Shown piece after piece: positions 1-64,000 of a stretch of 64,000 bases of DNA. The DNA lies in the NCBI RefSeq assembly GCF_900172275.1, contig NZ_FWFT01000002.1, positions 682,001-746,000 on the forward strand, read 5' to 3'. The position numbers were made by a program, and so were the translations under genes. The notes under the pieces are model-generated. The model was not told where the DNA came from. It did no database searches and saw nothing but the letters and a program-made list of their open reading frames with translations. The DNA is from Pseudooctadecabacter jejudonensis. Lineage in GTDB: Bacteria > Pseudomonadota > Alphaproteobacteria > Rhodobacterales > Rhodobacteraceae. How positions within the stretch are numbered: position 1 is the stretch's first letter; the number at the start of each line of letters is the position of its first letter.

Positions 1-817
1 AGTTGGGCATGAAGCCGACCACAGCCATGAACACAGCGAGGATCACGGCCAGCGCGAACAGGTCCTTGATCACGAAGTAGGGCCAGAAGGGCAGCGTGTC
101 TTTCTCGGCGTCTGCTTTGGATGTGCGGCGCACTTCGACGCCGGTTGGGTTGTTGTTGCCCGTGGTGTGGAAGGCCCAGATGTGAACGATGACGAGGCCA
201 AGGATCACAAACGGCAGCAGATAGTGCAGCGAGAAGAAGCGGTTCAGCGCGGGCTGGCCCACAGCGGACGCGCCCAAGAGCCATGTCTGCAGGCTTTCAC
301 CCACGAACGGCACAGCACCAAAGAGGCCGGTGATCACGGCTGTCCCGTGGAAGGACATCTGACCCCATGGCAGCACATAACCCATAAAGGCAGTGCCCAT
401 CATCAACAGGAAGATCAGCATACCGATGATCCATGTCACCTCACGCGGGGCTTTGTAGGACCCGTAGTAGAGGGAGCGGAACATGTGGGCATAGACGGCC
501 ACGAAGAACAGCGATGCACCGTTCATGTGGAAGTAGCGGATCATGTGGCCACCGTTTACGTCGCGCATGATGTGTTCGACAGAAGCGAAGGCCAGATCGA
601 CGTGTGGGGTGTAGTGCATGACCAGCACAACGCCGGTGATGATCTGCAGGAACAGTGTGAATGTCAGCACGATGCCCCAGATCCACATCCAGTTCAGGTT
701 CTTGGGCGTGGGGATCATCAGTGTGTCATAGGCGAGACCCAGGATCGGCAGGCGGCTGTGCAGCCACTTTTCGCCGTTTGACTTGGGCTCGTAATGGTCG
801 TGGGGAATTCCGGACAT
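1..817 (-). CDS. petB: Cytochrome b of the bc1 complex (3' end outside window)
   Basis: This is the haem-bearing membrane subunit of ubiquinol:cytochrome c reductase, which oxidises quinol and pumps protons across the inner membrane. The start is the ATG at 817, behind AAGGAG at a 7-base gap. About 272 N-terminal residues are inside the window and the gene runs off the left edge. The family signatures PWGQMSF and [13 protein letters not shown] are readable, with several hydrophobic helices and the histidines expected as haem ligands. The residue after PWGQMSF is His, where many family members have Trp. petA lies 12 bases upstream on the same strand, the usual petABC order, so a cytochrome c1 gene probably follows outside the window. 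Confidence 0.96.
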
Positions 818-829
818 AGGTCGTTCTCC

Positions 830-1393
830 TTAACCGAGTTGAATGGTTGTTTCGTCCACGAAGGACGCTTCGGGGATGGGCAGGTTGCGGGGTGCGGGGC
901 CTTTGCGGATGCGCCCAGCGGTGTCGTAGTGCGACCCGTGGCAAGGGCAGAACCAACCGCCAAATTCGCCTGCGCCGTCACCAACTGGCACACAGCCAAG
1001 GTGGGTGCAGACGCCGGATTGCACGAGCCATTCGCCCGCTTCGTCCAGTGCGCGGTTTTCGTCTGTCGCCGGATCGCTGTCAGCGAGGTTGGCGTTGTTT
1101 GCCTCACGGTCGATGAGGTCTGCGACGTCTACGGCGCGGGCTTCTGCGATTTCTTCCTCGGTGCGGCGTCGAATGAACACCGGCTTACCTTGGAACAAAA
1201 CCGTCATCTGCGTGCCGGGATCAATTGCGCTGACGTCAACGCGAATCGATGCAAGCGCCAGAACGTCGGCGGAAGGGTTCATTTGGTTGACGAGCGGCCA
1301 GACCGCTGCGCCTGTGACGACTGCACCTGCACCCGCTGTCGCGTAGTAGATGAAATCGCGGCGTGTGCCTTGATGGTCTTCTGGGTTTGACAC
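830..1393 (-). CDS. petA: Rieske iron-sulfur subunit of the bc1 complex
   Basis: This 187-residue subunit carries the 2Fe-2S cluster that takes an electron from ubiquinol and passes it to cytochrome c1. Residues 129-134 (CTHLGC) and 149-155 (CPCHGSH) are the two Rieske cluster-binding boxes. The N terminus has RRDF followed by a hydrophobic segment (about 17-36), the twin-arginine-type membrane anchor normal for this protein. The start is GTG at 1393, with GGAG 8-10 bases upstream. It is the first gene of the pet operon and sits 12 bases before petB. Length and motifs are standard. Confidence 0.97.
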
Positions 1394-1543
1394 GTGTCCA
1401 TCTCCGAAGTTGGTGGGCGGAATGCCCTGCGAAATAGGTCAAGGACCCCAAAAATGGAGTCCTTTCAGCGGGCTACTTAGCGGCAAGACCCTAATAGGTC
1501 CAGTATGATTGAGGGCAGACTTGCAGACTGCGGCGATTGGCCC

Positions 1544-2146
1544 CTAGGCCGGATCGGTATCAATCATGGAGGGACGTGCGGCAAATTCCCCATGCCATTT
1601 GGCGAGCGCGTCATTTCCGGCCTGCCAGTTGCGGTGACCATGGCGAAAGTCGACATAAGACAAGGCACAGGCGACGGCGATTTGTGCGGCGTTCAGCGGG
1701 CCTGTTAGGTGCGACATCCATCGGGCATTAATGGCAGCTATCGCGCGGTCTGCTTTGCCCCACTGCGCCTCAAGCCATTCGGGGCTTTGCTGGGCTTCGG
1801 GACGCAGGCGCGTTTCATAGACCATGCCGACGGTGGCATCCATGATGGCATCTGCCGTCGCCTCAAGCGTCAAAACCTCATAGAGGGCGTGCGAAGGATA
1901 CAGCCCCGCGTCTGCCTGATCGTCCAGATACCGCGTAATCACGCGGCTGTCGTAGAGGGCGGGACCATCGGCCCGCACGAGGGCGGGAATTTTACCGGTG
2001 GGATTCGCGGCAAGGATTTCAGCGGCCGATTTCAATGGGCTTGAGGTGACCTGTACCTCCTCCACGCGGTCAATCAGACCCGTTTCGCGCAGCATGATGC
2101 GGGCTTTGCGGGCGTAGGGAGAGGGGGGCGACATGATCAGGTGCAT
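1544..2146 (-). CDS. Glutathione S-transferase family protein
   Basis: A 200-residue protein with a thioredoxin-like N-terminal domain (about 1-78) and a helical C-terminal domain, the usual layout of soluble glutathione S-transferases. NPTGKIPAL (about 49-57) contains the cis-proline that holds glutathione, and the following segment has the Asp-Ser pair (YDSR) expected of the gamma-glutamyl site. A SPPSPYARK stretch near the N terminus takes the active-site position, with Ser rather than Cys as the likely catalytic residue. The start ATG has GGAG 8 bases upstream. The substrate cannot be told from sequence. A second, different GST gene lies upstream on the same strand. Confidence 0.86.
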   Translation of the reverse strand: MHLIMSPPSPYARKARIMLRETGLIDRVEEVQVTSSPLKSAAEILAANPTGKIPALVRADGPALYDSRVITRYLDDQADAGLYPSHALYEVLTLEATADAIMDATVGMVYETRLRPEAQQSPEWLEAQWGKADRAIAAINARWMSHLTGPLNAAQIAVACALSYVDFRHGHRNWQAGNDALAKWHGEFAARPSMIDTDPA

Positions 2147-2272
2147 GGGATTACTCCGGTGGGGTGCGCATGAGGGCGGCGAGGGTTGCTGTGTCTGTTC
2201 CGATGCCAGAGGTTTCTATCCCGTCGGCGGCGAGGCGCGCCACGTCGGGTTTGGGTGCATGGGCTCGGTCCT

Positions 2273-2908
2273 TCAAGGGAACAGGACCACGTCGTCACCG
2301 TCTTTCCAAGGGGTGTATTTCGTCATGATCGCGGCGAAGCGGTCTGACGCTTTGAACGCGGCGAGCCAGCGTTGCGCGTGTTCAAATGGCTGGGCGGTCC
2401 ACCAGTCCAGATCGGTATGGGCGAACTGGCGAACGAAGGGGAGGATTGCCAGATCAGCCAGACCTGCGCGATCCCCGCCCAACCATGGCTGACCGTTCAA
2501 GATAGTGTCCAGTTTTGCGATGAACTCTGCCGCCTTGGCGCGGCTTTGCTGGGCGTCCAGATCTGGATAGCGGACGGCGTATTTGGTTTGATCGAGGGCG
2601 GTTTTGAATGGGCCATCGTTGAGCTGAATGAGGGCCGCGATCTCATCGGGCATCGCGTTGATCAGACCTTCGGGGTCATTGCGACGAAGCGCCCAGTGCA
2701 TGATGTCGAGGGATTCGTCGATGACGCCCTTTTCGGTGATGAGAACGGGCACTGTGCCTTTGGGCGATGCATCGAGCATCGCTTGTGGTTTGTCGCGCAG
2801 GACGATTTCACGCAACTGGACCTGCTGGCCGCTGCTGGCCAACGCGAGACGGGCGCGCATGGCGTAGGGGCAGCGGCGGAAACTATAGAGGATGGGCGTG
2901 TGCGGCAT
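2273..2908 (-). CDS. Glutathione S-transferase family protein, Cys-type active site
   Basis: A 211-residue cytosolic GST-fold protein. The N-terminal RRCPYAMRAR motif (about 12-21) has a glutaredoxin-like single cysteine, as in omega- or beta-type transferases that do thiol transfer or deglutathionylation. KGTVPVL (about 50-56) is the glutathione-binding cis-proline loop, followed by DES at the gamma-glutamyl site. GGAGG precedes the ATG by 7 bases. It lies 24 bases downstream of mtaB on the same strand and may share its transcript. It is not a close copy of the neighbouring GST, whose active site lacks the cysteine. The substrate is unknown. Confidence 0.86.
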   Translation of the reverse strand: MPHTPILYSFRRCPYAMRARLALASSGQQVQLREIVLRDKPQAMLDASPKGTVPVLITEKGVIDESLDIMHWALRRNDPEGLINAMPDEIAALIQLNDGPFKTALDQTKYAVRYPDLDAQQSRAKAAEFIAKLDTILNGQPWLGGDRAGLADLAILPFVRQFAHTDLDWWTAQPFEHAQRWLAAFKASDRFAAIMTKYTPWKDGDDVVLFP

Positions 2909-2932
2909 ATCGGCCCTCCGGGGGGAGTTTTT

Positions 2933-4195
2933 CTAGTCAGATGAAGCCAGAAGCTGCGTGTCCGTCTGGCCGGTGATTCTGGCGGTGACGATCTGGGATT
3001 CAGGTTGGTCGCTGTCGAAGGTGACTTCGGTGAACTGTTCCGTGCGGCCCATGCGGGGGTTTTCCATGAGGATCTGGTGCGTGCGGCCCTGTTGGACGGT
3101 CAAATGTTCAGCCACGGCGGCGTCACCGGCGGCGCGCAGGCGGGCGGCGCGGGCTTTGATGTCTTTGCCATTCACGGCGGGCATGCGGGCTGCGGGCGTG
3201 CCTTGGCGCGGGGAGTAGGGGAAAACGTGCAGCCATGTCAGGGCGCAATCCTCGACGAGTTTAAGGGAGTTTTCGAAATGCGCCTCAGTCTCGGTCGGGA
3301 AGCCCGCGATGATGTCGGCGCCGAAGGTCATGTCGGGGCGGAGTTTGCGGGCGTCTTCGGAAAAGCGGATGGCGTCATCGCGCAGGTGACGACGTTTCAT
3401 GCGTTTGAGGATCAGGTCGTCGCCGTGTTGGAGGCTGAGATGCAGATGCGGCATGAGGCGGGGTTCCGTGGCGATGGCCTGCATAAGGTTTTCGTCGACC
3501 TCAATGCTGTCGATGCTGCTGATCCGCAGGCGCGGCAGGTCGGGCACCAGTTTTAGGATGCGCATCACCAGATCGCCGAGCTTTGGCGCGGCGGGCAGAT
3601 CGGCACCCCAAGACGTCAGATCAACGCCGGTCAAGACGACCTCGTTGTATCCTTTGTCCACCAGCCGTTTGATTTGGTCGACAACGACGCCCGCAGGCAC
3701 GGAACGGGAGTTGCCGCGGCCGTAGGGGATGATGCAAAACGTGCAGCGGTGGTCGCAGCCGTTTTGGACCTGCACATAGGCGCGGGACCGCGTGCCGAAG
3801 CCGTCGATCAGGTGGCCTGCGGTTTCGGTCACCGACATGATGTCGTCGACTTGCACGGGTTCCGTGGTGCCGATGAGATCTGGCGCCATGCCGGCCCAGG
3901 TCGAGGCCTGCATCTTTTCGGTGTTCCCGATGACCTTGGTCACCTCCGGCATCGAGATGAATGTCTCAGGTTCTGTCTGTGCGGCGCATCCTGTGACGAT
4001 CAGGGGCGCGTCGGGGTTTTCGCGGCGCAGTTTGCGGATTTCTTTTTTGGCCTTGCGCACGGCCTCTGCGGTGACGGCGCAGGTGTTGACGACCATGGCA
4101 TCACGCACGCCTGCGGCCTCGGCCAGTTCTTTCATGGCTTCGGTTTCGTAGGCATTCAGGCGACAGCCGAGGGTGGTGAATTTCGGGGCGTTCAT
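2933..4195 (-). CDS. mtaB: tRNA t6A37 methylthiotransferase MtaB
   Basis: This radical-SAM enzyme adds a methylthio group to N6-threonylcarbamoyladenosine at position 37 of ANN-decoding tRNAs. The 420-residue protein has the N-terminal methylthiotransferase domain with three cluster cysteines (C11, C39, C70) and the radical-SAM motif C147-x3-C151-x2-C154, followed by a TRAM-like tail. The start is the ATG at 4195, which overlaps the dapF stop codon (ATGA). The frame stays open further upstream, but that stretch lies inside dapF and reads as low-complexity Arg-rich sequence, so it is rejected. Close coupling to dapF is common in alphaproteobacteria. Motif spacing separates it from MiaB and RimO only moderately well; MtaB fits best by overall resemblance. 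Confidence 0.92.
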   Translation of the reverse strand: MNAPKFTTLGCRLNAYETEAMKELAEAAGVRDAMVVNTCAVTAEAVRKAKKEIRKLRRENPDAPLIVTGCAAQTEPETFISMPEVTKVIGNTEKMQASTWAGMAPDLIGTTEPVQVDDIMSVTETAGHLIDGFGTRSRAYVQVQNGCDHRCTFCIIPYGRGNSRSVPAGVVVDQIKRLVDKGYNEVVLTGVDLTSWGADLPAAPKLGDLVMRILKLVPDLPRLRISSIDSIEVDENLMQAIATEPRLMPHLHLSLQHGDDLILKRMKRRHLRDDAIRFSEDARKLRPDMTFGADIIAGFPTETEAHFENSLKLVEDCALTWLHVFPYSPRQGTPAARMPAVNGKDIKARAARLRAAGDAAVAEHLTVQQGRTHQILMENPRMGRTEQFTEVTFDSDQPESQIVTARITGQTDTQLLASSD

Positions 4196-5016
4196 GGGTG
4201 CCAGACGCCAGTGAAGACATGGGCAGTGGGGCCGGTCATCCAGACGCCATCGTCGCGCCAATCGATGTGAATCGTGCCGCCGTCCAGATCGATGCGCACG
4301 GTGCGGCCTGTCAGACCTTTGCGTTGGGCGGCCACTGCCGTGGCGCAGGAGGAGGAGCCGGAGGCCAGCGTGACACCCACGCCGCGTTCCCACACCCGCA
4401 TACGCAGGTGGTTTTCACCCACCACATGGGCGAATTGCACGTTGGTGCGTTGCGGGTAGAGCGGGTGATGTTCGATGGCCGCGCCGCGCGTGTCCAGATC
4501 AACCGCGTCGGCGTTGTCGACAAAGAAGGTGCAGTGGGGGTTGCCCATGCCGGTGGCCAGCGGGGCGCCGTCAATCGGCAGGGCGTCGATGTCCACGTCG
4601 CGGGCCAGCGGAATGTCGCGCCAATCGAGTTGCGGCGGACCCATGTTGATCGAGGTCAGGCCATCGCCCGCGTCTTGTGCGTAGAGCGTGCCGTGATCCG
4701 TTGTAAGCGTCAGCGAGGACTGTCCTGATTCCCCCATCAGGTGCCGTGCGATGCAGCGTGTCGCATTGCCGCAGGCGCCCGAAGTGCTGCCGTCGGAATT
4801 GTAAAAGGTCAGGTGCACATCGGCCTGGTCGGTCGCGCCCAGCACCGCCAATTGGTCATACCCCACGCCGCGATGACGGTCCGCCATCGCCATAACAAGG
4901 CTGTTTGACACGCGCTTTACCCCATCGCGTTCGTCAATGACGACGAAATCATTGCCAAGCCCATGCATTTTCATAAAGGGCACGCCGGTATTGGGGTCTT
5001 GTGTCATGGGCGGCAT
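4192..5016 (-). CDS. dapF: Diaminopimelate epimerase, second catalytic Cys replaced by Ser
   Basis: This enzyme converts LL- to meso-diaminopimelate for lysine and peptidoglycan synthesis. The 274-residue protein starts with a stretch ending in KMHGLGNDF, the family N terminus. The first thiol motif is intact (ACGNATRC, Cys82). The second motif, normally ERGxGETxACGxGxC, reads ERGVGVTLASGSSSC, so Ser219 sits where the second catalytic Cys is expected; the codon TCC is clear on the minus strand. A cysteine remains five residues on (C224). ATG codons at 5016 and 5007 are both possible starts and neither has a strong Shine-Dalgarno. mtaB follows with an ATGA overlap. The identity is secure, but activity as a two-thiol epimerase is open. 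Confidence 0.93.
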   Translation of the reverse strand: MPPMTQDPNTGVPFMKMHGLGNDFVVIDERDGVKRVSNSLVMAMADRHRGVGYDQLAVLGATDQADVHLTFYNSDGSTSGACGNATRCIARHLMGESGQSSLTLTTDHGTLYAQDAGDGLTSINMGPPQLDWRDIPLARDVDIDALPIDGAPLATGMGNPHCTFFVDNADAVDLDTRGAAIEHHPLYPQRTNVQFAHVVGENHLRMRVWERGVGVTLASGSSSCATAVAAQRKGLTGRTVRIDLDGGTIHIDWRDDGVWMTGPTAHVFTGVWHP

Positions 5017-5063
5017 ATAGGGGAGGCGCGAAAATGAATCCAGAGCATTGGTCTGATTTGGGG

Positions 5064-5092
5064 TTGACGGTCTGGGCTGTGGTTTCTAAATG
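5064..5092 (+). promoter_or_regulatory. Likely sigma70 promoter of tRNA-Lys
   Basis: TTGACG at 5064-5069 and TAAATG at 5087-5092 are separated by 17 bases, a good fit to a housekeeping promoter. Transcription would start about 4-5 bases before the mature tRNA end at 5103. Confidence 0.6.
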
Positions 5093-5102
5093 CAGCGCCA
5101 GT

Positions 5103-5178
5103 GGGCCGTTAGCTCAGTTGGTAGAGCAACTGACTTTTAATCAGTAGGTCGTTGGTTCGAACCCAACACGGCTCACCA
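5103..5178 (+). tRNA. tRNA-Lys (anticodon TTT)
   Basis: A 76-base cloverleaf. The acceptor stem GGGCCGT pairs with ACGGCTC (one G-T pair), the D arm is AGCTCAGTTGGTAGAGC, the anticodon loop is CTTTTAA with anticodon TTT, the T arm contains GGTTCGAACCC, and CCA is encoded at 5176-5178. It stands alone between dapF and a convergent hydrolase gene. About 205 bases downstream (5179-5384) hold nothing else I can support. Confidence 0.98.
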
Positions 5179-5384
5179 CTTTCCCTCTCGTTGAACGACA
5201 TTTGGGTGTCGAGGCTGCCATGACCAGTTTTGACGTTCGCCAGATTTCATTGGGAGGTGGCCTGTAGCGCGATCCGAGATGCGCCGGGTCATCCAATGCT
5301 TTGGCCAGGGTCGTTTTCGTTTGATGTTTGTCTTGGACGTGCGCAGGTTCTGCCCCTTTCGGAGACATGCTATAGTCAGGCCGA

Positions 5385-6038
5385 CTATGGGGTCGTCTGG
5401 ACTGTCGCTATTGTATCGGCCAGAAGGCGCGCGATTGTTGCGGATCCCTTGAGGGAGGGGTGGATTCGATCCTCATCATAGAATGAGATATCCATCGGAT
5501 CGATAACCTCATCGACGGACAAGAAGGTCACATTCGGGATCTGGGCCACCCGCGTTGCCAAGGTTTCGAAATAGGGCACACACCCGCTGAATTCGTTTCC
5601 CCCAACGGGTGGTTTTGCATAGCCAAGAAAGACGACATGCGTGCCATCGGTGGTGACGTCGTTCAGGAACTGACCAAGTTCTCCGCCACCGCTCTCGGTT
5701 ATCAATACCTCAACCTCTTGCGCGCATGTCTGCGCGCACCCGCACGCTTCCCCAAGGTCATTCCCACCACCTGTCATAACCAGAATATCGGGCCGGTCGG
5801 CTCCAAGTTGCTTGCGGATATCAAAGCCCCGCAATCCGCCCCAGAACCCGGTGCTGACCTCTGCGCCAGAAACAGCCCTGTTCTCCACCGGACGGTTCAA
5901 TTCGCGTGACAGAATTGCTGGAATGGATGCGTCTTCATTCCACGCCAGAATGCTGTCACCGACCGCAATTATGGATTGCGCCGCACCATGTGACGGCAAG
6001 ATGAGAGAGAGGCAGGTGAGGATGCTTCTCAAAAACAC
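5385..6038 (-). CDS. Secreted SGNH/GDSL-type hydrolase
   Basis: A 217-residue exported esterase or lipase of the SGNH fold. A signal peptide covers about residues 1-20 (ending SHGAAQS). The catalytic blocks are readable: GDSILAW (Ser nucleophile) at about 27-33, a GG in the second block, GGNDLG (Asn of the oxyanion hole), and the Asp/His block DRIHPS near the C terminus. Several cysteines (GCAQTC and two others) could form disulfides in the periplasm. It sits 27 bases downstream of a small membrane-protein gene on the same strand, so the two probably form an operon. A short hairpin (ATAGTC/GACTAT, 5372-5388) overlaps the stop codon but has no T-run. The substrate is unknown. Confidence 0.85.
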   Translation of the reverse strand: MFLRSILTCLSLILPSHGAAQSIIAVGDSILAWNEDASIPAILSRELNRPVENRAVSGAEVSTGFWGGLRGFDIRKQLGADRPDILVMTGGGNDLGEACGCAQTCAQEVEVLITESGGGELGQFLNDVTTDGTHVVFLGYAKPPVGGNEFSGCVPYFETLATRVAQIPNVTFLSVDEVIDPMDISFYDEDRIHPSLKGSATIARLLADTIATVQTTP

Positions 6039-6065
6039 AATGTCCTCCGGTCTTGGTGTTGGGGC

Positions 6066-6605
6066 CTACGCTGCTGCGGTTGCGGCGGCGTACCCAAAGT
6101 AGTTCAGGACTGTGACGACACCCCAAAACGTGCCAAAGACGATGCCCACATTGCGGCCGTGCCGTGTCACTCTGGGATGATGCCCCAGCCCCGAAAGACC
6201 GGCATGATTGGCGTTCACCAGCACAAAGAGGGCTGCCATGATCCCGAGTATGACATGCAAGGTATGGCGATCAGCCAATGGCAACGTCAGCCCATAGAGG
6301 ATGCCAGCGGCCAGAGAAATAAAGGCCAGTGCGCCCTGACGTTGTTCGAACAGCATCACGAAAATATAGTTGGCGCCTGCTGGGGTCTTGTCTGCGGGCG
6401 CGGCTGCGATTGCGGCGTCCAGCATGGCGATTTCGTCATCATGGGTCAGCAGCTTGGACGGGCGCGGCAAACCGGGCCCGAAAAACGGCAGAACCCAGTT
6501 GACCACCCAACGGGCCCAAAGTGGGCGGTAGACTTCGACGGCATGAACAAAGGCCGGAGCAATACAAAGCAAGAGGCCCAGGGTTGAGATCAGGGTATTA
6601 GACAT
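6066..6605 (-). CDS. Uncharacterised membrane protein
   Basis: A 179-residue protein with an N-terminal hydrophobic segment (about 5-24) and at least three more hydrophobic stretches in the second half (about 92-112, 118-138, 150-172), suggesting four membrane helices. A soluble, Ala- and Asp-rich loop of about 60 residues follows the first helix. I do not recognise the family. The start ATG at 6605 is followed directly by the first helix, so a longer N terminus is unlikely. It is upstream of, and on the same strand as, a secreted SGNH hydrolase (27-base gap), which suggests a shared envelope role. About 285 bases upstream of it carry a TetR operator-like repeat. Confidence 0.7.
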   Translation of the reverse strand: MSNTLISTLGLLLCIAPAFVHAVEVYRPLWARWVVNWVLPFFGPGLPRPSKLLTHDDEIAMLDAAIAAAPADKTPAGANYIFVMLFEQRQGALAFISLAAGILYGLTLPLADRHTLHVILGIMAALFVLVNANHAGLSGLGHHPRVTRHGRNVGIVFGTFWGVVTVLNYFGYAAATAAA

Positions 6606-6822
6606 AGGCGGAGGCGTTCTTTCTGTTGGGATGTAAATTAGCAGGTTCCGGTTAAGATTGAGGTCGCCGAACGGGGCGGGTTTACTCTGGGGTCAGGTGC
6701 GCGATGGCGCCTGTCCAGTCCTCTAGGTGGCAGGGCTTGGAGATCCGCCTGCCCTCACTTCTGGCCGCAGTGCTGACACCCGTTCTTTGCGTCTTTGGCA
6801 TGGAGCCCCCCCGCTTGCACGA

Positions 6823-6888
6823 TTTGTTACTGAGTGGTACGAATAAGAAATACACTTCGTCAAGATAAAAATACCACCCAGTAACAAA
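6823..6888. promoter_or_regulatory. 17-base inverted repeat abutting tetR start (candidate operator)
   Basis: TTTGTTACTGAGTGGTA at 6823-6839 and TACCACCCAGTAACAAA at 6872-6888 are reverse complements over 17 bases with one mismatch. They are separated by 32 AT-rich bases, and the second arm ends immediately before the ATG of the TetR-family gene. The arrangement fits two operator copies bound by the adjacent regulator for autoregulation, possibly also controlling the leftward genes. A transcript would instead form a long hairpin hiding the start codon. Confidence 0.65.
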
Positions 6889-7497
6889 ATGAATGATGAC
6901 TCTCCCAAACCCGCGCGCGGTCGACCGCGGAAAATGAATTCCGACGACGTGCTGGATGTCGCCATGACAGCCTATTGGCGCACCGACCCTGCGGATGTGT
7001 CGGTCAACGCGATTTGCCAGATGGCGGGCATCTCCAAACCCTCGCTGTACCGCACATTTGGCAACGAGGACGGACTGATGCGCGCGGCTCTCGACAGCTA
7101 TGCAGAGGGTGTGGTTGCGGACATCTTCGAGATACTGAACGGCGGACGGGGGCTGCGCGGCACGCTTGACGGTCTTGTCGACTTTGCCTGTGTTGACCCG
7201 CGCATGGAAACCGGCTGCCTCTTTTACAAAATGCGGACGGGCAAGCACCGTCTTGGGCCGGAAACACGGGCGCGGGTGGAGGAACTCGACGCGGCGGCGC
7301 AGGCCGCATACTTAGCTTTCTTGCAGTCCTGTCGTGATACCGGAGACTGGACCGACGACTTGTCAATCCAAGCTGGCGCAAAATACCTCAGCGAGCAAAT
7401 CGCGCTTGCCATCACCCAACGGGCCTCTGGCGAGGACCCGGCGCGCATTCGTGAAATGCTGGGCTTCGCATTGTCCGTGTTCAGTCGGCCTAGATAG
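6889..7497 (+). CDS. TetR/AcrR family transcriptional regulator
   Basis: A 202-residue one-component regulator. The N terminus has a basic ARGRPRK stretch (AT-hook-like), then a helix-turn-helix at about 44-66 (recognition part GISKPSLYRTFGN), the TetR signature. The rest is a helical ligand-binding and dimerisation domain with no obvious metal site. The start ATG is fixed by the inverted repeat that ends at the preceding base; there is no Shine-Dalgarno, because the repeat arm occupies the site, so translation may be weak or leaderless. It runs divergently from the membrane-protein/SGNH pair and converges on an esterase gene. The target genes and ligand are unknown. Confidence 0.88.
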   Translation: MNDDSPKPARGRPRKMNSDDVLDVAMTAYWRTDPADVSVNAICQMAGISKPSLYRTFGNEDGLMRAALDSYAEGVVADIFEILNGGRGLRGTLDGLVDFACVDPRMETGCLFYKMRTGKHRLGPETRARVEELDAAAQAAYLAFLQSCRDTGDWTDDLSIQAGAKYLSEQIALAITQRASGEDPARIREMLGFALSVFSRPR

Positions 7498-7621
7498 CTG
7501 TCACGCAAGGCGCATCCGATCCCCGATGGGTGACCATGAGACTCTGGAATTCTATGCAGCTTTCCCAGGCGCGACTGTTTAGCCGAATTGCCAAAGCGTG
7601 CCCCGTCAACCTTCGGTCGGT

Positions 7622-8587
7622 TTACAAATAGGTGTCATAGTACTCAGCGAATGCGTCGGCCTGAAAGGCCATTGCATCCTTTGAGATCGGTGCCTTGGGT
7701 GCAACAGTTTCGAACCCGTGAAAACCACCTTCGTAGAGTTTGAATTTCGTCGGTACACCGGCACGGTCCAATGCATTGATGTAGGCGATCGTCTCATCTT
7801 TGAAAGGTTCCATGTCACCGACAAAGCTGATGGTCGGTGGGTGCCCTGTCAGGTCTTCGCGCAATGCTGGTGATGCGTGATCCGGAACGTTTCCGTTCAG
7901 ATGGCCTAAGTAATTAGTCCACGCCAAAGCGTTGGAGCGACGGTCCCATACAGCGCTTCCGATCATTTCACGGCCCGATTTGGTTTCCATGCGATGGTCA
8001 AGCATCGGATAGATTGGCATCTGAAACGCGATGTGGGCCGCTTTGGCGTCGAGGGTCTTGAGTGTCAAAGCCGCCGCCATGCCGCCGCCGCCGCTATGCC
8101 CGCCGACAATGAACGCATCATCTCGGATGCCCAGATCAGCCGCGTTGTCCTTCATATACATCAAGGTATCGAAGCAATCGTTCAAGCCATGCGGATATGG
8201 GTGACCGTCCAGTGAGAGACGGTAGGCCGGCGCCACGATAACGACATCGCGTCGCGCGATGAGGTCCTGAAAGAAAGGATGCGCTTGTTCCGGCACGCCA
8301 ACCTGATAACCGCCGCCATGGGCATAGATCATTGCAGGCAGAGGGCCTGTCACGCCTTTGGGTTTGTAGACGCGGGCGCGAATTTTATGGCCGGGCGTCG
8401 GGACGCTTGGAATGAAGATTTCGTCATTGGCCAGACCTTTGATTTGATTGCCAACCATGGGCTTCATCCCAAACCGTTGCATCATGCGCAGGCCCCAGTT
8501 CCGCCTGGCGATCCACGTCACGATCCGCCCCGCGAAATAAGCTGACTGCAAGTCCTTGTGATACATTGCGCGTCTGAGGCGGGTCAT
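7622..8587 (-). CDS. Alpha/beta hydrolase, HSL-type esterase/lipase
   Basis: A 321-residue cytosolic esterase of the hormone-sensitive-lipase (bacterial family IV) type. YAHGGGYQVG carries the HGGG oxyanion motif, GHSGGGG the nucleophile Ser, EPFKDE the Asp region and GGFHGFE the catalytic His. The start is set at the ATG at 8587 because AGGAG lies about 10 bases upstream; an in-frame ATG at 8626 would add 13 residues but has no ribosome site. An AraC-type regulator gene lies upstream on the same strand, 63 bases away, and is its likely controller. The natural ester substrate cannot be predicted. Confidence 0.88.
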   Translation of the reverse strand: MTRLRRAMYHKDLQSAYFAGRIVTWIARRNWGLRMMQRFGMKPMVGNQIKGLANDEIFIPSVPTPGHKIRARVYKPKGVTGPLPAMIYAHGGGYQVGVPEQAHPFFQDLIARRDVVIVAPAYRLSLDGHPYPHGLNDCFDTLMYMKDNAADLGIRDDAFIVGGHSGGGGMAAALTLKTLDAKAAHIAFQMPIYPMLDHRMETKSGREMIGSAVWDRRSNALAWTNYLGHLNGNVPDHASPALREDLTGHPPTISFVGDMEPFKDETIAYINALDRAGVPTKFKLYEGGFHGFETVAPKAPISKDAMAFQADAFAEYYDTYL

Positions 8588-8650
8588 GGTGGGGATGCTC
8601 CTGTCATGTGAATTTGCTAGGGGCAAATCTAGAAAGGATGTGGCGGTTTC

Positions 8651-9712
8651 TCACTCGCGCGATGTGCCAATGTGCCCGCCGTCAGTGCCAATTCCCGATT
8701 TATGGGGCTGCATCCGTGTCTGGTTGCGCCAGTGTTCTGGCGATGCGCCCTCCCATCGTCTGAAGGCGCGGTAGAACGAGTTGGGATCTTCGAAGCCCAG
8801 CAGAAAACTGATCTGCGTTGCGCCGAAGTCAGTTGTTGTAAGGTAGTGCTTGGCAAGGGCTTCACGCGCGTCGTTCAGCGCTTCGAGCCAAGTTGTGCCG
8901 TCCTCAGCCAGCCGTCGCTGTAGGGTGCGTTTGCTCATCGCAAGTTCGCGCGCGACATCTTCGACACTCGCCCGTCCGCTCGGCAAAAATTCGTTTAGGC
9001 AATGGGCAACACGCGCGCGCGTCGTTAGCGGGGACTTGCGGGATATCGGGCTATCCCTGCGCAGTTGAGGTTCAAAAAGCGCCCATATTTCGTCGTTATG
9101 TGTCACGAAGGGCAGGGCCGCATCCTGAGCGTGCACTGTGACGGTTGCCGCCGATTTGCGTAAAATGACACATCCGAAATGCGCCTCATAAGCCGCGAGG
9201 TCCGGTGGGTTGAATGGAAAGGCGACGGAGTTTGGCACGATCCGCTGGCGTGTGGCACGTCGCATGAAATTCACTAGAAAAACGATTTCGGTCAAAGACT
9301 GCGTCGGATGAAGGGCATGGCCGCCCGCTGCGCGAAAGACGATTGTCGTGTCGCGATCCCCCGTGCGCACATCAAGTCGGAACGGGCTGACCCGCCGCTT
9401 GTAGTCCGCCATACGCTGCGCCGCGACATTCATATTCGGCGAACACATCGCGGCAAAGAAGGCGGGATCAAAATAGTCGATCCCGCTTGCATCGCCCAAC
9501 TTCAGCGCAAGATGCGGATCATCGGCTTCGTCGGTCACAGCCGTCAGAAGTCGGTAATACGCGTCCAAAGATATCCGGCTGCCGTCGCCTTGCAACAGCC
9601 CCGACGGAAGATCGGCCCGTTTCAGGATGGTCAGAGGATCGATCCCAAGTTCGTCAATCAGCACCGATGCGGCCTTGCCGACATGGATTTTGGGATTGTT
9701 CGGATCGGACAC
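8651..9712 (-). CDS. AraC family transcriptional regulator
   Basis: A regulator of about 353 residues with an N-terminal ligand-binding domain of the Arabinose_bd/OruR type and a C-terminal AraC double helix-turn-helix (about the last 100 residues; ELAMSKRTLQRRLAEDGTTW is the first HTH and SFLLGFEDPNSFYRAFRRW the second). I place the start at GTG 9712 because AAGG precedes it by 7 bases. An ATG at 9784 would add 24 residues but has no ribosome site. The downstream same-strand neighbour is the HSL-type esterase, a common regulator-target pairing in lipid or ester use. The inducer is unknown. Confidence 0.87.
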   Translation of the reverse strand: MSDPNNPKIHVGKAASVLIDELGIDPLTILKRADLPSGLLQGDGSRISLDAYYRLLTAVTDEADDPHLALKLGDASGIDYFDPAFFAAMCSPNMNVAAQRMADYKRRVSPFRLDVRTGDRDTTIVFRAAGGHALHPTQSLTEIVFLVNFMRRATRQRIVPNSVAFPFNPPDLAAYEAHFGCVILRKSAATVTVHAQDAALPFVTHNDEIWALFEPQLRRDSPISRKSPLTTRARVAHCLNEFLPSGRASVEDVARELAMSKRTLQRRLAEDGTTWLEALNDAREALAKHYLTTTDFGATQISFLLGFEDPNSFYRAFRRWEGASPEHWRNQTRMQPHKSGIGTDGGHIGTSRE

Positions 9713-9967
9713 GGGAGAGCCTTGAGTAAAGTCAAACAGGGCGTAGGTTAGCCTGTCTTGTGAAACGAGCCTACTCCCGTTCATGCCATTTCACTTACTT
9801 TATACGCCAAATAACGGGTGCCGAATTTCTACGCCCGAAGCAACGAAAAGGCGATATGACCGTGCAGTATAGGCCGGTTGCAGCAGTGCGAATGCTGTCG
9901 TTTCAAAACCTGTACCCTTATGGTCCAGCGACGCCAGCTGACGCCTTACCGTTCGAACATGGTGGGG

Positions 9968-10699
9968 TTACGGTAGTTCAATGACGCCAACGCGTGCGCC
10001 AAGTTGCCAGACGCCTGCCCATTCGTTTGAGGCCTGAATGTCTGCCCAGCAGGCGGCCATCTCATCTGAGAAATTGATGTCGTCAAACAGGATGAGTGCG
10101 CCGGATTTTGCGTGCTGGCGTGCGAGGTCCAGTTGGGCCGTCACGAAGTCCCGCGTGTGAATGGCGTCGATCAGAACGATGGAGGCCGGGGCTTTGATGC
10201 GGTCTGCGGTGTCCTCAAACGTGCCGAGGGTCAGAACGTGGCGCGGGGCGATCAGATCGAAGTTTTCCTTCGCAATGGGATGCCAGTCTGCGTTGGGTTC
10301 AAAGCTGTAGAGCGTGCCGGTGTCGGCCAGCTTTAGCCCTGCCAGCCAATACATCCCACTGGCCCCGAAGGCGGCGCCGACCTCAATAATCGCATCGGGG
10401 GCAAGGGTCGCGGCGAGCCACGCGTAAAACCTGCAAAAGTTTGCCTTGGTGCGCACATCATTCATGCGACGTTGAGGATTGGCCCCCATCGGTTTGCGGC
10501 CGTAGTTCTTCACGTTGGTGTATTCGGACCAAAGCGGCATATGCCCCAGACCATCCGTGGCCGCGATTGCACCCTCAATCGCGCCAAACAAAGGGCGGCA
10601 CTGGGCATCAAAATCAGGCTGTTCGTCTGGGTAGCGGGCGAAAATGTCGGCCGCTTTGCTTGCGTCTGTGGTTTTGAGTGTCTCAATCCGGATCGGCAT
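9968..10699 (-). CDS. Class I SAM-dependent methyltransferase
   Basis: A 243-residue soluble protein with a Rossmann-type methyltransferase core. The SAM-binding loop is IIEVGAAFGASGMYWL (about 104-119), followed by YSFEPN (acidic residue for the SAM ribose) and IVLIDAIHTRD (motif near strand 4), then LILFDDINF. This layout resembles the Methyltransf_24 group, often linked to small-molecule or sugar O-methylation. The substrate is not evident. The ATG at 10699 is preceded by an AAAGGGG-rich stretch. It lies 57 bases downstream of a small unknown protein gene. The 180 bases between it and the AraC gene hold only a weak short open frame. Confidence 0.82.
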   Translation of the reverse strand: MPIRIETLKTTDASKAADIFARYPDEQPDFDAQCRPLFGAIEGAIAATDGLGHMPLWSEYTNVKNYGRKPMGANPQRRMNDVRTKANFCRFYAWLAATLAPDAIIEVGAAFGASGMYWLAGLKLADTGTLYSFEPNADWHPIAKENFDLIAPRHVLTLGTFEDTADRIKAPASIVLIDAIHTRDFVTAQLDLARQHAKSGALILFDDINFSDEMAACWADIQASNEWAGVWQLGARVGVIELP

Positions 10700-10756
10700 G
10701 GGCGGCCCCTTTCGTCTGAATAAGATGCTGAGAGATCGACCAGGTGTTGTCCAGCC

Positions 10757-11185
10757 TCATCGCAGGGCCGTGTCTTCGAATTCCAATTCTGCCGCGGCTT
10801 TGATGGATCTGCGGACGGCGGCCTGTGCTGTGCGGGCAAACAGGAACGTCCCCTTTACCTGTGGTGATTTGGGGAAATGCCATTGGCCGGTGATGCGGGT
10901 GGCGGTGGCGTTGATTTGGCCTGTGTAGACGGGGTTATCGTCAGCCTCGAAATCCGTATAGGTTTTGGTGAATTGAACGCGCGCACCCGTGCGGTCCCCC
11001 ACCAGAACGGCCAATAATGTATCCGTGGATTGCGACCGGAATGTATTGGGTTCAACGATTTCGCCCCGTAAGACCCCCGCGGTTTCCGTCAGGACCGCGT
11101 CAAAGGACACCGGGCTGCCAAAGGCGATGTTGTCGTAGTCATATCGACCTGTCCAACTTCCGCTCAGGCTGTCCGAAGCACCCAT
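10757..11185 (-). CDS. Small uncharacterised protein, avidin/lipocalin-like look
   Basis: A 142-residue protein without signal peptide or membrane segment. The N-terminal LSGSWTGRYDY and repeated alternating polar/hydrophobic strands (FDAVLTETAGVLRGEIVE, VYTGQINATATRITGQW) suggest a small beta-barrel of avidin- or lipocalin-like type; this is an impression from pattern, not a family match. The ATG at 11185 is chosen because GGAAGG lies 7 bases upstream; a TTG at 11191 would overlap the lacI stop. It begins right after the LacI-family gene and probably shares its transcript. Function unknown. Confidence 0.68.
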   Translation of the reverse strand: MGASDSLSGSWTGRYDYDNIAFGSPVSFDAVLTETAGVLRGEIVEPNTFRSQSTDTLLAVLVGDRTGARVQFTKTYTDFEADDNPVYTGQINATATRITGQWHFPKSPQVKGTFLFARTAQAAVRRSIKAAAELEFEDTALR

Positions 11186-11187
11186 AA

Positions 11188-12213
11188 TCAACCCTTCCGC
11201 AGGGTATCACCGAAGGTGAGCGTGGGTTCCAGTTCGACGACCTGACCTTCGTCCGCCGCCCCTTCTGCATTGCGCGCCGCAATGATCCGGGCCGCCGTCT
11301 GGCCGATTTCAAACCGGCAGGCATCCATCGTTGCCAACTGGTGGCTGAGACCATCCAGAAGATCGACCCCGTTGAACCCCGCAAGGCCGATCGAGCCGGG
11401 AATGTCGATGCCTCGGTCTTGCAGACACATCAGACCGCCTGCACCGATCATGTCGTTTGAGTAGTATAGAAAATCGAGGTCAGGAGTGCGGTTGAGCATC
11501 GCATCCGTCATCTCTCGGCCTTTGGCAAGGGCGGAGCCGCCGGAATAGAATTCCTGATCGGCAATCTCAATTCCGCCTTTCGCAAGGGTCTGAGTGAAGC
11601 CTTCGAACCGTTTACGGGCGCGGTGGTCGAGGGGCATTTTCGTGCCCATGAAGCCGATCCGTTTGTATCCTGCAGCCAGGATCGCTTCCGCCATGACACG
11701 ACCAGCGCGGCGGTGGGAAATGCCCACAGCGGTGTCGATCGGCTCCCCGTCGGTGTCCATAATTTCAACCACTGGAATGCCGGACTGCATCAGCATCGCA
11801 CGCGACGCGTCGGAGTGTTCCAAGCCCGCAACGATCACCCCTGACGGACGCCACGACAGCATCTCAAACAGGACTTTTTCCTCTTTCTCGGGTTGGTAGT
11901 CCGTGACGCCAACCACGGGCTGTAGGCCAGTGTCGTCCAATTCTTCGCTGATACCGGACAGAACCTCTGGAAAGACCATGTTCTTGAGGCTGGGGATCAC
12001 GACGGCCACGAGGTTCACCCGTTGCGATGCCAAAGCGCCGGCGATCTTGTTGGGCACGTATCCAAGCATGCGGGCGGCGTCTTTGACTTTTTCGCGGGTC
12101 GCTGCGCTGACATCGCCTTTGTTGCGCAAAACGCGGCTGACGGTCATTTCGCTGACGCCCGATGCCTCAGAGACATCGCGAAGGGTCAGGGGGCGTTTGG
12201 ATCGGGTCTGCAC
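11188..12213 (-). CDS. LacI family transcriptional regulator (GntR-like)
   Basis: A 341-residue repressor with an N-terminal LacI helix-turn-helix (TLRDVSEASGVSEMTVSRVLRNKG, about 9-32), the hinge helix (NKIAGALASQR) and a periplasmic-binding-protein-like sugar domain. The effector domain resembles gluconate/ribose-type regulators (GntR). It runs divergently from tRNA-Arg and the thuA/thuB-like genes, so those are plausible targets, although the tRNA gene lies between. No clear LacI operator palindrome was found in the 100 bases before it. The ligand is likely a sugar or sugar acid. Confidence 0.9.
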   Translation of the reverse strand: MQTRSKRPLTLRDVSEASGVSEMTVSRVLRNKGDVSAATREKVKDAARMLGYVPNKIAGALASQRVNLVAVVIPSLKNMVFPEVLSGISEELDDTGLQPVVGVTDYQPEKEEKVLFEMLSWRPSGVIVAGLEHSDASRAMLMQSGIPVVEIMDTDGEPIDTAVGISHRRAGRVMAEAILAAGYKRIGFMGTKMPLDHRARKRFEGFTQTLAKGGIEIADQEFYSGGSALAKGREMTDAMLNRTPDLDFLYYSNDMIGAGGLMCLQDRGIDIPGSIGLAGFNGVDLLDGLSHQLATMDACRFEIGQTAARIIAARNAEGAADEGQVVELEPTLTFGDTLRKG

Positions 12214-12313
12214 TGTGCCTGTCCTGATAGTGTTTCTTTCTCTTACCGCCCAACGCCGTGGAAGTCCAAGGTCTTGCGCGACGCGGCGAAGAGAGGCACA
12301 GAGGAGAGGGCGC

Positions 12314-12390
12314 GGCCCCGTGGCTCAACTGGATAGAGCAGCCCCCTCCTAAGGGGCAGGTTGCAGGTTCGAATCCTGCCGGGGTCGCCA
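12314..12390 (+). tRNA. tRNA-Arg (anticodon CCT)
   Basis: A 77-base tRNA. GGCCCCG pairs with CGGGGTC in the acceptor stem, the anticodon stem GCCCC/GGGGC closes the loop CTCCTAA (anticodon CCT, reading AGG), the T arm contains CAGGTTCGAATCCTG, and CCA is encoded at 12388-12390. The T-rich sequence just after it (TTTCTTTT) may help terminate. It lies between a divergent lacI-type gene and thuA. Confidence 0.98.
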
Positions 12391-12489
12391 TTTCTTTTCG
12401 ATTGCTTTGCGGGACACGCGCAGGATTTTCGGGGCTTGTATTGATAACGGCGTGGCCGCACAAAACCTGTTCAAAAAGGGAGGATGCCC

Positions 12490-13272
12490 ATGGTCCGCGC
12501 GTTGGTTTGGAATGAAAACGTACATGAGCAAGAGAACGCGGTGGTGCGAGATATTTATCCGGAGGGCATTCATGGATGCATCGCTCGGGCTTTGTCTCAG
12601 CACGATGATATTTCTGTGGACACGGCGGTTTTACAGGATCCTGACCATGGGTTGACCCAAGATCGTCTGGATCAGACGGATGTTCTGGTGTGGTGGGGGC
12701 ATGCCGCCCATGGGGATGTGGCAGATGAGGTGTGCGAACGTGTGTGTGATGCGGTGCTGGGGGGCATGGGCATCATCTTTTTGCATTCGTCGCATTTTGC
12801 AAAACCGTTCAAGCGACTGATGGGGACGTCCTGCAATCTGTCTTGGCGTGAGGCGGGGGAGAAAGAACGCCTGTGGGTGACCACGCCATCGCATCCGATT
12901 GCGGCAAACTTGCCGCCTCATTTCGAGTTGGAAAACGAGGAGATGTATGGCGAACCCTTCGGTGTGCCCGCGCCCTTGGAAACCGTGTTCCTGAGCTGGT
13001 TTGAGGGCGGCGAGGCGTTTCGGTCTGGCCTGACCTATCGGCGCGGGGCGGGCAACGTGTTTTACTTCCGCCCAGGCCATGAGACCTATCCCACGTACCA
13101 TCAACCCGTCATCCAGCAGGTGTTGGCAAACGCTGTGCGCTGGGCGCATAATCCTGCGCCCCGTATGACGGACGTGCATGATGCGCCGAATGTTCCTATT
13201 GAAGACGCGCTTGAACCCTTGACGCAAAAGGGCGCGCGTTTGCACAAGGATGGTGAAGATGGGTTCCGCTGA
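12490..13272 (+). CDS. ThuA-like domain protein (trehalose/sugar utilisation)
   Basis: A 260-residue cytosolic protein of the ThuA family, which has a class I glutamine-amidotransferase-like fold and is linked to disaccharide (3-keto-trehalose) use in rhizobia. Readable family features are [10 protein letters not shown] (about 68-77), [23 protein letters not shown] and the C-terminal [15 protein letters not shown] with [15 protein letters not shown]. The start is the second ATG (12490), because GGGAGG sits 6 bases before it while the ATG at 12484 directly abuts that site. The next gene, an oxidoreductase, overlaps its 3' end. A sugar-catabolic role is inferred from family and neighbour. Confidence 0.88.
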
Positions 13273-14326
13273 ACCGCGGGTTCGGGTTTTGATCCTTGGG
13301 ACAGGTGGGATGGCCCATACCCATGCCAAGGCCTTCGTCGCCCATCACAAGGCGGAGCTTGTGGCGGCTGTTGAACTGGATGCCGACCGGTTGGCGGAGT
13401 TTGCGGACACCTACGAGATTGAGACGCGGTTCACCTCCCTTACTGACGCGATTGAGTGGGGGGATTTTGATGCGGTGTCGAATGTCACGCCGGATGGTGT
13501 GCATTTTGCGACCACAAAAGACCTGATCGCAGCGGGCAAGGACGTGTTGTGTGAAAAGCCCCTTGCAACCAACCAACTCGAGGCCGCGACGCTGGCCTCT
13601 TTGGCGGGTGAGGCGGGCATCGTGAATATGGTCAACCTCAGCTACCGCAATGTGCCTGCGTTGCAAGAGGCCGCCCGTTTGGTGGCGGGCGGAGAGATCG
13701 GGGCGGTTCGGCATTTTGAGGCATCGTATCTGCAAAGTTGGTTGACGCAGGATGCGTGGGGCGATTGGAAAACCAGCCCCGTGTGGTTGTGGCGCTTGTC
13801 GACGGGTCACGGGTCGAAGGGTGTGTTGGGGGATGTGGGGATACACATCCTTGATTTTCTGACCTTCGTGGCAGGCAGTGATGCGGCCGACGTGTCCTGC
13901 CGGTTGCGCACATTTGACAAGGCCCCCGACGGGCGGATCGGGGAGTATTCCTTGGACGCCAACGACAGCTGCGCCATGACGGTCACGTTGCAAAATGGCG
14001 CGATGGGCGTGGTGAGTGCGTCGCGCTTTGCTTCAGGTCATCATAATGACTTGCGGTTGCGACTGTACGGAGACGAAGGCGGGCTTGAGGTTGCGTTTGA
14101 GAACGGTGAGGGCCGGTTGCGCACTTGCACCGGCGGTGACCTGACAAACGCCAGTTGGGTCGAACGCAACGTGCCGTCTGGTGATGATATTTTTGACCGG
14201 TTTTTGACTGCGGTGCAGTCTCGTCAGATGCCAGAGCCCAGCTTTGCGACGGGCGCGCGGCTTCAGGCGGTTTTGGATGCGGCAGAGGCATCGGATGCGC
14301 AGCAAGGCGCGGCGGTTCTGATCTAG
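13259..14326 (+). CDS. Gfo/Idh/MocA family oxidoreductase (ThuB-like)
   Basis: A 355-residue NAD(P)-dependent sugar oxidoreductase. The N-terminal Rossmann loop is [22 protein letters not shown] is the family's EKP motif with the catalytic Lys, and [12 protein letters not shown] is the Gly-x2-His segment of the active site. The start is set at the ATG at 13259, with AAGG about 9 bases upstream; ATG 13250 is also in frame but abuts the ribosome site. It overlaps the end of the ThuA-like gene, a pairing known from thuAB in rhizobia, where the products act on trehalose and related disaccharides. No sugar transporter gene is nearby. The substrate is unproven. Confidence 0.9.
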
Positions 14327-14330
14327 GCGC

Positions 14331-15125
14331 TTAGTCTGGTTTCGTGGCCCAACGGGGTGGCGTTTTGTTGAGGAACGCATCCAGCCCATGGGCGGCCTCC
14401 TCCCCCTCCCAAATATGGGTCAGGGCCTCAACCGTTTCATCGATGGTTGCGCGGTCAATGACGGCACCCAAGGAACGGGCGAGGGCTTTGGCCGCCCCGA
14501 CCGCACCGGGGGCGACCTGCAGATAGGGGGCGACCTCCGCCTCAATCGCGGTGTCCAGATCGGCGGCGGGCAGGGCGCGGGCGACAATGCCAAGCTCCTT
14601 CGCTTCATCCGCGCCGAAGACGCGCGAGGACATGAAGACCCGCCGCGCCCGGCCTTCGCCCATGCGGGCGATGACATAGGGGCCAATGGTGGCGGGGATC
14701 AGACCAAGACGTGTCTCCGTCAGGCCGAACAGGGCGGCATCATCGGCGATGGCCACGTCGCAGACACAGGCAAGGCCCACGCCACCGCCCATGGCGGCCC
14801 CGTGGATGCGCGCTATCAGGGGGGTGGGCATGTCGTTGAGCGCGCCCAACATATCGGCAAGGCGTCCTGCCTCGGCCACGCGGGTGGCACGGTTGGCTGT
14901 GATCTGGTCGCGCATCCAGCCCAGATCGCCGCCCGCGCAGAACACGGATCCCGCGCCCTGAAGAACGATGGCGCGGATGGTGGTGTCCGCACCCATCGTT
15001 TGGGCCATTTCGGTCAGGTCATCCATCATCTGCGCCGAGAGGGCATTGCGTTTTTCGGGCCGGTTGAGTGTGACAGTGGCCACATCGCGCGGATCGACTG
15101 TGACCTTGAGGGTTTTGAATTGCAT
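14331..15125 (-). CDS. liuC: Methylglutaconyl-CoA hydratase (enoyl-CoA hydratase family)
   Basis: Last gene of the leucine degradation operon. It hydrates 3-methylglutaconyl-CoA to HMG-CoA. The 264-residue crotonase-fold protein shows the oxyanion-hole segment FCAGGDLGWM and the active-site region HGAAMGGGVGLACVCD, then FGLTETRLGLIPATIGPYV, whose Glu is the usual catalytic residue. Of two in-frame ATGs (15131 and 15125), the second has AAGGA at 7 bases and is chosen. It follows liuE by 10 bases. It converges on the thuB-like gene with only 4 bases between stops. Confidence 0.9.
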   Translation of the reverse strand: MQFKTLKVTVDPRDVATVTLNRPEKRNALSAQMMDDLTEMAQTMGADTTIRAIVLQGAGSVFCAGGDLGWMRDQITANRATRVAEAGRLADMLGALNDMPTPLIARIHGAAMGGGVGLACVCDVAIADDAALFGLTETRLGLIPATIGPYVIARMGEGRARRVFMSSRVFGADEAKELGIVARALPAADLDTAIEAEVAPYLQVAPGAVGAAKALARSLGAVIDRATIDETVEALTHIWEGEEAAHGLDAFLNKTPPRWATKPD

Positions 15126-15135
15126 CGTCATGTCC

Positions 15136-15987
15136 TTATGTCCTCAGACTTTGGGCGAAAACCGCCGCTTGGCTTAGCCGTTCGGGGTCAATACCGGTGG
15201 TAAAACCGTTGGCGTGCAGCATGTTGACCACCGCCTCAGTTGCGACATTTCCGGCGGCACCGGGGGCGTAGGGGCATCCGCCCAAGCCACCGGCCGCGCT
15301 GTCAAAGCTGCGCAGTCCCCGATCAAGACCGACCTTTATGTTGTCCAACGCATGGCCTTTGGTGTCGTGGAAATGTCCGGCAAGGCGGGACGCGGGGATG
15401 CGGTGCAGGAGGGTGTCCAGAACCCGCGCCACGGTTTTGGGTGTGCCGTGCCCGATGGTGTCGCCAAGGCTGATTTCATAGCACCCCATATCGATGAGGT
15501 CCGACGCGACCCGCGCCACGTTGTCCGGCGGGGTGGGCCCATCGTAAGGGCAATCGGTGATGCAGGATACATATCCGCGCAGGGGCACCCCCGCCGATTC
15601 TGCGGCCTTTGCGACGGGGCGGTAGCGATTAAGGCTTTCTTCGATTGTGCAGTTCAAGTTGGCTTTGCTGAACCCTTCGGAGGCAGAGGCGAACACCGCA
15701 ACCTCATCCGCGCCTGCTGTGATCGCGGCGTCAAACCCACGCGTGTTCGGTGTTAACGCACTGTAGAGGACGCCTTGCGTTCGGGTGAGGCCTGCCATGA
15801 CGTCGGCGGCGTCAGCCATTTGCGGGACCCATTTGGGGCTGACAAAACTGGTGGCTTCGATCTTGGTCAGGCCCGTGGCGCTGAGAAGGTCGATCAGCCG
15901 GATTTTGTCAGCGGTCGGGATGTGTCCGCTTTCATTTTGCAGCCCATCGCGGGGGGCCATTTCAAAGAGGGTCACATGATCAGTCAT
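15136..15987 (-). CDS. liuE: Hydroxymethylglutaryl-CoA lyase
   Basis: Splits HMG-CoA to acetyl-CoA and acetoacetate, the final step of leucine breakdown. The 283-residue TIM-barrel protein opens with EMAPRDGLQNE, the metal-binding signature of the HMGL-like family, and has GHFHDTKGHALDN (metal-binding His pair) and the C-terminal GGLGGCPYAPGAAGNV segment with the catalytic Cys. Its start overlaps the liuD stop by 8 bases, so translation is probably coupled. Confidence 0.94.
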   Translation of the reverse strand: MTDHVTLFEMAPRDGLQNESGHIPTADKIRLIDLLSATGLTKIEATSFVSPKWVPQMADAADVMAGLTRTQGVLYSALTPNTRGFDAAITAGADEVAVFASASEGFSKANLNCTIEESLNRYRPVAKAAESAGVPLRGYVSCITDCPYDGPTPPDNVARVASDLIDMGCYEISLGDTIGHGTPKTVARVLDTLLHRIPASRLAGHFHDTKGHALDNIKVGLDRGLRSFDSAAGGLGGCPYAPGAAGNVATEAVVNMLHANGFTTGIDPERLSQAAVFAQSLRT

Positions 15988-17965
15988 CGCGCGCCTCCAG
16001 CCGGATCAGGGTTTGCCCGTCCGCGACTTGATCACCTTGCGCGCAAAGGACTTCGGCCACGATGCCATCGCGTGGTGCGCGGAGGCTGTGTTCCATCTTC
16101 ATCGCCTCGACAATCAGAAGGGGTGCATCTTTGGTGATGTGGTCGCCTGCGGCGCAGGTCAGGGTGCTGACAAGGCCGGGCATGGGCGCCACGATGACAT
16201 CCGCGTCACCGTGGCTGACGTCGGTGAGGGCCAGAGGATCGGGATGGTGGAACCTGCGGGTCGTGCCACGGTAAAACACTGTGATCTCTCGTCCGTGGGT
16301 GATTACGTTGGCTTGCGTCGCGGTCCCTTGGGTCTCGACGATCCAGCCTGCCTTGGCCGGTTGGAGCCGAAGATCGTTGCCGTTCACCGTGAACGTATCG
16401 TGGCCCAGCAGTGTGACGTGATGTTGGCGCGCCTCACCTGCCTCCTCAAGCGTCAGTGCATGGGTTGGCTGCCCCCATGTCCGAAAGCCCTGAAGGTGCG
16501 CCCAGGGGTCTGAGTCTGCGGAGGGCAGAAGCCCAAGAGCCGCCAGTGCCGCGAGGGTTGAGGGCGCTTCACTCCTTTGCATATCAGACGTCAGGCTTTG
16601 TAGATCGCGGGCGATCAAACCCGTGTCGACCGCGCCGTCCCGGAACCCGGCGTGCCGGACCAAACGGGACAAAAAGGGCGTGTTGGTCACACAGCCAGCG
16701 ATTTCGCATGCGTCCAAGGCCGACGCCAGTCGGGCAGCGGCCGCGGCGCGGGTTTTGGCGTGGACGATGACCTTGGCAATCATCGGGTCGTAGTGGGATG
16801 TTACGGCATCCCCCTGATCAACCGCGCTGTCGATCCGCAGGCTGCCTTGTTCGAATGCAACTGCCCTTGGCCATGAGAGATGATGCAGCGTTCCGGTCGC
16901 TGGCAAAAAGCTGTTGGCCGCGTCCTCTGCATAGATCCGCGCCTCCATCGCCCAGCCGTTTATGGACAGATCTTGCTGCGTTACGGGCAGGGCCTCCCCC
17001 GCTGCGACGCGCAGTTGCAGTTCCACAAAATCGAGGCCGGTGATCGCCTCGGACACGGGATGTTCGACCTGTAGGCGGGTGTTCATTTCCATGAACCAGA
17101 AGCCGTCGGTGCGAAGGGGGCCAGACCCGTCCACGATGAATTCAACAGTGCCCGCGCCGGTGTATCCGATTGCCTTAGCCGCATTCACGGCGGCCTGACC
17201 CATCGCGTCGCGCACAGCTTGCGGCATGTCGGGGGCGGGGGCCTCTTCGATGACTTTTTGATGTCGTCGCTGAAGGGAGCAATCCCGTTCGAACAGGTGC
17301 ACGATGTTGCCGTGCCTGTCGCCGAAGACCTGAATTTCGATGTGCCGCGGCTGGGTGATGTATTTTTCGATCAGACAGGCCGGATCGCCAAAGCTGGCTT
17401 GACCTTCGCGTTGGGCTGCTGCCAGCGCATCGGAGAAATGCGCGGGGTCCTCAACCAGGCGCATGCCTTTGCCACCGCCGCCAGCGCGGGCCTTGATCAG
17501 TACCGGATAACCGATGGTTTCAGCCTCCGCCGCCAGCGTGTCGGGGTCTTGCGCAGGGCCATGATAGCCAGGCACCACAGGGACGCCTGCCTGTTCCATC
17601 CGTGATTTTGCTGTGTCTTTAAGGCCCATTGCCTTGATTGCGCTGGCTGAGGGCCCGATGAACGTGAGGCCTGCGGACTCTATCGCGGTGACAAAATCGG
17701 GGTTTTCGGACAAAAAGCCGTAGCCGGGATGAATGGCCTGTGCGCCGGTGGCCTGTGCAGCGGCGATGATGGCTGCGATGTTCAGATAGCTGTTTGCGGC
17801 ATCTGCCGGGCCGATGCGCACCGCCTCATCCGCCATCCGCACATGTTTGGCGTGCGCGTCCGCATCGGAATAGACCGCCACTGTGGCGACCCCGAGACGT
17901 TGGGCTGTGGCCATAACGCGGCAGGCGATTTCGCCCCGGTTGGCGATAAGGATTTTGTCAAACAT
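15980..17965 (-). CDS. liuD: Methylcrotonoyl-CoA carboxylase, biotin-carrying alpha subunit
   Basis: The 661-residue subunit carboxylates its own biotin with bicarbonate and ATP. From the N terminus there is a biotin-carboxylase domain (ILIANRGEIACRV, then the ATP-grasp loop GGGGKGMR and EMNTRLQVEHPVSE), a linker domain, and a C-terminal biotinyl domain with the lysine in EAMKMEH near residue 625. It pairs with liuB, 8 bases upstream, to convert 3-methylcrotonyl-CoA to 3-methylglutaconyl-CoA. The position inside a full liu set argues for methylcrotonyl-CoA over propionyl-CoA or geranyl-CoA. Confidence 0.95.
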   Translation of the reverse strand: MFDKILIANRGEIACRVMATAQRLGVATVAVYSDADAHAKHVRMADEAVRIGPADAANSYLNIAAIIAAAQATGAQAIHPGYGFLSENPDFVTAIESAGLTFIGPSASAIKAMGLKDTAKSRMEQAGVPVVPGYHGPAQDPDTLAAEAETIGYPVLIKARAGGGGKGMRLVEDPAHFSDALAAAQREGQASFGDPACLIEKYITQPRHIEIQVFGDRHGNIVHLFERDCSLQRRHQKVIEEAPAPDMPQAVRDAMGQAAVNAAKAIGYTGAGTVEFIVDGSGPLRTDGFWFMEMNTRLQVEHPVSEAITGLDFVELQLRVAAGEALPVTQQDLSINGWAMEARIYAEDAANSFLPATGTLHHLSWPRAVAFEQGSLRIDSAVDQGDAVTSHYDPMIAKVIVHAKTRAAAAARLASALDACEIAGCVTNTPFLSRLVRHAGFRDGAVDTGLIARDLQSLTSDMQRSEAPSTLAALAALGLLPSADSDPWAHLQGFRTWGQPTHALTLEEAGEARQHHVTLLGHDTFTVNGNDLRLQPAKAGWIVETQGTATQANVITHGREITVFYRGTTRRFHHPDPLALTDVSHGDADVIVAPMPGLVSTLTCAAGDHITKDAPLLIVEAMKMEHSLRAPRDGIVAEVLCAQGDQVADGQTLIRLEARDD

Positions 17966-17973
17966 GGCCTGCC

Positions 17974-19581
17974 CTACATCCGAAACACGCCAAACCGCGT
18001 GTCTTCGATTGGGGTGTTCAGGCTTGCCCGCAGGGACAAGGCCAGAACATCACGGGAGGTGCGGGGATCAATGATGCCGTCGTCCCAAAGCCGGGCTGAG
18101 GCATAGAGAGGATGGCTTTGTTCGGTGAACATATCGATGGTGGGTTGTTTGAATGTGGCTTCCTCTTTGGCGGACCACGATTTGCCCTGACGCTCCAGCG
18201 CTGTGCGTTTGACCGTGGCCAGAACGCCTGCCGCCTGTTCGCCGCCCATCACGCCGATCCGGCTGTTGGGCCATGTCCACAAAAAACGCGGGTCATAGGC
18301 CCGTCCGCACATCCCGTAATTGCCTGCCCCAAAGGATCCGCCGACCAGCATGGTGATTTTCGGAACAGAGGTTGTGGCCACGGCGGTCACCAATTTGGCG
18401 CCATCCTTGGCGATGCCGCCGGCCTCATATTGTTGGCCCACCATGAAACCGGTGATGTTTTGCAGAAACACGAGGGGGATTTTCCGCTGTGAGCAAAGCT
18501 GCACAAAATGCGCGCCTTTGAGTGCGCTTTCGGAAAACAGCACACCGTTGTTGGCGATGATCCCCACGGGCATTCCCATCACATGGGCAAACCCGCATAC
18601 CAATGTTGTGCCATAAAGTGCCTTGAATTCGTCAAAGCGCGACCCGTCCACAAGCCGGGCGATGACCTCACGGATATCATAAGGTGTTTTGAGGTCAGCA
18701 GGGACAACGCCCAAGATCTCTGCCGGATCATATGCGGGGTCTTCGGGCGGTTGCAGATCAATGTGGGCGCTGCGGGCTGCACCAAGGTTGCGCACCGCAT
18801 CCCGCGCCAAAGCAAGGGCGTGCGCGTCATCTTCGGCCAGATAATCGGCCACGCCGGACAGGCGGGTGTGAACATCTCCGCCGCCCAGATCCTCGGCGGT
18901 GACGATTTCGCCTGTTGCCGCCTGAACAAGGGGCGGGCCCGCCAGAAAGATCGTGCCTTGTTCCTTCACGATGATGGTCACGTCCGACATCGCGGGCACA
19001 TAGGCACCGCCCGCGGTGCAGGAACCCATAACCACGGCGATCTGTGCAATGCCCTTGGCCGACATGCGGGCTTGATTGAAAAAGATGCGCCCGAAATGGT
19101 CACGGTCGGGAAACACCTCGTCCTGATTGGGCAGGTTCGCGCCGCCACTGTCGACAAGGTAGATGCAGGGCAGATTGTTTTGTTCCGCGATGTCTTGGGC
19201 GCGCAGATGTTTCTTCACCGTCATGGGAAAGTAGGTGCCGCCCTTAACCGTCGCGTCGTTGCACAGGATCATCACATCACGGCCCTGTACACGACCCACG
19301 CCGGCAATGATCCCCGCAGACGGGGACGCGTTGTCATACATCCCATGCGCCCCGAACAGTCCGATTTCAAGAAACGGTGCGCCGGGATCCAGAAGGGCTG
19401 CGATGCGGTCACGGGGCAGTAATTTGCCACGGTCTTTATGACGGGTGCGGGCGGCGTCACCGCCGCCCGCCATGGCCCTATCGGCGGCATTTCGGATCGT
19501 GTTCAGCGCGTCATGATGGGCGGCCTCGTTCGCCTTGAAGGCCTCAGACGTGGGCGAGATGTTTGACGTCAGAACAGCCAT
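17974..19581 (-). CDS. liuB: Methylcrotonoyl-CoA carboxylase, carboxyltransferase beta subunit
   Basis: Transfers the carboxyl group from biotin on LiuD to 3-methylcrotonyl-CoA. The 535-residue protein has two crotonase-like carboxyltransferase domains; [20 protein letters not shown] near the start and [20 protein letters not shown] in the second half are typical of the family. Its ATG shares one base with the liuA stop (TGATG), so translation is coupled. It lies between liuA and liuD in the usual order. Confidence 0.95.
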
Positions 19582-20744
19582 CAGCGCATCGACCCCATCA
19601 ATTCGCGCCCGATCAACATACGGCGGATTTCGGATGTGCCCGCGCCAATCTCCATCAGCTTTGCATCGCGGAAGATGCGGGCGACCGGTGCATCGTTCAT
19701 AAACCCTGCGCCGCCCATGGCCTGCACGGCCTGATGGGCCACGGTCATCGCTTCCTCGGACGCATAAAGGACGCAGGCGGCGGCGTCCTGACGGGTCACG
19801 TCGCCCCGATCACAGGCCTTCGCGACCTCATAGATATAGGCGCGGGCGCTGTTCAGTTTCGTGTAGATGTCGGCAATCTTGCCCTGCATCAGCTGGAAAT
19901 CCCCGATGGGTTTTCCGAATTGAGTGCGCTGGGCTAGGTAGGGCATGATCTCATCGAGGCAGGCGGCCATGATGCCGGTGCCGATGCCAGACAAAACCAC
20001 GCGTTCGTAATCCAGACCGGACATCAAAACCTGCACGCCGCGGCCGACTTCGCCCAAGACGTTGTCCATTGGGACTTCGACGTCGTTGAACACCAGTTCA
20101 ACCGTGTTCGATCCGCGCATGCCGAGCTTGTCGAAGTGTGGCGATTGGCTGAACCCCGCCATGGATTTTTCAATCAGAAAGGCAGTGATGCCTTTTGATC
20201 CGGCATCGGGGTCTGTCTTGGCATAGACGACCAGCGTGTTGGCCTCACCGCCGTTGGTGATCCAGTATTTGTTGCCGTTGAGGATGAAGCGGTCGTTCGT
20301 CTTATCCGCCCGCAAGGACATGCTGACCACGTCAGACCCGGCCCCGGCCTCAGACATGGCGAGGGCCCCGACGGAGGCTCCGCTGATCAGATCAGGCAGG
20401 TAGCGTGCTTTTTGAGCGGCAGTGCCATTCAGGCCGATCTGATTGACGCACAAATTGGAATGCGCCCCGTAGCTGAGGGCAACACTTGCGCTGGCCCGCG
20501 CGATTTCTTCCACAGCGACAACATGGGCGAGGTATCCCATACCTGCGCCGCCGTCGGCCTCGGGGATGGTGATCCCAAGAAGGCCGAGTGCGCCCATCTC
20601 TTCCCACAGCCCTGCGGGGAAAAGGTTGTCTGTGTCTGCTTGCGCGGCAAGGGGTTTGACGCGGTCTTGCGCCCAACGATGCACCATGTCGCGCAGGGCA
20701 TTGACCTCGCCGCCTAGATCAAATGTCATTGAGGCGTTAAACAT
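19581..20744 (-). CDS. liuA: Isovaleryl-CoA dehydrogenase
   Basis: This FAD enzyme oxidises isovaleryl-CoA to 3-methylcrotonyl-CoA, passing electrons to ETF. The 387-residue protein shows the acyl-CoA dehydrogenase signatures [15 protein letters not shown] and [22 protein letters not shown]. Its length and its place in the liu operon favour isovaleryl-CoA as substrate. The start is set at ATG 20744, with AAAGG about 8 bases upstream, and overlaps the end of the TetR gene by 8 bases. Sequence upstream in frame belongs to the regulator and is not used. Confidence 0.94.
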
Positions 20745-21348
20745 CGTTTGGCCTTTTTGTTGGGGGAGAATAGGGCGCGCCCACACTTTGCAGGGCGGCG
20801 CGCACGTAGCATTCGGTTATGTCGGCCGGGCTTTGCGGGCCGGTTTGGCGATACCAGACGGTGATGCCGCCCAGCATGGACAGGATGGCACGGGCCTGAA
20901 TGGCCGGATCCGTCAGGAGAAACGCACCGCTGTCATGGCCTGCCTGGAGAATGCTGCGCAGGGCGCTTTCATAGGTATCCCGTTTCGACATGACGGCCTG
21001 GGCGCCGTCCCCTTCAAGGCTGCGCAATTCCATGTAGGCGATAAAAATATCGTCGGGGTTTTCGATGTTGTGATGGATGTGGCCGCGAACAAACGCCTCA
21101 AGGTTCTGTAGGGGCGTTGCATCAGGATCAATGGGTGCAATCGCGGCCTTGTGGGCGCGTTCAAGGTTTTCCACCATCAGATCGACAAGGATCGCCTGCT
21201 TTGATGCAAAGTGATTATACAGCCCGCCCGGTTGCTTGCCGATGGACTGTGCGATGTCACGCATGGCGACCGCGTTGTATCCCTTTTCGGCAAACAGGCG
21301 GCGGGCTGCGTTTCGGATGAATTGCTTGGTGCGGTGTTCTTGGGTCAT
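20737..21348 (-). CDS. TetR family regulator of the leucine degradation operon
   Basis: A 203-residue regulator whose N-terminal helix-turn-helix is MRDIAQSIGKQPGGLYNHFASKQ, the TetR/FadR/PsrA-like type used for fatty and branched acyl-CoA control. It is the first gene of the liu operon and overlaps liuA by 8 bases. The start is ATG 21348. The reading frame stays open to 21462, but a near-perfect palindrome at 21358-21373, just 9 bases before this ATG, looks like its own operator, which argues against a longer protein. The likely ligand is an acyl-CoA of the pathway. Confidence 0.88.
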   Translation of the reverse strand: MTQEHRTKQFIRNAARRLFAEKGYNAVAMRDIAQSIGKQPGGLYNHFASKQAILVDLMVENLERAHKAAIAPIDPDATPLQNLEAFVRGHIHHNIENPDDIFIAYMELRSLEGDGAQAVMSKRDTYESALRSILQAGHDSGAFLLTDPAIQARAILSMLGGITVWYRQTGPQSPADITECYVRAALQSVGAPYSPPTKRPNDV

Positions 21349-21357
21349 GGCAAAAAT

Positions 21358-21373
21358 GAATGTACGTTCATTC
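21358..21373. promoter_or_regulatory. Palindrome before the liu regulator (candidate TetR operator)
   Basis: GAATGTACGTTCATTC is a 16-base palindrome with one mismatched pair, centred on ACGT, 9 bases upstream of the regulator ATG. Size, symmetry and position fit an autoregulatory TetR-type operator in the gap between the liu operon and the divergent gabD-like gene. Confidence 0.6.
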
Positions 21374-21463
21374 CTTTCTAGCAAGGCCATATTGATCTGT
21401 CCAGCGGGCAAGCGGTCTTGACCCTTGACGGCGGAGGCAGCGCTGTGAAACCTGCGCGCCAAA

Positions 21464-21479
21464 GAGGGGCACGCCCCTC
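21464..21479. promoter_or_regulatory. Short dyad in the gabD leader
   Basis: GAGGGGC and GCCCCTC flank a 2-base centre, 36 bases upstream of the gabD ATG. It could be a regulator site or a small RNA stem; nothing further supports either. Confidence 0.25.
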
Positions 21480-21515
21480 CATCGCGTTTGCACGTTTTCA
21501 GAAAGGCTGCCTGTC

Positions 21516-22973
21516 ATGACTTTGTCCCTCAAAAACCCCGCCCTTCTCCGCGAAGCTGCCCTTGTTGGGTCCCGTTGGATTGACGCGGACGGGGCGGGCA
21601 TTGCCGTCACCAATCCGGCGACGGGTGATGTGATCGGCCATGTGCCGGATCTTGGTGCAGATGAGACGCAAGAGGCCATTTCGGCGGCTGAGGTGGCGCA
21701 AAAAGACTGGGCCAAAAAGACAGCAAAGCAGCGGGCGGATGTGCTGCGCTGCTGGTTTGACCTGATGATGGCCAACCAAGAAGACTTGGCCCAGATCCTC
21801 ACGGCCGAACAGGGTAAGCCACTGGCAGAAGCCCGCGGTGAAATCGGCTATGGCGCGTCTTTTCTCGAATGGTTCGCAGAAGAGGCGCGTCGGGCTTACG
21901 GCGATGTCACACCGACCAACACACCGGACAAACGGATTGTGTGCATCAAGCAGCCCGTGGGCGTCACGGCAGCTATCACGCCATGGAACTTCCCCAACGC
22001 GATGATCACGCGCAAGGCGGCCCCTGCCTTTGCTGCGGGCTGTGCGATGGTGCTGAAGCCGTCCGAACTGACACCTTTTTCGGCTATCGCGATGGGCGTT
22101 TTGGCGGAAGAAGCCGGGCTGCCTGCGGGGCTGTTTTCGATTGTGACAGGTGATGCGGCGACCATCGGCGGCGTGATGACCGCCAGCCCTGTGGTCCGCA
22201 AGATCACCTTTACCGGCTCCACTCGTGTGGGCGCGATGCTGTATGAACAATCGGCCAAGACGATCAAGAAACTGGGGCTGGAGTTGGGCGGCAACGCGCC
22301 ATTTATCGTGTTCGATGACGCCGATCTGGATGCGGCTGTTGACGGTGCGATCCTGTCCAAGTTCCGCAACAACGGCCAGACCTGCGTTTGCGCCAACCGC
22401 ATTTATGTGCAGGCCGGCGTTTATGAGGCCTTTGCCGAAAAGCTGGCCGAAAAGGTCTCTGGCCTGAAGGTCGGCAATGGCGCTGAGGACGGCACTGTCT
22501 TTGGCCCGCTGATCAACGATGCGGCGGTGAAAAAGGTCTCTGGTCATATTCAAGACGCGACGTCCAAAGGGGCGCAGGTCGTGCTGGGTGGCAACGCGCA
22601 TGAGATGGGCGGGACATTTTATCAGCCAACCATTTTGACGGGCGTGACATCCGACATGGCCGTCGCGACCGAGGAAACCTTCGGCCCCGTCGCGCCGCTG
22701 TTCAAATTTACTGAAGAGGCCGAAGCGATTGAGGCGGCCAATGCCACGGAGTTCGGCCTTGCGTCCTACTTCTACAGCCGCGACATCGCGCGGGCCTGGC
22801 GCGTGTCGGAGGCGCTGGATTATGGCATGGTCGGCGTGAACACCGGCCACGTTTCCACGACGGAGGCGCCTTTTGGCGGGGTCAAGTCATCAGGGCTGGG
22901 CCGCGAGGGCGGGCGTCAGGGCCTCGATGATTTCATGGAAACGAAATACATCTGCATGGGCGGGATCGACTAA
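21516..22973 (+). CDS. gabD: NAD(P)-dependent succinate-semialdehyde dehydrogenase
   Basis: A 485-residue aldehyde dehydrogenase. TPWNFPNAM is the cofactor-binding start, FTGSTRVG the nucleotide loop, LELGGNAPF carries the catalytic Glu and NNGQTCVCANR the catalytic Cys (with a second Cys two residues on, common in GabD). Overall similarity and the KPSELTP and EAPFGGVKSSGLGREGG segments fit succinate-semialdehyde dehydrogenase, the last step of GABA use into the TCA cycle. AAAGG lies about 10 bases before the ATG. It is divergent from the liu regulator and its stop overlaps the stop of the following minus-strand gene by 4 bases. Confidence 0.9.
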   Translation: MTLSLKNPALLREAALVGSRWIDADGAGIAVTNPATGDVIGHVPDLGADETQEAISAAEVAQKDWAKKTAKQRADVLRCWFDLMMANQEDLAQILTAEQGKPLAEARGEIGYGASFLEWFAEEARRAYGDVTPTNTPDKRIVCIKQPVGVTAAITPWNFPNAMITRKAAPAFAAGCAMVLKPSELTPFSAIAMGVLAEEAGLPAGLFSIVTGDAATIGGVMTASPVVRKITFTGSTRVGAMLYEQSAKTIKKLGLELGGNAPFIVFDDADLDAAVDGAILSKFRNNGQTCVCANRIYVQAGVYEAFAEKLAEKVSGLKVGNGAEDGTVFGPLINDAAVKKVSGHIQDATSKGAQVVLGGNAHEMGGTFYQPTILTGVTSDMAVATEETFGPVAPLFKFTEEAEAIEAANATEFGLASYFYSRDIARAWRVSEALDYGMVGVNTGHVSTTEAPFGGVKSSGLGREGGRQGLDDFMETKYICMGGID

Positions 22974-23413
22974 ACCGTCTGATTAGCGTCAATCGCGTCA
23001 GGGGCGGGGGAGGGATCTTCCGCCTTTTGCACATCTTCGTCATCCTCCCACGCGTCTTTCATCAGGTCACGCGCGGATTGCTTGAGACGCACGTACGCCG
23101 ATTGGGCGCCCGGGATTGCACGGCTTTGATAGATTGGATCGACCGCAGCAGCGGTGCCCGCCACGGGGGAGGCAATGATATTGCGCCGCATCAGATCCTG
23201 CATAACTGCATCCGCTTGCGCGGGGCCGATGTTCAGCCATTTTTGAATGAGGGCGGGGGATGCTTTGGCGTGGGTGCGGGCAAAGAGGGCCGCCCAATCC
23301 AACGTGGCTTGTCGGATTGGGGCGGCAGCTACTGGGATAGCCGCTGCGGGCAAAGGCAAAACTGGGATGATCGCAGTTGCCCCGGCAGATCGGAGAAAGT
23401 CTCGTCTCTTCAT
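22970..23413 (-). CDS. Uncharacterised exported protein with Tat-like signal
   Basis: A 147-residue protein beginning MKRRDFLRSAGATA, a twin-arginine export motif followed by an Ala/Pro-rich hydrophobic stretch to about residue 31. The mature part has a helix-rich segment (about 35-75) and a Pro/Asp-rich acidic tail. I do not recognise a family. It is a lone minus-strand gene whose stop overlaps that of the convergent gabD. No ribosome site stands out beyond an AAGAGACG-type purine run. Confidence 0.65.
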   Translation of the reverse strand: MKRRDFLRSAGATAIIPVLPLPAAAIPVAAAPIRQATLDWAALFARTHAKASPALIQKWLNIGPAQADAVMQDLMRRNIIASPVAGTAAAVDPIYQSRAIPGAQSAYVRLKQSARDLMKDAWEDDEDVQKAEDPSPAPDAIDANQTV

Positions 23414-23480
23414 GACAGTGATATGGGGTGCGCGGGGCGTGCCTTAACGGGGAAAGCGGCTTGACCGTTCCCCCACCGGA

Positions 23481-24185
23481 TCACACCATGCGAATAACGT
23501 CTTTATCGATGGCCAGCATATAGCCACGTCGGGCGATGTTGCGCACCAGCAGTTCAGAAATCATCTGGTTGCCCAAGGTGTCGCGCAGCCGTTTGATGCG
23601 GGTGGCGCCTGCGGCCTCTTCGCAATCGGCGGCGGACCGGCCCGAGATCACGCCCTCGATTTCGGCCCCTGACAGGACCTCATCGTCCATGCGGGCTTCT
23701 GCCAGCACGCTGAGGGTTTCAATGGCTGCATCTGTCAGTTTGAATTCAAAGTTGTTGAGGTAGACCATATTCTGGTCGCGGCTGATCAGAAGGGAATTGA
23801 CCTCAATCCCCTTGCGTTCGATCTGACCCATGCGCCGGTTCATCGCGATGAGCATCACAAGAAACGCGACTGCGGCGATCAAAAGCGCGGTCGCAAAAAC
23901 CAGGAGTACAAAGATCACAAACCGGTAGCTGTCCAAGGTCGCCGAAAAGGCGGTTCCGGATTGGGCGAGGATTTCCAGAAGTTTAATTTCAGCCTGACCG
24001 GTCAGCGACGCGTTTTCCACAAACAGCTGTTCCACCCGCGCGTTGAACGCGTTTGCGTCGGGGAGGTTCAAAAACAGCAATACCGCTGCGGTGCCAAGGA
24101 TCAGCACGATGGCGGCGATCCCTGCGATGACGATGCGGTTGCCGGTCTGGCGGGCCTCAATAGCGGAGGTAGTTTTCGCCTGCAC
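23481..24185 (-). CDS. Membrane-anchored winged-helix protein (candidate transcription regulator)
   Basis: A 234-residue protein with two membrane helices (about 18-40 and 88-115) around a periplasmic loop of about 45 residues. A basic cytoplasmic linker (MNRRMGQIERKG) follows, then a C-terminal domain (about 135-226) whose pattern matches an OmpR-type winged helix: strands MVYLNNFEFKLT, a helix with TLSVLAEA, a recognition-like helix TRIKRLRDTLGN and a wing hairpin ending ARRGYML. This is ToxR/CadC-like but with the DNA domain at the C terminus. The start is GTG at 24185, behind AGGAGAGAGA. It overlaps a small exported-protein gene by 29 bases. DNA binding is inferred only. Confidence 0.75.
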   Translation of the reverse strand: MQAKTTSAIEARQTGNRIVIAGIAAIVLILGTAAVLLFLNLPDANAFNARVEQLFVENASLTGQAEIKLLEILAQSGTAFSATLDSYRFVIFVLLVFATALLIAAVAFLVMLIAMNRRMGQIERKGIEVNSLLISRDQNMVYLNNFEFKLTDAAIETLSVLAEARMDDEVLSGAEIEGVISGRSAADCEEAAGATRIKRLRDTLGNQMISELLVRNIARRGYMLAIDKDVIRMV

Positions 24186-24438
24186 TCTCTTCTCTCTCCT
24201 CTAGTCCCGCCTCATCGAAGACGCTTTCGATGCTTAGCAACTGCCAGTCATCTTGCGCCAGTCGTGGGGCCAACTGGGCGGCGGCTGCGTCGACCGTACA
24301 GTCGCCTGTGATTTCGGCCACACCGTAGTGCAACCGCAACGGATCGTCACGTTTGGCTTTGTAGTCGGCAAAACACGCGGCATGCGCTGTGCTGGACACG
24401 GCCATCAACGTGACAGTTATTAGAAGAGTGCGTTTCAT
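24157..24438 (-). CDS. Small exported protein upstream of the membrane winged-helix gene
   Basis: A 93-residue protein with a clear signal peptide (1-20, ending STAHA-A). The mature part is about 73 residues with two cysteines (in ACFADY and GDCTVD) that could form one disulfide, and an acidic C terminus. The family is not recognised. The gene overlaps the start of the membrane winged-helix gene by 29 bases, so the products are probably made together; a periplasmic partner that senses for, or protects, the regulator is an attractive but unproven idea. Confidence 0.65.
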   Translation of the reverse strand: MKRTLLITVTLMAVSSTAHAACFADYKAKRDDPLRLHYGVAEITGDCTVDAAAAQLAPRLAQDDWQLLSIESVFDEAGLEEREESAGENYLRY

Positions 24439-24605
24439 GAGAGGAGCATGGCTGTGGTGCCCGTGTTATTCAATATCGTCGACCAACTTTCCTGTGCCAT
24501 CCCATAACATCTCCGCGCTATTGAGAGGCAAAGGGCCCTGCGCCCATCGTTGATCCAGTTCAGCCGACATGCCCGTCGGCGACCCACACACAAAGGATCA
24601 TCGAT

Positions 24606-25019
24606 ATGTTTACAAAAACACTGACGGCAGGCGTTCTGGCCGTATCCCTCGCCCTGACAAGCCTGTCCCCCACCCAAGCGCAGGCGTCCTTTTCCGAAGA
24701 AGACGCTGTGGTTGGCATTCTGACGCTGCTGTTGCTGGGGGCCGCCATTCACAACAGCCGCGACAATGGTAACGACCGCCCGCGGGTCGACCCCAATGCG
24801 TGGAAGGTGTTGCCCGATCAGTGCCTGCGTCAGACCACCCGTCGCAATGGCAATTCCATCCGGTTCTTCGGCCAGCGGTGCATGAACAACAATTACGCCT
24901 ATGTGTCCCGTCTTCCACAGGCGTGTCACGTCCGGTTCCGCAATGAAAACGGCCAACGTCGCCAAGGCTGGCGCGCGCGGTGCCTGCGCAACGAAGGGTT
25001 CCGCTTTAACCGGCACTAA
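24606..25019 (+). CDS. Secreted basic protein of unknown function
   Basis: A 137-residue protein with an N-terminal signal peptide (about 1-26, ending TQAQA) and a short hydrophobic stretch just after it (AVVGILTLLLLGAAIH, about 34-49). The mature C-terminal part is rich in Arg and Asn and has four cysteines (CLRQTTRRNG, QRCMNNNY, QACHVRF and RCLRNEG), suggesting a disulfide-stabilised basic domain. I do not recognise the family. It has its own terminator (25066-25108), so it is probably a single-gene unit, divergent from the membrane winged-helix pair. Confidence 0.72.
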   Translation: MFTKTLTAGVLAVSLALTSLSPTQAQASFSEEDAVVGILTLLLLGAAIHNSRDNGNDRPRVDPNAWKVLPDQCLRQTTRRNGNSIRFFGQRCMNNNYAYVSRLPQACHVRFRNENGQRRQGWRARCLRNEGFRFNRH

Positions 25020-25065
25020 GGCCGCAGCGGACAAAGGCGGCCCGCCAAAGAAGGCCGCCCAAACG

Positions 25066-25108
25066 GAGGCAGGGGGGAGGACATGGCCCCCTGCCTCTTT
25101 CGTTTGTT
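25066..25108 (+). terminator. Intrinsic terminator after the secreted basic protein
   Basis: GAGGCAGGGGG (25066-25076) pairs perfectly with CCCCCTGCCTC (25087-25097), followed by TTTCGTTTGTT. A second 7-base stem (GGCGGCC/GGCCGCC, 25036-25059) lies just before it. Confidence 0.75.
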
Positions 25109-25203
25109 CCATGCAATTTGTGCAGATCGGGGATGCGGCTTTGGGGCTAACTGGGTCAGAATTGCTGACTATATTGTTTGTTGTAACCAGAGTGAGAGAC
25201 AAG

Positions 25204-25362
25204 ATGATTCAGGATCGACTGACCGCAAAATTTCAATCTGCGAAACCAGCCCAGCGCCGTGTCACCAAACCACAGCCGCGTCCGGCGCCGAAATCTGCGA
25301 AATCCCCTGCGACGGACAGCTACACCAAAGGCCGCCGCCTTTCGGGGTCTTTCTGGATCTGA
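25204..25362 (+). CDS. Possible small basic protein (52 aa)
   Basis: An open frame starting at ATG 25204 behind a purine run (GAGAGACAAG) encodes 52 residues rich in Lys, Arg, Pro and Ala, with no hydrophobic segment. It lies alone after a terminator and 41 bases before rnhB, so some transcript must begin here. The frame is also open further upstream, through the terminator, which weakens the coding argument. Function unknown. Confidence 0.38.
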   Translation: MIQDRLTAKFQSAKPAQRRVTKPQPRPAPKSAKSPATDSYTKGRRLSGSFWI

Positions 25363-25403
25363 TTCAGTTGCACTCTCGCACAGGGTCTGATTGACCCTGT
25401 GCC

Positions 25404-26012
25404 ATGAAAACCCTGCCCGATTATACATTCGAAACCGATCTGCGCGCGCAGGGACATCTGCGCATCGCAGGTGTTGATGAAGTCGGGCGCGGCCCTTTGG
25501 CTGGTCCTGTGACGGCAGCAGCGGTCATTCTGGACCCTGCCAACATCCCTGACGGTCTGAACGACAGCAAAACCCTCACCGCCAAACGCCGTGCCGCGTT
25601 GGAGCCGCTTATTTTTGACGCGGCCGAGGTGTGCATCGCCCATGCATCGGTGGCCGAGATTGACGAGCTGAATATCTTGCGCGCGTCCCATCTGGCCATG
25701 GAACGGGCCGTGGCGGGGTTGGGCGCTGTTGATCACGCACTGATTGATGGAAATATGATCCCGCGCAATCTGGCAGTCCCTGCAACGACCGTTGTGAAGG
25801 GCGACAGTCGATCTTTGTCCATTGCTGCGGCCTCAATTGTGGCCAAAATATGTCGCGACCGGATCATGGTTGAATTGGCGCAACAGTTCCCCGGTTATGG
25901 ATGGGAGACGAACGCAGGATATGGATCGAAAAGCCACATATCTGCGCTTCAAAATTTGGGTGTGACCCCACACCATAGACGGTCTTTCAAACCGGTCCAC
26001 AATATGTTGTGA
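25404..26012 (+). CDS. rnhB: Ribonuclease HII
   Basis: A 202-residue enzyme that cuts RNA in RNA-DNA hybrids and starts removal of misincorporated ribonucleotides. The acidic active site begins with DEVGRGPLAGPV (about 20-31, Asp and Glu), then a central Asp in HALIDGN, and the C-terminal region has the NAGYGSKSHISAL and HHRRSF stretches typical of RNase HII. Length is normal. It is followed by ccrM, a conserved neighbour in this bacterial order. Confidence 0.96.
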   Translation: MKTLPDYTFETDLRAQGHLRIAGVDEVGRGPLAGPVTAAAVILDPANIPDGLNDSKTLTAKRRAALEPLIFDAAEVCIAHASVAEIDELNILRASHLAMERAVAGLGAVDHALIDGNMIPRNLAVPATTVVKGDSRSLSIAAASIVAKICRDRIMVELAQQFPGYGWETNAGYGSKSHISALQNLGVTPHHRRSFKPVHNML

Positions 26013-26028
26013 CAAGAAAAAATCGTAA

Positions 26029-27234
<1,206 letters not shown>

Positions 27235-27302
27235 GCCGAACCCCCTTTAGAATTTACGATTACCGCCTGTGCCTGCGGCCTCCAGCCGTGGCACCACTCT
27301 CA

Positions 27303-27340
27303 CCCTCTGTCGGTTCCCAAGACCTGACAGGGGGTTTTTT
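27303..27340 (+). terminator. Intrinsic terminator between ccrM and galE
   Basis: CCCTCTGTCGGT (27303-27314) pairs with ACCTGACAGGGGG (27322-27334), with one bulged base and one G-T pair, followed by six T residues (27335-27340). Confidence 0.85.
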
Positions 27341-27396
27341 CTGTTTTGCCGACCGCCAATTCCGGCCATAAGTCTTTCGAAACGACAGGACAGATC

Positions 27397-28404
27397 ATGG
27401 CAAAAATTCTGCTGACAGGCGGCGCAGGTTATATTGGGTCACACACCTATCTGGCACTTGTTGAGGCCGGGTTTGAGGTTGTGATTTTCGACAACTTTTC
27501 AAACGCCAAACAGGACGTGCCGGCACGGCTGCAGGATATCACTGGTGGATTGGTCCATGTGTTCGAAGGCGATGTTCTGAACCCTGAGGATATGCGTGCC
27601 GTTTTTGATGCCCATGATTTCGAAGGTGTGGTTCATTTCGCGGCGAAAAAGGCTGTGGGCGAAAGCGTCGAAAAGCCTCTCGATTACATGCACACGAACG
27701 TGGGGGGGTTGCTGACGTTGCTGGCTGAGATGGACCGCGCAGATGTCCGCCGCATCGTGTTTTCCTCGTCGGCCACGGTTTATGGTGACACGGATATCCA
27801 GCCCATTCCGGAAGATCACGGGCGCACGCACACCTCCCCTTATGCGTTCACAAAGATCGCGGGGGAGCAGATATTGGAACAGCTGGATGACCGTTGGGCC
27901 GTGGGCATTCTGCGGTATTTCAACCCAGTCGGGGCCCATCGGTCCGCCATGATTGGTGAGGATCCGGCAGATATACCGAACAATCTGGTGCCTTATATCG
28001 CCAAGGTCGCAACGGGTGAGTTGGATCAACTGTCGGTGTTCGGCGACGACTATGACACCCCAGATGGCACCGGCGTGCGCGACTATATCCATGTCGAAGA
28101 TCTGGCAGAGGGGCATGTGTTGTCGATCAAGACATTGATCGACACAGGCGACAGCCACACCGTCAATCTTGGCACGGGTGACGGGTCGTCTGTGCTGGAT
28201 GTGGTCCATGCCTATTCAAAGGCCTGCGGGGCCGATCTGGATTACCAAATCGCGCCACGCCGCGACGGGGACGTTGCCGTTTTGACCGCACGACCAGATC
28301 GCGCAAAGGCCCTGCTGGGGTTTGAGGCAAAACGCACCTTGGCCGACATGTGTCGGTCAAGCTGGGCGTGGGTCAGCGGCCAACGCCGCAACGATAAAGG
28401 TTAG
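27397..28404 (+). CDS. galE: UDP-glucose 4-epimerase
   Basis: A 335-residue cytosolic SDR-type enzyme interconverting UDP-glucose and UDP-galactose. GGAGYIGSH is the NAD-binding loop, SSSATVYG supplies the catalytic Ser/Thr, and YAFTK is the YxxxK dyad. The segments FNPVGAHRSAMIGED and VRDYIHVEDLAEGH are specific to GalE-type epimerases. The start is ATG 27397 (MAKILLTGG); the frame upstream overlaps the terminator zone and is ignored. It supplies galactose units for surface polysaccharides and may serve the cluster at 43-51 kb. Its stop shares two bases with the stop of the convergent alkB-like gene. Confidence 0.95.
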   Translation: MAKILLTGGAGYIGSHTYLALVEAGFEVVIFDNFSNAKQDVPARLQDITGGLVHVFEGDVLNPEDMRAVFDAHDFEGVVHFAAKKAVGESVEKPLDYMHTNVGGLLTLLAEMDRADVRRIVFSSSATVYGDTDIQPIPEDHGRTHTSPYAFTKIAGEQILEQLDDRWAVGILRYFNPVGAHRSAMIGEDPADIPNNLVPYIAKVATGELDQLSVFGDDYDTPDGTGVRDYIHVEDLAEGHVLSIKTLIDTGDSHTVNLGTGDGSSVLDVVHAYSKACGADLDYQIAPRRDGDVAVLTARPDRAKALLGFEAKRTLADMCRSSWAWVSGQRRNDKG

Positions 28405-29549
28405 CGCGGCATTGGATTGGTGGCGGCCTTATAGGGCGCCCAATCCTCAATCTCTGGGTAGTATTGTTTGCGCCATGCGCGCACCCGCGGGTTCATCACG
28501 CGCCGCCAGACCGGCGGCATCATCGCGGCCATGGTCATGATGGGGTAGCCGTATGGCAGCTGCGGCGCTTCGTTCTGGTCATAGGTTTGCAGCAGCGGAA
28601 AGCGCCGGTCTGGTTTGTAGTGATGATCGCTGTGACGTTGCAGGTTGATCAGCAGCCAGTTGGACGCCAGCTGGCTGGCGTTCCACGAATGATGTGGTTT
28701 GACGTGTTCGTATTTGCCGTCGCCAAGATGTTTGCGGGTCAGGCCGTAATGTTCGACGTAGTTCACCAGCTCAAGCTGCCAGATGGCGATGAAGGCCTGC
28801 CAGGCGAACAGGCCAAGCCCGATCCAGCCGCCGATCAGCACCGCCAAGGTCAGCATGCCCAACTGCAGCGCGGCATATTTCCAAAACGGGTTGCTGCGGT
28901 CGTGCCATGGGAGTTTTTTGCGGGCCAGCATCGCGGCCTCTGCCTTGAACGCCGACACCGGCTGTTGGCGGAGAACACGGGGGAAATATCGGTGGAAGCC
29001 TTCGTTGTAGCGCGCGGTCACCGGATCACGCGGCGTGGCGACATAGCGGTGATGCACCAGAAGGTGTTCACTGCGGAAGTGTGAATAAAGAACCATCGCC
29101 AAAAGAATATCGCCCATCCAGCGTTCCAGTTTCGGGCGCTGATGGCACAATTCATGCGCATAGGTGATGCCAATGGTGCCGGAGATGACACCGATGCCAA
29201 AGAACAGGCCGAACATCTCAAGGCCGGACAAATGGCCGGAGGCGGTAACGTACCACAAGATCCCGAACAGCGTGATGAACTGCAGCGGCGCCCAGACGAT
29301 TGTGATGGCGCGATACCAAAACAGGTCTTCTTCCGGGGTCTCAAGATCTGCATTTTCTTCATATGTGCCGGCGAGGGCATCAATGGCCGAAAACAAATAC
29401 CATGTTGCCACCGGCAACAGCAGGACAGTCCAACCGCCCACAATCGCCCCGAACCACGCCAGCGGGATCAGTGCGGCGGACAGCCAAAACGGGGCCGCAC
29501 GGCTGATGTGGGCCATTTTGGATTGGGATACGATCGGAAATGATGTCAT
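28401..29549 (-). CDS. AlkB-type integral-membrane alkane/fatty hydroxylase
   Basis: A 382-residue diiron monooxygenase with about six hydrophobic helices. All the histidine boxes of the AlkB family are present: HELCHQ (132-137), EHLLVHH (161-167), NYVEHYGL (263-270) and LQRHSDHH (303-310). The first box differs from the classical HELGHK by Cys and Gln. The family hydroxylates terminal methyl groups using electrons from rubredoxin; no rubredoxin, rubredoxin reductase or alkS-type regulator is nearby. The start is ATG 29549, with AAGGA about 9 bases upstream. It follows mutY by 49 bases on the same strand. Alkane is the default substrate guess, but the box differences leave this open. Confidence 0.85.
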   Translation of the reverse strand: MTSFPIVSQSKMAHISRAAPFWLSAALIPLAWFGAIVGGWTVLLLPVATWYLFSAIDALAGTYEENADLETPEEDLFWYRAITIVWAPLQFITLFGILWYVTASGHLSGLEMFGLFFGIGVISGTIGITYAHELCHQRPKLERWMGDILLAMVLYSHFRSEHLLVHHRYVATPRDPVTARYNEGFHRYFPRVLRQQPVSAFKAEAAMLARKKLPWHDRSNPFWKYAALQLGMLTLAVLIGGWIGLGLFAWQAFIAIWQLELVNYVEHYGLTRKHLGDGKYEHVKPHHSWNASQLASNWLLINLQRHSDHHYKPDRRFPLLQTYDQNEAPQLPYGYPIMTMAAMMPPVWRRVMNPRVRAWRKQYYPEIEDWAPYKAATNPMPR

Positions 29550-29598
29550 CGGCGTCGTCCTTAAGCTGGGGTGTAGCATACGGACGGCGGGCCTATTC

Positions 29599-30657
29599 TC
29601 AAACCTGCCGTAGCGTCGCAGCCGCCAGATTGTAGGCCTTTTGCATCACCGTGGGCAGCGCAGAGGGGGTAAAGTCGGCCTCAGGAATGAATGCCCCACG
29701 ATTTGGGGCGGTGTTTTGGGGCACTTTGGCCGTCTGGACAGACAGAATCAGATGAAAGTGCGTGAATGTATGGCGGGCCGGTTCGTTCAACGTGTCCCAT
29801 GTGGCGTCCATGGGCGGTGCAGGATCTGGCGTGTCTGACCAATCGGTTGTGGGCCAGCCCAGCATGCCGCCCAAAAGGCCCTTGTCCGGTCGCGTCTCCA
29901 GCAGCCACGCGCCATCCGCGCGGCGGGCGATATAGGCGGTGCCATACCGCGTCGGTTTCGGTTTTTTGGGTGTTTTCCTCGGCAATTCCAGCTGCGTGCC
30001 TGCGGTCTGGGCGTCGCAGTTTGGCCGCACAGGGCAAATGCCGCAGGCAGGGGATTTCGGGGTGCAGATCGTGGCCCCCAGATCCATCACGGCCTGCGCA
30101 TAATCGCCAGGTCTACTGTGCGATGTATGCTGTTCTGCATAGGACATCAGCACCGGTTTGGCCGCGGGCAAGGGGGTGTGTTCGTCGTAAAGCCGCGCCA
30201 TGACCCGTTCGACATTGCCATCCAGGACAGTCGCAGGCACATCAAAGGCGATCGAGGCGATCGCCGCGGCGGTATAGGGCCCGATTCCAGGCAGGGCGAT
30301 CAAACCTTCGTAGGTTTGTGGAAAGGCACCCCCATGATCGGCCACCACCGCCCGCGCGCATTTCAGGAGATTGCGGGCGCGGGCGTAGTAGCCAAGGCCC
30401 GCCCAGGCCGCCATGACGTCCGCGTCCTCAGCTGCCGCCAAATCTGCCACAGTGGGCCAAATGCCTGTGAATTTGCGGTGGTAGTCGCGTACAGCAGCGA
30501 CGGTTGTTTGCTGCAACATGACCTCTGACAGCCAGACGGCATAGGGGTCTGGCCGCACGCCCGCGCGTTTGTCCGCAGGCATTACGCGCCATGGCATTTC
30601 GCGGGCATGGACGTCGTACCAATCCAGTAACGCGGAAGTGACCGATGTTTTCCCCAA
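29599..30657 (-). CDS. mutY: A/G-specific adenine DNA glycosylase
   Basis: Removes adenine mispaired with 8-oxoguanine. The 352-residue protein has the catalytic Glu in SEVMLQQT (E45), the helix-hairpin-helix LPGIGPYTA, the catalytic Asp in LDGNVERV (D146), the 4Fe-4S cluster cysteines C198-x6-C205-x2-C208-x5-C214, and a C-terminal NUDIX-like domain for 8-oxoG recognition. The start is TTG at 30657, with AAAGGA about 8 bases upstream; no ATG is available before the conserved WY..REMPWR region. It is divergent from the DUF721 gene. Confidence 0.95.
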   Translation of the reverse strand: MGKTSVTSALLDWYDVHAREMPWRVMPADKRAGVRPDPYAVWLSEVMLQQTTVAAVRDYHRKFTGIWPTVADLAAAEDADVMAAWAGLGYYARARNLLKCARAVVADHGGAFPQTYEGLIALPGIGPYTAAAIASIAFDVPATVLDGNVERVMARLYDEHTPLPAAKPVLMSYAEQHTSHSRPGDYAQAVMDLGATICTPKSPACGICPVRPNCDAQTAGTQLELPRKTPKKPKPTRYGTAYIARRADGAWLLETRPDKGLLGGMLGWPTTDWSDTPDPAPPMDATWDTLNEPARHTFTHFHLILSVQTAKVPQNTAPNRGAFIPEADFTPSALPTVMQKAYNLAAATLRQV

Positions 30658-30724
30658 GTTATCGTTCCTTTGGCTGCGGTTTCACTGGCGCTGATCTGCC
30701 TAACCTTTAAAATAAAGCGCAACG

Positions 30725-31240
30725 ATGAAACAGCCACGTTCCTATAGCACCAAGCGGGGATTCTCTCGCGCAGCGTCCCTGATGCAGAAAAGCATTCGGG
30801 GCGCGACGGAGACCCGTGGCTTTGCGCAGACCCGCGTTTTGACCCACTGGGCCGAGATCGTGGGGGAGGCCACGGCCAAGATCGCCCATCCCGTTGATGT
30901 CAGTTATGCCAAGGGCGGGTTCGGAGCCACGCTGACGGTTCTGACTTCAGGCGCGCAGGCCCCGATGCTTGAGATGCAAAAGGAACAGATCCGCGAAAAG
31001 GTGAACGCCTGCTATGGCTACAATGCCATCGCGCGGATCCGTATTACCCAAACCGCGCGGACCGGTTTTGCAGAAGGCCAGCTGGCCTTCGATCATGGCC
31101 CAACGCGCGCCAAAGGCCCCGCGCCTGAGGCGCGGGCCAAGGCGCAACATGTCGCCGCACCCGTTGAAAATGAAGAATTGCGTCTTGCGCTTGAGGCGCT
31201 GGGGGCCAATGTCATCACCAAACGTCCAACTGACACCTGA
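30725..31240 (+). CDS. DUF721 (DciA-like) protein
   Basis: A 171-residue protein of the DUF721 family. DciA, the best-known member, helps load the replicative helicase DnaB in bacteria without DnaC. The conserved part is residues about 15-110, with WAEIVGEATAKIAHPVDVSY and the TVLTSGAQAPMLEMQKEQI stretch, a KH-like fold. The rest (about 125-171) is an Ala/Pro-rich and acidic tail. The mutY gene is divergent across 67 bases and a DsbA-like gene follows after 9 bases, the usual order in Rhodobacterales. The helicase-loading role is inferred from family. Confidence 0.85.
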   Translation: MKQPRSYSTKRGFSRAASLMQKSIRGATETRGFAQTRVLTHWAEIVGEATAKIAHPVDVSYAKGGFGATLTVLTSGAQAPMLEMQKEQIREKVNACYGYNAIARIRITQTARTGFAEGQLAFDHGPTRAKGPAPEARAKAQHVAAPVENEELRLALEALGANVITKRPTDT

Positions 31241-31249
31241 GGGGTCCCA

Positions 31250-31906
31250 ATGAATAAATCTGTACTTGCGTCTGTGGCGGTGGTTGCCGTCGTTGCCATC
31301 GCCGGCGGTGCCTATTTTATGAACCAGCCGTCTGCGGCCTCTGATGTTGTAGCGGATGCCGAGCGCCCGCAGTTTGACGTGGTCGATATGGCGCAGGGCA
31401 ATCCCGATGCGCCGGTGACTGTCATTGAATACGCGTCCTACACCTGCCCGCATTGTGCATCGTTTCATGCCAATCAGTACCAGCAGATTAAGGAAAACTA
31501 CATCGACACGGATCAGATCCAATTCATCTACCGTGAGGTGTATTTCGACCAACCCGGCCTGTGGGCGTCCATGGTGGCACGGTGTGGCGGTGAGATGCGG
31601 TTCTTCGGGATCTCCAACATTCTGTATGAAACCCAACAGGAATGGGCCCGTCAGGAAAGCGGTGAGGCGATTGCGGCTTCCTTGCGCAATATCGGGAAAA
31701 TTGCGGGACTCAGCGACGAAGAACTCGACGCCTGCATGAGCGATGGTGACACCGCGCAAGAGCTGATGGCCTGGTATCGGTCTAACGCTGAACTGGATGA
31801 TGTGACGAGTACGCCAACATTCATCATCAACGGTGAAAAGTATTCGAACATGAATTACGCGGATTTTGCAGCCGTTCTGGATGAAAAGATCGCCGAAGCG
31901 AACTGA
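31250..31906 (+). CDS. DsbA-family thiol:disulfide oxidoreductase
   Basis: A 218-residue periplasmic thioredoxin-fold protein. An N-terminal hydrophobic segment (about 5-22) acts as signal or anchor. The active site is YTCPHCASFH, with C66 and C69 (CPHC, as in E. coli DsbA). A TPTFIINGEKYS segment near the C terminus carries the cis-Pro. It could introduce disulfides into exported proteins; several secreted proteins in this window have paired cysteines. It follows the DUF721 gene by 9 bases and converges on lpxK. Confidence 0.9.
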   Translation: MNKSVLASVAVVAVVAIAGGAYFMNQPSAASDVVADAERPQFDVVDMAQGNPDAPVTVIEYASYTCPHCASFHANQYQQIKENYIDTDQIQFIYREVYFDQPGLWASMVARCGGEMRFFGISNILYETQQEWARQESGEAIAASLRNIGKIAGLSDEELDACMSDGDTAQELMAWYRSNAELDDVTSTPTFIINGEKYSNMNYADFAAVLDEKIAEAN

Positions 31907-31929
31907 TCATCTGAAGACGTGGACGTTGA

Positions 31930-32916
31930 TCAATCGCGGCGCCTAAGCAGTGCCGCGATTTTTGTATCCAGGGGGTCCCAGTCTTCGACCATCAGGCGCA
32001 CGGGGATGGTTGTCACTTTGGTTCGAAAGGTGGCGGGCAGACGCACGGCGTCTTTCTCGGTCGTGACCATGTGCAGGCCACGGGCCTTCGCCTCGACCTC
32101 CAGCCGGTTCAGCAGCGTGTCGGTCAGCGGTTGATGATCATCGAGGGCCTCGCCCCGAACAACGTTGGCCCCCATAGCTTTCAAGGTGGCAAAGAACTTC
32201 TCTGGGTGGCCGATGCCAGCGAAGGCCAGCACCGGTAATCCGTCAAGCGGCATACCCGTCGGCAACGGGTCGAGTTGCCCATTGAGACGCGGACACGTGG
32301 CGGGCAGGTCAGGCTGAAACCTGTCGCGGGCGTGCTTTGGGCCAATGACCAACAGGGCATCAGCGCGCGCAAGACCCACGGCCGCCGGTTCACGCAAAGG
32401 TCCGGCGGGCAACACGCGGCCGTTGCCGAACCCTTTGACAGCATCGACCACAACGAGGTTCAAGTCTTTATGAACCGACGGGTTCTGAAACCCGTCATCC
32501 AGCAAAATGACATCCGCGCCTGCGCGTTCGGCGGCCTGCACCCCCGCCGCGCGGTCTTTGGCGACATGGGTTGGGGCAAAGGCCGCCAGCAACAACGGCT
32601 CATCCCCCACCTGGTCTGCGTCGTGTGTTCTGGGGTCCACCGCCACAGGGCCCTCTAGGCTGCCACCGTATCCACGGCTGACCACGTGAACCGCAAACCC
32701 TTGTTCGGTCAGGCGCTGACATAGGGCGATTGTGGTGGGTGTTTTTCCAGTCCCGCCCGCATTGATGTTGCCGACACAAATAACCGGCACCTTCGCGCGA
32801 TAATCGGGCCGCTTTTTCACCCGTGCCGCTGTGGCGCGTGCATAAAGGGCCGCCAAGGGTTGCAGCATCAAGGCCCGAAGGCTGCGGGGTTTATACCAAA
32901 ACAGCGGAGGCTTCAT
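31930..32916 (-). CDS. lpxK: Tetraacyldisaccharide 4'-kinase
   Basis: Phosphorylates the 4' position of the lipid A disaccharide precursor at the inner membrane. The 328-residue protein begins [24 protein letters not shown], the family's membrane-associated N-terminal helix, followed by the P-loop [17 protein letters not shown] (about 47-63) and SRGYGG, with DDGFQNP further on, all diagnostic of LpxK. The ATG overlaps the stop of the waaA-like gene (ATGA). It is the last gene of the five-gene envelope series. Confidence 0.96.
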
Positions 32917-34043
32917 CGTTGGCGTCCTTGTGCAGTGTCGGCGTGGGTGATCGCCGCCTCAATCAGGCCGTTGATCAAGTCTGAGGATTTTGTGATTTCC
33001 TCCCACCCTGCAAACGCCATGCGCGCTGTTTGTTCCGGTGACAGCAGCGACCCGACCGCGATCCCAAGTTCTGAAGCGGTGCGGATTTCCCGCGAGGCTT
33101 CGACGCTGCTGAGGCGATCAAACCGGGCGACGTGAGGGGATTTGTGTGGGCCATGAACGACTGCCGATCCCAAAATGATCTGCTCAAAAGGAGAGGCGGC
33201 GGGGCCGTGGCCGTTCAAAGTGCCTCCAATGAAGGTGAGCGGCGCGACGCGGGACCATAGGCCGATCTCTCCCTCCAGATCGGTAACATAGGCTTGCATG
33301 TCCATATCGGGGTCGTCCCCATCTGACCTCAGGCCGGTTTTCAGGCCAGCCTCTCGAAGGGTGGTGGCAACCTCTGGTCCACTGTCTAAATCACGCGGGG
33401 TGAGCACCAGCAACATCCGGTGGCTCTTGCGGCTGGCGGCCAGGTGGGCGGCGGCCATATCTTTGACTTCGGATCCGGTGACATGAGACGCGTGCCACAG
33501 GGGGCGCGACTGCATCGCCTCAACCATGACCGTGAACTCATTGGCGTCGTATGTCAGGGGTATCGGATCTTCGAGGATCGGACCCGTCGCGCGGACCTTT
33601 TCAGGCGCAACACCGCCTCGCCGCAGACGCGTGGCCGTTGCGCCGTCCGCCGTTAAAATCAGGTCGAACGCCTGAACAGCGGCCTTGGCCGCGCCGGGGA
33701 TCCAGCGGGACGTGCCTGCAATGATCCCGTCCACTTGCGCATTGATCAGTGTTGCTGGAATGGCCGCGGCCGCGACACTGCGCAAAAGGGCGGGGCGCAA
33801 GGGGCCCCCGTTCCAGATCAAAGACCGAGGTTCGTTTGCATCCAGAAAGGCCCGCGCCCGTGTGGGGCTGTCGGCTGGCAGGTCTTGCAGTGTCACCGAG
33901 CCGGGCAGATCCGTCAGCGTCGCCAGAAAATCCATTGCGCCCGTCAGCAAGATTTCGACGCCATCGGATTGATCGACAAGACGTTGAACCAGCGACACCG
34001 TCGAAGGTGTGGCCGCAGCGTCGCCGCAATGAACCCAGATCAA
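32913..34043 (-). CDS. waaA: Kdo transferase-like glycosyltransferase with altered active site
   Basis: Resembles 3-deoxy-D-manno-octulosonic acid transferase (WaaA/KdtA), which adds Kdo to lipid IVA. The 376-residue protein has the two-domain layout: IWVH at the start matches the family's IWxHxxSVGE, LINAQVDG the linker region, and [27 protein letters not shown] the C-terminal sugar-nucleotide site. The normal SVGE catalytic motif reads CGDAAAT (about 6-12), the ESExWP motif reads NGGPLRP (about 78-84), and the usual N-terminal membrane anchor is missing. The start is TTG 34043; a stop lies seven codons upstream, so no longer N terminus is possible. It is coupled to lpxK. The gene symbol is by position and similarity; activity is uncertain. 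Confidence 0.75.
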
Positions 34044-34058
34044 CGGTCCGTGCCTGAC

Positions 34059-34304
34059 TTAGCCCAGTTCTTCGGTGGACGACGCGGGCTGTTCTTCATC
34101 CCGCAGACGGTGGATGTGGGCGATGAAATAGCGCATGTGCGCATTATCAACCGTGCGCTGGGCTTCGGCCTTCCATGCGTTGAACGCGGCTTCATAGTTG
34201 GGGAACATGCCAACGATATGGATGTCATCGACGTCCTTGAAGGCGTTCTTGGTTGGATCAATGAGTTCGCCGCCGAACACAAGATGAAGACGCTGCTGGG
34301 ACAT
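34059..34304 (-). CDS. DUF4170 family small protein
   Basis: An 81-residue cytosolic protein: a beta-strand (LHLVFGGEL), a short linker, then HIVGMFPNYEAAFNAWKAEAQRTVDNAHMRYFIAHIHRL, which is the whole conserved family. Function unknown. It recurs between cysQ/pmbA and waaA in Rhodobacterales, which suggests a link to envelope or lipid A assembly. AAAGG lies about 8 bases before its ATG. The waaA-like gene follows after 15 bases. Confidence 0.82.
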   Translation of the reverse strand: MSQQRLHLVFGGELIDPTKNAFKDVDDIHIVGMFPNYEAAFNAWKAEAQRTVDNAHMRYFIAHIHRLRDEEQPASSTEELG

Positions 34305-34385
34305 GGGGGCACCTTTGGCTAATGGGTTTGGCCCGACTTTAGGGCTTTGCGGATGGGGGGTAAAGGAAGGTCGCGCGCGGGCCCG

Positions 34386-35150
34386 CTAGGCCAAGGCGGC
34401 GATGATTTGATCATGGATCCCGCCTGCGGCGACCATGCCGTTGATCTGCGGGTGGTCGTTGTTGAACTGTGGCGCGTGCCCGTCTTTGGTTGTGGCTTTG
34501 CCGCCTGCTTCGTCCACAATTAGGGCACCCGCTGCCACGTCCCACTCCCATGTGGGCCGGAATGTCAGCATGCCGTCAAAACGCCCTTCGGCCACAAGCG
34601 CCAGACGAAACGCCAAGGACGACCGGAAGGTCCGTTTGAACGGGGGCACGCCCGCGCGCCAGTGTTTTGGATCAACGGTGGGTTTGGTGGTTAGCAACGT
34701 GGCATCGGACATCGGTTTGTCCGATTGGGCGGTCAAGGTGACGCCGTTCAAGGTCGCCCCTTCACCCAAGGCCGCCGCATAAAGCGCATCCCGAATGGGC
34801 AAATAGACCACAGCCGCGACTGGACGTCCGTTTTCGACAACGGCGAGGGAGTGCGCCCAGTCGCGGCTGCCCTCGATAAAGGCGCGGGTGCCGTCAATGG
34901 GGTCTACGATGAACTGACGGTCTGTCTTTTGTCGTGCTTTGCCGTCCTCTGTTTCCTCGGACAGCCAGCCATAGTCTGGGCGGGCAGCTTGCAAATCTGC
35001 CTCCAACTGGCGGTTCACGTGCAAATCCGCCTCGGTCACGGGGCCTTGGCCGCCCGACTTTTCCCAAACCTCGGGTGCGGCGTTGAAATAGCGTTTTGCG
35101 ATGTCACCCGCTGTTCGGGCGGCATCGATCAAAAGGTCAAGATCACGCAC
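34386..35150 (-). CDS. cysQ: 3'(2'),5'-bisphosphate nucleotidase / inositol monophosphatase family
   Basis: A 254-residue magnesium-dependent phosphatase that probably recycles 3'-phosphoadenosine 5'-phosphate. Motifs are GPVTEADL, WLSEETEDG (metal-binding Glu), FIVDPIDGTRAFI (the DPIDGT motif) and the C-terminal WEWDVAAGALIVDEAGG. The start is GTG 35150, which overlaps the pmbA stop by 8 bases; the first methionine in frame is internal. It belongs to the envelope series pmbA-cysQ-DUF4170-waaA-lpxK. Inositol or other sugar phosphates are possible substrates. Confidence 0.87.
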   Translation of the reverse strand: MRDLDLLIDAARTAGDIAKRYFNAAPEVWEKSGGQGPVTEADLHVNRQLEADLQAARPDYGWLSEETEDGKARQKTDRQFIVDPIDGTRAFIEGSRDWAHSLAVVENGRPVAAVVYLPIRDALYAAALGEGATLNGVTLTAQSDKPMSDATLLTTKPTVDPKHWRAGVPPFKRTFRSSLAFRLALVAEGRFDGMLTFRPTWEWDVAAGALIVDEAGGKATTKDGHAPQFNNDHPQINGMVAAGGIHDQIIAALA

Positions 35151-36489
35151 CAGCCAGCGTCATCCCGTCAATCATCAGGCTTGGCACCACGCGGCTGAGG
35201 TGTGCGCGCGCATCGTTTGCGGGCACGATCCGGCCCAGCATATCCAGCAGATTGCCCGCGACGGTACATTCATTCACAGGGTAGGCAATTTCACCATTTT
35301 CTACCCAAAAACCAGAGGCCCCGCGTGAATAGTCGCCTGTGTTGGGGTTGATCGTCGACCCGATCATCGATGTGATCAACAGACCCGTCCCCATATCGCG
35401 CAACAGATCAGCCTGCGACTGCCGCCCTTGGGTCAGTGCCACGTGGGTGATGGACGGCGACGGCGGGCCGGAGGTTCCGCGCGCCGCGTTGCCGGTGCTT
35501 TGCAGCCCCAGTTTACGTGCTGTCGCCAAATCCAATGTCCAGCCGGTCAACACGCCTTTTTCGATGATCATCCGATCTGTTGTGGGCAGGCCTTCACCGT
35601 CAAACAAACGGGACCCGTAGGTGCGGGCACGGTGCGGTGTTTCGATCAGGTCAATGCCATCGGGCAAGATGCGTTCGCCGACCTTGTCCAGCAACCAAGA
35701 GGATCCGCGCGCGACGGCCGCCCCATTGCTGGCGGCCAGAACATGCCCAATTAACGACGACGAAATACGTTCATCAAAAACCACGGGGTAAGTGCCAGTT
35801 TGCGGTTTTCGCGCGCCCTGAAGGCGCACAGCCCGCTCGCCTGCGGTGCGGCCAATGTCGGCAGCGGCGCGACGATCTGCAAGATGGATGCGGCTGTCGT
35901 AATCGTAGTCACGTTCCATGCCCGCGCCACTGCCCGAAATCGCCACACAGCTGAGTGTCGATGCCGTCACTTCATACCCGCCAGAAAACCCGTTCGTTGC
36001 GGCAAGGTGGATTTTGCGGCGGCCATAGGCGGCGGTCGTGGAATCCATTTGCGCGACGCCATTGACGGACATCGCGGCGGCCTCGGCTTCGCGGGCTTGG
36101 TCTTCCATCCATGCGGGATCTGGTTCGGCTCTATCGTCCACCAGATCAAGCATGCCGGCGTCGATGTCCGTGGCAAGCTGGGCAGCATCGGCAATGCCCG
36201 CATGCGGATCATCGGGCGCTTCTTTTGCCATGGCGACGGCACGGGCAGCCATTTCTTCGATGGTCCGGTCAGATGTGTCAGAGGCGGAGACGTTGGCAGA
36301 CTTCTGACCAACAAAGACCCGCAGGCCAATGTCCGTCGCTTCGGACCGTTTGGCTTCTTCCAGAACGGAATTGCGCACATCAATGGAAATAGATGTCCCA
36401 TCGACAGCCAGCGCATCGGCGGCATCGGCGCCTGCAGATGTGGCGGCTGTGATAAGACGGTGGGTGAGATCGGCAAGCGATTGGGTCAT
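35143..36489 (-). CDS. pmbA: TldD/PmbA (TldE) family protease subunit
   Basis: A 448-residue cytosolic protein of the TldD/TldE family, which works as a heterodimer that degrades or matures modified peptides and unfolded chains. The PmbA/TldE half lacks the zinc-binding HExxxH, and none is seen here. GLRVFVGQKSANVSASDTSD near the N terminus and NGAAVARGSSWLLDK and RGASGFWVENGEIAYPVNECTVAGN in the second half are characteristic. AAAGGAAGTTCC precedes the ATG. The partner tldD is not in the window. Confidence 0.92.
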   Translation of the reverse strand: MTQSLADLTHRLITAATSAGADAADALAVDGTSISIDVRNSVLEEAKRSEATDIGLRVFVGQKSANVSASDTSDRTIEEMAARAVAMAKEAPDDPHAGIADAAQLATDIDAGMLDLVDDRAEPDPAWMEDQAREAEAAAMSVNGVAQMDSTTAAYGRRKIHLAATNGFSGGYEVTASTLSCVAISGSGAGMERDYDYDSRIHLADRRAAADIGRTAGERAVRLQGARKPQTGTYPVVFDERISSSLIGHVLAASNGAAVARGSSWLLDKVGERILPDGIDLIETPHRARTYGSRLFDGEGLPTTDRMIIEKGVLTGWTLDLATARKLGLQSTGNAARGTSGPPSPSITHVALTQGRQSQADLLRDMGTGLLITSMIGSTINPNTGDYSRGASGFWVENGEIAYPVNECTVAGNLLDMLGRIVPANDARAHLSRVVPSLMIDGMTLAGA

Positions 36490-36564
36490 GGAACTTCCTT
36501 TGCTTGCCAGCTGAGGTAGTCCGAGTTGCGGCGGCCCGCAAGGGTGGGCCGCCGCAAAGGTTGG

Positions 36565-38076
36565 TTATTGAAGCCGTTGACCGTTGGCCAGAACGTGACC
36601 TTGCTCGTTCACTTCGATCACAGTTTCAAGCATGTCATCTCCCACAGGGGTGGCAAACATACCCATCATCATGCGCGGCATCATTAGCTCCTCGGCGGGG
36701 ATCACGCCCATTTGGACAAGCGTATCCATCAACTGGTTTGCCCCGTTGATGTTGATTTTCACGGCGCCTTCGGGCCGTGGCACGCCGGGGATTGTTTGGA
36801 AATCGGTCCAGTCCAGGGTCATTGAGCCTTGCGCTGAGGCCTCCGCACCCAAGGCCGCGATGCGCAGGTTTTCGATCGTCACCTGATCGACCTCAATCGG
36901 GGGTGGGCCTGCCATCTGACCCAAGGCCGCGAAATCCAGAAGGTCGATGCCCGACGTGCCGGTGCCTGTCAGATCAAACGTGATCTCGGCCGGATCGCGG
37001 GGGAGCAGACCGGCGGGGTCAAACAGGTTCCAGATCGTATCTGCCATTGTGACTCCGTTCAGCGAGGTCGCAACACGGAAGTCCTGTTCTTCGTCGGACG
37101 CATTTAACGGGAGGTCGTAGTTCGCGGAAATTCCGGCCATCGCAAATTCAAGATCACCGGGGAAGATCAGCGGGTCGTTCATCAGGAAGTCAAAGTTTGA
37201 GGCATCGACATCGATTTTGAACCCGTCTTCGCCCAGAGACATCGCAAAGGTCTGTTCGCCTGTGGATGTCTCCTGCCGGTTCAGTGTGTCACCGTTCAGG
37301 CTGGTCAACGACGTTTGGGTTGTGCCCTGTCCCACGCTTTCAATCGCTACATTCAGACCGTCGCGCATCGCTTGGCTCAGGTTCATGACGTTGGATCCAC
37401 CAACGGGCAGGCTTGCCGTGATATTGGTCTGCGTTGGACGCGTGATCTGGGTTGACGTGGACGATACATTGTCGGCGATGAACGTGAAATCGGCGTTGCT
37501 TTCGCCCGTCATCGACTGCGCCACGTAAGAGATCAGGTTGCCTTCGGTGATGCGGCTGTCGTTGGCAAATTCCGCCATTTCGAGGAAGCCGGTCATGTCG
37601 AAGTTTTCGGGACCATTGCCATCGACTGTCAGGTTGGTGACCTCAACCCGCAGGGTCTCACCGCGTGTTTCATAGGCGATGTCGCCTCGCTCGCCGGTGG
37701 CTGTCGCGGTATAGCTGTCGTGGGTGAGAACCATCGTCGCCGTAAATGAGCCTTCGCCGGCGGCACCGCCGGAAATCGTGAAATTCATGGGCGACGGATA
37801 GGAAATGGTGACGGACCCGTCGGCATTGTCCGTCATAGAGATCGCATCAGCGGTCAGCTGCATGCTTCCCGCGCCCTGTGGCAGAATGAAGTTCAATTCC
37901 GGCGCGACGGACCCATCTGACAGATCACCACTCAGCGTGCCGCCCGCGGCGCTGATCAGGGCTTGCTGGTTGGCCCAGACATCCGCTGCGGTCACGTCGG
38001 CCAAGGCGGGGCTTGCGAGAACGGTGCCCAGTGCTGTGCCAAGGGCAAACAAGGATGTGGATAATGTACGGTTCAT
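36565..38076 (-). CDS. DUF2125 family exported protein (copy A)
   Basis: A 503-residue exported protein with a signal peptide (about 1-25, ending SPALA). The rest alternates beta-strands in the manner of a long repeat-rich beta structure, with no catalytic motif that I recognise. The last about 40 residues are nearly identical to those of the adjacent copy (MPRMM, GMFATPVGDDML, VNEQGHVLANGQRL). The family is common in Rhodobacterales and lipid-transfer-like or periplasmic roles have been guessed. The start is ATG 38076, with AGGAG about 7 bases upstream. It follows the second copy by 67 bases. Confidence 0.8.
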   Translation of the reverse strand: MNRTLSTSLFALGTALGTVLASPALADVTAADVWANQQALISAAGGTLSGDLSDGSVAPELNFILPQGAGSMQLTADAISMTDNADGSVTISYPSPMNFTISGGAAGEGSFTATMVLTHDSYTATATGERGDIAYETRGETLRVEVTNLTVDGNGPENFDMTGFLEMAEFANDSRITEGNLISYVAQSMTGESNADFTFIADNVSSTSTQITRPTQTNITASLPVGGSNVMNLSQAMRDGLNVAIESVGQGTTQTSLTSLNGDTLNRQETSTGEQTFAMSLGEDGFKIDVDASNFDFLMNDPLIFPGDLEFAMAGISANYDLPLNASDEEQDFRVATSLNGVTMADTIWNLFDPAGLLPRDPAEITFDLTGTGTSGIDLLDFAALGQMAGPPPIEVDQVTIENLRIAALGAEASAQGSMTLDWTDFQTIPGVPRPEGAVKININGANQLMDTLVQMGVIPAEELMMPRMMMGMFATPVGDDMLETVIEVNEQGHVLANGQRLQ

Positions 38077-38143
38077 AAAACGTCTCCTGATGACTTGATC
38101 GGCCCGCCGAAGCGGGCCGTTTAAAATACATTTGAGGCAGAGG

Positions 38144-39667
38144 TTAACGCAGTCGCTGGCCATTGGCGAGGACATGACCTTGGGCATTTACGCCAATCGT
38201 CGACGTCAGCATATCATCGCCGACGGGGGTGGCGAACATGCCCAACATCATCCGTGGCATCATTGCCTGATCCTGCGGGATCAGACCCATGGTGATCAGG
38301 TTGTCGATCAGGCCATTGATGCCATTGATGGTGAAGTTGGCTTCCCCTTGCGGGCGCGGAAAGCCTGGGAATGTGGTCAAATCACTGTTGTCGAAGGTGA
38401 AGGCTCCGTCGCCCGTGATTTCAGCCCCGCCGCCGCGCAGCGTCAGGTCTGTGATGTTGATGGAATTCAATTCGCCGGGCACGTCGGTCATCATCATGGC
38501 GTCCTGCTGGGCGGGGTCCAACAGATCAAAGAAGGGTGTGACCTTCGCATCGAGGGTCAAGGCAATGGTCACAGGATCACGCGGCAAAACGGAGGCCGGA
38601 TCGGCCAGGTTCCAGATCGTATCGCTGACCGCCAGATCGGTAAAGTTGAACGCCATGCGCGCATCGCGGGCGTCCCCCTCGCCTTGGCTGAGCGGGATTT
38701 GAAAGTCGAACCCGTATTCGCGCAACGACGCCTCAATCGGGAAGGGGAGTTCCTGAGGCAGCGACATGCTGATCGAAATGCCATCAGCACCGCCGGCATA
38801 GGACATCGCGTCATAGCCGAACGCAAAGCCCATTTCGCCGCCCTCAACGCCTGCATTCATAATGGCACCTTCGCCATCGGCCACAAAATCAAGGTCGTAG
38901 TTCACCGCGCCAAAGGTGTATCCCCCCTCGATGGCCAATCCTTCATCAAAGGGGGGCACATCGGCGTCCATGTCCATATCGAGGGGCATGGCGATGGTGG
39001 CCGCCATCGCCAGATCCGCCATTGAGGCGACACCCTTGAACCGGTTCGCGCCACCAGCTTCGGAGATATTGGCATTCAGATTCAGGCCCCCGAGGCTGAA
39101 TTCGTAATTTACCGTCGTCAGATCATCGGTCACGACGGCATAATTGCCCGCCATGTCAGACATCACCAGTTCCGCGACCTCCAGCTGCACCTCTTCGGCG
39201 GCCGCGCCTTCGATCGTATCGAGGGTAAAGGAATAGGTGTCGGCGGACAGATCGTACACCATCGTATCGGGGTCACCGGAAACGATGATTTCCATGCCGT
39301 CTTGCGCGACAGTGACGTTCAGGATGGTCGGTTGAGTTGATGGGGCCTCAGTCACGCTGATGGTCAACGGATAACTGGACGCCATGGTCATGCTCACCGT
39401 GCCGTCACCCTGTTCTGTCAGGATCAGGTCACCCACGTCGGCCACAATGCTGGCCTCGTCATCGGTCATTTCAATGCGCACATCCGACACGGTCAGTGTG
39501 TCGCCCGTCTGGGTCACGTCCCCGGTGGTGAACCCCTCACCGTAGATCCCCATCTGGGCGCTCCAATTGTCCCAGACCTGCTGGGCTGTCACATCGGCGG
39601 AGGCGGTCGTGCTGCACACGATGGCGGCGAGGATGGGGGTACATGTCAGGACGGAGAAACGGCGCAT
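38144..39667 (-). CDS. DUF2125 family exported protein (copy B)
   Basis: A 507-residue paralogue of the preceding gene, same size, with a signal peptide (about 1-24, ending TTASA) followed by DVTAQQVWDNW; copy A has the parallel DVTAADVWANQ. Shared blocks across the length (TIWNLADPASVLPRDPVTI versus IWNLFDPAGLLPRDPAEI, and the conserved C-terminal tail) show a tandem duplication. No enzyme motif is visible. AAGGAAGTTCT lies before the ATG. The SDR gene at 39796 is divergent. Function unknown. Confidence 0.8.
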   Translation of the reverse strand: MRRFSVLTCTPILAAIVCSTTASADVTAQQVWDNWSAQMGIYGEGFTTGDVTQTGDTLTVSDVRIEMTDDEASIVADVGDLILTEQGDGTVSMTMASSYPLTISVTEAPSTQPTILNVTVAQDGMEIIVSGDPDTMVYDLSADTYSFTLDTIEGAAAEEVQLEVAELVMSDMAGNYAVVTDDLTTVNYEFSLGGLNLNANISEAGGANRFKGVASMADLAMAATIAMPLDMDMDADVPPFDEGLAIEGGYTFGAVNYDLDFVADGEGAIMNAGVEGGEMGFAFGYDAMSYAGGADGISISMSLPQELPFPIEASLREYGFDFQIPLSQGEGDARDARMAFNFTDLAVSDTIWNLADPASVLPRDPVTIALTLDAKVTPFFDLLDPAQQDAMMMTDVPGELNSINITDLTLRGGGAEITGDGAFTFDNSDLTTFPGFPRPQGEANFTINGINGLIDNLITMGLIPQDQAMMPRMMLGMFATPVGDDMLTSTIGVNAQGHVLANGQRLR

Positions 39668-39795
39668 AGAACTTCCTTACAGGTTTTTAATGGGCAGAGC
39701 TTTTCAAGTCGCGCCTCAAGGGTCAAGGTCAGGAAAACGTGAAACTGCGCCAGACTTCGGGCGCATTTGTGCAGAATTTCAGGAAGGATTTGCGC

Positions 39796-40545
39796 ATGGA
39801 TATGACGGGAAAGGTTGTTTTGATCACTGGGGCCAGCCGCGGGATTGGGGCCGCAACCGCGCAGGCCTTTGCGCAGGCGAGCGCCAAAGTGGCCTTGGTC
39901 GCGCGATCGTCGGATGCGATTTCTGAACTGGCGGCAGACATTGGCAGCGCGGCCATCGCCATTCCATGTGACGTGTCCGATTATGCCGCAGTGGTGGCAG
40001 CGATCCAGACAACCGAAGACACCTTTGGCCCACTGGATGTGGTCATCGGCAACGCGGGCCTCCTTGATCCAATCAACCATCTGGCAGAGGCCGACCCAGA
40101 GGCTTGGGGCACAACCATCGACGTGAACCTCAAGGGCGTGTTCAACGGCATGCGCGCGGCAATGCCCGGCATGATTGAACGAGGTGCCGGCACAATCATC
40201 ACCGTCTCCTCCGGCGCGGCCCATGGCCCGGTTGAGGCGTGGTCGTCCTACTGCGCATCCAAAGCGGGGGCCTATATGTTGACACGGTGCGCCGACAAAG
40301 AGGCCCGCGACAAGGGTTTGCGCATCATGGGCCTGTCCCCCGGAACCGTCGCTACGGACATGCAGCGTGATATCAAGGCGTCGGGCATCAACCCCGTCAG
40401 CCAGCTTGAGTGGTCCGATCATATTCCGCCCGAATGGCCCGCCCGCGCATTGCTGTGGATGTGCACGTCTGAGGCAGACGCCCATCTGGGCGACGACGTG
40501 TCTTTGCGCGACGAAGACATCCGCAGGCAGGTTGGCCTGATATGA
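39796..40545 (+). CDS. Short-chain dehydrogenase/reductase
   Basis: A 249-residue NAD(P)-dependent oxidoreductase. TGASRGIG is the cofactor loop, NAGLL the NAG motif, the Ser of TVSSGA and SYCASK (YxxxK) form the catalytic site. Its stop overlaps the start of an enoyl-CoA hydratase-like gene (ATGA), so the two may act in sequence on an acyl-CoA or hydroxy acid. The start is ATG 39796, with AAGGA about 8 bases upstream. The substrate is not predictable. Confidence 0.9.
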   Translation: MDMTGKVVLITGASRGIGAATAQAFAQASAKVALVARSSDAISELAADIGSAAIAIPCDVSDYAAVVAAIQTTEDTFGPLDVVIGNAGLLDPINHLAEADPEAWGTTIDVNLKGVFNGMRAAMPGMIERGAGTIITVSSGAAHGPVEAWSSYCASKAGAYMLTRCADKEARDKGLRIMGLSPGTVATDMQRDIKASGINPVSQLEWSDHIPPEWPARALLWMCTSEADAHLGDDVSLRDEDIRRQVGLI

Positions 40546-41150
40546 TCGACGTCACTGACGGCGGCAACCAATGCACCCTGCGCATCAATCGCCCCGATAA
40601 GGCAGGCGCCCTGACTGAGGCGATGTTGGCTAAAATGGCGGATGCGGTCGAACAAAGCGACGCGCGCGTGCTGGTGTTGACGGGCACAGGTCCGGTGTTC
40701 AGTGCAGGTGCGGATTTGGACGATGTGCACGGTGGCACTCTGGCCACGTCGCCAGAATGGGAAAGGTTGTCAGGTGCCGTGGCCGCGTTTCGCGGGTTGA
40801 GCATTGCGTCGCTGAACGGGACATGCGCAGGCGGGGCGTTAGGCATGATGCTGGCGTGTGATTTGCGCATTGCGGTGCTAGCAGCGAAATTTTTCTATCC
40901 GGTCATCAAGGTCGGCGTTTTGCCACAACCGTCCGATCCCGCGCGGATGCGGGCGCTTGTCGGGCCATCCGTCACCAAACGCATGTTGCTGGCCGCCGCG
41001 AAACTCGATGCGGCGGAGGCGCTGTCGGTCGGTTTGATTGACCAGATCAGCCATGGCGACTTGGCGCAGGACACGAACACACTTGTCAAACATGCCCTAA
41101 CGGCCGATCCGGGACAGGTTGCAGGCATCAAGGCGTTGATTGGGCCCTGA
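40542..41150 (+). CDS. Short enoyl-CoA hydratase/isomerase family protein
   Basis: A 202-residue crotonase-fold protein, about 60 residues shorter than usual for the family; the C-terminal helices used for trimer contact are reduced. FSAGADLDDVHGG is the first oxyanion segment and NGTCAGGALGMMLACDLRI the second. The catalytic acid normally found in the next segment is replaced by FFYPVIKVGVLPQPSD, which lacks an obvious Glu. Translationally coupled to the SDR gene. It may be a divergent or non-hydratase member. Confidence 0.8.
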   Translation: MIDVTDGGNQCTLRINRPDKAGALTEAMLAKMADAVEQSDARVLVLTGTGPVFSAGADLDDVHGGTLATSPEWERLSGAVAAFRGLSIASLNGTCAGGALGMMLACDLRIAVLAAKFFYPVIKVGVLPQPSDPARMRALVGPSVTKRMLLAAAKLDAAEALSVGLIDQISHGDLAQDTNTLVKHALTADPGQVAGIKALIGP

Positions 41151-41186
41151 CGACAGGCTAACAGGCAAAAAACATCGGGGGTTTGC

Positions 41187-42497
41187 GTGGAAAACATTCT
41201 GGAGACCGCACAGGGCTATGCGACGTCCGCCTTTGACGTTGCCTTCGCGTGGCTGATTAATCCCGCGAATTGGAGCCAGTTTGCCCTGTTGGTCGTGGCC
41301 TATCTGGCGGCTGTCTATATCACGCGCAAAATCAGCCCTCGGCTGGTGGCGGCCCTGACGCCCGCGACGGACAGTCAGACGGTTCTGTCAAAGGTCCGCC
41401 GGTTTGTTCTCATTTTCCTGCCGCTGTTGATGCCGCTTTTGGCGTTTGGGCTGACCGCCATTGGTGAACAGGTCACGCGATCGATCTTCGGCTCGGGTGA
41501 GGTGATCGCCTTTGGCAAACGGGTGTTCCTGTTCCTTGCGGTGCGGGCGTTCGTCCGTGACATGCTGACGGATCCGATGCTGAAGGCGCTGGGCAAGATG
41601 GTGCTCATCCCGTTGGCGGCCATCTATGCGCTGGGCTTTCTGGACCCAGTGCTTGCGTGGATGGAGACGACGATCATCCCGCTGGGGAATATGTCGTTTT
41701 CGCTGTTGGGACTGTTGCGGTTTCTGGTCGTAGCATCGGTTATGTTCTGGCTGGGCCGGTGGTCGAACGACCAGTCCAACGCGCTGATCGACAAGCAGGA
41801 AATGCGTCCCGCCACACGCCAGTTGGCGGCCAAAGCAGCAGAGATCGCGATTTTCGGCGCGGCCTTTCTGATTGCCATGAATATTGCGGGCATACCGCTG
41901 ACGTCCTTGGCGGTGCTGACCGGTGCTTTGGGTGTTGGTATCGGTTTCGGCTTACAGAAAATCGCATCCAACTTTGTGTCCGGCGTGATCTTGCTCCTTG
42001 AGGGGCAGGCGACTGTTGGCGATTACGTCGAACTCGACGGAGGTGAGGCAGGGACGATTGTCAGAATGACCGCCCGCGCCGCGATCCTTGAGACATATGA
42101 CGGCAAATGGATCGTCGTGCCCAACGAAGATTTCATTGTCACGCGCGTTGTGAATTATTCGGATTCTGGGTCTGCGAACCGCTATAGCGTGGACTTTTCC
42201 GTCAGCTATGACACGGACATCAACCGCATCCCGGACATTGTGGGGCCCGCTGTGGCAGCACTGGATTTTGTGTTGGATCAACCCGAAAATCCCGATGTTG
42301 AGCTGGACGGGTTCGGCGACAGTGGCGTTGATTTCGTGGTGGAATTCTGGGTCAACGGGATCGATGACGGCAAAAACAAATACCGCAGCCATGTTCGCTT
42401 TGCCGTTTGGAACGCCTTGAAAGACGCAGGCATCGAAATTCCGTTCCCGCAACGTGTGGTCGAAATTAAGGGCAGTCTGCCCCAGCAACCTGCGTGA
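41187..42497 (+). CDS. MscS family mechanosensitive ion channel
   Basis: A 436-residue inner-membrane protein that opens under membrane tension to release solutes during osmotic downshock. About five hydrophobic helices occupy residues 20-265. The pore helix and beta-domain begin at LTGALGVGIGFGLQKIASNFVSGVILL, the MscS signature, and the cytoplasmic domain includes VELDGGEAGTIVRMTARAAILETYDGKWIVVPN. The start is GTG 41187, with GGGGG 5-9 bases upstream. Its stop overlaps the start of the flavoprotein gene (GTGA). Confidence 0.92.
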   Translation: MENILETAQGYATSAFDVAFAWLINPANWSQFALLVVAYLAAVYITRKISPRLVAALTPATDSQTVLSKVRRFVLIFLPLLMPLLAFGLTAIGEQVTRSIFGSGEVIAFGKRVFLFLAVRAFVRDMLTDPMLKALGKMVLIPLAAIYALGFLDPVLAWMETTIIPLGNMSFSLLGLLRFLVVASVMFWLGRWSNDQSNALIDKQEMRPATRQLAAKAAEIAIFGAAFLIAMNIAGIPLTSLAVLTGALGVGIGFGLQKIASNFVSGVILLLEGQATVGDYVELDGGEAGTIVRMTARAAILETYDGKWIVVPNEDFIVTRVVNYSDSGSANRYSVDFSVSYDTDINRIPDIVGPAVAALDFVLDQPENPDVELDGFGDSGVDFVVEFWVNGIDDGKNKYRSHVRFAVWNALKDAGIEIPFPQRVVEIKGSLPQQPA

Positions 42498-43651
42498 CAG
42501 ACGCGTTGATCATTGGGGGCGGTCCCGCAGGCCTTATGGCGGCTGACGTCATTTCTGCGGCGGGCTATGACGTTGTCGTGGCCGACCAGATGCCGACGGT
42601 CGGACGCAAGTTTTTGATGGCAGGCAAATCGGGGCTGAACCTGACCAAAGCTGAACCGAAGACGCAGTTTCATCAGGCCTATGGTGCTGCAAAAGACGCC
42701 CTGTCGCCCGCCTTGTCCGCGTTTGGCCCTGATCAGGTCTGCGACTGGGCCGAGGGGTTGGGCCAGACGGTATTTACGGGCACCACCAAACGTGTCTTTC
42801 CGACTGTGATGAAGGCCTCTCCGCTTTTGCGGGCGTGGCTGGCACGGTTGAATGCGCAAGGCGTTCAGATCAAAACACGTTGGCGCTGGACGGGGTGGGA
42901 CGACGGGGCCTGCTTTGATACCCCAGACGGCCCCGCGACGATCAAAGCGACGACAACCGTGTTGGCGCTGGGGGGGGGCAGCTGGGCGCGGCTGGGCTCG
43001 GACGGGGCGTGGGCGCAGACGCTGCCCGATGCCACAAACCCATTCAAACCTGCCAATATGGGGTTTGAGGTCACGTGGTCGCCACACATGGCCCCGCATT
43101 TTGGTGCCGCCGTCAAAGGGTGCGCTTTGTCCGCGGGCGATATGGTCAGTCGGGGTGAATTTGTCGTCTCTGCCAAGGGGATCGAAGGCGGCGGAGTTTA
43201 TGCGGTCTCCGCTGCGGTGCGCGATGGGGCACGCCTCATTGTGGACCTGTTGCCGGATATGTCGCTGGACGAGGTCCGCGCGCGGATGTCATCGGGCAAA
43301 GCCAAGCAATCCACCGCGAATATGCTGCGCAAGACGCTGAAACTCGACCCCGTGAAACGCGCGCTGTTCAATGAATTTGGGCGCAATGCGCAAGATATGG
43401 CGGCCACCCTCAAAGGGTTGGCGTTTCCCTATTTGTCGCCGCGTCCAATGGATGAGGCGATCTCAACCGCGGGAGGGGTGCGGTTTGATGTTCTGACACC
43501 AGACCTCGAACTCATGTCAAATCGAGGCGTGTTCTGCGCGGGCGAGATGCTGGACTGGGAGGCGCCGACGGGCGGCTATCTGATCACCGGCTGTCTGGCG
43601 ACAGGGCGTCACGCAGGGCTCGCGGCGGTGCGTCGCCTTCAGATCTCGTAG
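42494..43651 (+). CDS. HI0933/BaiN-type NAD(P)/FAD-dependent oxidoreductase
   Basis: A 385-residue flavoprotein. IIGGGPAGLMAA is the FAD-binding loop and VGRKFLMAGKSGLNLT the family's GRKxLxSGxGRCNxT-like motif; ALGGGSWARLGSDG follows, and the C terminus has CAGEMLDWEAPTGGYLITGCLATGRHAG, typical of the group. It probably acts as a reductase on an unsaturated or quinone-type substrate, but none is established for this subgroup. The start is GTG 42494, coupled to the MscS gene. It converges on the UDP-glucuronate epimerase gene, with 13 bases of overlap. Confidence 0.88.
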   Translation: MTDALIIGGGPAGLMAADVISAAGYDVVVADQMPTVGRKFLMAGKSGLNLTKAEPKTQFHQAYGAAKDALSPALSAFGPDQVCDWAEGLGQTVFTGTTKRVFPTVMKASPLLRAWLARLNAQGVQIKTRWRWTGWDDGACFDTPDGPATIKATTTVLALGGGSWARLGSDGAWAQTLPDATNPFKPANMGFEVTWSPHMAPHFGAAVKGCALSAGDMVSRGEFVVSAKGIEGGGVYAVSAAVRDGARLIVDLLPDMSLDEVRARMSSGKAKQSTANMLRKTLKLDPVKRALFNEFGRNAQDMAATLKGLAFPYLSPRPMDEAISTAGGVRFDVLTPDLELMSNRGVFCAGEMLDWEAPTGGYLITGCLATGRHAGLAAVRRLQIS

Positions 43652-44643
43652 TAGTCGCGGTACCAATTGACAAAGGCCTTCACGCCCGTCTCAACATCCG
43701 TCTTGGGTGTATATCCGGTGAGGGATCTGAGCAGTGTGCCGTCAGCCCAGGTGGCCGGCACATCGCCGGGTTGCATGTCCATGAAATTCTTGGTCGCGGT
43801 TTGGCCCAATGCCTTTTCGATCGCTTCGATGAACGCCATGAGCTGCACCGGCTCACCGTTGCCGATGTTGACGATGCGGTGGGGGGCGACGGGGGACAGG
43901 CTGTCGCCCTCGGGGATGTCATCCAACCGCCGGGGCACCGCGTCCAGAAGCAGATGAATGCCGTGCACAAGGTCTTCGACATAGGTGAAATCGCGGGACA
44001 TGTCGCCGTGGTTGTAAACGTCGATGGCGTCCCCGTTCAGCACCGCCTTGGTGAACTTGAACAGCGCCATATCGGGCCGTCCCCAGGGGCCATAGACCGT
44101 AAAGAACCGAAACATGGTCGTGGGAATATCGTACAGGTGGGCATAGCTGTGTGCCATGACCTCATTCGCCTTTTTGGTGGCCGCATAGAATGACATCTGC
44201 GTGTCGGCCTTGTCGGTCTCGGTGTAGGGCATCCGCGTGTTCGCGCCATAGGCCGAGGAGGTCGAGGCGAGCAGCAGGTGTTTGACCGGTGTGGCGCGCA
44301 CAGCCTCAAGCAAATTGAAGGTGCCGATGATATTTGCATCCACATAAGATCGCGGTTCTTCGATGGAATAGCGCACGCCCGCTTGGCCCGCCAAGTGGAT
44401 GACGTAATCGGGGCGTTCCTGCGCCACCAGATCGTGCAGCACCCCATCGGCTTCAAGCCGCTCATTTACCGCCCGAAACCCCTGCGATTGCAGCAAATCC
44501 GCCTGCCTGCGTTCTTTCAGGCGCACATCGTAATAGTCCGTCATGGCGTCAAACCCGACGACATCAAACCCCTGCGCAAGCAGCAGCTTTGACAGGTGAT
44601 AACCGATAAATCCGGCAGAACCGGTGATCAGGGCCTTGGGCAT
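43639..44643 (-). CDS. UDP-glucuronate 4-epimerase (NAD-dependent)
   Basis: A 334-residue SDR enzyme converting UDP-glucuronate to UDP-galacturonate. GSAGFIGYH is the NAD loop, LLASTSSAYGANTRMPY the active-site Ser/Thr region, and FYAATKKANE the YxxxK dyad. The RFFTVYGPWGRPDMALFKF segment is typical of GAE/LpsL-type enzymes. It follows ugd by 9 bases, which supplies its substrate. Together they would provide acidic sugars for the exopolysaccharide cluster. Confidence 0.92.
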   Translation of the reverse strand: MPKALITGSAGFIGYHLSKLLLAQGFDVVGFDAMTDYYDVRLKERRQADLLQSQGFRAVNERLEADGVLHDLVAQERPDYVIHLAGQAGVRYSIEEPRSYVDANIIGTFNLLEAVRATPVKHLLLASTSSAYGANTRMPYTETDKADTQMSFYAATKKANEVMAHSYAHLYDIPTTMFRFFTVYGPWGRPDMALFKFTKAVLNGDAIDVYNHGDMSRDFTYVEDLVHGIHLLLDAVPRRLDDIPEGDSLSPVAPHRIVNIGNGEPVQLMAFIEAIEKALGQTATKNFMDMQPGDVPATWADGTLLRSLTGYTPKTDVETGVKAFVNWYRDYYEI

Positions 44644-44652
44644 TGGGGTGTC

Positions 44653-45981
44653 CTATTCACAGCTTGGATCAAGCGGTGTCCGCCCGATGGAGACATAGGC
44701 CGCAAATCCTGCGCGTTTGGCATCCTTGATCGAATAAATGTTGCGCAGATCGGCCATGTGCGGCGTGGCCATGTGTTTGGCGATGCGTTTCAGATCAAGA
44801 CCGCGGAATTCGTTCCATTCGGTCAGGATCACCAGAAGATCGGCGTTGCGTGCAGCCTTATACGGGTCGTCCATCCATTTGACGCCAGGCAACAGCGCCT
44901 CGCCCTCGTGCATGCCCTGCGGATCAACCGTGCGCACCTTTGCGCCACCGCCGACCATGGCCGGAACAATCGTCAAAGCGGGCGCATCGCGCATGTCGTC
45001 CGTGTTGGGTTTGAACGTCACGCCCAACACGGCAATTGTCTTGCCGTTGAAACTGCCGCCACACAGATCAAGCAACTTGTCGATCATGCGGCGTTTGACC
45101 TCTTCGTTAACCTTGATGACGGTTTCGGTGATCTGCATCGGCACAGCATGTTCCTGACCGATACGGGCCAAGGCCTTAGTGTCTTTGGGAAAACAGGATC
45201 CACCATAGCCGGGCCCTGCGTGCAGGAATTTGTTGCCGATGCGTCCGTCCAGCCCCATGCCCTTGCTGACCTGTTTGATGTCCGCGCCAGTGCGTTCGCA
45301 CAGGGCCGCGATTTCATTGATGAACGTGATCTTGGTCGCCAGAAAGGCGTTTGCGGCGTATTTGATCATCTCGGCGCTTTCCAGATCGGTGGTCACAATG
45401 GGAAAGTCCCGCAGGAACAGCGGGCGATACACATCCGCCATGACTTGGCCCGCACGGTCCGTTTGTACGCCGACAACCACGCGATCCGGGCGCATGAAAT
45501 CATCGATCGCCGCCCCTTCGCGCAAAAATTCAGGGTTTGAGGCGACGTCAAAGTCCAGTTCAGGATTGGCCTTGTGAACCGTCTGTTTGACCTTGCGATT
45601 GGTCCCCACTGGGACTGTCGATTTGGTGACGATGACGGTGTAGTCTTTGGCCGCATGTGCGATTTCTTCGGCCACGGCCATGACAAACGTCAGGTCGGCG
45701 TGGCCATCGCCACGGCGGGTTGGCGTGCCTACGGCGATGAACACGGCTTCGGCCCCGTCGATGGCAGACGGCAGATCCATCGTAAAGGTCAAACGGCCGG
45801 CCTCGACATTCTTGGCCATAAGGTCTTCAAGGCCCGGCTCATAGATGGGGACCTGTCCGGCCTCCAACATCTCAATCTTTGCGGGATCCTTGTCGACGCA
45901 GACGACATCATGGCCAAAGTCCGAAAAGCATACGCCTGACACAAGGCCCACGTAGCCGGTTCCGATCACTGCAATTTTCAT
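44653..45981 (-). CDS. ugd: UDP-glucose 6-dehydrogenase
   Basis: Oxidises UDP-glucose to UDP-glucuronate in two NAD-dependent steps. The 442-residue protein has GTGYVGLVSG for NAD, FIAVGTPTRRGDG, and the catalytic Cys in GYGGSCFPKDT; the C-terminal GVTFKPNTDDMRDAP segment binds the sugar nucleotide. GAGG lies before the ATG. It is immediately upstream of the UDP-glucuronate 4-epimerase on the same strand. Confidence 0.95.
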   Translation of the reverse strand: MKIAVIGTGYVGLVSGVCFSDFGHDVVCVDKDPAKIEMLEAGQVPIYEPGLEDLMAKNVEAGRLTFTMDLPSAIDGAEAVFIAVGTPTRRGDGHADLTFVMAVAEEIAHAAKDYTVIVTKSTVPVGTNRKVKQTVHKANPELDFDVASNPEFLREGAAIDDFMRPDRVVVGVQTDRAGQVMADVYRPLFLRDFPIVTTDLESAEMIKYAANAFLATKITFINEIAALCERTGADIKQVSKGMGLDGRIGNKFLHAGPGYGGSCFPKDTKALARIGQEHAVPMQITETVIKVNEEVKRRMIDKLLDLCGGSFNGKTIAVLGVTFKPNTDDMRDAPALTIVPAMVGGGAKVRTVDPQGMHEGEALLPGVKWMDDPYKAARNADLLVILTEWNEFRGLDLKRIAKHMATPHMADLRNIYSIKDAKRAGFAAYVSIGRTPLDPSCE

Positions 45982-46079
45982 GGCGCTGCCTCACTTATTT
46001 TGAAGTGTCATAGCGCGTTGCGGCGCTGGCGGGCCAGACTAAAATCTGCCTGTCTGTGTCCAGACATGTGCCTGTTGTC

Positions 46080-46685
46080 TTATCGCCCCAGCACCCGCAT
46101 CAGTGTGCGCCACAAGATCACCACATCAAAACAGACCGATGCCTGTCGGGCGTATATCAGATCAAGGGTCGCTTTGCGCGGGATGCACCGACGCACGTAG
46201 ATGCGTTCCGTTTCCTCGGCGGAGGAGGCAGCGGCGATCAGACGTTCTTCGTGTCGGTGAAAATAAAGCGTCGCCAGCCCCGTGATCCCCGGACGGCACC
46301 GCAACACGCGACCGTACAGATCGGGGAAAGCATCGGTGTATTGACGCAACGGCGGGCGAGGGCCAACCATGCTCATGTCGCCGCGCAGAACGTTGATCGC
46401 CTGTGGCAATTCATCCAGCCGAAAACGGCGCAGCGTGCGCCCGATGGGTGTGATGCGGCCCGTTTTGTCAGCACCAGTCACACCCGCATTTTCAGCCGCG
46501 TCAACCACGGTCATCGTCCGAAACTTGATCAGCGCAAAGGACTGGGACGGGGTGCGCATGCGTTCGGCAATATAAAACACAGGGCCCCTGTCCGACCGTT
46601 TGATCAGAACTGCGATGACAATCATGGCAGGCGCAAAAAGCGTCAGGATCAAAGCGGCGCAAACAATATCAAACAGTCGTTTCAT
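46080..46685 (-). CDS. Bacterial sugar transferase (undecaprenyl-phosphate type)
   Basis: A 201-residue initiating glycosyltransferase that links a sugar-1-phosphate to the undecaprenyl lipid carrier. One N-terminal membrane helix (about 5-25), then SFALIKFRTM, the LRRFRLDELPQAINVLRGDMSMVGPRPP block and the RPGITGLATLYF segment define the family. The start is ATG 46685, overlapping the upstream epimerase stop (ATGA). It is the short, WbaP/WcaJ-catalytic-domain form without the extra N-terminal helices. It probably starts the polymer made by this region. Confidence 0.92.
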   Translation of the reverse strand: MKRLFDIVCAALILTLFAPAMIVIAVLIKRSDRGPVFYIAERMRTPSQSFALIKFRTMTVVDAAENAGVTGADKTGRITPIGRTLRRFRLDELPQAINVLRGDMSMVGPRPPLRQYTDAFPDLYGRVLRCRPGITGLATLYFHRHEERLIAAASSAEETERIYVRRCIPRKATLDLIYARQASVCFDVVILWRTLMRVLGR

Positions 46686-47548
46686 AGCGCGTGGTCCTGC
46701 GCCACTTGGCCCGCCATTTCGGCCGGATAATCTGCGTCCCATGGCAAAGAAACCACCCTTTGCAGGGCGTCGGTCGACAGCACGACGCGCGGGGGCACGC
46801 CGGTTGGCGTGGGGGCGTCGTCCCATTTAAGGTCAGGGAAAACATGATCGCGATAGGCCACCAACACGCGGTCCAGCGGCACGGGCGTCGGTGCCGCGAT
46901 ATTGAGTATCCGCAGCGGTTCAGCAGGTCGTGGGACAAGGGTGCGAATGACGTCAAACAGGTCCGCAGGCCCAATGTAGGACCGCACGGGTACGGACCCG
47001 TCGGGGTATCTGTGCAGCGTCATCGGCGACCCCTTGCCATGGTGTGTGGCCGCGATCCGGGTCAATGCATCGGCGCCCGCAACATTCCCGATCCGCAGAA
47101 TTGTGACCGCAGGGCAATCTGCGGTGTCGGTCAAACCGCGCGCCACATCCTCCATCCGTGCTTTGCTGATGCCGTAGGGCGTAAGGGGCGACAGCGCGGC
47201 GCTCTCCTCAAAATCCGCCCCATCGCCCGCACCGTAGACTGCAACTGACGAGGCCAAGATGACATGCGCGACCCCGGCGGACGCGCAGTGTTTCAGCAGG
47301 CTTTCCACAAACGTCACATTGATGGCGGTCAGCGCCGCCGTATCGCCATTGGCGGAGCCGATCATATTGATCACGGTGCTGTCTTTCGCCGCGATCAGGC
47401 CCGTCTCCGCCGCGTCGAAATCACCTGACCACACAATATCGGCGCCTGCGCTGCGGCCTTGCGACACCCAGCCTGCTTGAGCACGCCGCGCATGCCGGAT
47501 CAGTGATCCGCCCAATTTGCCCTGTGCCCCAAGCACGATTGTCGCCAT
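46682..47548 (-). CDS. NAD-dependent epimerase/dehydratase family protein
   Basis: A 288-residue SDR-type sugar-nucleotide enzyme. GAQGKLGGSL is a somewhat unusual cofactor loop, SSVAVYG and YGISK give the active site. The start is ATG 47548, with GGAGG 7 bases upstream; a GTG six bases earlier is less likely. It is coupled to the sugar transferase gene (ATGA) and divergent from yjbH across 125 bases, so it belongs to the polysaccharide cluster. Exact reaction unknown. Confidence 0.85.
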   Translation of the reverse strand: MATIVLGAQGKLGGSLIRHARRAQAGWVSQGRSAGADIVWSGDFDAAETGLIAAKDSTVINMIGSANGDTAALTAINVTFVESLLKHCASAGVAHVILASSVAVYGAGDGADFEESAALSPLTPYGISKARMEDVARGLTDTADCPAVTILRIGNVAGADALTRIAATHHGKGSPMTLHRYPDGSVPVRSYIGPADLFDVIRTLVPRPAEPLRILNIAAPTPVPLDRVLVAYRDHVFPDLKWDDAPTPTGVPPRVVLSTDALQRVVSLPWDADYPAEMAGQVAQDHAL

Positions 47549-47673
47549 GGTCACCCTCCGACACAGCTGTGCGTTTGTTCGCGTTATGGCATAAATCCCC
47601 CAACTCGGAACTACTTTGTCGTCAGGAAAAATTGACCTTGCGGAACCAAAGGCGAGAATGCGAAACGGTTTCT

Positions 47674-49809
47674 ATGAACAGTTCAAAACACCTTGTAGGG
47701 CTGTCTGCCCTCGCCCTGACGACGATTTTGTCAACGCCCGCCGTGGCGGACGACGATTGGCGCGCGACGTATTCGCTGTATGGGACACCGGGAATCATCG
47801 ATATTCCGACGGCGGTGGCCCCCAAAGACGGGGAAATCTCGGCGACTTTGGGTGGGTTTGGCGACACGCAAAGGGCGACATTTTCGTTCCAGCTTTTGCC
47901 GCGTTTGTCTGCGAACTTCCGGTACTCATGGATTGATACCTTCGATCGCAGCTTTGATGCGCAGTACCAACTGGCCTACGAGGGTGAGTACCGGCCCGCG
48001 ATTGCCATCGGCCTTCGGGATTTTCTGGGCACGGGGCGCTACAGCAGTGAATATATCGTCGCCACGAAAACGCTTGGGTCGAATGTCCGTGTGACGGGTG
48101 GTCTCGGCTGGGGGCGTTTGGGCACAATTGGTGGATTTACGAACCCGTTGGGCGTGATCGACGAAGGATTTGAAACGCGCCCTGACGACAGTGTTGAAAC
48201 CGGCGGAACCGTCTTGGCCGGCCAGTTTTTCCGCGGGGACGCGGCTTTCTTCGGGGGCGTGGAATGGCGCCTGAACGACGAATGGACGGTGCTGGCGGAA
48301 TATTCCTCCGACGCCTATGAGCGCGAAATCGAACTAACCGGGTTCGAACGTAAATCGCCCCTCAATTTCGGTATCACATGGGAGCCGAACGACTCAGTCC
48401 AGCTGGGTGGTTATTACGCCTACGGCAACGAAATCGGCCTGTCCGCTACGATCATTGTTGATCCGACGACGCGCAGCGCGCCAAGCGGGTTGGACAGCCC
48501 ACCCTTGCCTGTGGCCATTCGGGGCGAAAACGTCATCGCAGCCGCGTCTTGGGCGACGCCGCAAGACCAAGCTGTCGGTGTTGATATTCTAGGTCAGGTC
48601 CTGGCCACCGACGGGTTCCGCCTGCTGGGTGCTGAGGTTGTTGGGACCGCGCTTCGGGTGCGCTACGAAAACACCTCATTTCGTGCCGAGGCCCAAGGCT
48701 TGGGCCGTGTCGCGCGCATTTTGACGAATGCAGCCCCGCAGAACATCGAGACCTTTGTTCTTGAACCGTCGCGTCGGGGGATTGCCCTGTCGTCCGTTAC
48801 ATTGCGCCGCAGTGATCTGGAGCGGTTGGAAAACACCGCTGGCGCATCCGACCGCATTTATGAACGTGCCTTGTTTGCGGATGCCGCGGGGCCTGCACCG
48901 GCGATTGAGTTTGAAACTGACAACGCCGCGTTCCTGTGGGGTGTCTATCCCTATTTGGAACTGTCCTTGTTTGATGGTGATAAACCCGTCCGCGGGGATG
49001 TCGGGATTGAGGCGACGTTCCAGTACGAATTTCGACCCAACCTTTTGTTGGCAGGCACCTTCCGTCAGCGTCTTGCTGGCAACCGCGATGAGGTGGGTGC
49101 GATTGCAGCCTCGACTTTGCCGGACGTGCGGCGGTCTGTTTTACGCTATGGGGCCGAAACCGGCAACGGGATCGAGAACCTCTTTGTAGCCTGGTACGGC
49201 CGTCCTGGCCGTGACCTTTATAGCCGCGTTTCGGTGGGCTATCTGGAACGTCAGTTCGGCGGAATTTCAACAGAATTGCTGTGGAAACCCACCACAAGCC
49301 GCCTCGCACTCGGGGCTGAGCTAAACTACACCCTGCTACGCGATTTTGATCTTGGGTTCGGGTTCCGCCCCACCTGTATCGACGAAGACTGCACCATCCG
49401 TGGCGATGGTGACTATGATGTCGTGACCGGGCACCTTTCGGCCTATTACGACTTTGAAAATGGATATCAGGCGCAGGTGGATGTCGGTCGGTATTTGGCC
49501 GGGGACTGGGGCGCGACGTTCAGTCTGGATCGCGAATTCGACAATGGCTGGAAAGTCGGCGCTTATTTCACCCTGACCGACGTCCCGTTTGAAGATTTCG
49601 GCGAAGGATCGTTCGACAAAGGCATCCGGCTGGAAATTCCGTTGGATTGGGCTGTCGGTACGCCAACACGGGACACCAGTGCTGCGAATTTGCAGTCTCT
49701 GGCCCGCGACGGTGGCGCGCGGTTGGAGGTCGATGGCCGTCTGTACAATGTGGTGCGCAATGGGCATGCCTCACAAATGCAAGACAACTGGGGACGGTTC
49801 TGGCGATGA
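47674..49809 (+). CDS. YjbH-type outer-membrane exopolysaccharide protein
   Basis: A 711-residue exported protein with a signal peptide (about 1-27, ending TPAVA). The YjbH family begins right after with YSLYGTPGIIDIPTA. The rest is rich in beta-strand repeats with aromatic ends, as in outer-membrane barrels. In E. coli, yjbEFGH makes and exports an exopolysaccharide under RcsB control. The next gene is the YjbF-like lipoprotein, with ATGA overlap. The start is ATG 47674 because only from here is there a signal peptide. No GfcC/YjbG-like gene is present. Confidence 0.88.
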   Translation: MNSSKHLVGLSALALTTILSTPAVADDDWRATYSLYGTPGIIDIPTAVAPKDGEISATLGGFGDTQRATFSFQLLPRLSANFRYSWIDTFDRSFDAQYQLAYEGEYRPAIAIGLRDFLGTGRYSSEYIVATKTLGSNVRVTGGLGWGRLGTIGGFTNPLGVIDEGFETRPDDSVETGGTVLAGQFFRGDAAFFGGVEWRLNDEWTVLAEYSSDAYEREIELTGFERKSPLNFGITWEPNDSVQLGGYYAYGNEIGLSATIIVDPTTRSAPSGLDSPPLPVAIRGENVIAAASWATPQDQAVGVDILGQVLATDGFRLLGAEVVGTALRVRYENTSFRAEAQGLGRVARILTNAAPQNIETFVLEPSRRGIALSSVTLRRSDLERLENTAGASDRIYERALFADAAGPAPAIEFETDNAAFLWGVYPYLELSLFDGDKPVRGDVGIEATFQYEFRPNLLLAGTFRQRLAGNRDEVGAIAASTLPDVRRSVLRYGAETGNGIENLFVAWYGRPGRDLYSRVSVGYLERQFGGISTELLWKPTTSRLALGAELNYTLLRDFDLGFGFRPTCIDEDCTIRGDGDYDVVTGHLSAYYDFENGYQAQVDVGRYLAGDWGATFSLDREFDNGWKVGAYFTLTDVPFEDFGEGSFDKGIRLEIPLDWAVGTPTRDTSAANLQSLARDGGARLEVDGRLYNVVRNGHASQMQDNWGRFWR

Positions 49810-50465
49810 CATTGAAAACACTCTGTGCGGCATCTGCCCTCGCCGTTCTCGCGTCCTGCGGGCCGCTGGGACAAGGCGTTACGACGTCCACGTTCACATC
49901 GGTTGCGGCCCCATTGTTCGGGACGTCCGACAATGAGGTTGAGGTTGCGGCCCCTCAGGCACAGTTGACCCGCGCGGCGATTGAAGCCTCTGATGCTGAG
50001 TTGATGTTGGTCAGCTTGGTGTCCCGTGCGTCTGTCGATGTCATGACGCGCATCTCAACGTCATCGCGATCCGACACATGGATCAGCACCGACGGTGTTT
50101 CTGTGACACTGGTCGATGGGATGATCGTAGCATCGCGCGGGACCGGATTTGACCTGATGGGGGCCGATACGGCAGCGGCGCGCCAGTCTTTGCGGCGCGG
50201 CGGGAGCCATACGCGAACCTACGATTTTCTCGATAGCCTCGACCAGATCGTGACTGAACAGTTCAACTGCGAAATGACCTTTCTTGAGGCCGATGTCATC
50301 ACCATCGTCGAAAGGACCTATAGCACTAGAAAATGGCGTGAAGACTGCGCCGGATCCGGCGTTCGGTTTGCGAATCTCTATTGGGTTGGCCCGTCGGGAC
50401 AGATTGTTCAATCACGTCAGTACCTGTCGACAGGCATTGGCTACATCGTTTTTCAGCCTCTTTGA
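49806..50465 (+). CDS. YjbF-type lipoprotein
   Basis: A 219-residue lipoprotein with signal peptide and lipobox LASC (Cys at about residue 18), then a mixed alpha/beta domain. The ATG overlaps the yjbH stop (ATGA), which fixes the start and marks translational coupling. YjbF-family (GfcB) lipoproteins work with YjbH-type barrels at the outer membrane to export capsule or exopolysaccharide. Family assignment rests on length, lipobox and neighbour. Confidence 0.82.
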   Translation: MTLKTLCAASALAVLASCGPLGQGVTTSTFTSVAAPLFGTSDNEVEVAAPQAQLTRAAIEASDAELMLVSLVSRASVDVMTRISTSSRSDTWISTDGVSVTLVDGMIVASRGTGFDLMGADTAAARQSLRRGGSHTRTYDFLDSLDQIVTEQFNCEMTFLEADVITIVERTYSTRKWREDCAGSGVRFANLYWVGPSGQIVQSRQYLSTGIGYIVFQPL

Positions 50466-50641
50466 CGGTAATTTAGGCGGAATATTGGGCCCTACGGCGT
50501 GAAATAGACAAAAAAGTGGCAATCTGGCACTCATCTTGCGTCTGGCCGAAAAAAAACCGTGCGTTTTGGAAAAGGGCCAATTATATCTGTGTCAAAGCAA
50601 TCAATACGTGTGCTGTGCGCATTAACCGATCAGGAGTTTCC

Positions 50642-50872
50642 ATGTTCAAGAAGACACTTATCACCGCAACTGCAGTTGCAGCCCTGTCCACCACAGCATT
50701 CGCTGGTGACATTTCCCCAGCCGGTACAGACGATGATGAAATCATCCTGATCCCAACAGTTCCAGTTGGTTCCAGCGCTGGTATCCTCGGCTCTGCTGGT
50801 GGTGCAGCTGTTCCTGCGATCCTCGGCGCGGCCCTGTTGGCTGCTGCAATTGCTGCAGGCGGTTCTTCCTAA
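50642..50872 (+). CDS. Small YjbE-like secreted protein, Ala/Gly-rich
   Basis: A 76-residue protein with a signal peptide (1-21, ending TAFA). The mature part begins with an acidic stretch (GDISPAGTDDDE), then turns Gly/Ala/Ser-rich, and ends in a hydrophobic Ala-rich helix and GGSS. E. coli YjbE is a similarly tiny, exported Ala/Gly/Ser-rich protein beside yjbF-H, so by size, composition and place this is a functional analogue, not a proven homologue. It lies 176 bases after the YjbF-like gene and has its own terminator. AGGAG precedes the ATG. Confidence 0.72.
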   Translation: MFKKTLITATAVAALSTTAFAGDISPAGTDDDEIILIPTVPVGSSAGILGSAGGAAVPAILGAALLAAAIAAGGSS

Positions 50873-50895
50873 GAATTGCGTCACATTGTGACACC

Positions 50896-50925
50896 AAAGG
50901 GCGGTCCAGTCGGGCCGCCCTTTTT
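50896..50925 (+). terminator. Intrinsic terminator after the YjbE-like gene
   Basis: AAAGGGCGG (50896-50904) pairs with CCGCCCTTT (50915-50923), then TTTTTG-rich sequence. It closes the plus-strand Yjb genes. Confidence 0.88.
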
Positions 50926-50957
50926 GTTTGTTGAGTTGAGTGTTTTGGGTAGGCTGT

Positions 50958-51989
50958 CTAACTGCCGCGCCGACGACCCAACATCGCCAAGCGAATAAAC
51001 ATGCGTTCCACCAACGCGCGATCCGGTGCCGTGCTGGCCGACCGCAACGTCAAATCTGTTTCTGTAATCGCGCTGAGCGCTTCCTCCAACTTTGGGCGCC
51101 CCCATCCGCTGGCCTGCCGTACCATGCGATCACGGCGCGGGCCAAAGATAGGGGGCTTCAGCCGTCCAATGCCAGAGGCCGCCCCACCGGGATCAGAGGC
51201 AGCGGTATGAAGCTGTCGGAAATGGCGCATCGCCGCGATGCATAGCGCCACAGGCTGTGTGCCTTGGGCGTAAAGCCGTGCCAGAACGGGGCCAATCTCG
51301 GCAGCCTTCAGTTCTGCCACTGCGTTCAGCAGATCATCCAAGCCGGCCTCGTTGGACTGCGGCGCGCAGGCTTCGACATCTGCAACGGTGGCTTCGGTTG
51401 GATCGCCCAGCTTAAACAGGCCCAGCTTTTCAATAGTTTGCCGCAGGTCGCCCGGCGGCATGTCGCGCGCATAGGCCCCGATTAAGTCCATCGCATCACG
51501 GCTGATATTGGCGACGCCCGCATCACGCAGATGGCCCTCGATCTCATCGCGAGAGGGGGGATCATCGTAGACACCGGCAGCATAGGCGCGCGGATGACTT
51601 TCAAAGAGCTTTCGCAACGTGGACCGCGCGGCCAGTTGCCCCGCCGTCACGATGATCTGGGCATCCCCGTCTGCCCAATCGGCCAAAGCAGGGGTGATCG
51701 CTTTGGCGACACTGTCGCCTGCTTCCTCGACGAAGGCGACGCGCGGCCCTGGAAAAAAACCTTGTGCCTTGATTGCATCGCCCAGCATCGCGGGGTCTTT
51801 GCGCAATTCGGCACCTGTCATACGGGTCAGGCGCATTTCCTCTTCGCCGTCTGGCCCCACAAGGGCCTTGATCACCTCTTGCCGTTTCAAGGCCACGCGC
51901 ATGGCGTCTGAGCCGTAAATCAGGATACCTGCGGCATTCGGATCAGGTTTGCGGAAATAGGCGGCCGCGTCGCGGGCAGTCAGTTTCAT
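50958..51989 (-). CDS. holA: DNA polymerase III subunit delta
   Basis: A 343-residue clamp-loader subunit that opens the sliding clamp ring. The N-terminal ILIYGSDAMRVALKRQEVI segment and the central DPAMLGDAIKAQGFFPGPRVAFVEEAGD are typical of HolA, and the C-terminal helical domain is complete. The ATG overlaps the lptE stop (ATGA). It is the last gene of DUF3576-leuS-lptE-holA, a widely kept order in alphaproteobacteria. Confidence 0.92.
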   Translation of the reverse strand: MKLTARDAAAYFRKPDPNAAGILIYGSDAMRVALKRQEVIKALVGPDGEEEMRLTRMTGAELRKDPAMLGDAIKAQGFFPGPRVAFVEEAGDSVAKAITPALADWADGDAQIIVTAGQLAARSTLRKLFESHPRAYAAGVYDDPPSRDEIEGHLRDAGVANISRDAMDLIGAYARDMPPGDLRQTIEKLGLFKLGDPTEATVADVEACAPQSNEAGLDDLLNAVAELKAAEIGPVLARLYAQGTQPVALCIAAMRHFRQLHTAASDPGGAASGIGRLKPPIFGPRRDRMVRQASGWGRPKLEEALSAITETDLTLRSASTAPDRALVERMFIRLAMLGRRRGS

Positions 51990-52477
51990 AGCCCGCCAGT
52001 GGCCTCGACGATGATGTCCGTCACAATCAGATCTGCCAGCGCGATCGCAAGCCGGTCACGGGCGTCGTCCTGCGCCTCTTGCGAGGCGACGGTCGTGCCA
52101 AAGGCGGAATACGCGGTGAAGGTTTCGGCCACCCCGCTGGCCAATGGGCTATCACGGCCGTCTTCGGTCAACGTCCACGTCGCTTTGCCGGGCAGATTAA
52201 ACCGGTTGATGTCTTGCGAAGAACTGATGACGACGGCGACTTCTTCAATCTCAAGATCGATCGTCAGCAGGTAGTCCCCTTGCTCCACCCGGCCCAACCG
52301 GTCTTCAAGACGTGTCCGCAGCCGAAACCCCTCAGGCGTGTTTGGCGCGCGGTAGGCGATGCGCCCCCGCAGGGACCGGCCCGAACTGGTCGGGCCATAC
52401 ACAGGTTGAAACCCGCATCCAGCCAGCGACAACGCCCCAAAAGACGTAAGGATTTGACGTCGGTTAAATGACAACAT
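51986..52477 (-). CDS. lptE: LPS-assembly lipoprotein LptE
   Basis: A 163-residue lipoprotein that plugs the LptD barrel and helps insert lipopolysaccharide into the outer membrane. The signal peptide starts with [14 protein letters not shown] and the lipobox is LAGC (Cys about residue 21), followed by GFQPVYGP, the alphaproteobacterial LptE signature. The start overlaps the leuS end by 14 bases. It is coupled to holA. Confidence 0.92.
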
Positions 52478-55028
52478 TCACGATCCGGCCTGGCACAACG
52501 ATCAGCTTTTTGGGCGACCCGCCGTCCAAAGCCTTGATCACAGCGTCGTCTGCTAGCGCCAGCTTTTCAACCTCTTCTTTCGGCATGTCCTTGGGTACGG
52601 CGATTTCCGACTTACGTTTGCCGTTGATCTGGATGGGCATCGTCACGGTGTCTTCGACCAACATCGCCTCGTCTGCTGTTGGCCAAGGTGCATTCGCAAT
52701 CAGGCCCTCACCCCCCAGCATCGACCAGATGTCTTCGGCCAAATGCGGTGTCATGGGGGCCATCAATTGGGCCAGCGCTTTCATCGCTGTCCGCTTGGCG
52801 TCGGTGCCCGCCTTCGATTTCTGGATCGCAGCGGTGAACCCATAGAGCTTTGCGATGGACGCGTTAAATCCGAATGATTCCACACCTGATGTGACGTCCT
52901 GAATAGCCTTGTGCATATCCCGCAACAGCGCCTCATCCGCCTCATTCGAGGCGTGTTCACCTGCGGCAATGTCCGTGGCGATGCGGTGCACGCGCGACAA
53001 ATGTTTGAATGCCGCCTCAGCGCCAGAGGCTGTCCATTCCACATCCCGTTCGGGCGGGCTGTCGGACAGCACAAACCACCGCGCGGTGTCGGCGCCATAT
53101 TGCTGGATGATCGCCACGGGATCGACAACGTTGTTCTTGGATTTGGACATCTTGGCGGAGGGCACGATTGTCACCTCTGTCCCGTCTTTCAGGAAACCAC
53201 CGCCATCACGTAGATCAACCTCTTCGGGGTAGTGATACACTGGGCGGCCATCGGCACCGTCTGTTTTATAGATCGCGTGGGTCACCATACCTTGGGTGAA
53301 CAAGGCATCAAACGGCTCAATCGCGCTAGCAGGCAAATGGCCCGTTTTATGCATCGCGCGGGCGAAGAAGCGCGAATACAGCAGGTGCAAAATCGCGTGC
53401 TCAATCCCGCCGATGTATTGATCCACGTTCATCCAATAGTCGGCGTCAGCTTTTTCGGTCGGCGTCCTCGCATGGGGCGCTGTGAAGCGGGCGAAGTACC
53501 AGCTGCTGTCAACAAACGTGTCCATCGTGTCTGTCTCGCGTTGGGCGGGCTTGCCGCAGGCGGGGCAGGGCACATCGCGCCACGTGGGATGACGATCCAG
53601 CGGGTTGCCCGGGATGTCGAAGCTGACATCGTAGGGCAATTCAACAGGCAGGTTCTCTTTCTTTTCGGGCACGACACCGCAACTGTCGCAATGGACAACA
53701 GGAATCGGCGCGCCCCAATACCGCTGGCGGCTCAAACCCCAATCGCGCAGACGGAACTTCGTCACGCCTTGGCCCACGCCATTGGCCTCACAGAAATCGA
53801 CGGCGGCATCGATCGCTTCATTTCCGGTCTGTTCGGTCTCACCTGCAAAGCCGCGCACATAGATGACCTTTTCGGTCTTGGTGGGCACGTAGGCGTCGCC
53901 GCCGTCTTCTGGCATGGTGCTGCCGTCGTCCGTGGCGGGGGCGTAGGTGGACACCACGGGCAGGTCGTATTTACGGGCGAAATCAAGGTCGCGCTGGTCG
54001 TGGGCTGGGCAGCCGAAAATGGCGCCGGTGCCGTAGTCCATCAGGATGAAGTTGGCCACATACACGGGCAGTTCCCACGACGTATCGAACGGATGGCGCA
54101 CGCGCAGCCCCGTGTCAAAGCCCATCTTTTCGGCCTTTTCCAAGGCCTCTTCTGTGGTGCCGCCCTTGCGGCATTCGGCGTTGAACGCAGCCAGATCAGC
54201 GTTGCCCGCCTCAAGCTCCTTCGCCAGCGGATGATCGGGGGAGATCCCAACGAAGGACGCGCCGAGCAATGTATCGGGGCGGGTTGTATAAACCTCAACC
54301 CGGTCATGACTGCCCGCGGGTTCGGTGAGGGAAAACGCGAATTGCAGACCACGCGATTTGCCGATCCAGTTTTCCTGCATCAGCCGGACCTTGGCGGGCC
54401 AATCGTCCAGACCGTCCAGCGCCTCCAACAGCTCATCCGCCATGTCGGAGATTTTGAAGAACCACTGGGTCAGCTCTTTGCGTTCAACCTCAGCACCCGA
54501 ACGCCAGCCCTTGCCGTCGATGACCTGTTCGTTGGCCAGAACGGTCATGTCCACCGGATCCCAGTTGACGGTGGCGTTCTTGCGGTCGATCAGACCGGCG
54601 TCCAGCATGTCGATGAACAGCGCCTGTTGCTGGCCGTAGTATTCGGGATCGCAGGTGGCAAACATGCGTGACCAGTCGATGCCAAGGCCCAGCGGTTTCA
54701 TCTGGGCGACCATCTCGTCAATGTTGTTGTACGTCCAATCCTTGGGGTGGCCGCCCGTGGCCATGGCGGCGTTTTCGGCAGGCATCCCGAAGGCATCGAA
54801 CCCCATGGGGTGCAGCACGTTGTGACCGGTGGACAGTTTATACCGCGCAATCACGTCGCCCATGGTGTAGTTCCGCACGTGGCCGATATGGATGCGGCCG
54901 GACGGGTAGGGGAACATCTCAAGCACGTAATACTTCGGCTTGTCGTCACTGCGCACAGCTTTGAACGTGTCCGCCTTGTCCCAGGCGGCTTGCCATTTCG
55001 CTTCGATTTCTGAGGGGGTGTACGGCAT
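52464..55028 (-). CDS. leuS: Leucyl-tRNA synthetase
   Basis: An 854-residue class I synthetase charging tRNA-Leu. The ATP-site motif HIGH appears as [13 protein letters not shown], and KMSKS as [14 protein letters not shown] (about 620). Between them lie the CP1 editing domain and the zinc-binding cysteines ([17 protein letters not shown]). The start [13 protein letters not shown] matches the family N terminus. A terminator-like hairpin ends 14 bases before the ATG, and only a weak ribosome site is visible. It is the second gene of DUF3576-leuS-lptE-holA. Confidence 0.97.
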
Positions 55029-55041
55029 GAAGAGTGTCTTT

Positions 55042-55073
55042 CAAAAACAAACGCCGGGTACGATGACCCGGCG
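55042..55073 (-). terminator. Terminator-like hairpin just before leuS
   Basis: On the minus strand, CGCCGGGT and ACCCGGCG form a perfect 8-base stem with a 6-base loop, followed by TTTGTTTTTG. It lies between the DUF3576 stop (55098) and the leuS ATG (55028). It may terminate the first gene or attenuate leuS. Confidence 0.82.
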
Positions 55074-55097
55074 CGTGGAAATCAGGGTCGGCGTCTT

Positions 55098-55580
55098 TTA
55101 CAGCGCACCGTCCGCGATGCGCAACTGGCGCGCGCGCGATAGGATGGCGTCTTCGATGGCGCGGGTGGTGTCCGCCGCCGCGGGGCCTGATCGCGTCAGC
55201 AAAGCGACGTTCAGTGACCGCGCATCAAGCGCCGGATCGGTGATGGCCACAGTGGCGCGGTACGCGCGGCTGCCGCCAGGGGGCGTGCCGTAGCCCATCA
55301 CGATGACGCCGGTGAACGGATCCACTGATTCTACGGGTAGAAAGTTCAGCACATCCAGCGAGGCCGCCCAAAGATACCGGTTTACCGCAACGCTTTCGGC
55401 GCCCCGTGTGCGGATCGCCTGGGTTGTCGCGGCTTCACCACCGGACCCTGACCCAAATCCAAGGCTGCCGATAGACCCCAAAGGATTGCTGCCCAGGCTG
55501 CCGGAACCGCCGCAAGCAGCGAGGGAGGCCAAAAGACCAATGCCAAAGGTCAGGCGACGAAGGGATGTAGATAGTGTCAC
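55098..55580 (-). CDS. DUF3576 family lipoprotein
   Basis: A 160-residue exported lipoprotein with signal peptide and lipobox LAAC (Cys about residue 23), followed by a Gly/Ser-rich linker (GSGSLGSNPLGSIGSLG) and a conserved domain with NRYLWAASLDVLNFLPVESVDPFTGVI. The start is GTG 55580. The family is common upstream of leuS in alphaproteobacteria. Function unknown. Confidence 0.85.
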   Translation of the reverse strand: MTLSTSLRRLTFGIGLLASLAACGGSGSLGSNPLGSIGSLGFGSGSGGEAATTQAIRTRGAESVAVNRYLWAASLDVLNFLPVESVDPFTGVIVMGYGTPPGGSRAYRATVAITDPALDARSLNVALLTRSGPAAADTTRAIEDAILSRARQLRIADGAL

Positions 55581-55683
55581 GTGTCAGACTTTCACTTGTG
55601 CGTTGTGAAAGGTGTAGCGAAGGGGCGCGCATGTCACAAGTGTTGAAGGCAAAGCACCGGCCTGCGCACCTTGGTCAGCCCCC

Positions 55684-55716
55684 AAAAGCAAAGGGCGGCC
55701 CCCGAAGGAACCGCCC
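55684..55716 (-). terminator. Intrinsic terminator of the porin gene
   Basis: On the minus strand GGGCGG (55711-55716) pairs with CCGCCC (55693-55698), followed by TTTGCTTTT. It lies 26 bases past the porin stop codon. Confidence 0.75.
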
Positions 55717-55741
55717 CAGCTTAGCAAATCTTCAGGTTCGA

Positions 55742-56839
55742 TTAGAACTCGAAGGACAGCTCAACAGTTGTACCGCGCTGGTAGTCCTGTGCGCCGATTT
55801 CGTCTTCTTCGGAGTCGTCGTCATCTTCAGCGAAGGAAACGAGGAGCATCGCGCCGGAACCGAGGTCGTACTCACCACCAACATAGTAGTCGTCGCCGTC
55901 ATCGGAGAGACCAGCGTAGACGACCAGGCCGGAACCTACGTCATAGGAACCGTCGATGGACCAGTCGGACTCTTCGTCGGTGGCAACGGTGACAGCGATT
56001 GGGCCGTCTTCGTATGCGATCGCCAGATCCCAGTCATCGTCCTGATCGGAGTTCGTGGCGTAGCCAGCGTCGATCGTCACAGGGCCGAATGGGTAGGATA
56101 CGGAGACACCAATGGAGTCGTCGCCATCGGATTCAGCATATGCCAGACGAACGTCTGCGCCGCCGAAGGATGTACCAACGGAGATACCGAAGACTTCGTC
56201 TTCGTTAAAGTCGCCGTTGTCACCGGAAACGCCTGGGATCAGGTCTTCGTCTGTGTAAGCACCAGCAGGAACGCCAGCGGCTTCCTGGTAGGCCAGAACA
56301 ACGTTGAAGTTGCCGAAGTCGCCGGACAGACCAACGGACAGCTGGTCGAGGTCGCTGTCGCTTACGTCACCAACGCGAGTACCGGCATTGTTTGCCAGAA
56401 CGTAGGAAACCTGTGCTTCGATGCCACCGAAGGTGACTTCGCCGCGCAGGGCTTCTTCGCCGTCAGCTTCGGAGAAGTCGTCGTTGGCCATTGGACCAGC
56501 AGCAATCCAGACGTTCTGAGCAGCGAAGTTGGTGTCGCCGTAGAACAGGCCTGCCATGTCGTTGGACAAGGACAGCTCGTAGTCGGTGCCGTTTTCGTTG
56601 TTGCCGTCTGCCAGATCGATGAAGTCGATGGATGCAGCAGCTGTCAGGCCGTTGTCGAGCTCAGCAGCGAAGCCGATGGTCACGTTCAGGTCAGAGAAGA
56701 AGCCGTCGTTGTCGCCGATTTCGTCGTCGTTATAGCCCAGGGTTGCGTCACCGGAGAAGGTAACACCCAGGTGGCCCTCTGCGGAAGCGGCGCCAGCAAA
56801 AGCGACGATCGCTGCAGAAGAAAGAAGGATGCGTTTCAT
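55742..56839 (-). CDS. Outer-membrane porin
   Basis: A 365-residue outer-membrane channel protein of the Rhodobacter-type porin family. The signal peptide is residues 1-20 (ending GAASA), followed by EGHLGVTFSGDATLGYND, the usual first strand. The barrel strands alternate throughout and the protein ends in Phe (VELSFEF), the sorting signal for the Bam complex. Loops are extremely rich in Asp and Glu, giving a strongly acidic, probably cation-selective pore. The start is ATG 56839, with GAGGAA upstream; a 16-base perfect palindrome lies 18 bases before it. Confidence 0.93.
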   Translation of the reverse strand: MKRILLSSAAIVAFAGAASAEGHLGVTFSGDATLGYNDDEIGDNDGFFSDLNVTIGFAAELDNGLTAAASIDFIDLADGNNENGTDYELSLSNDMAGLFYGDTNFAAQNVWIAAGPMANDDFSEADGEEALRGEVTFGGIEAQVSYVLANNAGTRVGDVSDSDLDQLSVGLSGDFGNFNVVLAYQEAAGVPAGAYTDEDLIPGVSGDNGDFNEDEVFGISVGTSFGGADVRLAYAESDGDDSIGVSVSYPFGPVTIDAGYATNSDQDDDWDLAIAYEDGPIAVTVATDEESDWSIDGSYDVGSGLVVYAGLSDDGDDYYVGGEYDLGSGAMLLVSFAEDDDDSEEDEIGAQDYQRGTTVELSFEF

Positions 56840-56856
56840 GTTGATTCCTCGTGTTT

Positions 56857-56872
56857 GCATTCTCGAGAATGC
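56857..56872. promoter_or_regulatory. Perfect 16-base palindrome upstream of the porin gene
   Basis: GCATTCTCGAGAATGC is its own reverse complement. It ends 17 bases upstream of the porin ATG, in what is probably the 5' untranslated region or core promoter. It could be a regulator site, or a hairpin in the leader. Confidence 0.6.
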
Positions 56873-57071
56873 CAGTTGAACTAGCATTGGCACTGTCTTT
56901 GCGCGCAATGGGGTGCACACTCAAGGAAATTGGCCCGCGTTTTTGGACCCGCGTCAAAAATGATGCAGTCGTGCCACACAATGTTTTTCAACAAACGGCC
57001 CCTGACAGTCATGCGATAACGGCCTATGTCAGGGTGAAATATAAAACACGACGCATTTTCAGGAGGTTGCC

Positions 57072-57728
57072 ATGTCTTTGGCCGAGATCACCGACCGTAT
57101 CCACAAAGCCTGCGCCGCTGCAGGCCGTGACGCCGAAAGCGTTCAGTTGATTGCGGTGTCAAAGGTGCAGCCCAACGAACGGGTTGAGGCGGTTTTGAAG
57201 GAAGGCCATCGCATCTTTGGGGAGAATCGCGTGCAAGAGGCGGCGGGGAAATGGCCGGATTTTCGCACAGCTTATGATGGGATTGATCTGCATCTCATCG
57301 GCCCTTTGCAAACCAACAAAGCCCGACAGGCGATGGAGCTGGCACAGTCTATCCATACGTTGGACCGTCCCAAGCTGGCCAAGACCCTCGCGCGGCTCGC
57401 CCAGGAAACGGGGTCCTGTCCTGACTTGTATATTCAGGTGAACACAGGGGAAGAAGGCCAGAAGGCTGGTGTTTTGCCGGCTCAGGCGGATGCCTTTGTC
57501 AAAGAAGCGCGGGCGATGGATCTTCCTGTCAAAGGTCTGATGTGCATTCCGCCTGTTGATGAAGAGCCGTCGTTGCATTTTGCCTTGTTGGCCAAAGTTG
57601 CCGAACGCAATGGCCTGACCGGTCTGTCCATGGGGATGTCCGGTGATTTTGAACGCGCGATTGCCTTGGGGGCCACCCATGTCCGGGTGGGGTCTGCGAT
57701 TTTTGGGGAACGCACCACGGCGGGTTAA
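57072..57728 (+). CDS. YggS-type pyridoxal-phosphate homeostasis protein
   Basis: A 218-residue PLP-binding protein of the YggS/PLPBP family, which manages free vitamin B6 and has no clear enzymatic activity. The fold is an alanine-racemase-like TIM barrel. LIAVSKVQP carries the PLP lysine, FGENRVQEA follows, and HLIGPLQTNKARQA, MGMSGDFERAI and GATHVRVGSAIFGER bind the phosphate. AGGAGG precedes the ATG. Its stop overlaps by 4 bases that of the convergent L,D-transpeptidase-like gene. Confidence 0.94.
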   Translation: MSLAEITDRIHKACAAAGRDAESVQLIAVSKVQPNERVEAVLKEGHRIFGENRVQEAAGKWPDFRTAYDGIDLHLIGPLQTNKARQAMELAQSIHTLDRPKLAKTLARLAQETGSCPDLYIQVNTGEEGQKAGVLPAQADAFVKEARAMDLPVKGLMCIPPVDEEPSLHFALLAKVAERNGLTGLSMGMSGDFERAIALGATHVRVGSAIFGERTTAG

Positions 57729-58219
57729 ACGACCACCAGACGGGTTTCGTGGCGAATGCGCGGGGCGATCCATGCCAGATCACGCGGTCGCAAGCCAATG
57801 CACCCTTCGGTCGGGTGACCTTGTTTGCGCCAGCGGTGAATGAATATCGCCGACCCGCGTCCTTTGACAGCGTAGGGCCAGTTCCAATCGGTGAGGATCA
57901 CCAGATCATAAAGCGGGTCCGCACGGCGCAAAACCTCGTGTGAGTGTGGATAGGGCGCGCGGACCATCATGTTGTAGTCTTCGTGCGTGGGATCATCCGA
58001 CCACAGATCCCCCCGTTTGATGGGCAGCGCCCAATCCACAGGCGCTGGTATCCTGTCAGGCCGATACAGCATTCCGACCAAGCGGTGTGTGCCGCGGGGC
58101 GTGGCGCCGTCGCCTTCGCGCTTGCGGTTCGTGATGCCGCCTTTGCCGACAGAGCATGGAAAGTGGCGGCCCATAAACCGAAGGCCCGTGGGCGTTACGA
58201 CGAGATCTGTTGGTTTCAT
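57725..58219 (-). CDS. L,D-transpeptidase (YkuD) family protein
   Basis: A 164-residue YkuD-domain protein. The conserved parts are GRHFPCSVGKGGIT, EGDGATPRGTHRL, and the catalytic segment with FIHRW (His128) and HPTEGCIGLRPRDLAW (His135, Cys140). The canonical motif is SHGC; here TEGC stands before the Ile, as in one proteobacterial subgroup. No signal peptide is seen in this start, so the export route is unclear. The start is ATG 58219; an earlier start at 58270 would add Pro/Ala-rich residues. It would modify peptidoglycan cross-links or act as a carboxypeptidase. Confidence 0.78.
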   Translation of the reverse strand: MKPTDLVVTPTGLRFMGRHFPCSVGKGGITNRKREGDGATPRGTHRLVGMLYRPDRIPAPVDWALPIKRGDLWSDDPTHEDYNMMVRAPYPHSHEVLRRADPLYDLVILTDWNWPYAVKGRGSAIFIHRWRKQGHPTEGCIGLRPRDLAWIAPRIRHETRLVVV

Positions 58220-58318
58220 GGGCACATGATCAGCAAATCCCGCAGGGCGGGGCAAGCGGTTTGCGGGCATTGTCGTGTCGCCGGGCTGCGTCTACGGTGC
58301 GCGCAAAGGACGGGACTT

Positions 58319-59164
58319 ATGCCCACCATTGTTCTCTTTACGACCCTTCTGGCCGCCATATTGCATGCCAGCTGGAACGCCTTGGCCAAGGGGGCGGCAG
58401 ACAAACACCTCAGTATGGCGGGCGTGATCATTGGGCATTTGCCATATGCCGCCTTGGGGCTGTTGTTCGTGCCCATGCCTGATTTGGCGTGCTGGCCCTA
58501 TTTGATTGGCAGTCTTGTCATGCACTTTGGCTATCAGGTGTTTTTGCTGAACGCCTACCGCATTGGCGACCTTACGCAGGTCTATCCTGTTGCGCGGGGC
58601 ATCGCGCCGCTGATCGTAGCGGCCGTGTCGGTGACGGTGCTGGGCGTTGCTTTGGTGGGGTTGGAACTGGCGGCGATTGCTTTGATCGCGGCGGGACTGT
58701 TGTCGCTGGGCCTTGTGCGCGGACATGCGGGCGGGCGGAATACAAAGGCCGCGATGTTGGCAGCGGTCACGGGATGCTTCATTGCGGGCTATTCGCTGAT
58801 CGATGGATTGGGCGCGCGGGTGTCGGGCACAGCCATCGGATTTTATGGCTGGTCAGCCATCGGCAACGCGATTGTCTTCGCGATCTTTTTGCGCCTGCGC
58901 CATCCGGGCGTGATCAGCCGCCTTTGGCCCGAGGGACGGTTTGTGTTGATCGTCGGCGGGGCTGCATCCTATGCCGCCTATGCCTTGGTGGTCTGGGGGT
59001 TCATGCAAGCGCCCATCGCACTGGTGACGGCCCTGCGCGAAACATCGATCATCTTTGCGCTGTTTATTGGCGTGGTTTTTATGAAGGAACGGCTGGACCT
59101 GATGAAGGTCGCGGCCACCTTTGCCACCATCACAGGCGCCATTCTGCTGCGGTTTGCGCGCTAG
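58319..59164 (+). CDS. EamA/DMT superfamily transporter
   Basis: A 281-residue inner-membrane protein with ten predicted helices in two repeats of five, the drug/metabolite transporter layout. HASWNALAKGAADKH near the N terminus and ALRETSIIFALFIGVVFMKERLD near the C terminus are characteristic of EamA domains. The start is ATG 58319, with AAAGGA about 9 bases upstream. Its stop overlaps that of the convergent ribA by 4 bases (CTAG). The exported substrate is unknown. Confidence 0.9.
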   Translation: MPTIVLFTTLLAAILHASWNALAKGAADKHLSMAGVIIGHLPYAALGLLFVPMPDLACWPYLIGSLVMHFGYQVFLLNAYRIGDLTQVYPVARGIAPLIVAAVSVTVLGVALVGLELAAIALIAAGLLSLGLVRGHAGGRNTKAAMLAAVTGCFIAGYSLIDGLGARVSGTAIGFYGWSAIGNAIVFAIFLRLRHPGVISRLWPEGRFVLIVGGAASYAAYALVVWGFMQAPIALVTALRETSIIFALFIGVVFMKERLDLMKVAATFATITGAILLRFAR

Positions 59165-60234
59165 AACAAATGGCCCGACTTGGCGGCTTTGGTGGCAATG
59201 TAGGAGGCGTTCAGCGGATTTTCCCCGACATGCAGTGGCACCCGTTCCACCACGGACAGCCCGCAGCCCTCAAGGCGGGCCACCTTGGCGGGGTTGTTCG
59301 TCAACAGGCGGACCTGTGAAAATCCCATCTGCCGCAGGATTTCGGCACCGATGCGAAAATCGCGTTCGTCGTCGTTGAACCCCAGACGGTGGTTGGCCTC
59401 AACCGTATCGAAGCCTTGGTCCTGCAACGAGTAAGCGCGCATCTTGTTGGCAAGGCCAATCCCGCGCCCTTCTTGGTTTAGGTACAGCAACACGCCTGAC
59501 CCTTCGGCCCCCATCTGCATCAGTGCTGCACGCAGCTGTGGGCCGCAGTCACATTTCAGGCTGCCCAGAACATCGCCGGTGAAACAGGCCGAGTGTAAAC
59601 GTGATAAGACAGGTTGCGACCGGTCGGGGTGGCCAATTTCCACGGCGTAATGTTCTTCGCCGCCATCGTCGGGGCGGAAAATATGGAGCCGTCCAGCCTC
59701 TGACACATCCATGGGCAGGCCCGCATGAACAACGCGGTGCAGGGGGCTGGTGTCGGATGTGATCGCGTCCTCAGGCAGGAAGGTCAGATTATTGTTCAGG
59801 GCAAAGGCGCGTGGGTTCGCGACCTCAATGGTCAACACAGCGGGTAGCAAATGCGCGGCCTTGGTCAGGGCGATTGCGGCACGGTGCGGGCCTGCGGGCC
59901 CGTCACGCAGGGTTTTCAACGGCCCCTTCATCGGGTGATTCAGATCCCCTGCCGGATCCGCAATGGACGCGACCCAGGTGCGGGTGGCGGATTTGGGAAG
60001 GGCAATGCGGGCGATATCCCCGTCGTAGGCTGTGGCCTTGATCGTCTGCGCCCGCCAGCTAGTGATCGCGATAACCGGATCGCTGCCTTCGCCGCGCAGC
60101 GCGTTGAAGCGGCTTTCGGTCAAAACCTCGATCGCGCAAAACACCAGACCGCTGGACAAAACCACCGGCACACCCATGCGCAAATCACCCCGCGCGCGGG
60201 AGATTCGTTCGGAGGTGTCAGGCGAAATTGACAT
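59161..60234 (-). CDS. ribA: GTP cyclohydrolase II
   Basis: Opens GTP to the first riboflavin precursor. The 357-residue protein has a C-terminal catalytic half: HSACFTGDVLGSLKCDCGPQL gives three zinc cysteines, LYLNQEGRGIGLANKMRAY the substrate loop. The N-terminal about 150 residues form an extra domain common in alphaproteobacterial RibA. The start is ATG 60234, with AAGG about 8 bases upstream; the longer open frame to 60663 would cross the divergent regulator gene. No FMN riboswitch is seen upstream. Confidence 0.9.
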   Translation of the reverse strand: MSISPDTSERISRARGDLRMGVPVVLSSGLVFCAIEVLTESRFNALRGEGSDPVIAITSWRAQTIKATAYDGDIARIALPKSATRTWVASIADPAGDLNHPMKGPLKTLRDGPAGPHRAAIALTKAAHLLPAVLTIEVANPRAFALNNNLTFLPEDAITSDTSPLHRVVHAGLPMDVSEAGRLHIFRPDDGGEEHYAVEIGHPDRSQPVLSRLHSACFTGDVLGSLKCDCGPQLRAALMQMGAEGSGVLLYLNQEGRGIGLANKMRAYSLQDQGFDTVEANHRLGFNDDERDFRIGAEILRQMGFSQVRLLTNNPAKVARLEGCGLSVVERVPLHVGENPLNASYIATKAAKSGHLF

Positions 60235-60388
60235 ATTTGACCTTGTTTGACCGCCTTCAGGTCGCGGTTTTCGTGAGAATTTGAAACATTTGCCCTCTGC
60301 GCGACACGTCGCCGTGAGGGAGGGCGTGTCTGTCTTGCCAGTTTTGATGCATCCGGCCATGTGTAATAGCAAGACGGAGGACGCGAAA

Positions 60389-61075
60389 ATGGCCCAATTA
60401 AAAAAGATTTTGCTTGTCGATGACGACGAAGACCTGCGCGAGGCGCTGGGAGAACAATTGCTGATGACGGAAGACTTCGACGTCTTCGAGGCCGGCAATG
60501 GGGCCGAAGCGATGACCAAGGCGAAGGAAGGCCTGTATGATCTGGTGATCCTCGATGTGGGCCTGCCCGACACCGACGGACGTGAGCTGTGCCGCTTGAT
60601 GCGCAAGCAGGGCGTGAAATGCCCGATCCTGATGCTGACGGGCCATGACGGCGACAGCGACACGATCCTTGGGCTTGATGCCGGTGCGAACGATTACGTC
60701 ACCAAACCCTTTAAGTTCCCTGTCCTGCTGGCCCGCATCCGCGCCCAGTTGCGCACCCATGAACAGTCGGAAGATGCTGTGTTCACCCTTGGGCCATACA
60801 CCTTCCAGCCTGCGCAAAAGATGCTGGTGACCGAGGAAGAGAAGAAAATTCGTCTAACCGAGAAAGAGACGAATATCCTGAAATTCCTGTACCGCGCGAC
60901 CGAAGGTGTGGTGGCCCGCGACGTGCTGCTGCATGAGGTTTGGGGCTACAATGCAGGGGTCACGACCCACACGCTTGAGACCCATATTTACCGTTTGCGA
61001 CAAAAAATTGAACCAGATCCCTCCAACGCGCGTTTGCTTGTTACAGAGAGCGGCGGTTACCGATTGGTGGCGTGA
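60389..61075 (+). CDS. OmpR/PhoB-type response regulator, CenR-like
   Basis: A 228-residue two-component regulator. The receiver domain (about 6-120) has the acidic pair DDDED, the phosphorylated Asp56 in LVILDVGLPD and the Lys in YVTKPF. The C-terminal winged helix contains HTLETHIYRLRQKIEPD. Sequence style near the N terminus (KKILLVDDDEDLREAL) resembles CenR, an essential regulator of cell envelope genes in Caulobacter. The histidine kinase is not in the window. GGAGG lies 8 bases before the ATG. The terminator follows at 61136. Confidence 0.86.
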   Translation: MAQLKKILLVDDDEDLREALGEQLLMTEDFDVFEAGNGAEAMTKAKEGLYDLVILDVGLPDTDGRELCRLMRKQGVKCPILMLTGHDGDSDTILGLDAGANDYVTKPFKFPVLLARIRAQLRTHEQSEDAVFTLGPYTFQPAQKMLVTEEEKKIRLTEKETNILKFLYRATEGVVARDVLLHEVWGYNAGVTTHTLETHIYRLRQKIEPDPSNARLLVTESGGYRLVA

Positions 61076-61135
61076 CGCGGATCTGAGAGTTTCCCTTGGT
61101 GACTGGGTTAAATCACCACCTCCCTGTTGGACTTG

Positions 61136-61162
61136 CCCCGGCCTTTTGGTCGGGGTTTTTTT
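61136..61162 (+). terminator. Intrinsic terminator after the response regulator
   Basis: CCCCGGCC (61136-61143) pairs with GGTCGGGG (61148-61155) around a 4-base loop, with one G-T pair, then seven T residues. Confidence 0.92.
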
Positions 61163-61192
61163 ATTTCGAATTTGCTGCGCAAATCCGACCCG

Positions 61193-61212
61193 CTGGGGGG
61201 CTAGCCCCCCAG
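61193..61212. repeat. Perfect 20-base GC-rich palindrome (REP-like)
   Basis: CTGGGGGGCTAGCCCCCCAG equals its own reverse complement and is followed by ACCCCCCAGAG. Similar G/C-run palindromes are scattered between genes in roseobacter genomes, so this looks like a dispersed repeat, or a second transcription stop between the response regulator and the aminotransferase genes. Confidence 0.6.
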
Positions 61213-61271
61213 ACCCCCCAGAGTTTATATGGTCAGATGAAGATGAGGCAGGATGCCCAAGGGAGGTGGCC

Positions 61272-62384
61272 ATGAAGATCGAACCGTTTGGTGTAGAGCA
61301 GTGGATGAACGCGTGGGAGACCAAGTGCGCGTATAACTTGGCCGAGACCTGTGTGGCGTCTTTGACTTTGGCAGAGCTGATGCAGATGGCGGGGGCCACG
61401 CAGCAAATGCCGTCAGATTTGGCCGCGATGCAGATGACCTATGGTGAGATCCGTGGGTCGACGGCGCTGCGCGGTCTGGTGGCCGCGATGTTTGAGGGGC
61501 AGGCGGCGGACAATGTGTTGATCACCCACGGCACCATCGGGGCAAATCACATGGTGTATCAGACCCTTGTGGGGCAAGGCGATCACGTGGTGGCGATCAC
61601 GCCAACCTATCAGCAGCACACCGCGATTCCGCGGTCTTTGGGCGCTGAGGTGAGCGAGGTTGCCTTGCGCGAGGAAGACGGCTGGTTGCCAGATTGGGAT
61701 GCGGTGGCCGCCGCAGTCACACCGGCGACCAAGGTGATTGCCTTGACGAATCCCAACAACCCGACGGGTGCCTTGATTGACCGTGCAGGGTTGGAACGGG
61801 TGGCCGAGATTGCGCGCGGCGTGGATGCTTGGGTGCTGTGCGATGAGGTGTATCGCGGCACGGAGCAGGGGGACCCTGTGCCGTCCATTGTGGATGTTTA
61901 CGACAAGGGCGTTTCAACGGGGTCCACGTCAAAAGCGTTTTCGCTGGCGGGGCTGCGGTTGGGCTGGATTGTGGGGCCTGAGCCGTTGTTGGACGACTGT
62001 GAGATCCACCGCGATTACACGACCATCAGCGTTGGCATGGTCGACGATTATTTCGCCACAATGGCCTTGGGTGCCAAGGACGCGGTTTTGGGCCGGTCGC
62101 GTGAGATAACGCGGGGCAATTTGGCGATACTGCGCGATTGGATCGCGGCAGAGCCAAAGGCGGATTTTGTCGAACCCAAGGCGGGCACCACGGCCTTTGT
62201 GAAGCTGGACGTGCCTATGACGTCCTATGACACCTGCGTGGCGTTGTTGAAGGACACGGGCGTGATGTTCACACCGGGATCGGCGCTGGGCGTGGAGGGC
62301 TACGTAAGAATCGGATTTGCATGTTACCCCGAAACCCTGAAAGAAGGGTTAAGCCGCGTATCAGACTGGCTTGCGCAGCAATAG
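61272..62384 (+). CDS. PLP-dependent aminotransferase, class I/II
   Basis: A 370-residue fold-type I aminotransferase. NPNNPTGA (about 160-167), the cofactor Asp191 in LCDEVYRG, and Lys221 in STSKAFSLAGLRLGW are the family's PLP contacts. GGGAGG lies 5 bases before the ATG at 61272; the longer upstream open frame crosses the terminator and is ignored. The amino donor and acceptor are not evident. xthA follows 23 bases downstream, so the two may share a transcript. Confidence 0.9.
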   Translation: MKIEPFGVEQWMNAWETKCAYNLAETCVASLTLAELMQMAGATQQMPSDLAAMQMTYGEIRGSTALRGLVAAMFEGQAADNVLITHGTIGANHMVYQTLVGQGDHVVAITPTYQQHTAIPRSLGAEVSEVALREEDGWLPDWDAVAAAVTPATKVIALTNPNNPTGALIDRAGLERVAEIARGVDAWVLCDEVYRGTEQGDPVPSIVDVYDKGVSTGSTSKAFSLAGLRLGWIVGPEPLLDDCEIHRDYTTISVGMVDDYFATMALGAKDAVLGRSREITRGNLAILRDWIAAEPKADFVEPKAGTTAFVKLDVPMTSYDTCVALLKDTGVMFTPGSALGVEGYVRIGFACYPETLKEGLSRVSDWLAQQ

Positions 62385-62407
62385 ATCATAAAAACAAGGG
62401 GCTTGGC

Positions 62408-63196
62408 ATGACCTTCACACTGGCGACATGGAACATCAATTCGGTGCGCTTGCGCGAAAATCTGGTGGCACGATTGATGACCGAAGAGGCGCCAGATGTG
62501 CTGTGCCTGCAGGAGTGTAAAAGCCCCGTCGACAAGATCCCGTTGGAGCAGTTTCAGACGCTGGGATACACCCACATGGTGGCCCGTGGGCAAAAGGGCT
62601 ACAACGGTGTCGCGATCCTGTCGAAGCTGCCGATTGAAGAGGCGGGCGCAGAGGATTTCGCATCCCTCGGCCATGCGCGCCACATCGCGGGGCGGTTGGA
62701 AAACGGGGTGACGGTTCACAACTTTTATGTGCCTGCGGGCGGCGACAAACCGGACCGTAAGGTGAACGAAAAGTTTGGCCAAAAACTTGATTACCTGACT
62801 GAAATGCGGGACTTTTTTCGCGCTGAGACGCCGAAAAAAGCGATCCTTGTGGGGGATCTGAATATCGCCCCGCGTGAGGACGATGTGTGGGATCACAAGA
62901 AGCTGTTGAAGGTCGTCAGCCATACGCCGATTGAGGTGGCGCATTTGACCGAGACGCAAGAGGCGGGCTGCTGGGTGGATGTGACCCGTCAGGACATCCC
63001 AGAGGGGCAATTGTACAGCTGGTGGTCCTATCGCAGCCCTGATTGGGACGGGGCCGACAAGGGGCGGCGGTTGGATCACGTTTGGGCCACGCCTGACATC
63101 TCAAATGCGGCCCATTCCAGCCGCGTTCTGCGGGATGTGCGGGGGTGGGAGCAGCCCAGCGATCATGCCCCCGTCTTTGCGACGTTTGACCTGTAA
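62408..63196 (+). CDS. xthA: Exodeoxyribonuclease III
   Basis: A 262-residue AP endonuclease/3'-exonuclease for DNA base repair. Conserved metal-binding and catalytic segments are ATWNINSVR (Asn), CLQECKS (Glu), GYNGVAIL, VGDLNIAP (Asp/Asn) and SDHAPV (Asp-His). Length is standard. The start is ATG 62408. A terminator with an unusual repeat in its loop follows at 63215-63269. Confidence 0.96.
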   Translation: MTFTLATWNINSVRLRENLVARLMTEEAPDVLCLQECKSPVDKIPLEQFQTLGYTHMVARGQKGYNGVAILSKLPIEEAGAEDFASLGHARHIAGRLENGVTVHNFYVPAGGDKPDRKVNEKFGQKLDYLTEMRDFFRAETPKKAILVGDLNIAPREDDVWDHKKLLKVVSHTPIEVAHLTETQEAGCWVDVTRQDIPEGQLYSWWSYRSPDWDGADKGRRLDHVWATPDISNAAHSSRVLRDVRGWEQPSDHAPVFATFDL

Positions 63197-63214
63197 AGGG
63201 GCAAAAACAGGGGG

Positions 63215-63269
63215 CTGGCACCCGTATGGCTTGCGTATGGCTCGCGTATGGCAGGGGTGCCAGTTTTTT
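63215..63269 (+). terminator. Terminator after xthA with a repeat-bearing loop
   Basis: CTGGCACCC (63215-63223) pairs with GGGTGCCAG (63255-63263), followed by six T residues. The 31-base loop holds three copies of GTATGGC. Confidence 0.72.
63224..63252. repeat. Three GTATGGC units at 11-base spacing
   Basis: GTATGGC occurs at 63224, 63235 and 63246, separated by TTGC and TCGC, inside the loop of the xthA terminator. The period is 11 bases. Confidence 0.9.
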
Positions 63270-63358
63270 GCAGATCGCCCTTCCCCCTTGGCCTTTGACG
63301 CGCGCCGCCCCATATAGGCGCACATGGCCCGACGGTTGTGGCCCAGACGGAGAATGCG

Positions 63359-64000
63359 ATGCTTGAACTTGGTGGCGGGGCCCCCGCGGGTGCGGATGAT
63401 TTGGTGAAGGACGGCGGCGACGCGACCTTTATGGAGGACGTGGTTGAGGCCTCCAAAGAGGTGCCGGTGATCGTCGATTTCTGGGCACCGTGGTGTGGGC
63501 CGTGCAAAACCCTTGGGCCCGCCTTGGAAGAGGTCGTCAAAAAGATGGGTGGCCGCGTGAAGATGGTGAAGGTCGATGTGGATCAGAACCAAGCTGTCGC
63601 GGGTCAGTTGCGGGTGCAATCCATCCCGACGGTGTATGCGTTTTTCAATGGCCAGCCCGTGGACGGGTTTCAGGGTGCCTTGCCCCCCAGTGAGGTTGAG
63701 GCGTTTGTGACCAAGATCGCCGATCTGGCGGGGGAGCCGGACAACGGTCTGGCCGATGCGATTGAGGCAGCGGAGGCGATGTTGACCGAAGGCGCTGCCG
63801 CTGATGCCGCCGAGACCTTTGCCGCGATTTTGGAAGAAGATGGCATGCATGCGGGGGCTGCCGGGGGGCTGATCCGGTCCTATCTGGCGATGGATGATCT
63901 GGATCAGGCGGAGGCCGTTTTGAATGGTGTCCCTGCCGAGATTCACGACGCTTCTGAAGTTGAGGCCGCACGGGCCGCTGTCGAATTGGCAAAACAAGCG
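63359..64000 (+). CDS. Thioredoxin-domain protein, CnoX/YbbN-like (3' end outside window)
   Basis: The visible 214 residues hold an N-terminal thioredoxin domain with WCGPC (C46, C49) and SIPTVYAFF for the cis-Pro, then a TPR-like helical part (from about residue 130) with alternating ETFAAILEEDG and AEAVLNGVP helices. That architecture is the CnoX/YbbN chaperedoxin type, which guards unfolded proteins during oxidative stress. GGAG lies 7-8 bases upstream of ATG 63359. The gene runs off the right edge. Confidence 0.9.
   Translation, partial: MLELGGGAPAGADDLVKDGGDATFMEDVVEASKEVPVIVDFWAPWCGPCKTLGPALEEVVKKMGGRVKMVKVDVDQNQAVAGQLRVQSIPTVYAFFNGQPVDGFQGALPPSEVEAFVTKIADLAGEPDNGLADAIEAAEAMLTEGAAADAAETFAAILEEDGMHAGAAGGLIRSYLAMDDLDQAEAVLNGVPAEIHDASEVEAARAAVELAKQA

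Follow-up and report, generated by a model that had tools for sequence, protein, structure and literature searches.

Immediately upstream of a TetR-family gene of Pseudooctadecabacter jejudonensis, two 17-nt sequences face each other as an inverted repeat, and the question raised by this locus is whether the repeat functions as DNA, in the form of a double operator, or as RNA, in the form of a stem that blocks translation of the regulator. Both readings had been put forward in an earlier note on this DNA, in which autoregulation was the expected outcome of either. The locus lies in a 64,000-nucleotide stretch of the genome, hereafter the window, in whose coordinates the elements of the repeat region are the following:

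6823..6839, no strand assigned: left arm of the inverted repeat, 17 nt
6872..6888, no strand assigned: right arm of the inverted repeat, 17 nt
6828..6839, no strand assigned: putative operator O1, TACTGAGTGGTA, with 7 of the 8 core bases of TACC-N4-GGTA
6872..6883, no strand assigned: putative operator O2, TACCACCCAGTA, with 7 of the 8 core bases of TACC-N4-GGTA
6889..7497, plus strand: tetR gene, 202 aa, with a TetR_N domain (PF00440, residues 22-67, E 4.6e-7, 30 bits against a cut-off of 24)

The inverted repeat and the palindromes within its arms

The inverted repeat that the earlier note had described as abutting the tetR start codon with a single mismatch is real. Its arms are complementary at 16 of 17 bases (94%) and lie 32 nt apart, and the last base of the right arm, 6888, directly precedes the tetR ATG, which begins at 6889. 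No other pair of 17-nt sequences in the 64 kb window reaches 16 matches when gaps of up to 100 nt are considered. When the 64 kb were shuffled 20 times with dinucleotides preserved, one shuffle contained such a pair, and 60 shuffles of the 295 nt around the repeat gave at best 14 of 17. When up to three mismatches are allowed, the arm sequence has two matches in the window, which are the two arms themselves, against 0.02 expected.

An additional layer becomes visible in the relatives of this gene. A scan of genome contigs returned 36 loci encoding proteins 61-80% identical to the window protein, 35 of them with the gene start (L062, in which the start is missing, was left out). For the aligned proteins from named genomes, identity to the window protein is 64-80%. 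Each arm contains a palindrome of its own, with the consensus TACC-RNNY-GGTA, and this is the part that the relatives have kept. O1 and O2 are both present, with at least seven of the eight core bases each, in all 35 full-length relatives from named genomes, and the R and Y of the consensus fit the 35 at O1 as well as at O2; core scores of 7 or 8 occur elsewhere in the same loci at about 8e-5 per position. A palindromic operator beside its own gene, as is looked for in the TetR family, would thus be represented here by two sites, and this in every one of the 35 relatives. The window carries one core mismatch in each site and therefore neither of its copies equals the consensus. In a 33-row alignment of the window and 32 of the 35 relatives, from which L041, L053 and L061 were kept out because their spacers have other lengths (43, 43 and 57), core cells are paired within their own site in 98.5% of cases at O1 and 92.4% at O2. 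The rest of the arms varies, with 8 to 15 of 17 positions matching in the 28 relatives that have all 17 positions comparable and the start correctly placed. The conservation of the arms in close relatives, whose absence the earlier note had counted against its reading, consequently holds for the TACC-N4-GGTA cores and not for the remaining arm positions. Any palindrome that occurs twice will pair with its second copy through the core, which is why the arms have the look of one long inverted repeat; where the window copy matches beyond this, at its centre and flanks, chance is partly responsible.

The position of the two sites is also conserved. O1 and O2 are separated by 44 bp (start to start) in the window and by 45 (26 loci), 44 (5), 43 (3) or 57 bp (1) in the 35 relatives, while O2 ends five bases before the tetR ATG in the window and five (27), four (6) or six (2) bases before the first codon in the relatives. 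These counts are not all independent, L041 and L053 being near-identical in the operator region and the whole-genome loci L064-L071 and L084, whose contigs have the lengths of those of named loci, appearing to duplicate these. In whole genomes, a family search at E 1e-20 or better matched 21 of 295 genomes and gave 23 places including the window's own. At 16 of the 22 others a pair scoring 14-16 of 16 is present, against a control maximum of 12 in 600 stretches, and all 13 places with at least 46% identity are among these 16. The six remaining places, all with at most 36% identity, have a pair score not above control, which suggests that the operator is changed or lost in distant homologues; two distant members that pass the pair score have a spacing of 38 bp.

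RNA stem versus paired operators

In the RNA reading, the tetR leader would fold through both arms and hide the start codon, resulting in translational autocontrol. The window copy indeed folds well, its strand reaching -21.7 kcal/mol (z -2.98) with none of 200 shuffles as good, and the predicted folds of 32 relatives contain at least 8 arm-arm pairs in 15 cases and at least 12 in 11. However, arm-arm pairs are absent from the predicted fold in 16 of the 32, and RNAalifold keeps the O1 self-palindrome alone and no long stem. Covariation gives a similarly divided picture. The long-stem score is 0.134 compared with 0.110 in shuffles (reached by 7 of 500), long-stem cells are paired in 76.5% of cases versus 75.1% with partners shuffled between loci (reached by 19 of 500), and at five flanking positions pairing is slightly better within loci than between them (p 0.038). 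The four central positions carry no such signal (p 0.45; p 0.16 when repeated on all 35 loci), two central columns lack pairing in 27 and 19 of the 33 rows, and pairs with both partners changed are about as frequent as in shuffles (5 versus 4.9). Moreover, kinship among the rows can lift scores above shuffles of this kind without any structure, and the signal at the flanks would be explained by shared ancestry or by both operators matching one protein. A conserved stem with compensatory changes, the mark of a translational attenuator, was therefore not found, although weak covariation at the flanks remains. The feature kept by the relatives is core pairing inside the individual arms rather than the long stem, and the stem was rejected as the main reading of the repeat; we consider it very unlikely. 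Because a pair of palindromic operators always resembles one long stem, the choice between the two readings of such a hairpin-like sequence is settled by comparison rather than by folding, and the comparison favours the double operator, with both palindrome cores in 35 of 35 relatives.

The ribosome-site region, which the earlier note had described as occupied by the second arm, is not a Shine-Dalgarno site: GGAG, GAGG or AGGA is present within 20 nt upstream of none of the 36 starts, window included. The DNA between the two sites contains conserved promoter-like blocks:

6867..6872, plus strand: putative tetR -10, AAAAAT in the window, a conserved block in the alignment
6858..6863, minus strand: putative -35 TTGACG of a divergent promoter; all 33 aligned rows have GTCAA here, which is TTGAC on the opposite strand

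The first block reads TAAAAT in most aligned relatives and ends on the first base of O2. If TAAAAT is the tetR -10, the leader would be about 10 nt long and the left arm would lie outside the tetR transcript, which also argues against the stem. On the other strand, the divergent -10 (TACCAC) would sit at 6834-6839, inside O1. O1 is thus predicted to overlap the -10 region of a minus-strand promoter and O2 the tetR transcription start. Although the blocks fit a placement of the operators over both promoters, a consensus scan of 6550-6950 passed no sigma-70-type promoter, and the proposed overlap is therefore drawn from conservation.

The same blocks bear on whether the entire 66 bp could be one extended composite operator, bound as a unit by two contacting dimers. 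That 34 of the 35 relatives have a spacing of 43-45 bp would suit such an arrangement, but the conserved blocks CGTCAAG and TAAAAT lie within the 32-33 bp between the sites and explain a fixed spacing without any contact between proteins, and the spacing is 57 bp in one relative and 38 bp in two distant ones. We regard a composite operator as extremely improbable. In addition, 44-45 bp corresponds to 4.2-4.3 helical turns at 10.5 bp per turn, which is not a whole number, and co-operative binding on one face of the DNA is thus not implied.

The repeat is therefore very probably a pair of separate operators for the adjoining TetR-family protein, serving autorepression as well as divergent control. 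In the proposed mechanism, one repressor dimer would bind each TACC-N4-GGTA palindrome. At O2, which would cover both the transcription and the translation start of tetR, this would lead to self-repression, while at O1, over the divergent promoter, it would block the neighbouring operon; a small-molecule ligand would then release the repressor. That the protein binds and represses, that the promoters lie where proposed and that a ligand acts as inducer are inferences from the sequence. Autoregulation, the outcome expected by the earlier note, is accordingly likely but not the whole story, control of the divergent operon being equally part of it.

The divergent operon and its deletion

In the relatives, the operators separate tetR from an operon on the opposite strand. 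Its first gene is a full-length SDR gene in 17 of the 35 relatives, starting about 90 nt from tetR, and SnoaL-like or cupin genes follow it in many of them. In the window genome, the following is found on this side of tetR:

6682..6801, minus strand: deletion scar of 39 codons, in which the first codons of the SDR gene are fused to the last codons of the SnoaL-like gene
6066..6605, minus strand: the gene of the divergent operon that has survived, 179 aa, without a match in Pfam

The window genome has lost by deletion the SDR and SnoaL genes that lie divergently in relatives, and the 39-codon reading frame that remains is MPKTQRTGVSTAARSEGRRISKPCHLEDWTGAIAHLTPE. Both ends of the deletion can be recognised: window positions 6758-6888 match the SDR start and the intergenic DNA of relatives (72% over 134 nt, E 2e-12, with L032), and positions 6665-6733 match the 3' end of the SnoaL-like gene (83% over 70 nt, E 6e-14, with L031). 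The scar lies 87 nt from tetR and the next intact divergent gene 283 nt away. Homologues of the surviving gene 6066-6605 occur further along in 10 of the 35 relatives, with one additional partial match, and come after the SDR, SnoaL and cupin genes. No SDR orthologue was found elsewhere in the window's own genome (the best of 16 matches has 37% identity), and the SnoaL-like gene has no match there at E 0.001, which taken alone is weak evidence. The locus is thus an example of a regulator kept after the loss of most of its operon.

Partial SDR genes are also present in L028, L031, L040 and L043 (by tblastn), and a start-only remnant in L055 (by eye). The remnant frames of L028 (43 aa) and L040 (99 aa) end like the full SDR protein (GGADA), which suggests in-frame internal deletions. 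Read jointly, these cases could mean that the switch, regulator and paired operators alike, persists beyond the loss of what it controls. Internal deletions would have cut the SDR gene repeatedly in separate lineages, sparing its start, and the operators, the regulator and the tail genes would have been retained; we put this forward tentatively and think it rather doubtful. If true, it would imply that the SDR is harmful or useless once transferred and that selection maintains the switch, be it for the tail gene 6066-6605 or for a short leader reading frame.

The surroundings of the block vary as well. A gene for a DUF418 membrane protein lies 3' of tetR, at +683 to +689 from the tetR start, in 15 of the 35 relatives (L028, L032, L037, L040-L042, L044, L048, L049, L051 and L053-L056, with a fragment only in L035). 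The window has no DUF418 gene after tetR; the next gene is an alpha/beta-hydrolase gene on the opposite strand (7622-8626). On the other side, a GDSL-type lipase gene (5385-6038, minus strand) begins 27 nt past 6066-6605 and may share its transcript. Homologues of this lipase gene were not found by tblastn at any of the 35 loci of relatives, so that it probably belongs to the host DNA outside the acquired block.

Specificity, origin and known counterparts

Whether the regulator also acts elsewhere can be approached through the arm sequence, and the genome-wide search that the earlier note had suggested as a route to a regulon came back without one. Within the window's own genome, the exact arm core occurs only twice, at the two arms. 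Looser patterns did not rise above control: the arm core TTACTGRGTGGTA with up to two mismatches gave 26 matches, fewer than the 81 of its backward control, and TACCRNNYGGTA gave 3 sites versus 26 for the control, two of them within open reading frames, one between frames and none paired. Of the 295 family genomes, 10 carry the exact paired pattern, at 11 places in total, and every one of these lies 4-10 bases from a tetR match; the backward control pattern was matched once. The window pair falls outside this exact pattern because its O1 reads TACT. Given that the paired pattern occurs exclusively beside tetR and that the own-genome searches do not exceed control, the switch appears to be local. 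On contig C11 (L003), a one-mismatch site stands single, outside the adjoining large frame.

These distributions also weigh on the idea that the arms are the ends of a recombination or mobile element, or a site for another DNA-binding protein. Among 19 genomes of the genus, tetR occurs in the window's genome alone, as does the neighbour gene 6066-6605, for which reason the block containing both was probably acquired horizontally and is of outside origin, as mobility would lead one to expect. Nevertheless, the arm pair flanks nothing, it has a constant location and spacing in front of a single gene family, and the exact core is absent from the rest of the genome, which leaves this explanation with hardly any probability. 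Several of the contig loci, L041, L061 and L062 among them, come from metagenome bins labelled Nitriliruptoraceae, Bryobacteraceae or Saprospiraceae, which may reflect mis-binning or transfer.

A pair of operators for the regulator's own gene and a divergent target has well-known counterparts, and by analogy steric autorepression of the tet type combined with divergent control, as in Tn10 TetR and CifR, is the most likely mode of action. As with O1 and O2 of Tn10 tet, two palindromic sites lie between a TetR-family gene and its divergent target, although the tet operator sequence differs from TACC-N4-GGTA. The target in Tn10 is an efflux pump, whereas here it would be a metabolic operon, mostly deleted in the window genome. 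In Tn10, the two palindromic operators of tetR and tetA overlap the promoters of the regulator and its divergent target and control both genes (PMC3037858).

The nearest solved structure by sequence is CifR of Pseudomonas aeruginosa (6nsn, E 2.9e-8, residues 6-89). The resemblance is confined to the N-terminal region of the window protein. CifR reportedly uses two binding sites, to go by the title of a 2012 study by Ballok et al. It is described as a divergent repressor of an enzyme operon (PMC8244358). Family searches of the window neighbours and eight genes of relatives returned SDR, SnoaL, cupin, DUF418, GDSL and alpha/beta-hydrolase-3 families and one gene without a family, but no cif epoxide hydrolase, morB or transporter gene, and with this operon missing the window protein was not taken as a CifR orthologue. 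In Streptomyces, TetR-family genes located less than 200 bp from a divergent neighbour usually repress that neighbour (PMC3511530). Searches on CifR sites, double-operator TetR proteins, Rhodobacterales TetR regulons and SDR/SnoaL/DUF418 genes, judged mostly by titles and the beginnings of abstracts, yielded general precedents and no paper recognisably on this TetR group. The general type of switch is already well known, and the window case adds a member to it. For a TetR-family group that is uncharacterised and occurs mainly in Rhodobacteraceae-type genomes, it supplies an operator consensus as well as a target that can be tested. As a further observation on the protein itself, residue C110 of a GCL motif is invariant among 23 aligned TetR proteins and could be a redox or electrophile sensor.

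Follow-up and report, generated by a model that had tools for sequence, protein, structure and literature searches.

The overlapping genes p2 and p1 probably encode a ToxRS-like co-component envelope regulator that controls itself and surface genes. Binding of p1 to its sites, and sensing by p2, are inferred. The genes lie in a 64,000-nucleotide stretch of Pseudooctadecabacter jejudonensis DNA, the whole of which we refer to as the window (Table 1). Briefly, we propose that an N-terminal helical hairpin would hold p1 in the inner membrane, leaving its conserved acidic loop on the periplasmic side and its OmpR-type winged helix on the cytoplasmic side. Secreted to the periplasm, p2 would bind this loop and set p1 activity; its two invariant cysteines suggest that the signal may be an envelope or periplasmic-redox condition. 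From the membrane, p1 would bind helically phased GTTATNNNATAWC sites over -35 boxes. This binding would bring under p1 control the p2-p1 operon itself, s137 (a divergent gene whose product is exported) and a few exported or surface proteins that vary between lineages, namely curlins, lipoproteins and peptidoglycan-binding proteins. A bolder statement is that the pair represents an undescribed, Rhodobacteraceae-wide envelope-sensing system. Here, a membrane OmpR-type regulator of inverted topology, gated by a soluble disulfide-bearing periplasmic partner, would act from the membrane, through phased operators, directly on surface genes for curlin amyloid, lipoproteins and peptidoglycan-binding proteins. 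We consider the chances that this statement is correct to be even.

Few marine bacteria that colonise surfaces are more abundant than the Rhodobacteraceae, in most of which p1 is a highly conserved single-copy gene without a name. If our interpretation is true, p2-p1 links envelope to promoter in a single step, through a defined operator and with surface targets that can be tested. ToxRS-like logic would then also exist in a form in which the domain order is reversed and the partner is unrelated. To our knowledge, few membrane one-component regulators have both a clear operator and a predicted regulon. The pair could also be a convenient system in which to study how a regulator tethered to the membrane meets its DNA.

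Table 1. Positions in the window of p2-p1, the putative operator and s137.
Feature	Position	Strand	Description	Basis
p1	23481..24185	(-)	234 aa, GTG start; predicted membrane-anchored winged-helix protein	ORF
p1 membrane helix 1	24069..24137	(-)	residues about 17-39	hydropathy; helix in model
p1 periplasmic loop (predicted)	23922..24068	(-)	residues about 40-88; strongly conserved, net negative	alignment, charge count
p1 membrane helix 2	23841..23921	(-)	residues about 89-115, then RR(M)	hydropathy
p1 OmpR-type winged-helix domain	23502..23810	(-)	residues about 126-228	Pfam Trans_reg_C, hhalign, Foldseek
p1 putative recognition helix	23574..23618	(-)	residues 190-204; conserved G-[AV]-x-R-[IV]-K-R-L-R-D	alignment A1
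p1 putative wing	23514..23573	(-)	residues 205-224, ending RGYML; absent from AF2 model	PhoB/OmpR wing alignment
p2	24157..24438	(-)	93 aa, ATG start; exported, mature part predicted b-b-a-b-a	ORF; AF2
p2 signal sequence	24376..24438	(-)	about 21 aa	alignments A2, A4
p2 Cys22	24373-24375	(-)	invariant	alignments A2, A4
p2 Cys47	24298-24300	(-)	invariant	alignments A2, A4
p2 end / p1 start overlap	24157..24185	(-)	29 nt	ORF coordinates
operator copy C	24465..24477	(-)	GATATTGAATAAC; contains p2 -35 TTGAAT; present in 127 upstream regions	
operator copy B	24496..24508	(-)	GTTATGGGATGGC, consensus GTTATCNGATAAC; R1 match covers A+B	upstream-region comparison
operator copy A	24517..24529	(+)	GCTATTGAGAGGC; contains -35-like TTGAGA of divergent gene	
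p2 -10-like element	24445..24450	(-)	CATGCT, 17 bp from TTGAAT; ATG 6 nt later	
s137	24606..25019	(+)	small exported cysteine-containing protein, divergent, shares operator region	ORF; locus comparison

The initial annotation described proteins of 234 and 93 residues whose genes overlap by 29 bases, and both reading frames are as described. Such a pair is far beyond chance because p1 is conserved in 118 of 150 Rhodobacteraceae genomes and an overlap, of 29 or 23 nt, recurs in 66 of the 78 named loci with both genes. Each of the 118 genomes has a single p1 orthologue (54-96% identity). In a sample of the order, p1 was present in 180 of 197 genomes; a search of 237 genomes from other families of Alphaproteobacteria found no p1. 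Among the genomes searched, the pair is limited to one family, the Rhodobacteraceae. Named carriers include Octadecabacter, Yoonia, Loktanella, Ruegeria, Roseovarius, Shimia and one Phaeobacter strain. In two Parasedimentitalea species, p1 is on 92-111 kb replicons of the plasmid collection (NZ_CP033223.1 and NZ_CP127249.1). Neither p1 nor p2 matched a named protein family.

The common gene order is ccrM-rnhB-s137, divergent from p2-p1. No kinase gene adjoins p1, where the flanking genes are p2, s137, rnhB and ccrM. With its own conserved promoter, p2-p1 is an operon rather than a pair of mere neighbours, and the module takes in a third gene, s137. The s137 product is exported and fast-evolving. 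It has repeated C...C motifs (several at locus L291), no Pfam match, and relatives at L196, L273, L276, L283 and L291.

The two genes co-occur in exactly the same 118 of 150 family genomes, including those in which they are unlinked (G040, G041, G104 and G149; Fisher p = 2e-33, uncorrected for phylogeny). One criterion for a ToxRS-like system, a co-conserved small envelope partner gene, is met by p2 in 118 of 118 cases. Lack of conservation of the small exported gene would have refuted the initial annotation, but p2 adjoins p1 in relatives and accompanies it without exception. The description of p2 as secreted, with two cysteines, also holds. Its signal sequence is of the cleavable type, with no lipobox, and both cysteines are invariant in the 34 and the 63 homologues of two alignments. 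The AF2 model of p2 had a mean pLDDT of 87. Compared with the PDB, the model gave no match at E<=0.001, and neither ToxS nor VtrC was among the 50 matches listed.

Membrane regulators with a small envelope partner, encoded by overlapping or adjacent genes, are known from the co-component systems ToxR-ToxS, TcpP-TcpH and VtrA-VtrC (PMC10269533, PMC7496328). Unlike those partners, p2 is soluble and exported, not membrane-anchored. Its gene precedes that of the regulator and no sequence relation was found. A lipocalin-like fold is stated for many co-component partners (PMC10269533); p2 does not meet this criterion, at least as modelled. Hence, the ToxR/ToxS-like pairing first suggested for p2-p1 stands as an analogy, but does not extend to membrane anchoring, predicted fold or gene order.

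A ToxRS-like partner would also bind and stabilise its regulator; contact between p2 and p1, with p2 as the partner that reports to p1, is inferred. It is possible, if rather unlikely, that p2 is an unrelated periplasmic protein co-transcribed with p1 and not a sensor partner. Indeed, conservation is lower for p2 than for p1, and some genomes with p1 (G064, G143 and those with 79-aa forms) have a truncated or degenerate p2. An unrelated protein is, however, hard to reconcile with perfect co-occurrence in 118 genomes, also where the genes are unlinked. At the loci with shortened or diverged p2 (L044 and L045 in G064 and G143; L024 and L026 for the 79-aa forms), the C-terminal AGxFFLRY motif is missing, while p1 and the operator are kept.

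No target had been known for p1. A candidate has now been traced to the region between p2-p1 and s137, where we found three helically phased copies of GTTATNNNATAWC overlapping -35 boxes; that p1 binds them is inferred. Across 127 distinct loci, the 180 nt upstream of p2 contained 1.83 matches to GTTATNNNATAAC per sequence, compared with 0.046 in shuffled sequences. Copies A and B are 21 bp apart, and B and C are separated by 31-33 or 43 bp. Copy C is about 40 nt before the p2 ATG and provides TTGAAT, followed at 17 bp by a -10-like CAnnnT element. The p2 transcript is probably near-leaderless, the transcription start being inferred. In the other reading direction, copy A provides the -35-like TTGCCT of the divergent gene, with a CAnnnT element 17-18 bp further. 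Hence, the two promoters look alike. Each has one site over the -35 and a second site upstream, on the same face of the DNA, which is a familiar layout for OmpR-class proteins. The sign of regulation is inferred. The placing of sites at -35 and -54 suits an OmpR-class activator of s137-type promoters; the alternative is repression through occlusion of the -35.

Single 13-mer sites in the window genome were not in excess over the reversed pattern (18 versus 23). Such sites being uninformative, we used the A+B element for searches, as a sequence-only model of 42 columns (R1). In the window genome, the only clear R1 match was at the p2/s137 promoter (E 6.8e-4); other candidates there were weak. 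In the order sample, sites at E<=0.01 were found in 167 of 180 p1-positive genomes and in 0 of 17 p1-negative genomes. One p1-negative genome, G212, has no R1 site though its genus has p1-positive members. The absence of sites from p1-negative genomes is not fully independent evidence, because s137 and a further gene family, X, are missing there too. The rnhB locus of 29 p1-negative genomes contained neither an s137 homologue nor an operator. Where p1 is unlinked from p2 in G104, G149 and G041, no site precedes p1. Hence, the operator follows p2/s137 more than p1. In G263, where p1 is no longer next to p2, an operator again lies between p1 and a divergent exported gene.

These observations bear on whether p1 is the protein that binds the operator. 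The sites could instead belong to some other regulator that is inherited together with p1. In that case p2-p1 would be one target, and p1 would be an envelope protein using its winged helix for something other than DNA binding, such as protein binding. There are no binding data for p1 to counter this, and relocation of p1 in G104 and G149 has left the operator behind at p2/s137. Even so, we consider this explanation improbable: none of the 17 p1-negative genomes has sites at E<=0.01, and p1 is the sole regulator in the operon. Moreover, the invariant residues of p1 are concentrated in the putative recognition helix (R196, K198, R199, R201 and D202 among them; alignment A1), and invariance of the four basic residues is expected for one conserved DNA target.

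The envelope two-component system CenK-CenR of Rhodobacter sphaeroides also places envelope or exported proteins under OmpR-type control, in the same bacterial family. CenR differs in being a soluble response regulator that binds TGA-N8-TGA (PMC9275681), whereas the motif associated with p1 is GTTATNNNATAWC. The p2/s137 region lacks the TGA-N8-TGA direct repeat that would place its promoters in the CenR regulon, and CenR was rejected as owner of the operator sites since the motifs differ. We also discarded extra matches upstream of formate-dehydrogenase genes (L200-L202, one from a p1-negative genome), where the palindrome is different. This palindrome, resembling CAATATC-N8-GTTATTTGATA...TATCAAAT, recurs upstream of the fdsG-like genes at L200, L201 and L202, one of which has a divergent LysR-type gene, and is probably the site of a separate regulator. 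Elsewhere in the window genome, G000:C10:571369 and G000:C5:985677 (L151 and L154) contain perfect or near-perfect GATATGTTATAACATAAC-type palindromes, which we take to resemble Zur boxes rather than the p1-type operator.

If p1 owns the operator, as we favour, secondary sites point to further targets. Most precede genes for exported proteins. These encode curlins (L253, L264, L267, L277), a peptidoglycan-binding exported family (L252, L256, L271, L278, L284, L285, L289) and exported peptides of 46-65 aa (L250, L269, L270). There are two related surface lipoproteins (L257, L261), a further lipoprotein (L286), and other lipoproteins at L251 (OmpA), L259, L279 (DUF2799) and L290. The remainder are an exported 223/233-aa protein (L249, L276), a LolA-like protein identified by eye (L260) and s137 relatives (L196, L262). 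Pfam confirmed the curlin repeats, PG_binding_1, the OmpA lipoprotein and DUF2799. An exported ORF lay within 200 bp of 22 of the 37 secondary sites, compared with 12% of positions taken at random and 15% of those upstream of genes (p = 9e-10). This test used crude automatic signal-sequence rules, for the control fraction too, and the sites are not phylogenetically independent. With the exception of a dodecin gene (genus g152), the target is on the A side of the site in nearly all cases, in the same orientation and with the same promoter layout. The six family X genes, from 42 p1-positive genomes, all have a site. No orthologues of family X exist in p1-negative genomes, so their upstream regions cannot be compared.

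Targets other than p2/s137 differ from genus to genus, and only the p2/s137 promoter scores well in the window genome, where copy C covers the p2 -35. Thus, p1 might be dedicated to autoregulation, with p2/s137 as essentially its only target promoter region, and secondary sites might mostly reflect lineage-specific recruitment of little importance. We give this little credence. About 57 of the 180 p1-positive genomes have at least two matches at E<=0.01, though some may be one palindrome read on both strands. Furthermore, secondary sites converge on exported proteins with a shared orientation and promoter layout.

Seven secondary sites in genus g152 are at or near the dodecin gene, whose product is not exported; dodecin is a cytoplasmic flavin-binding protein. 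The operator is upstream of this gene or adjoins it (L255, L282, L292-L295), and dodecin is the only recurrent non-exported target. In the window genome, a single site matching at 9 of 10 positions lies upstream of a glycine-zipper lipoprotein gene (L163; G000:C7:174336). The lipoprotein resembles the OmpA-lipoprotein target of G003 (L251) and is a candidate second target.

Hydropathy identified two membrane helices near the p1 N terminus, as first annotated. In the homologues examined, the intervening loop has a net negative charge, and the charge beyond helix 2 is mostly net positive. These charges predict a cytoplasmic C terminus, with the positive flanks on the same side. For the C-terminal domain, Pfam Trans_reg_C matched the window p1 weakly (17.7 bits, E 0.0039, profile positions 4-77 of 77), below the gathering cut-off of 26.2 bits. 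The same profile matched 38 of 38 members of p1 alignment A1 (best E 3.3e-7). Using hhalign, 23 p1 C-termini (A8) aligned with ten E. coli domains (A7; PhoB, OmpR, PhoP, CreB, ArcA, KdpE, CusR, CpxR, RstA and CadC) over 100 of 115 columns (E 7.8e-8, probability 94.5). Full-length p1 gave E 1.1e-6 to OmpR-family domains. A family-wide search with p1 matched one further protein (E 5.3e-5, 26% identity), a genuine response regulator with a receiver, a winged helix and an adjoining kinase gene.

The AF2 model of p1 was poor (mean pLDDT 59.8), with the wing not built; the 81 homologues, at 81% mean column identity, offer too little diversity. We used the model for secondary structure and a Foldseek comparison only. 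Each of the best 50 Foldseek matches was an OmpR-family regulator or the DNA-binding domain of one, the lowest E being about 0.03. That the domain is not a winged helix at all is scarcely credible: the single-sequence Pfam score and the unbuilt wing leave room for it, but the pairwise response-regulator match, Trans_reg_C, Foldseek and hhalign agree. Judged by these comparisons, the p1 C-terminal domain is homologous to the OmpR-type winged helix over its whole length, including helix 3 and the wing; DNA binding is inferred, the conserved operator at its own operon being indirect evidence only. The residues first quoted as the basis of this assignment, TRIKRLRDTLGN and ARRGYML, are present, at positions that match helix 3 and the wing of OmpR-type domains in the alignment. 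Absence of the fold would have refuted the initial annotation; neither the profiles nor the fold comparison of the weak model did so.

In the broad sense, p1 is a transmembrane transcription regulator, since one polypeptide contains a membrane helix and a DNA-binding domain, although localisation is predicted. Like regulators of the ToxR/CadC type (PMC10269533), p1 combines a cytoplasmic OmpR-type winged helix with an envelope-facing part and lacks a receiver domain, none being detected by Pfam. Conversely, its DNA-binding domain is C-terminal where theirs is N-terminal, the reversed layout noted in the initial annotation. In addition, p1 has two helices and a periplasmic loop of about 49 residues, whereas they have one helix and a large periplasmic C-terminal domain. 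We place p1/p2 outside the ToxR family because of the reversed domain order, the two transmembrane helices and a partner that is not a lipocalin in the model. In the open-access papers available to us, a weak negative, we found nothing specific on the gene pair, the motif or the inverted layout. The OmpR/PhoB response regulators share with p1 a homologous C-terminal DNA-binding domain and tandem sites overlapping the -35 box. However, p1 has a membrane hairpin in place of the receiver and no cognate kinase gene beside it, and so is not a two-component response regulator. Just downstream of p1, a 147-aa protein (22970-23413, minus strand) has a Tat-type signal and a weak match to FtsK-gamma, itself a winged-helix domain, and a homologue also follows p1 in several close relatives.
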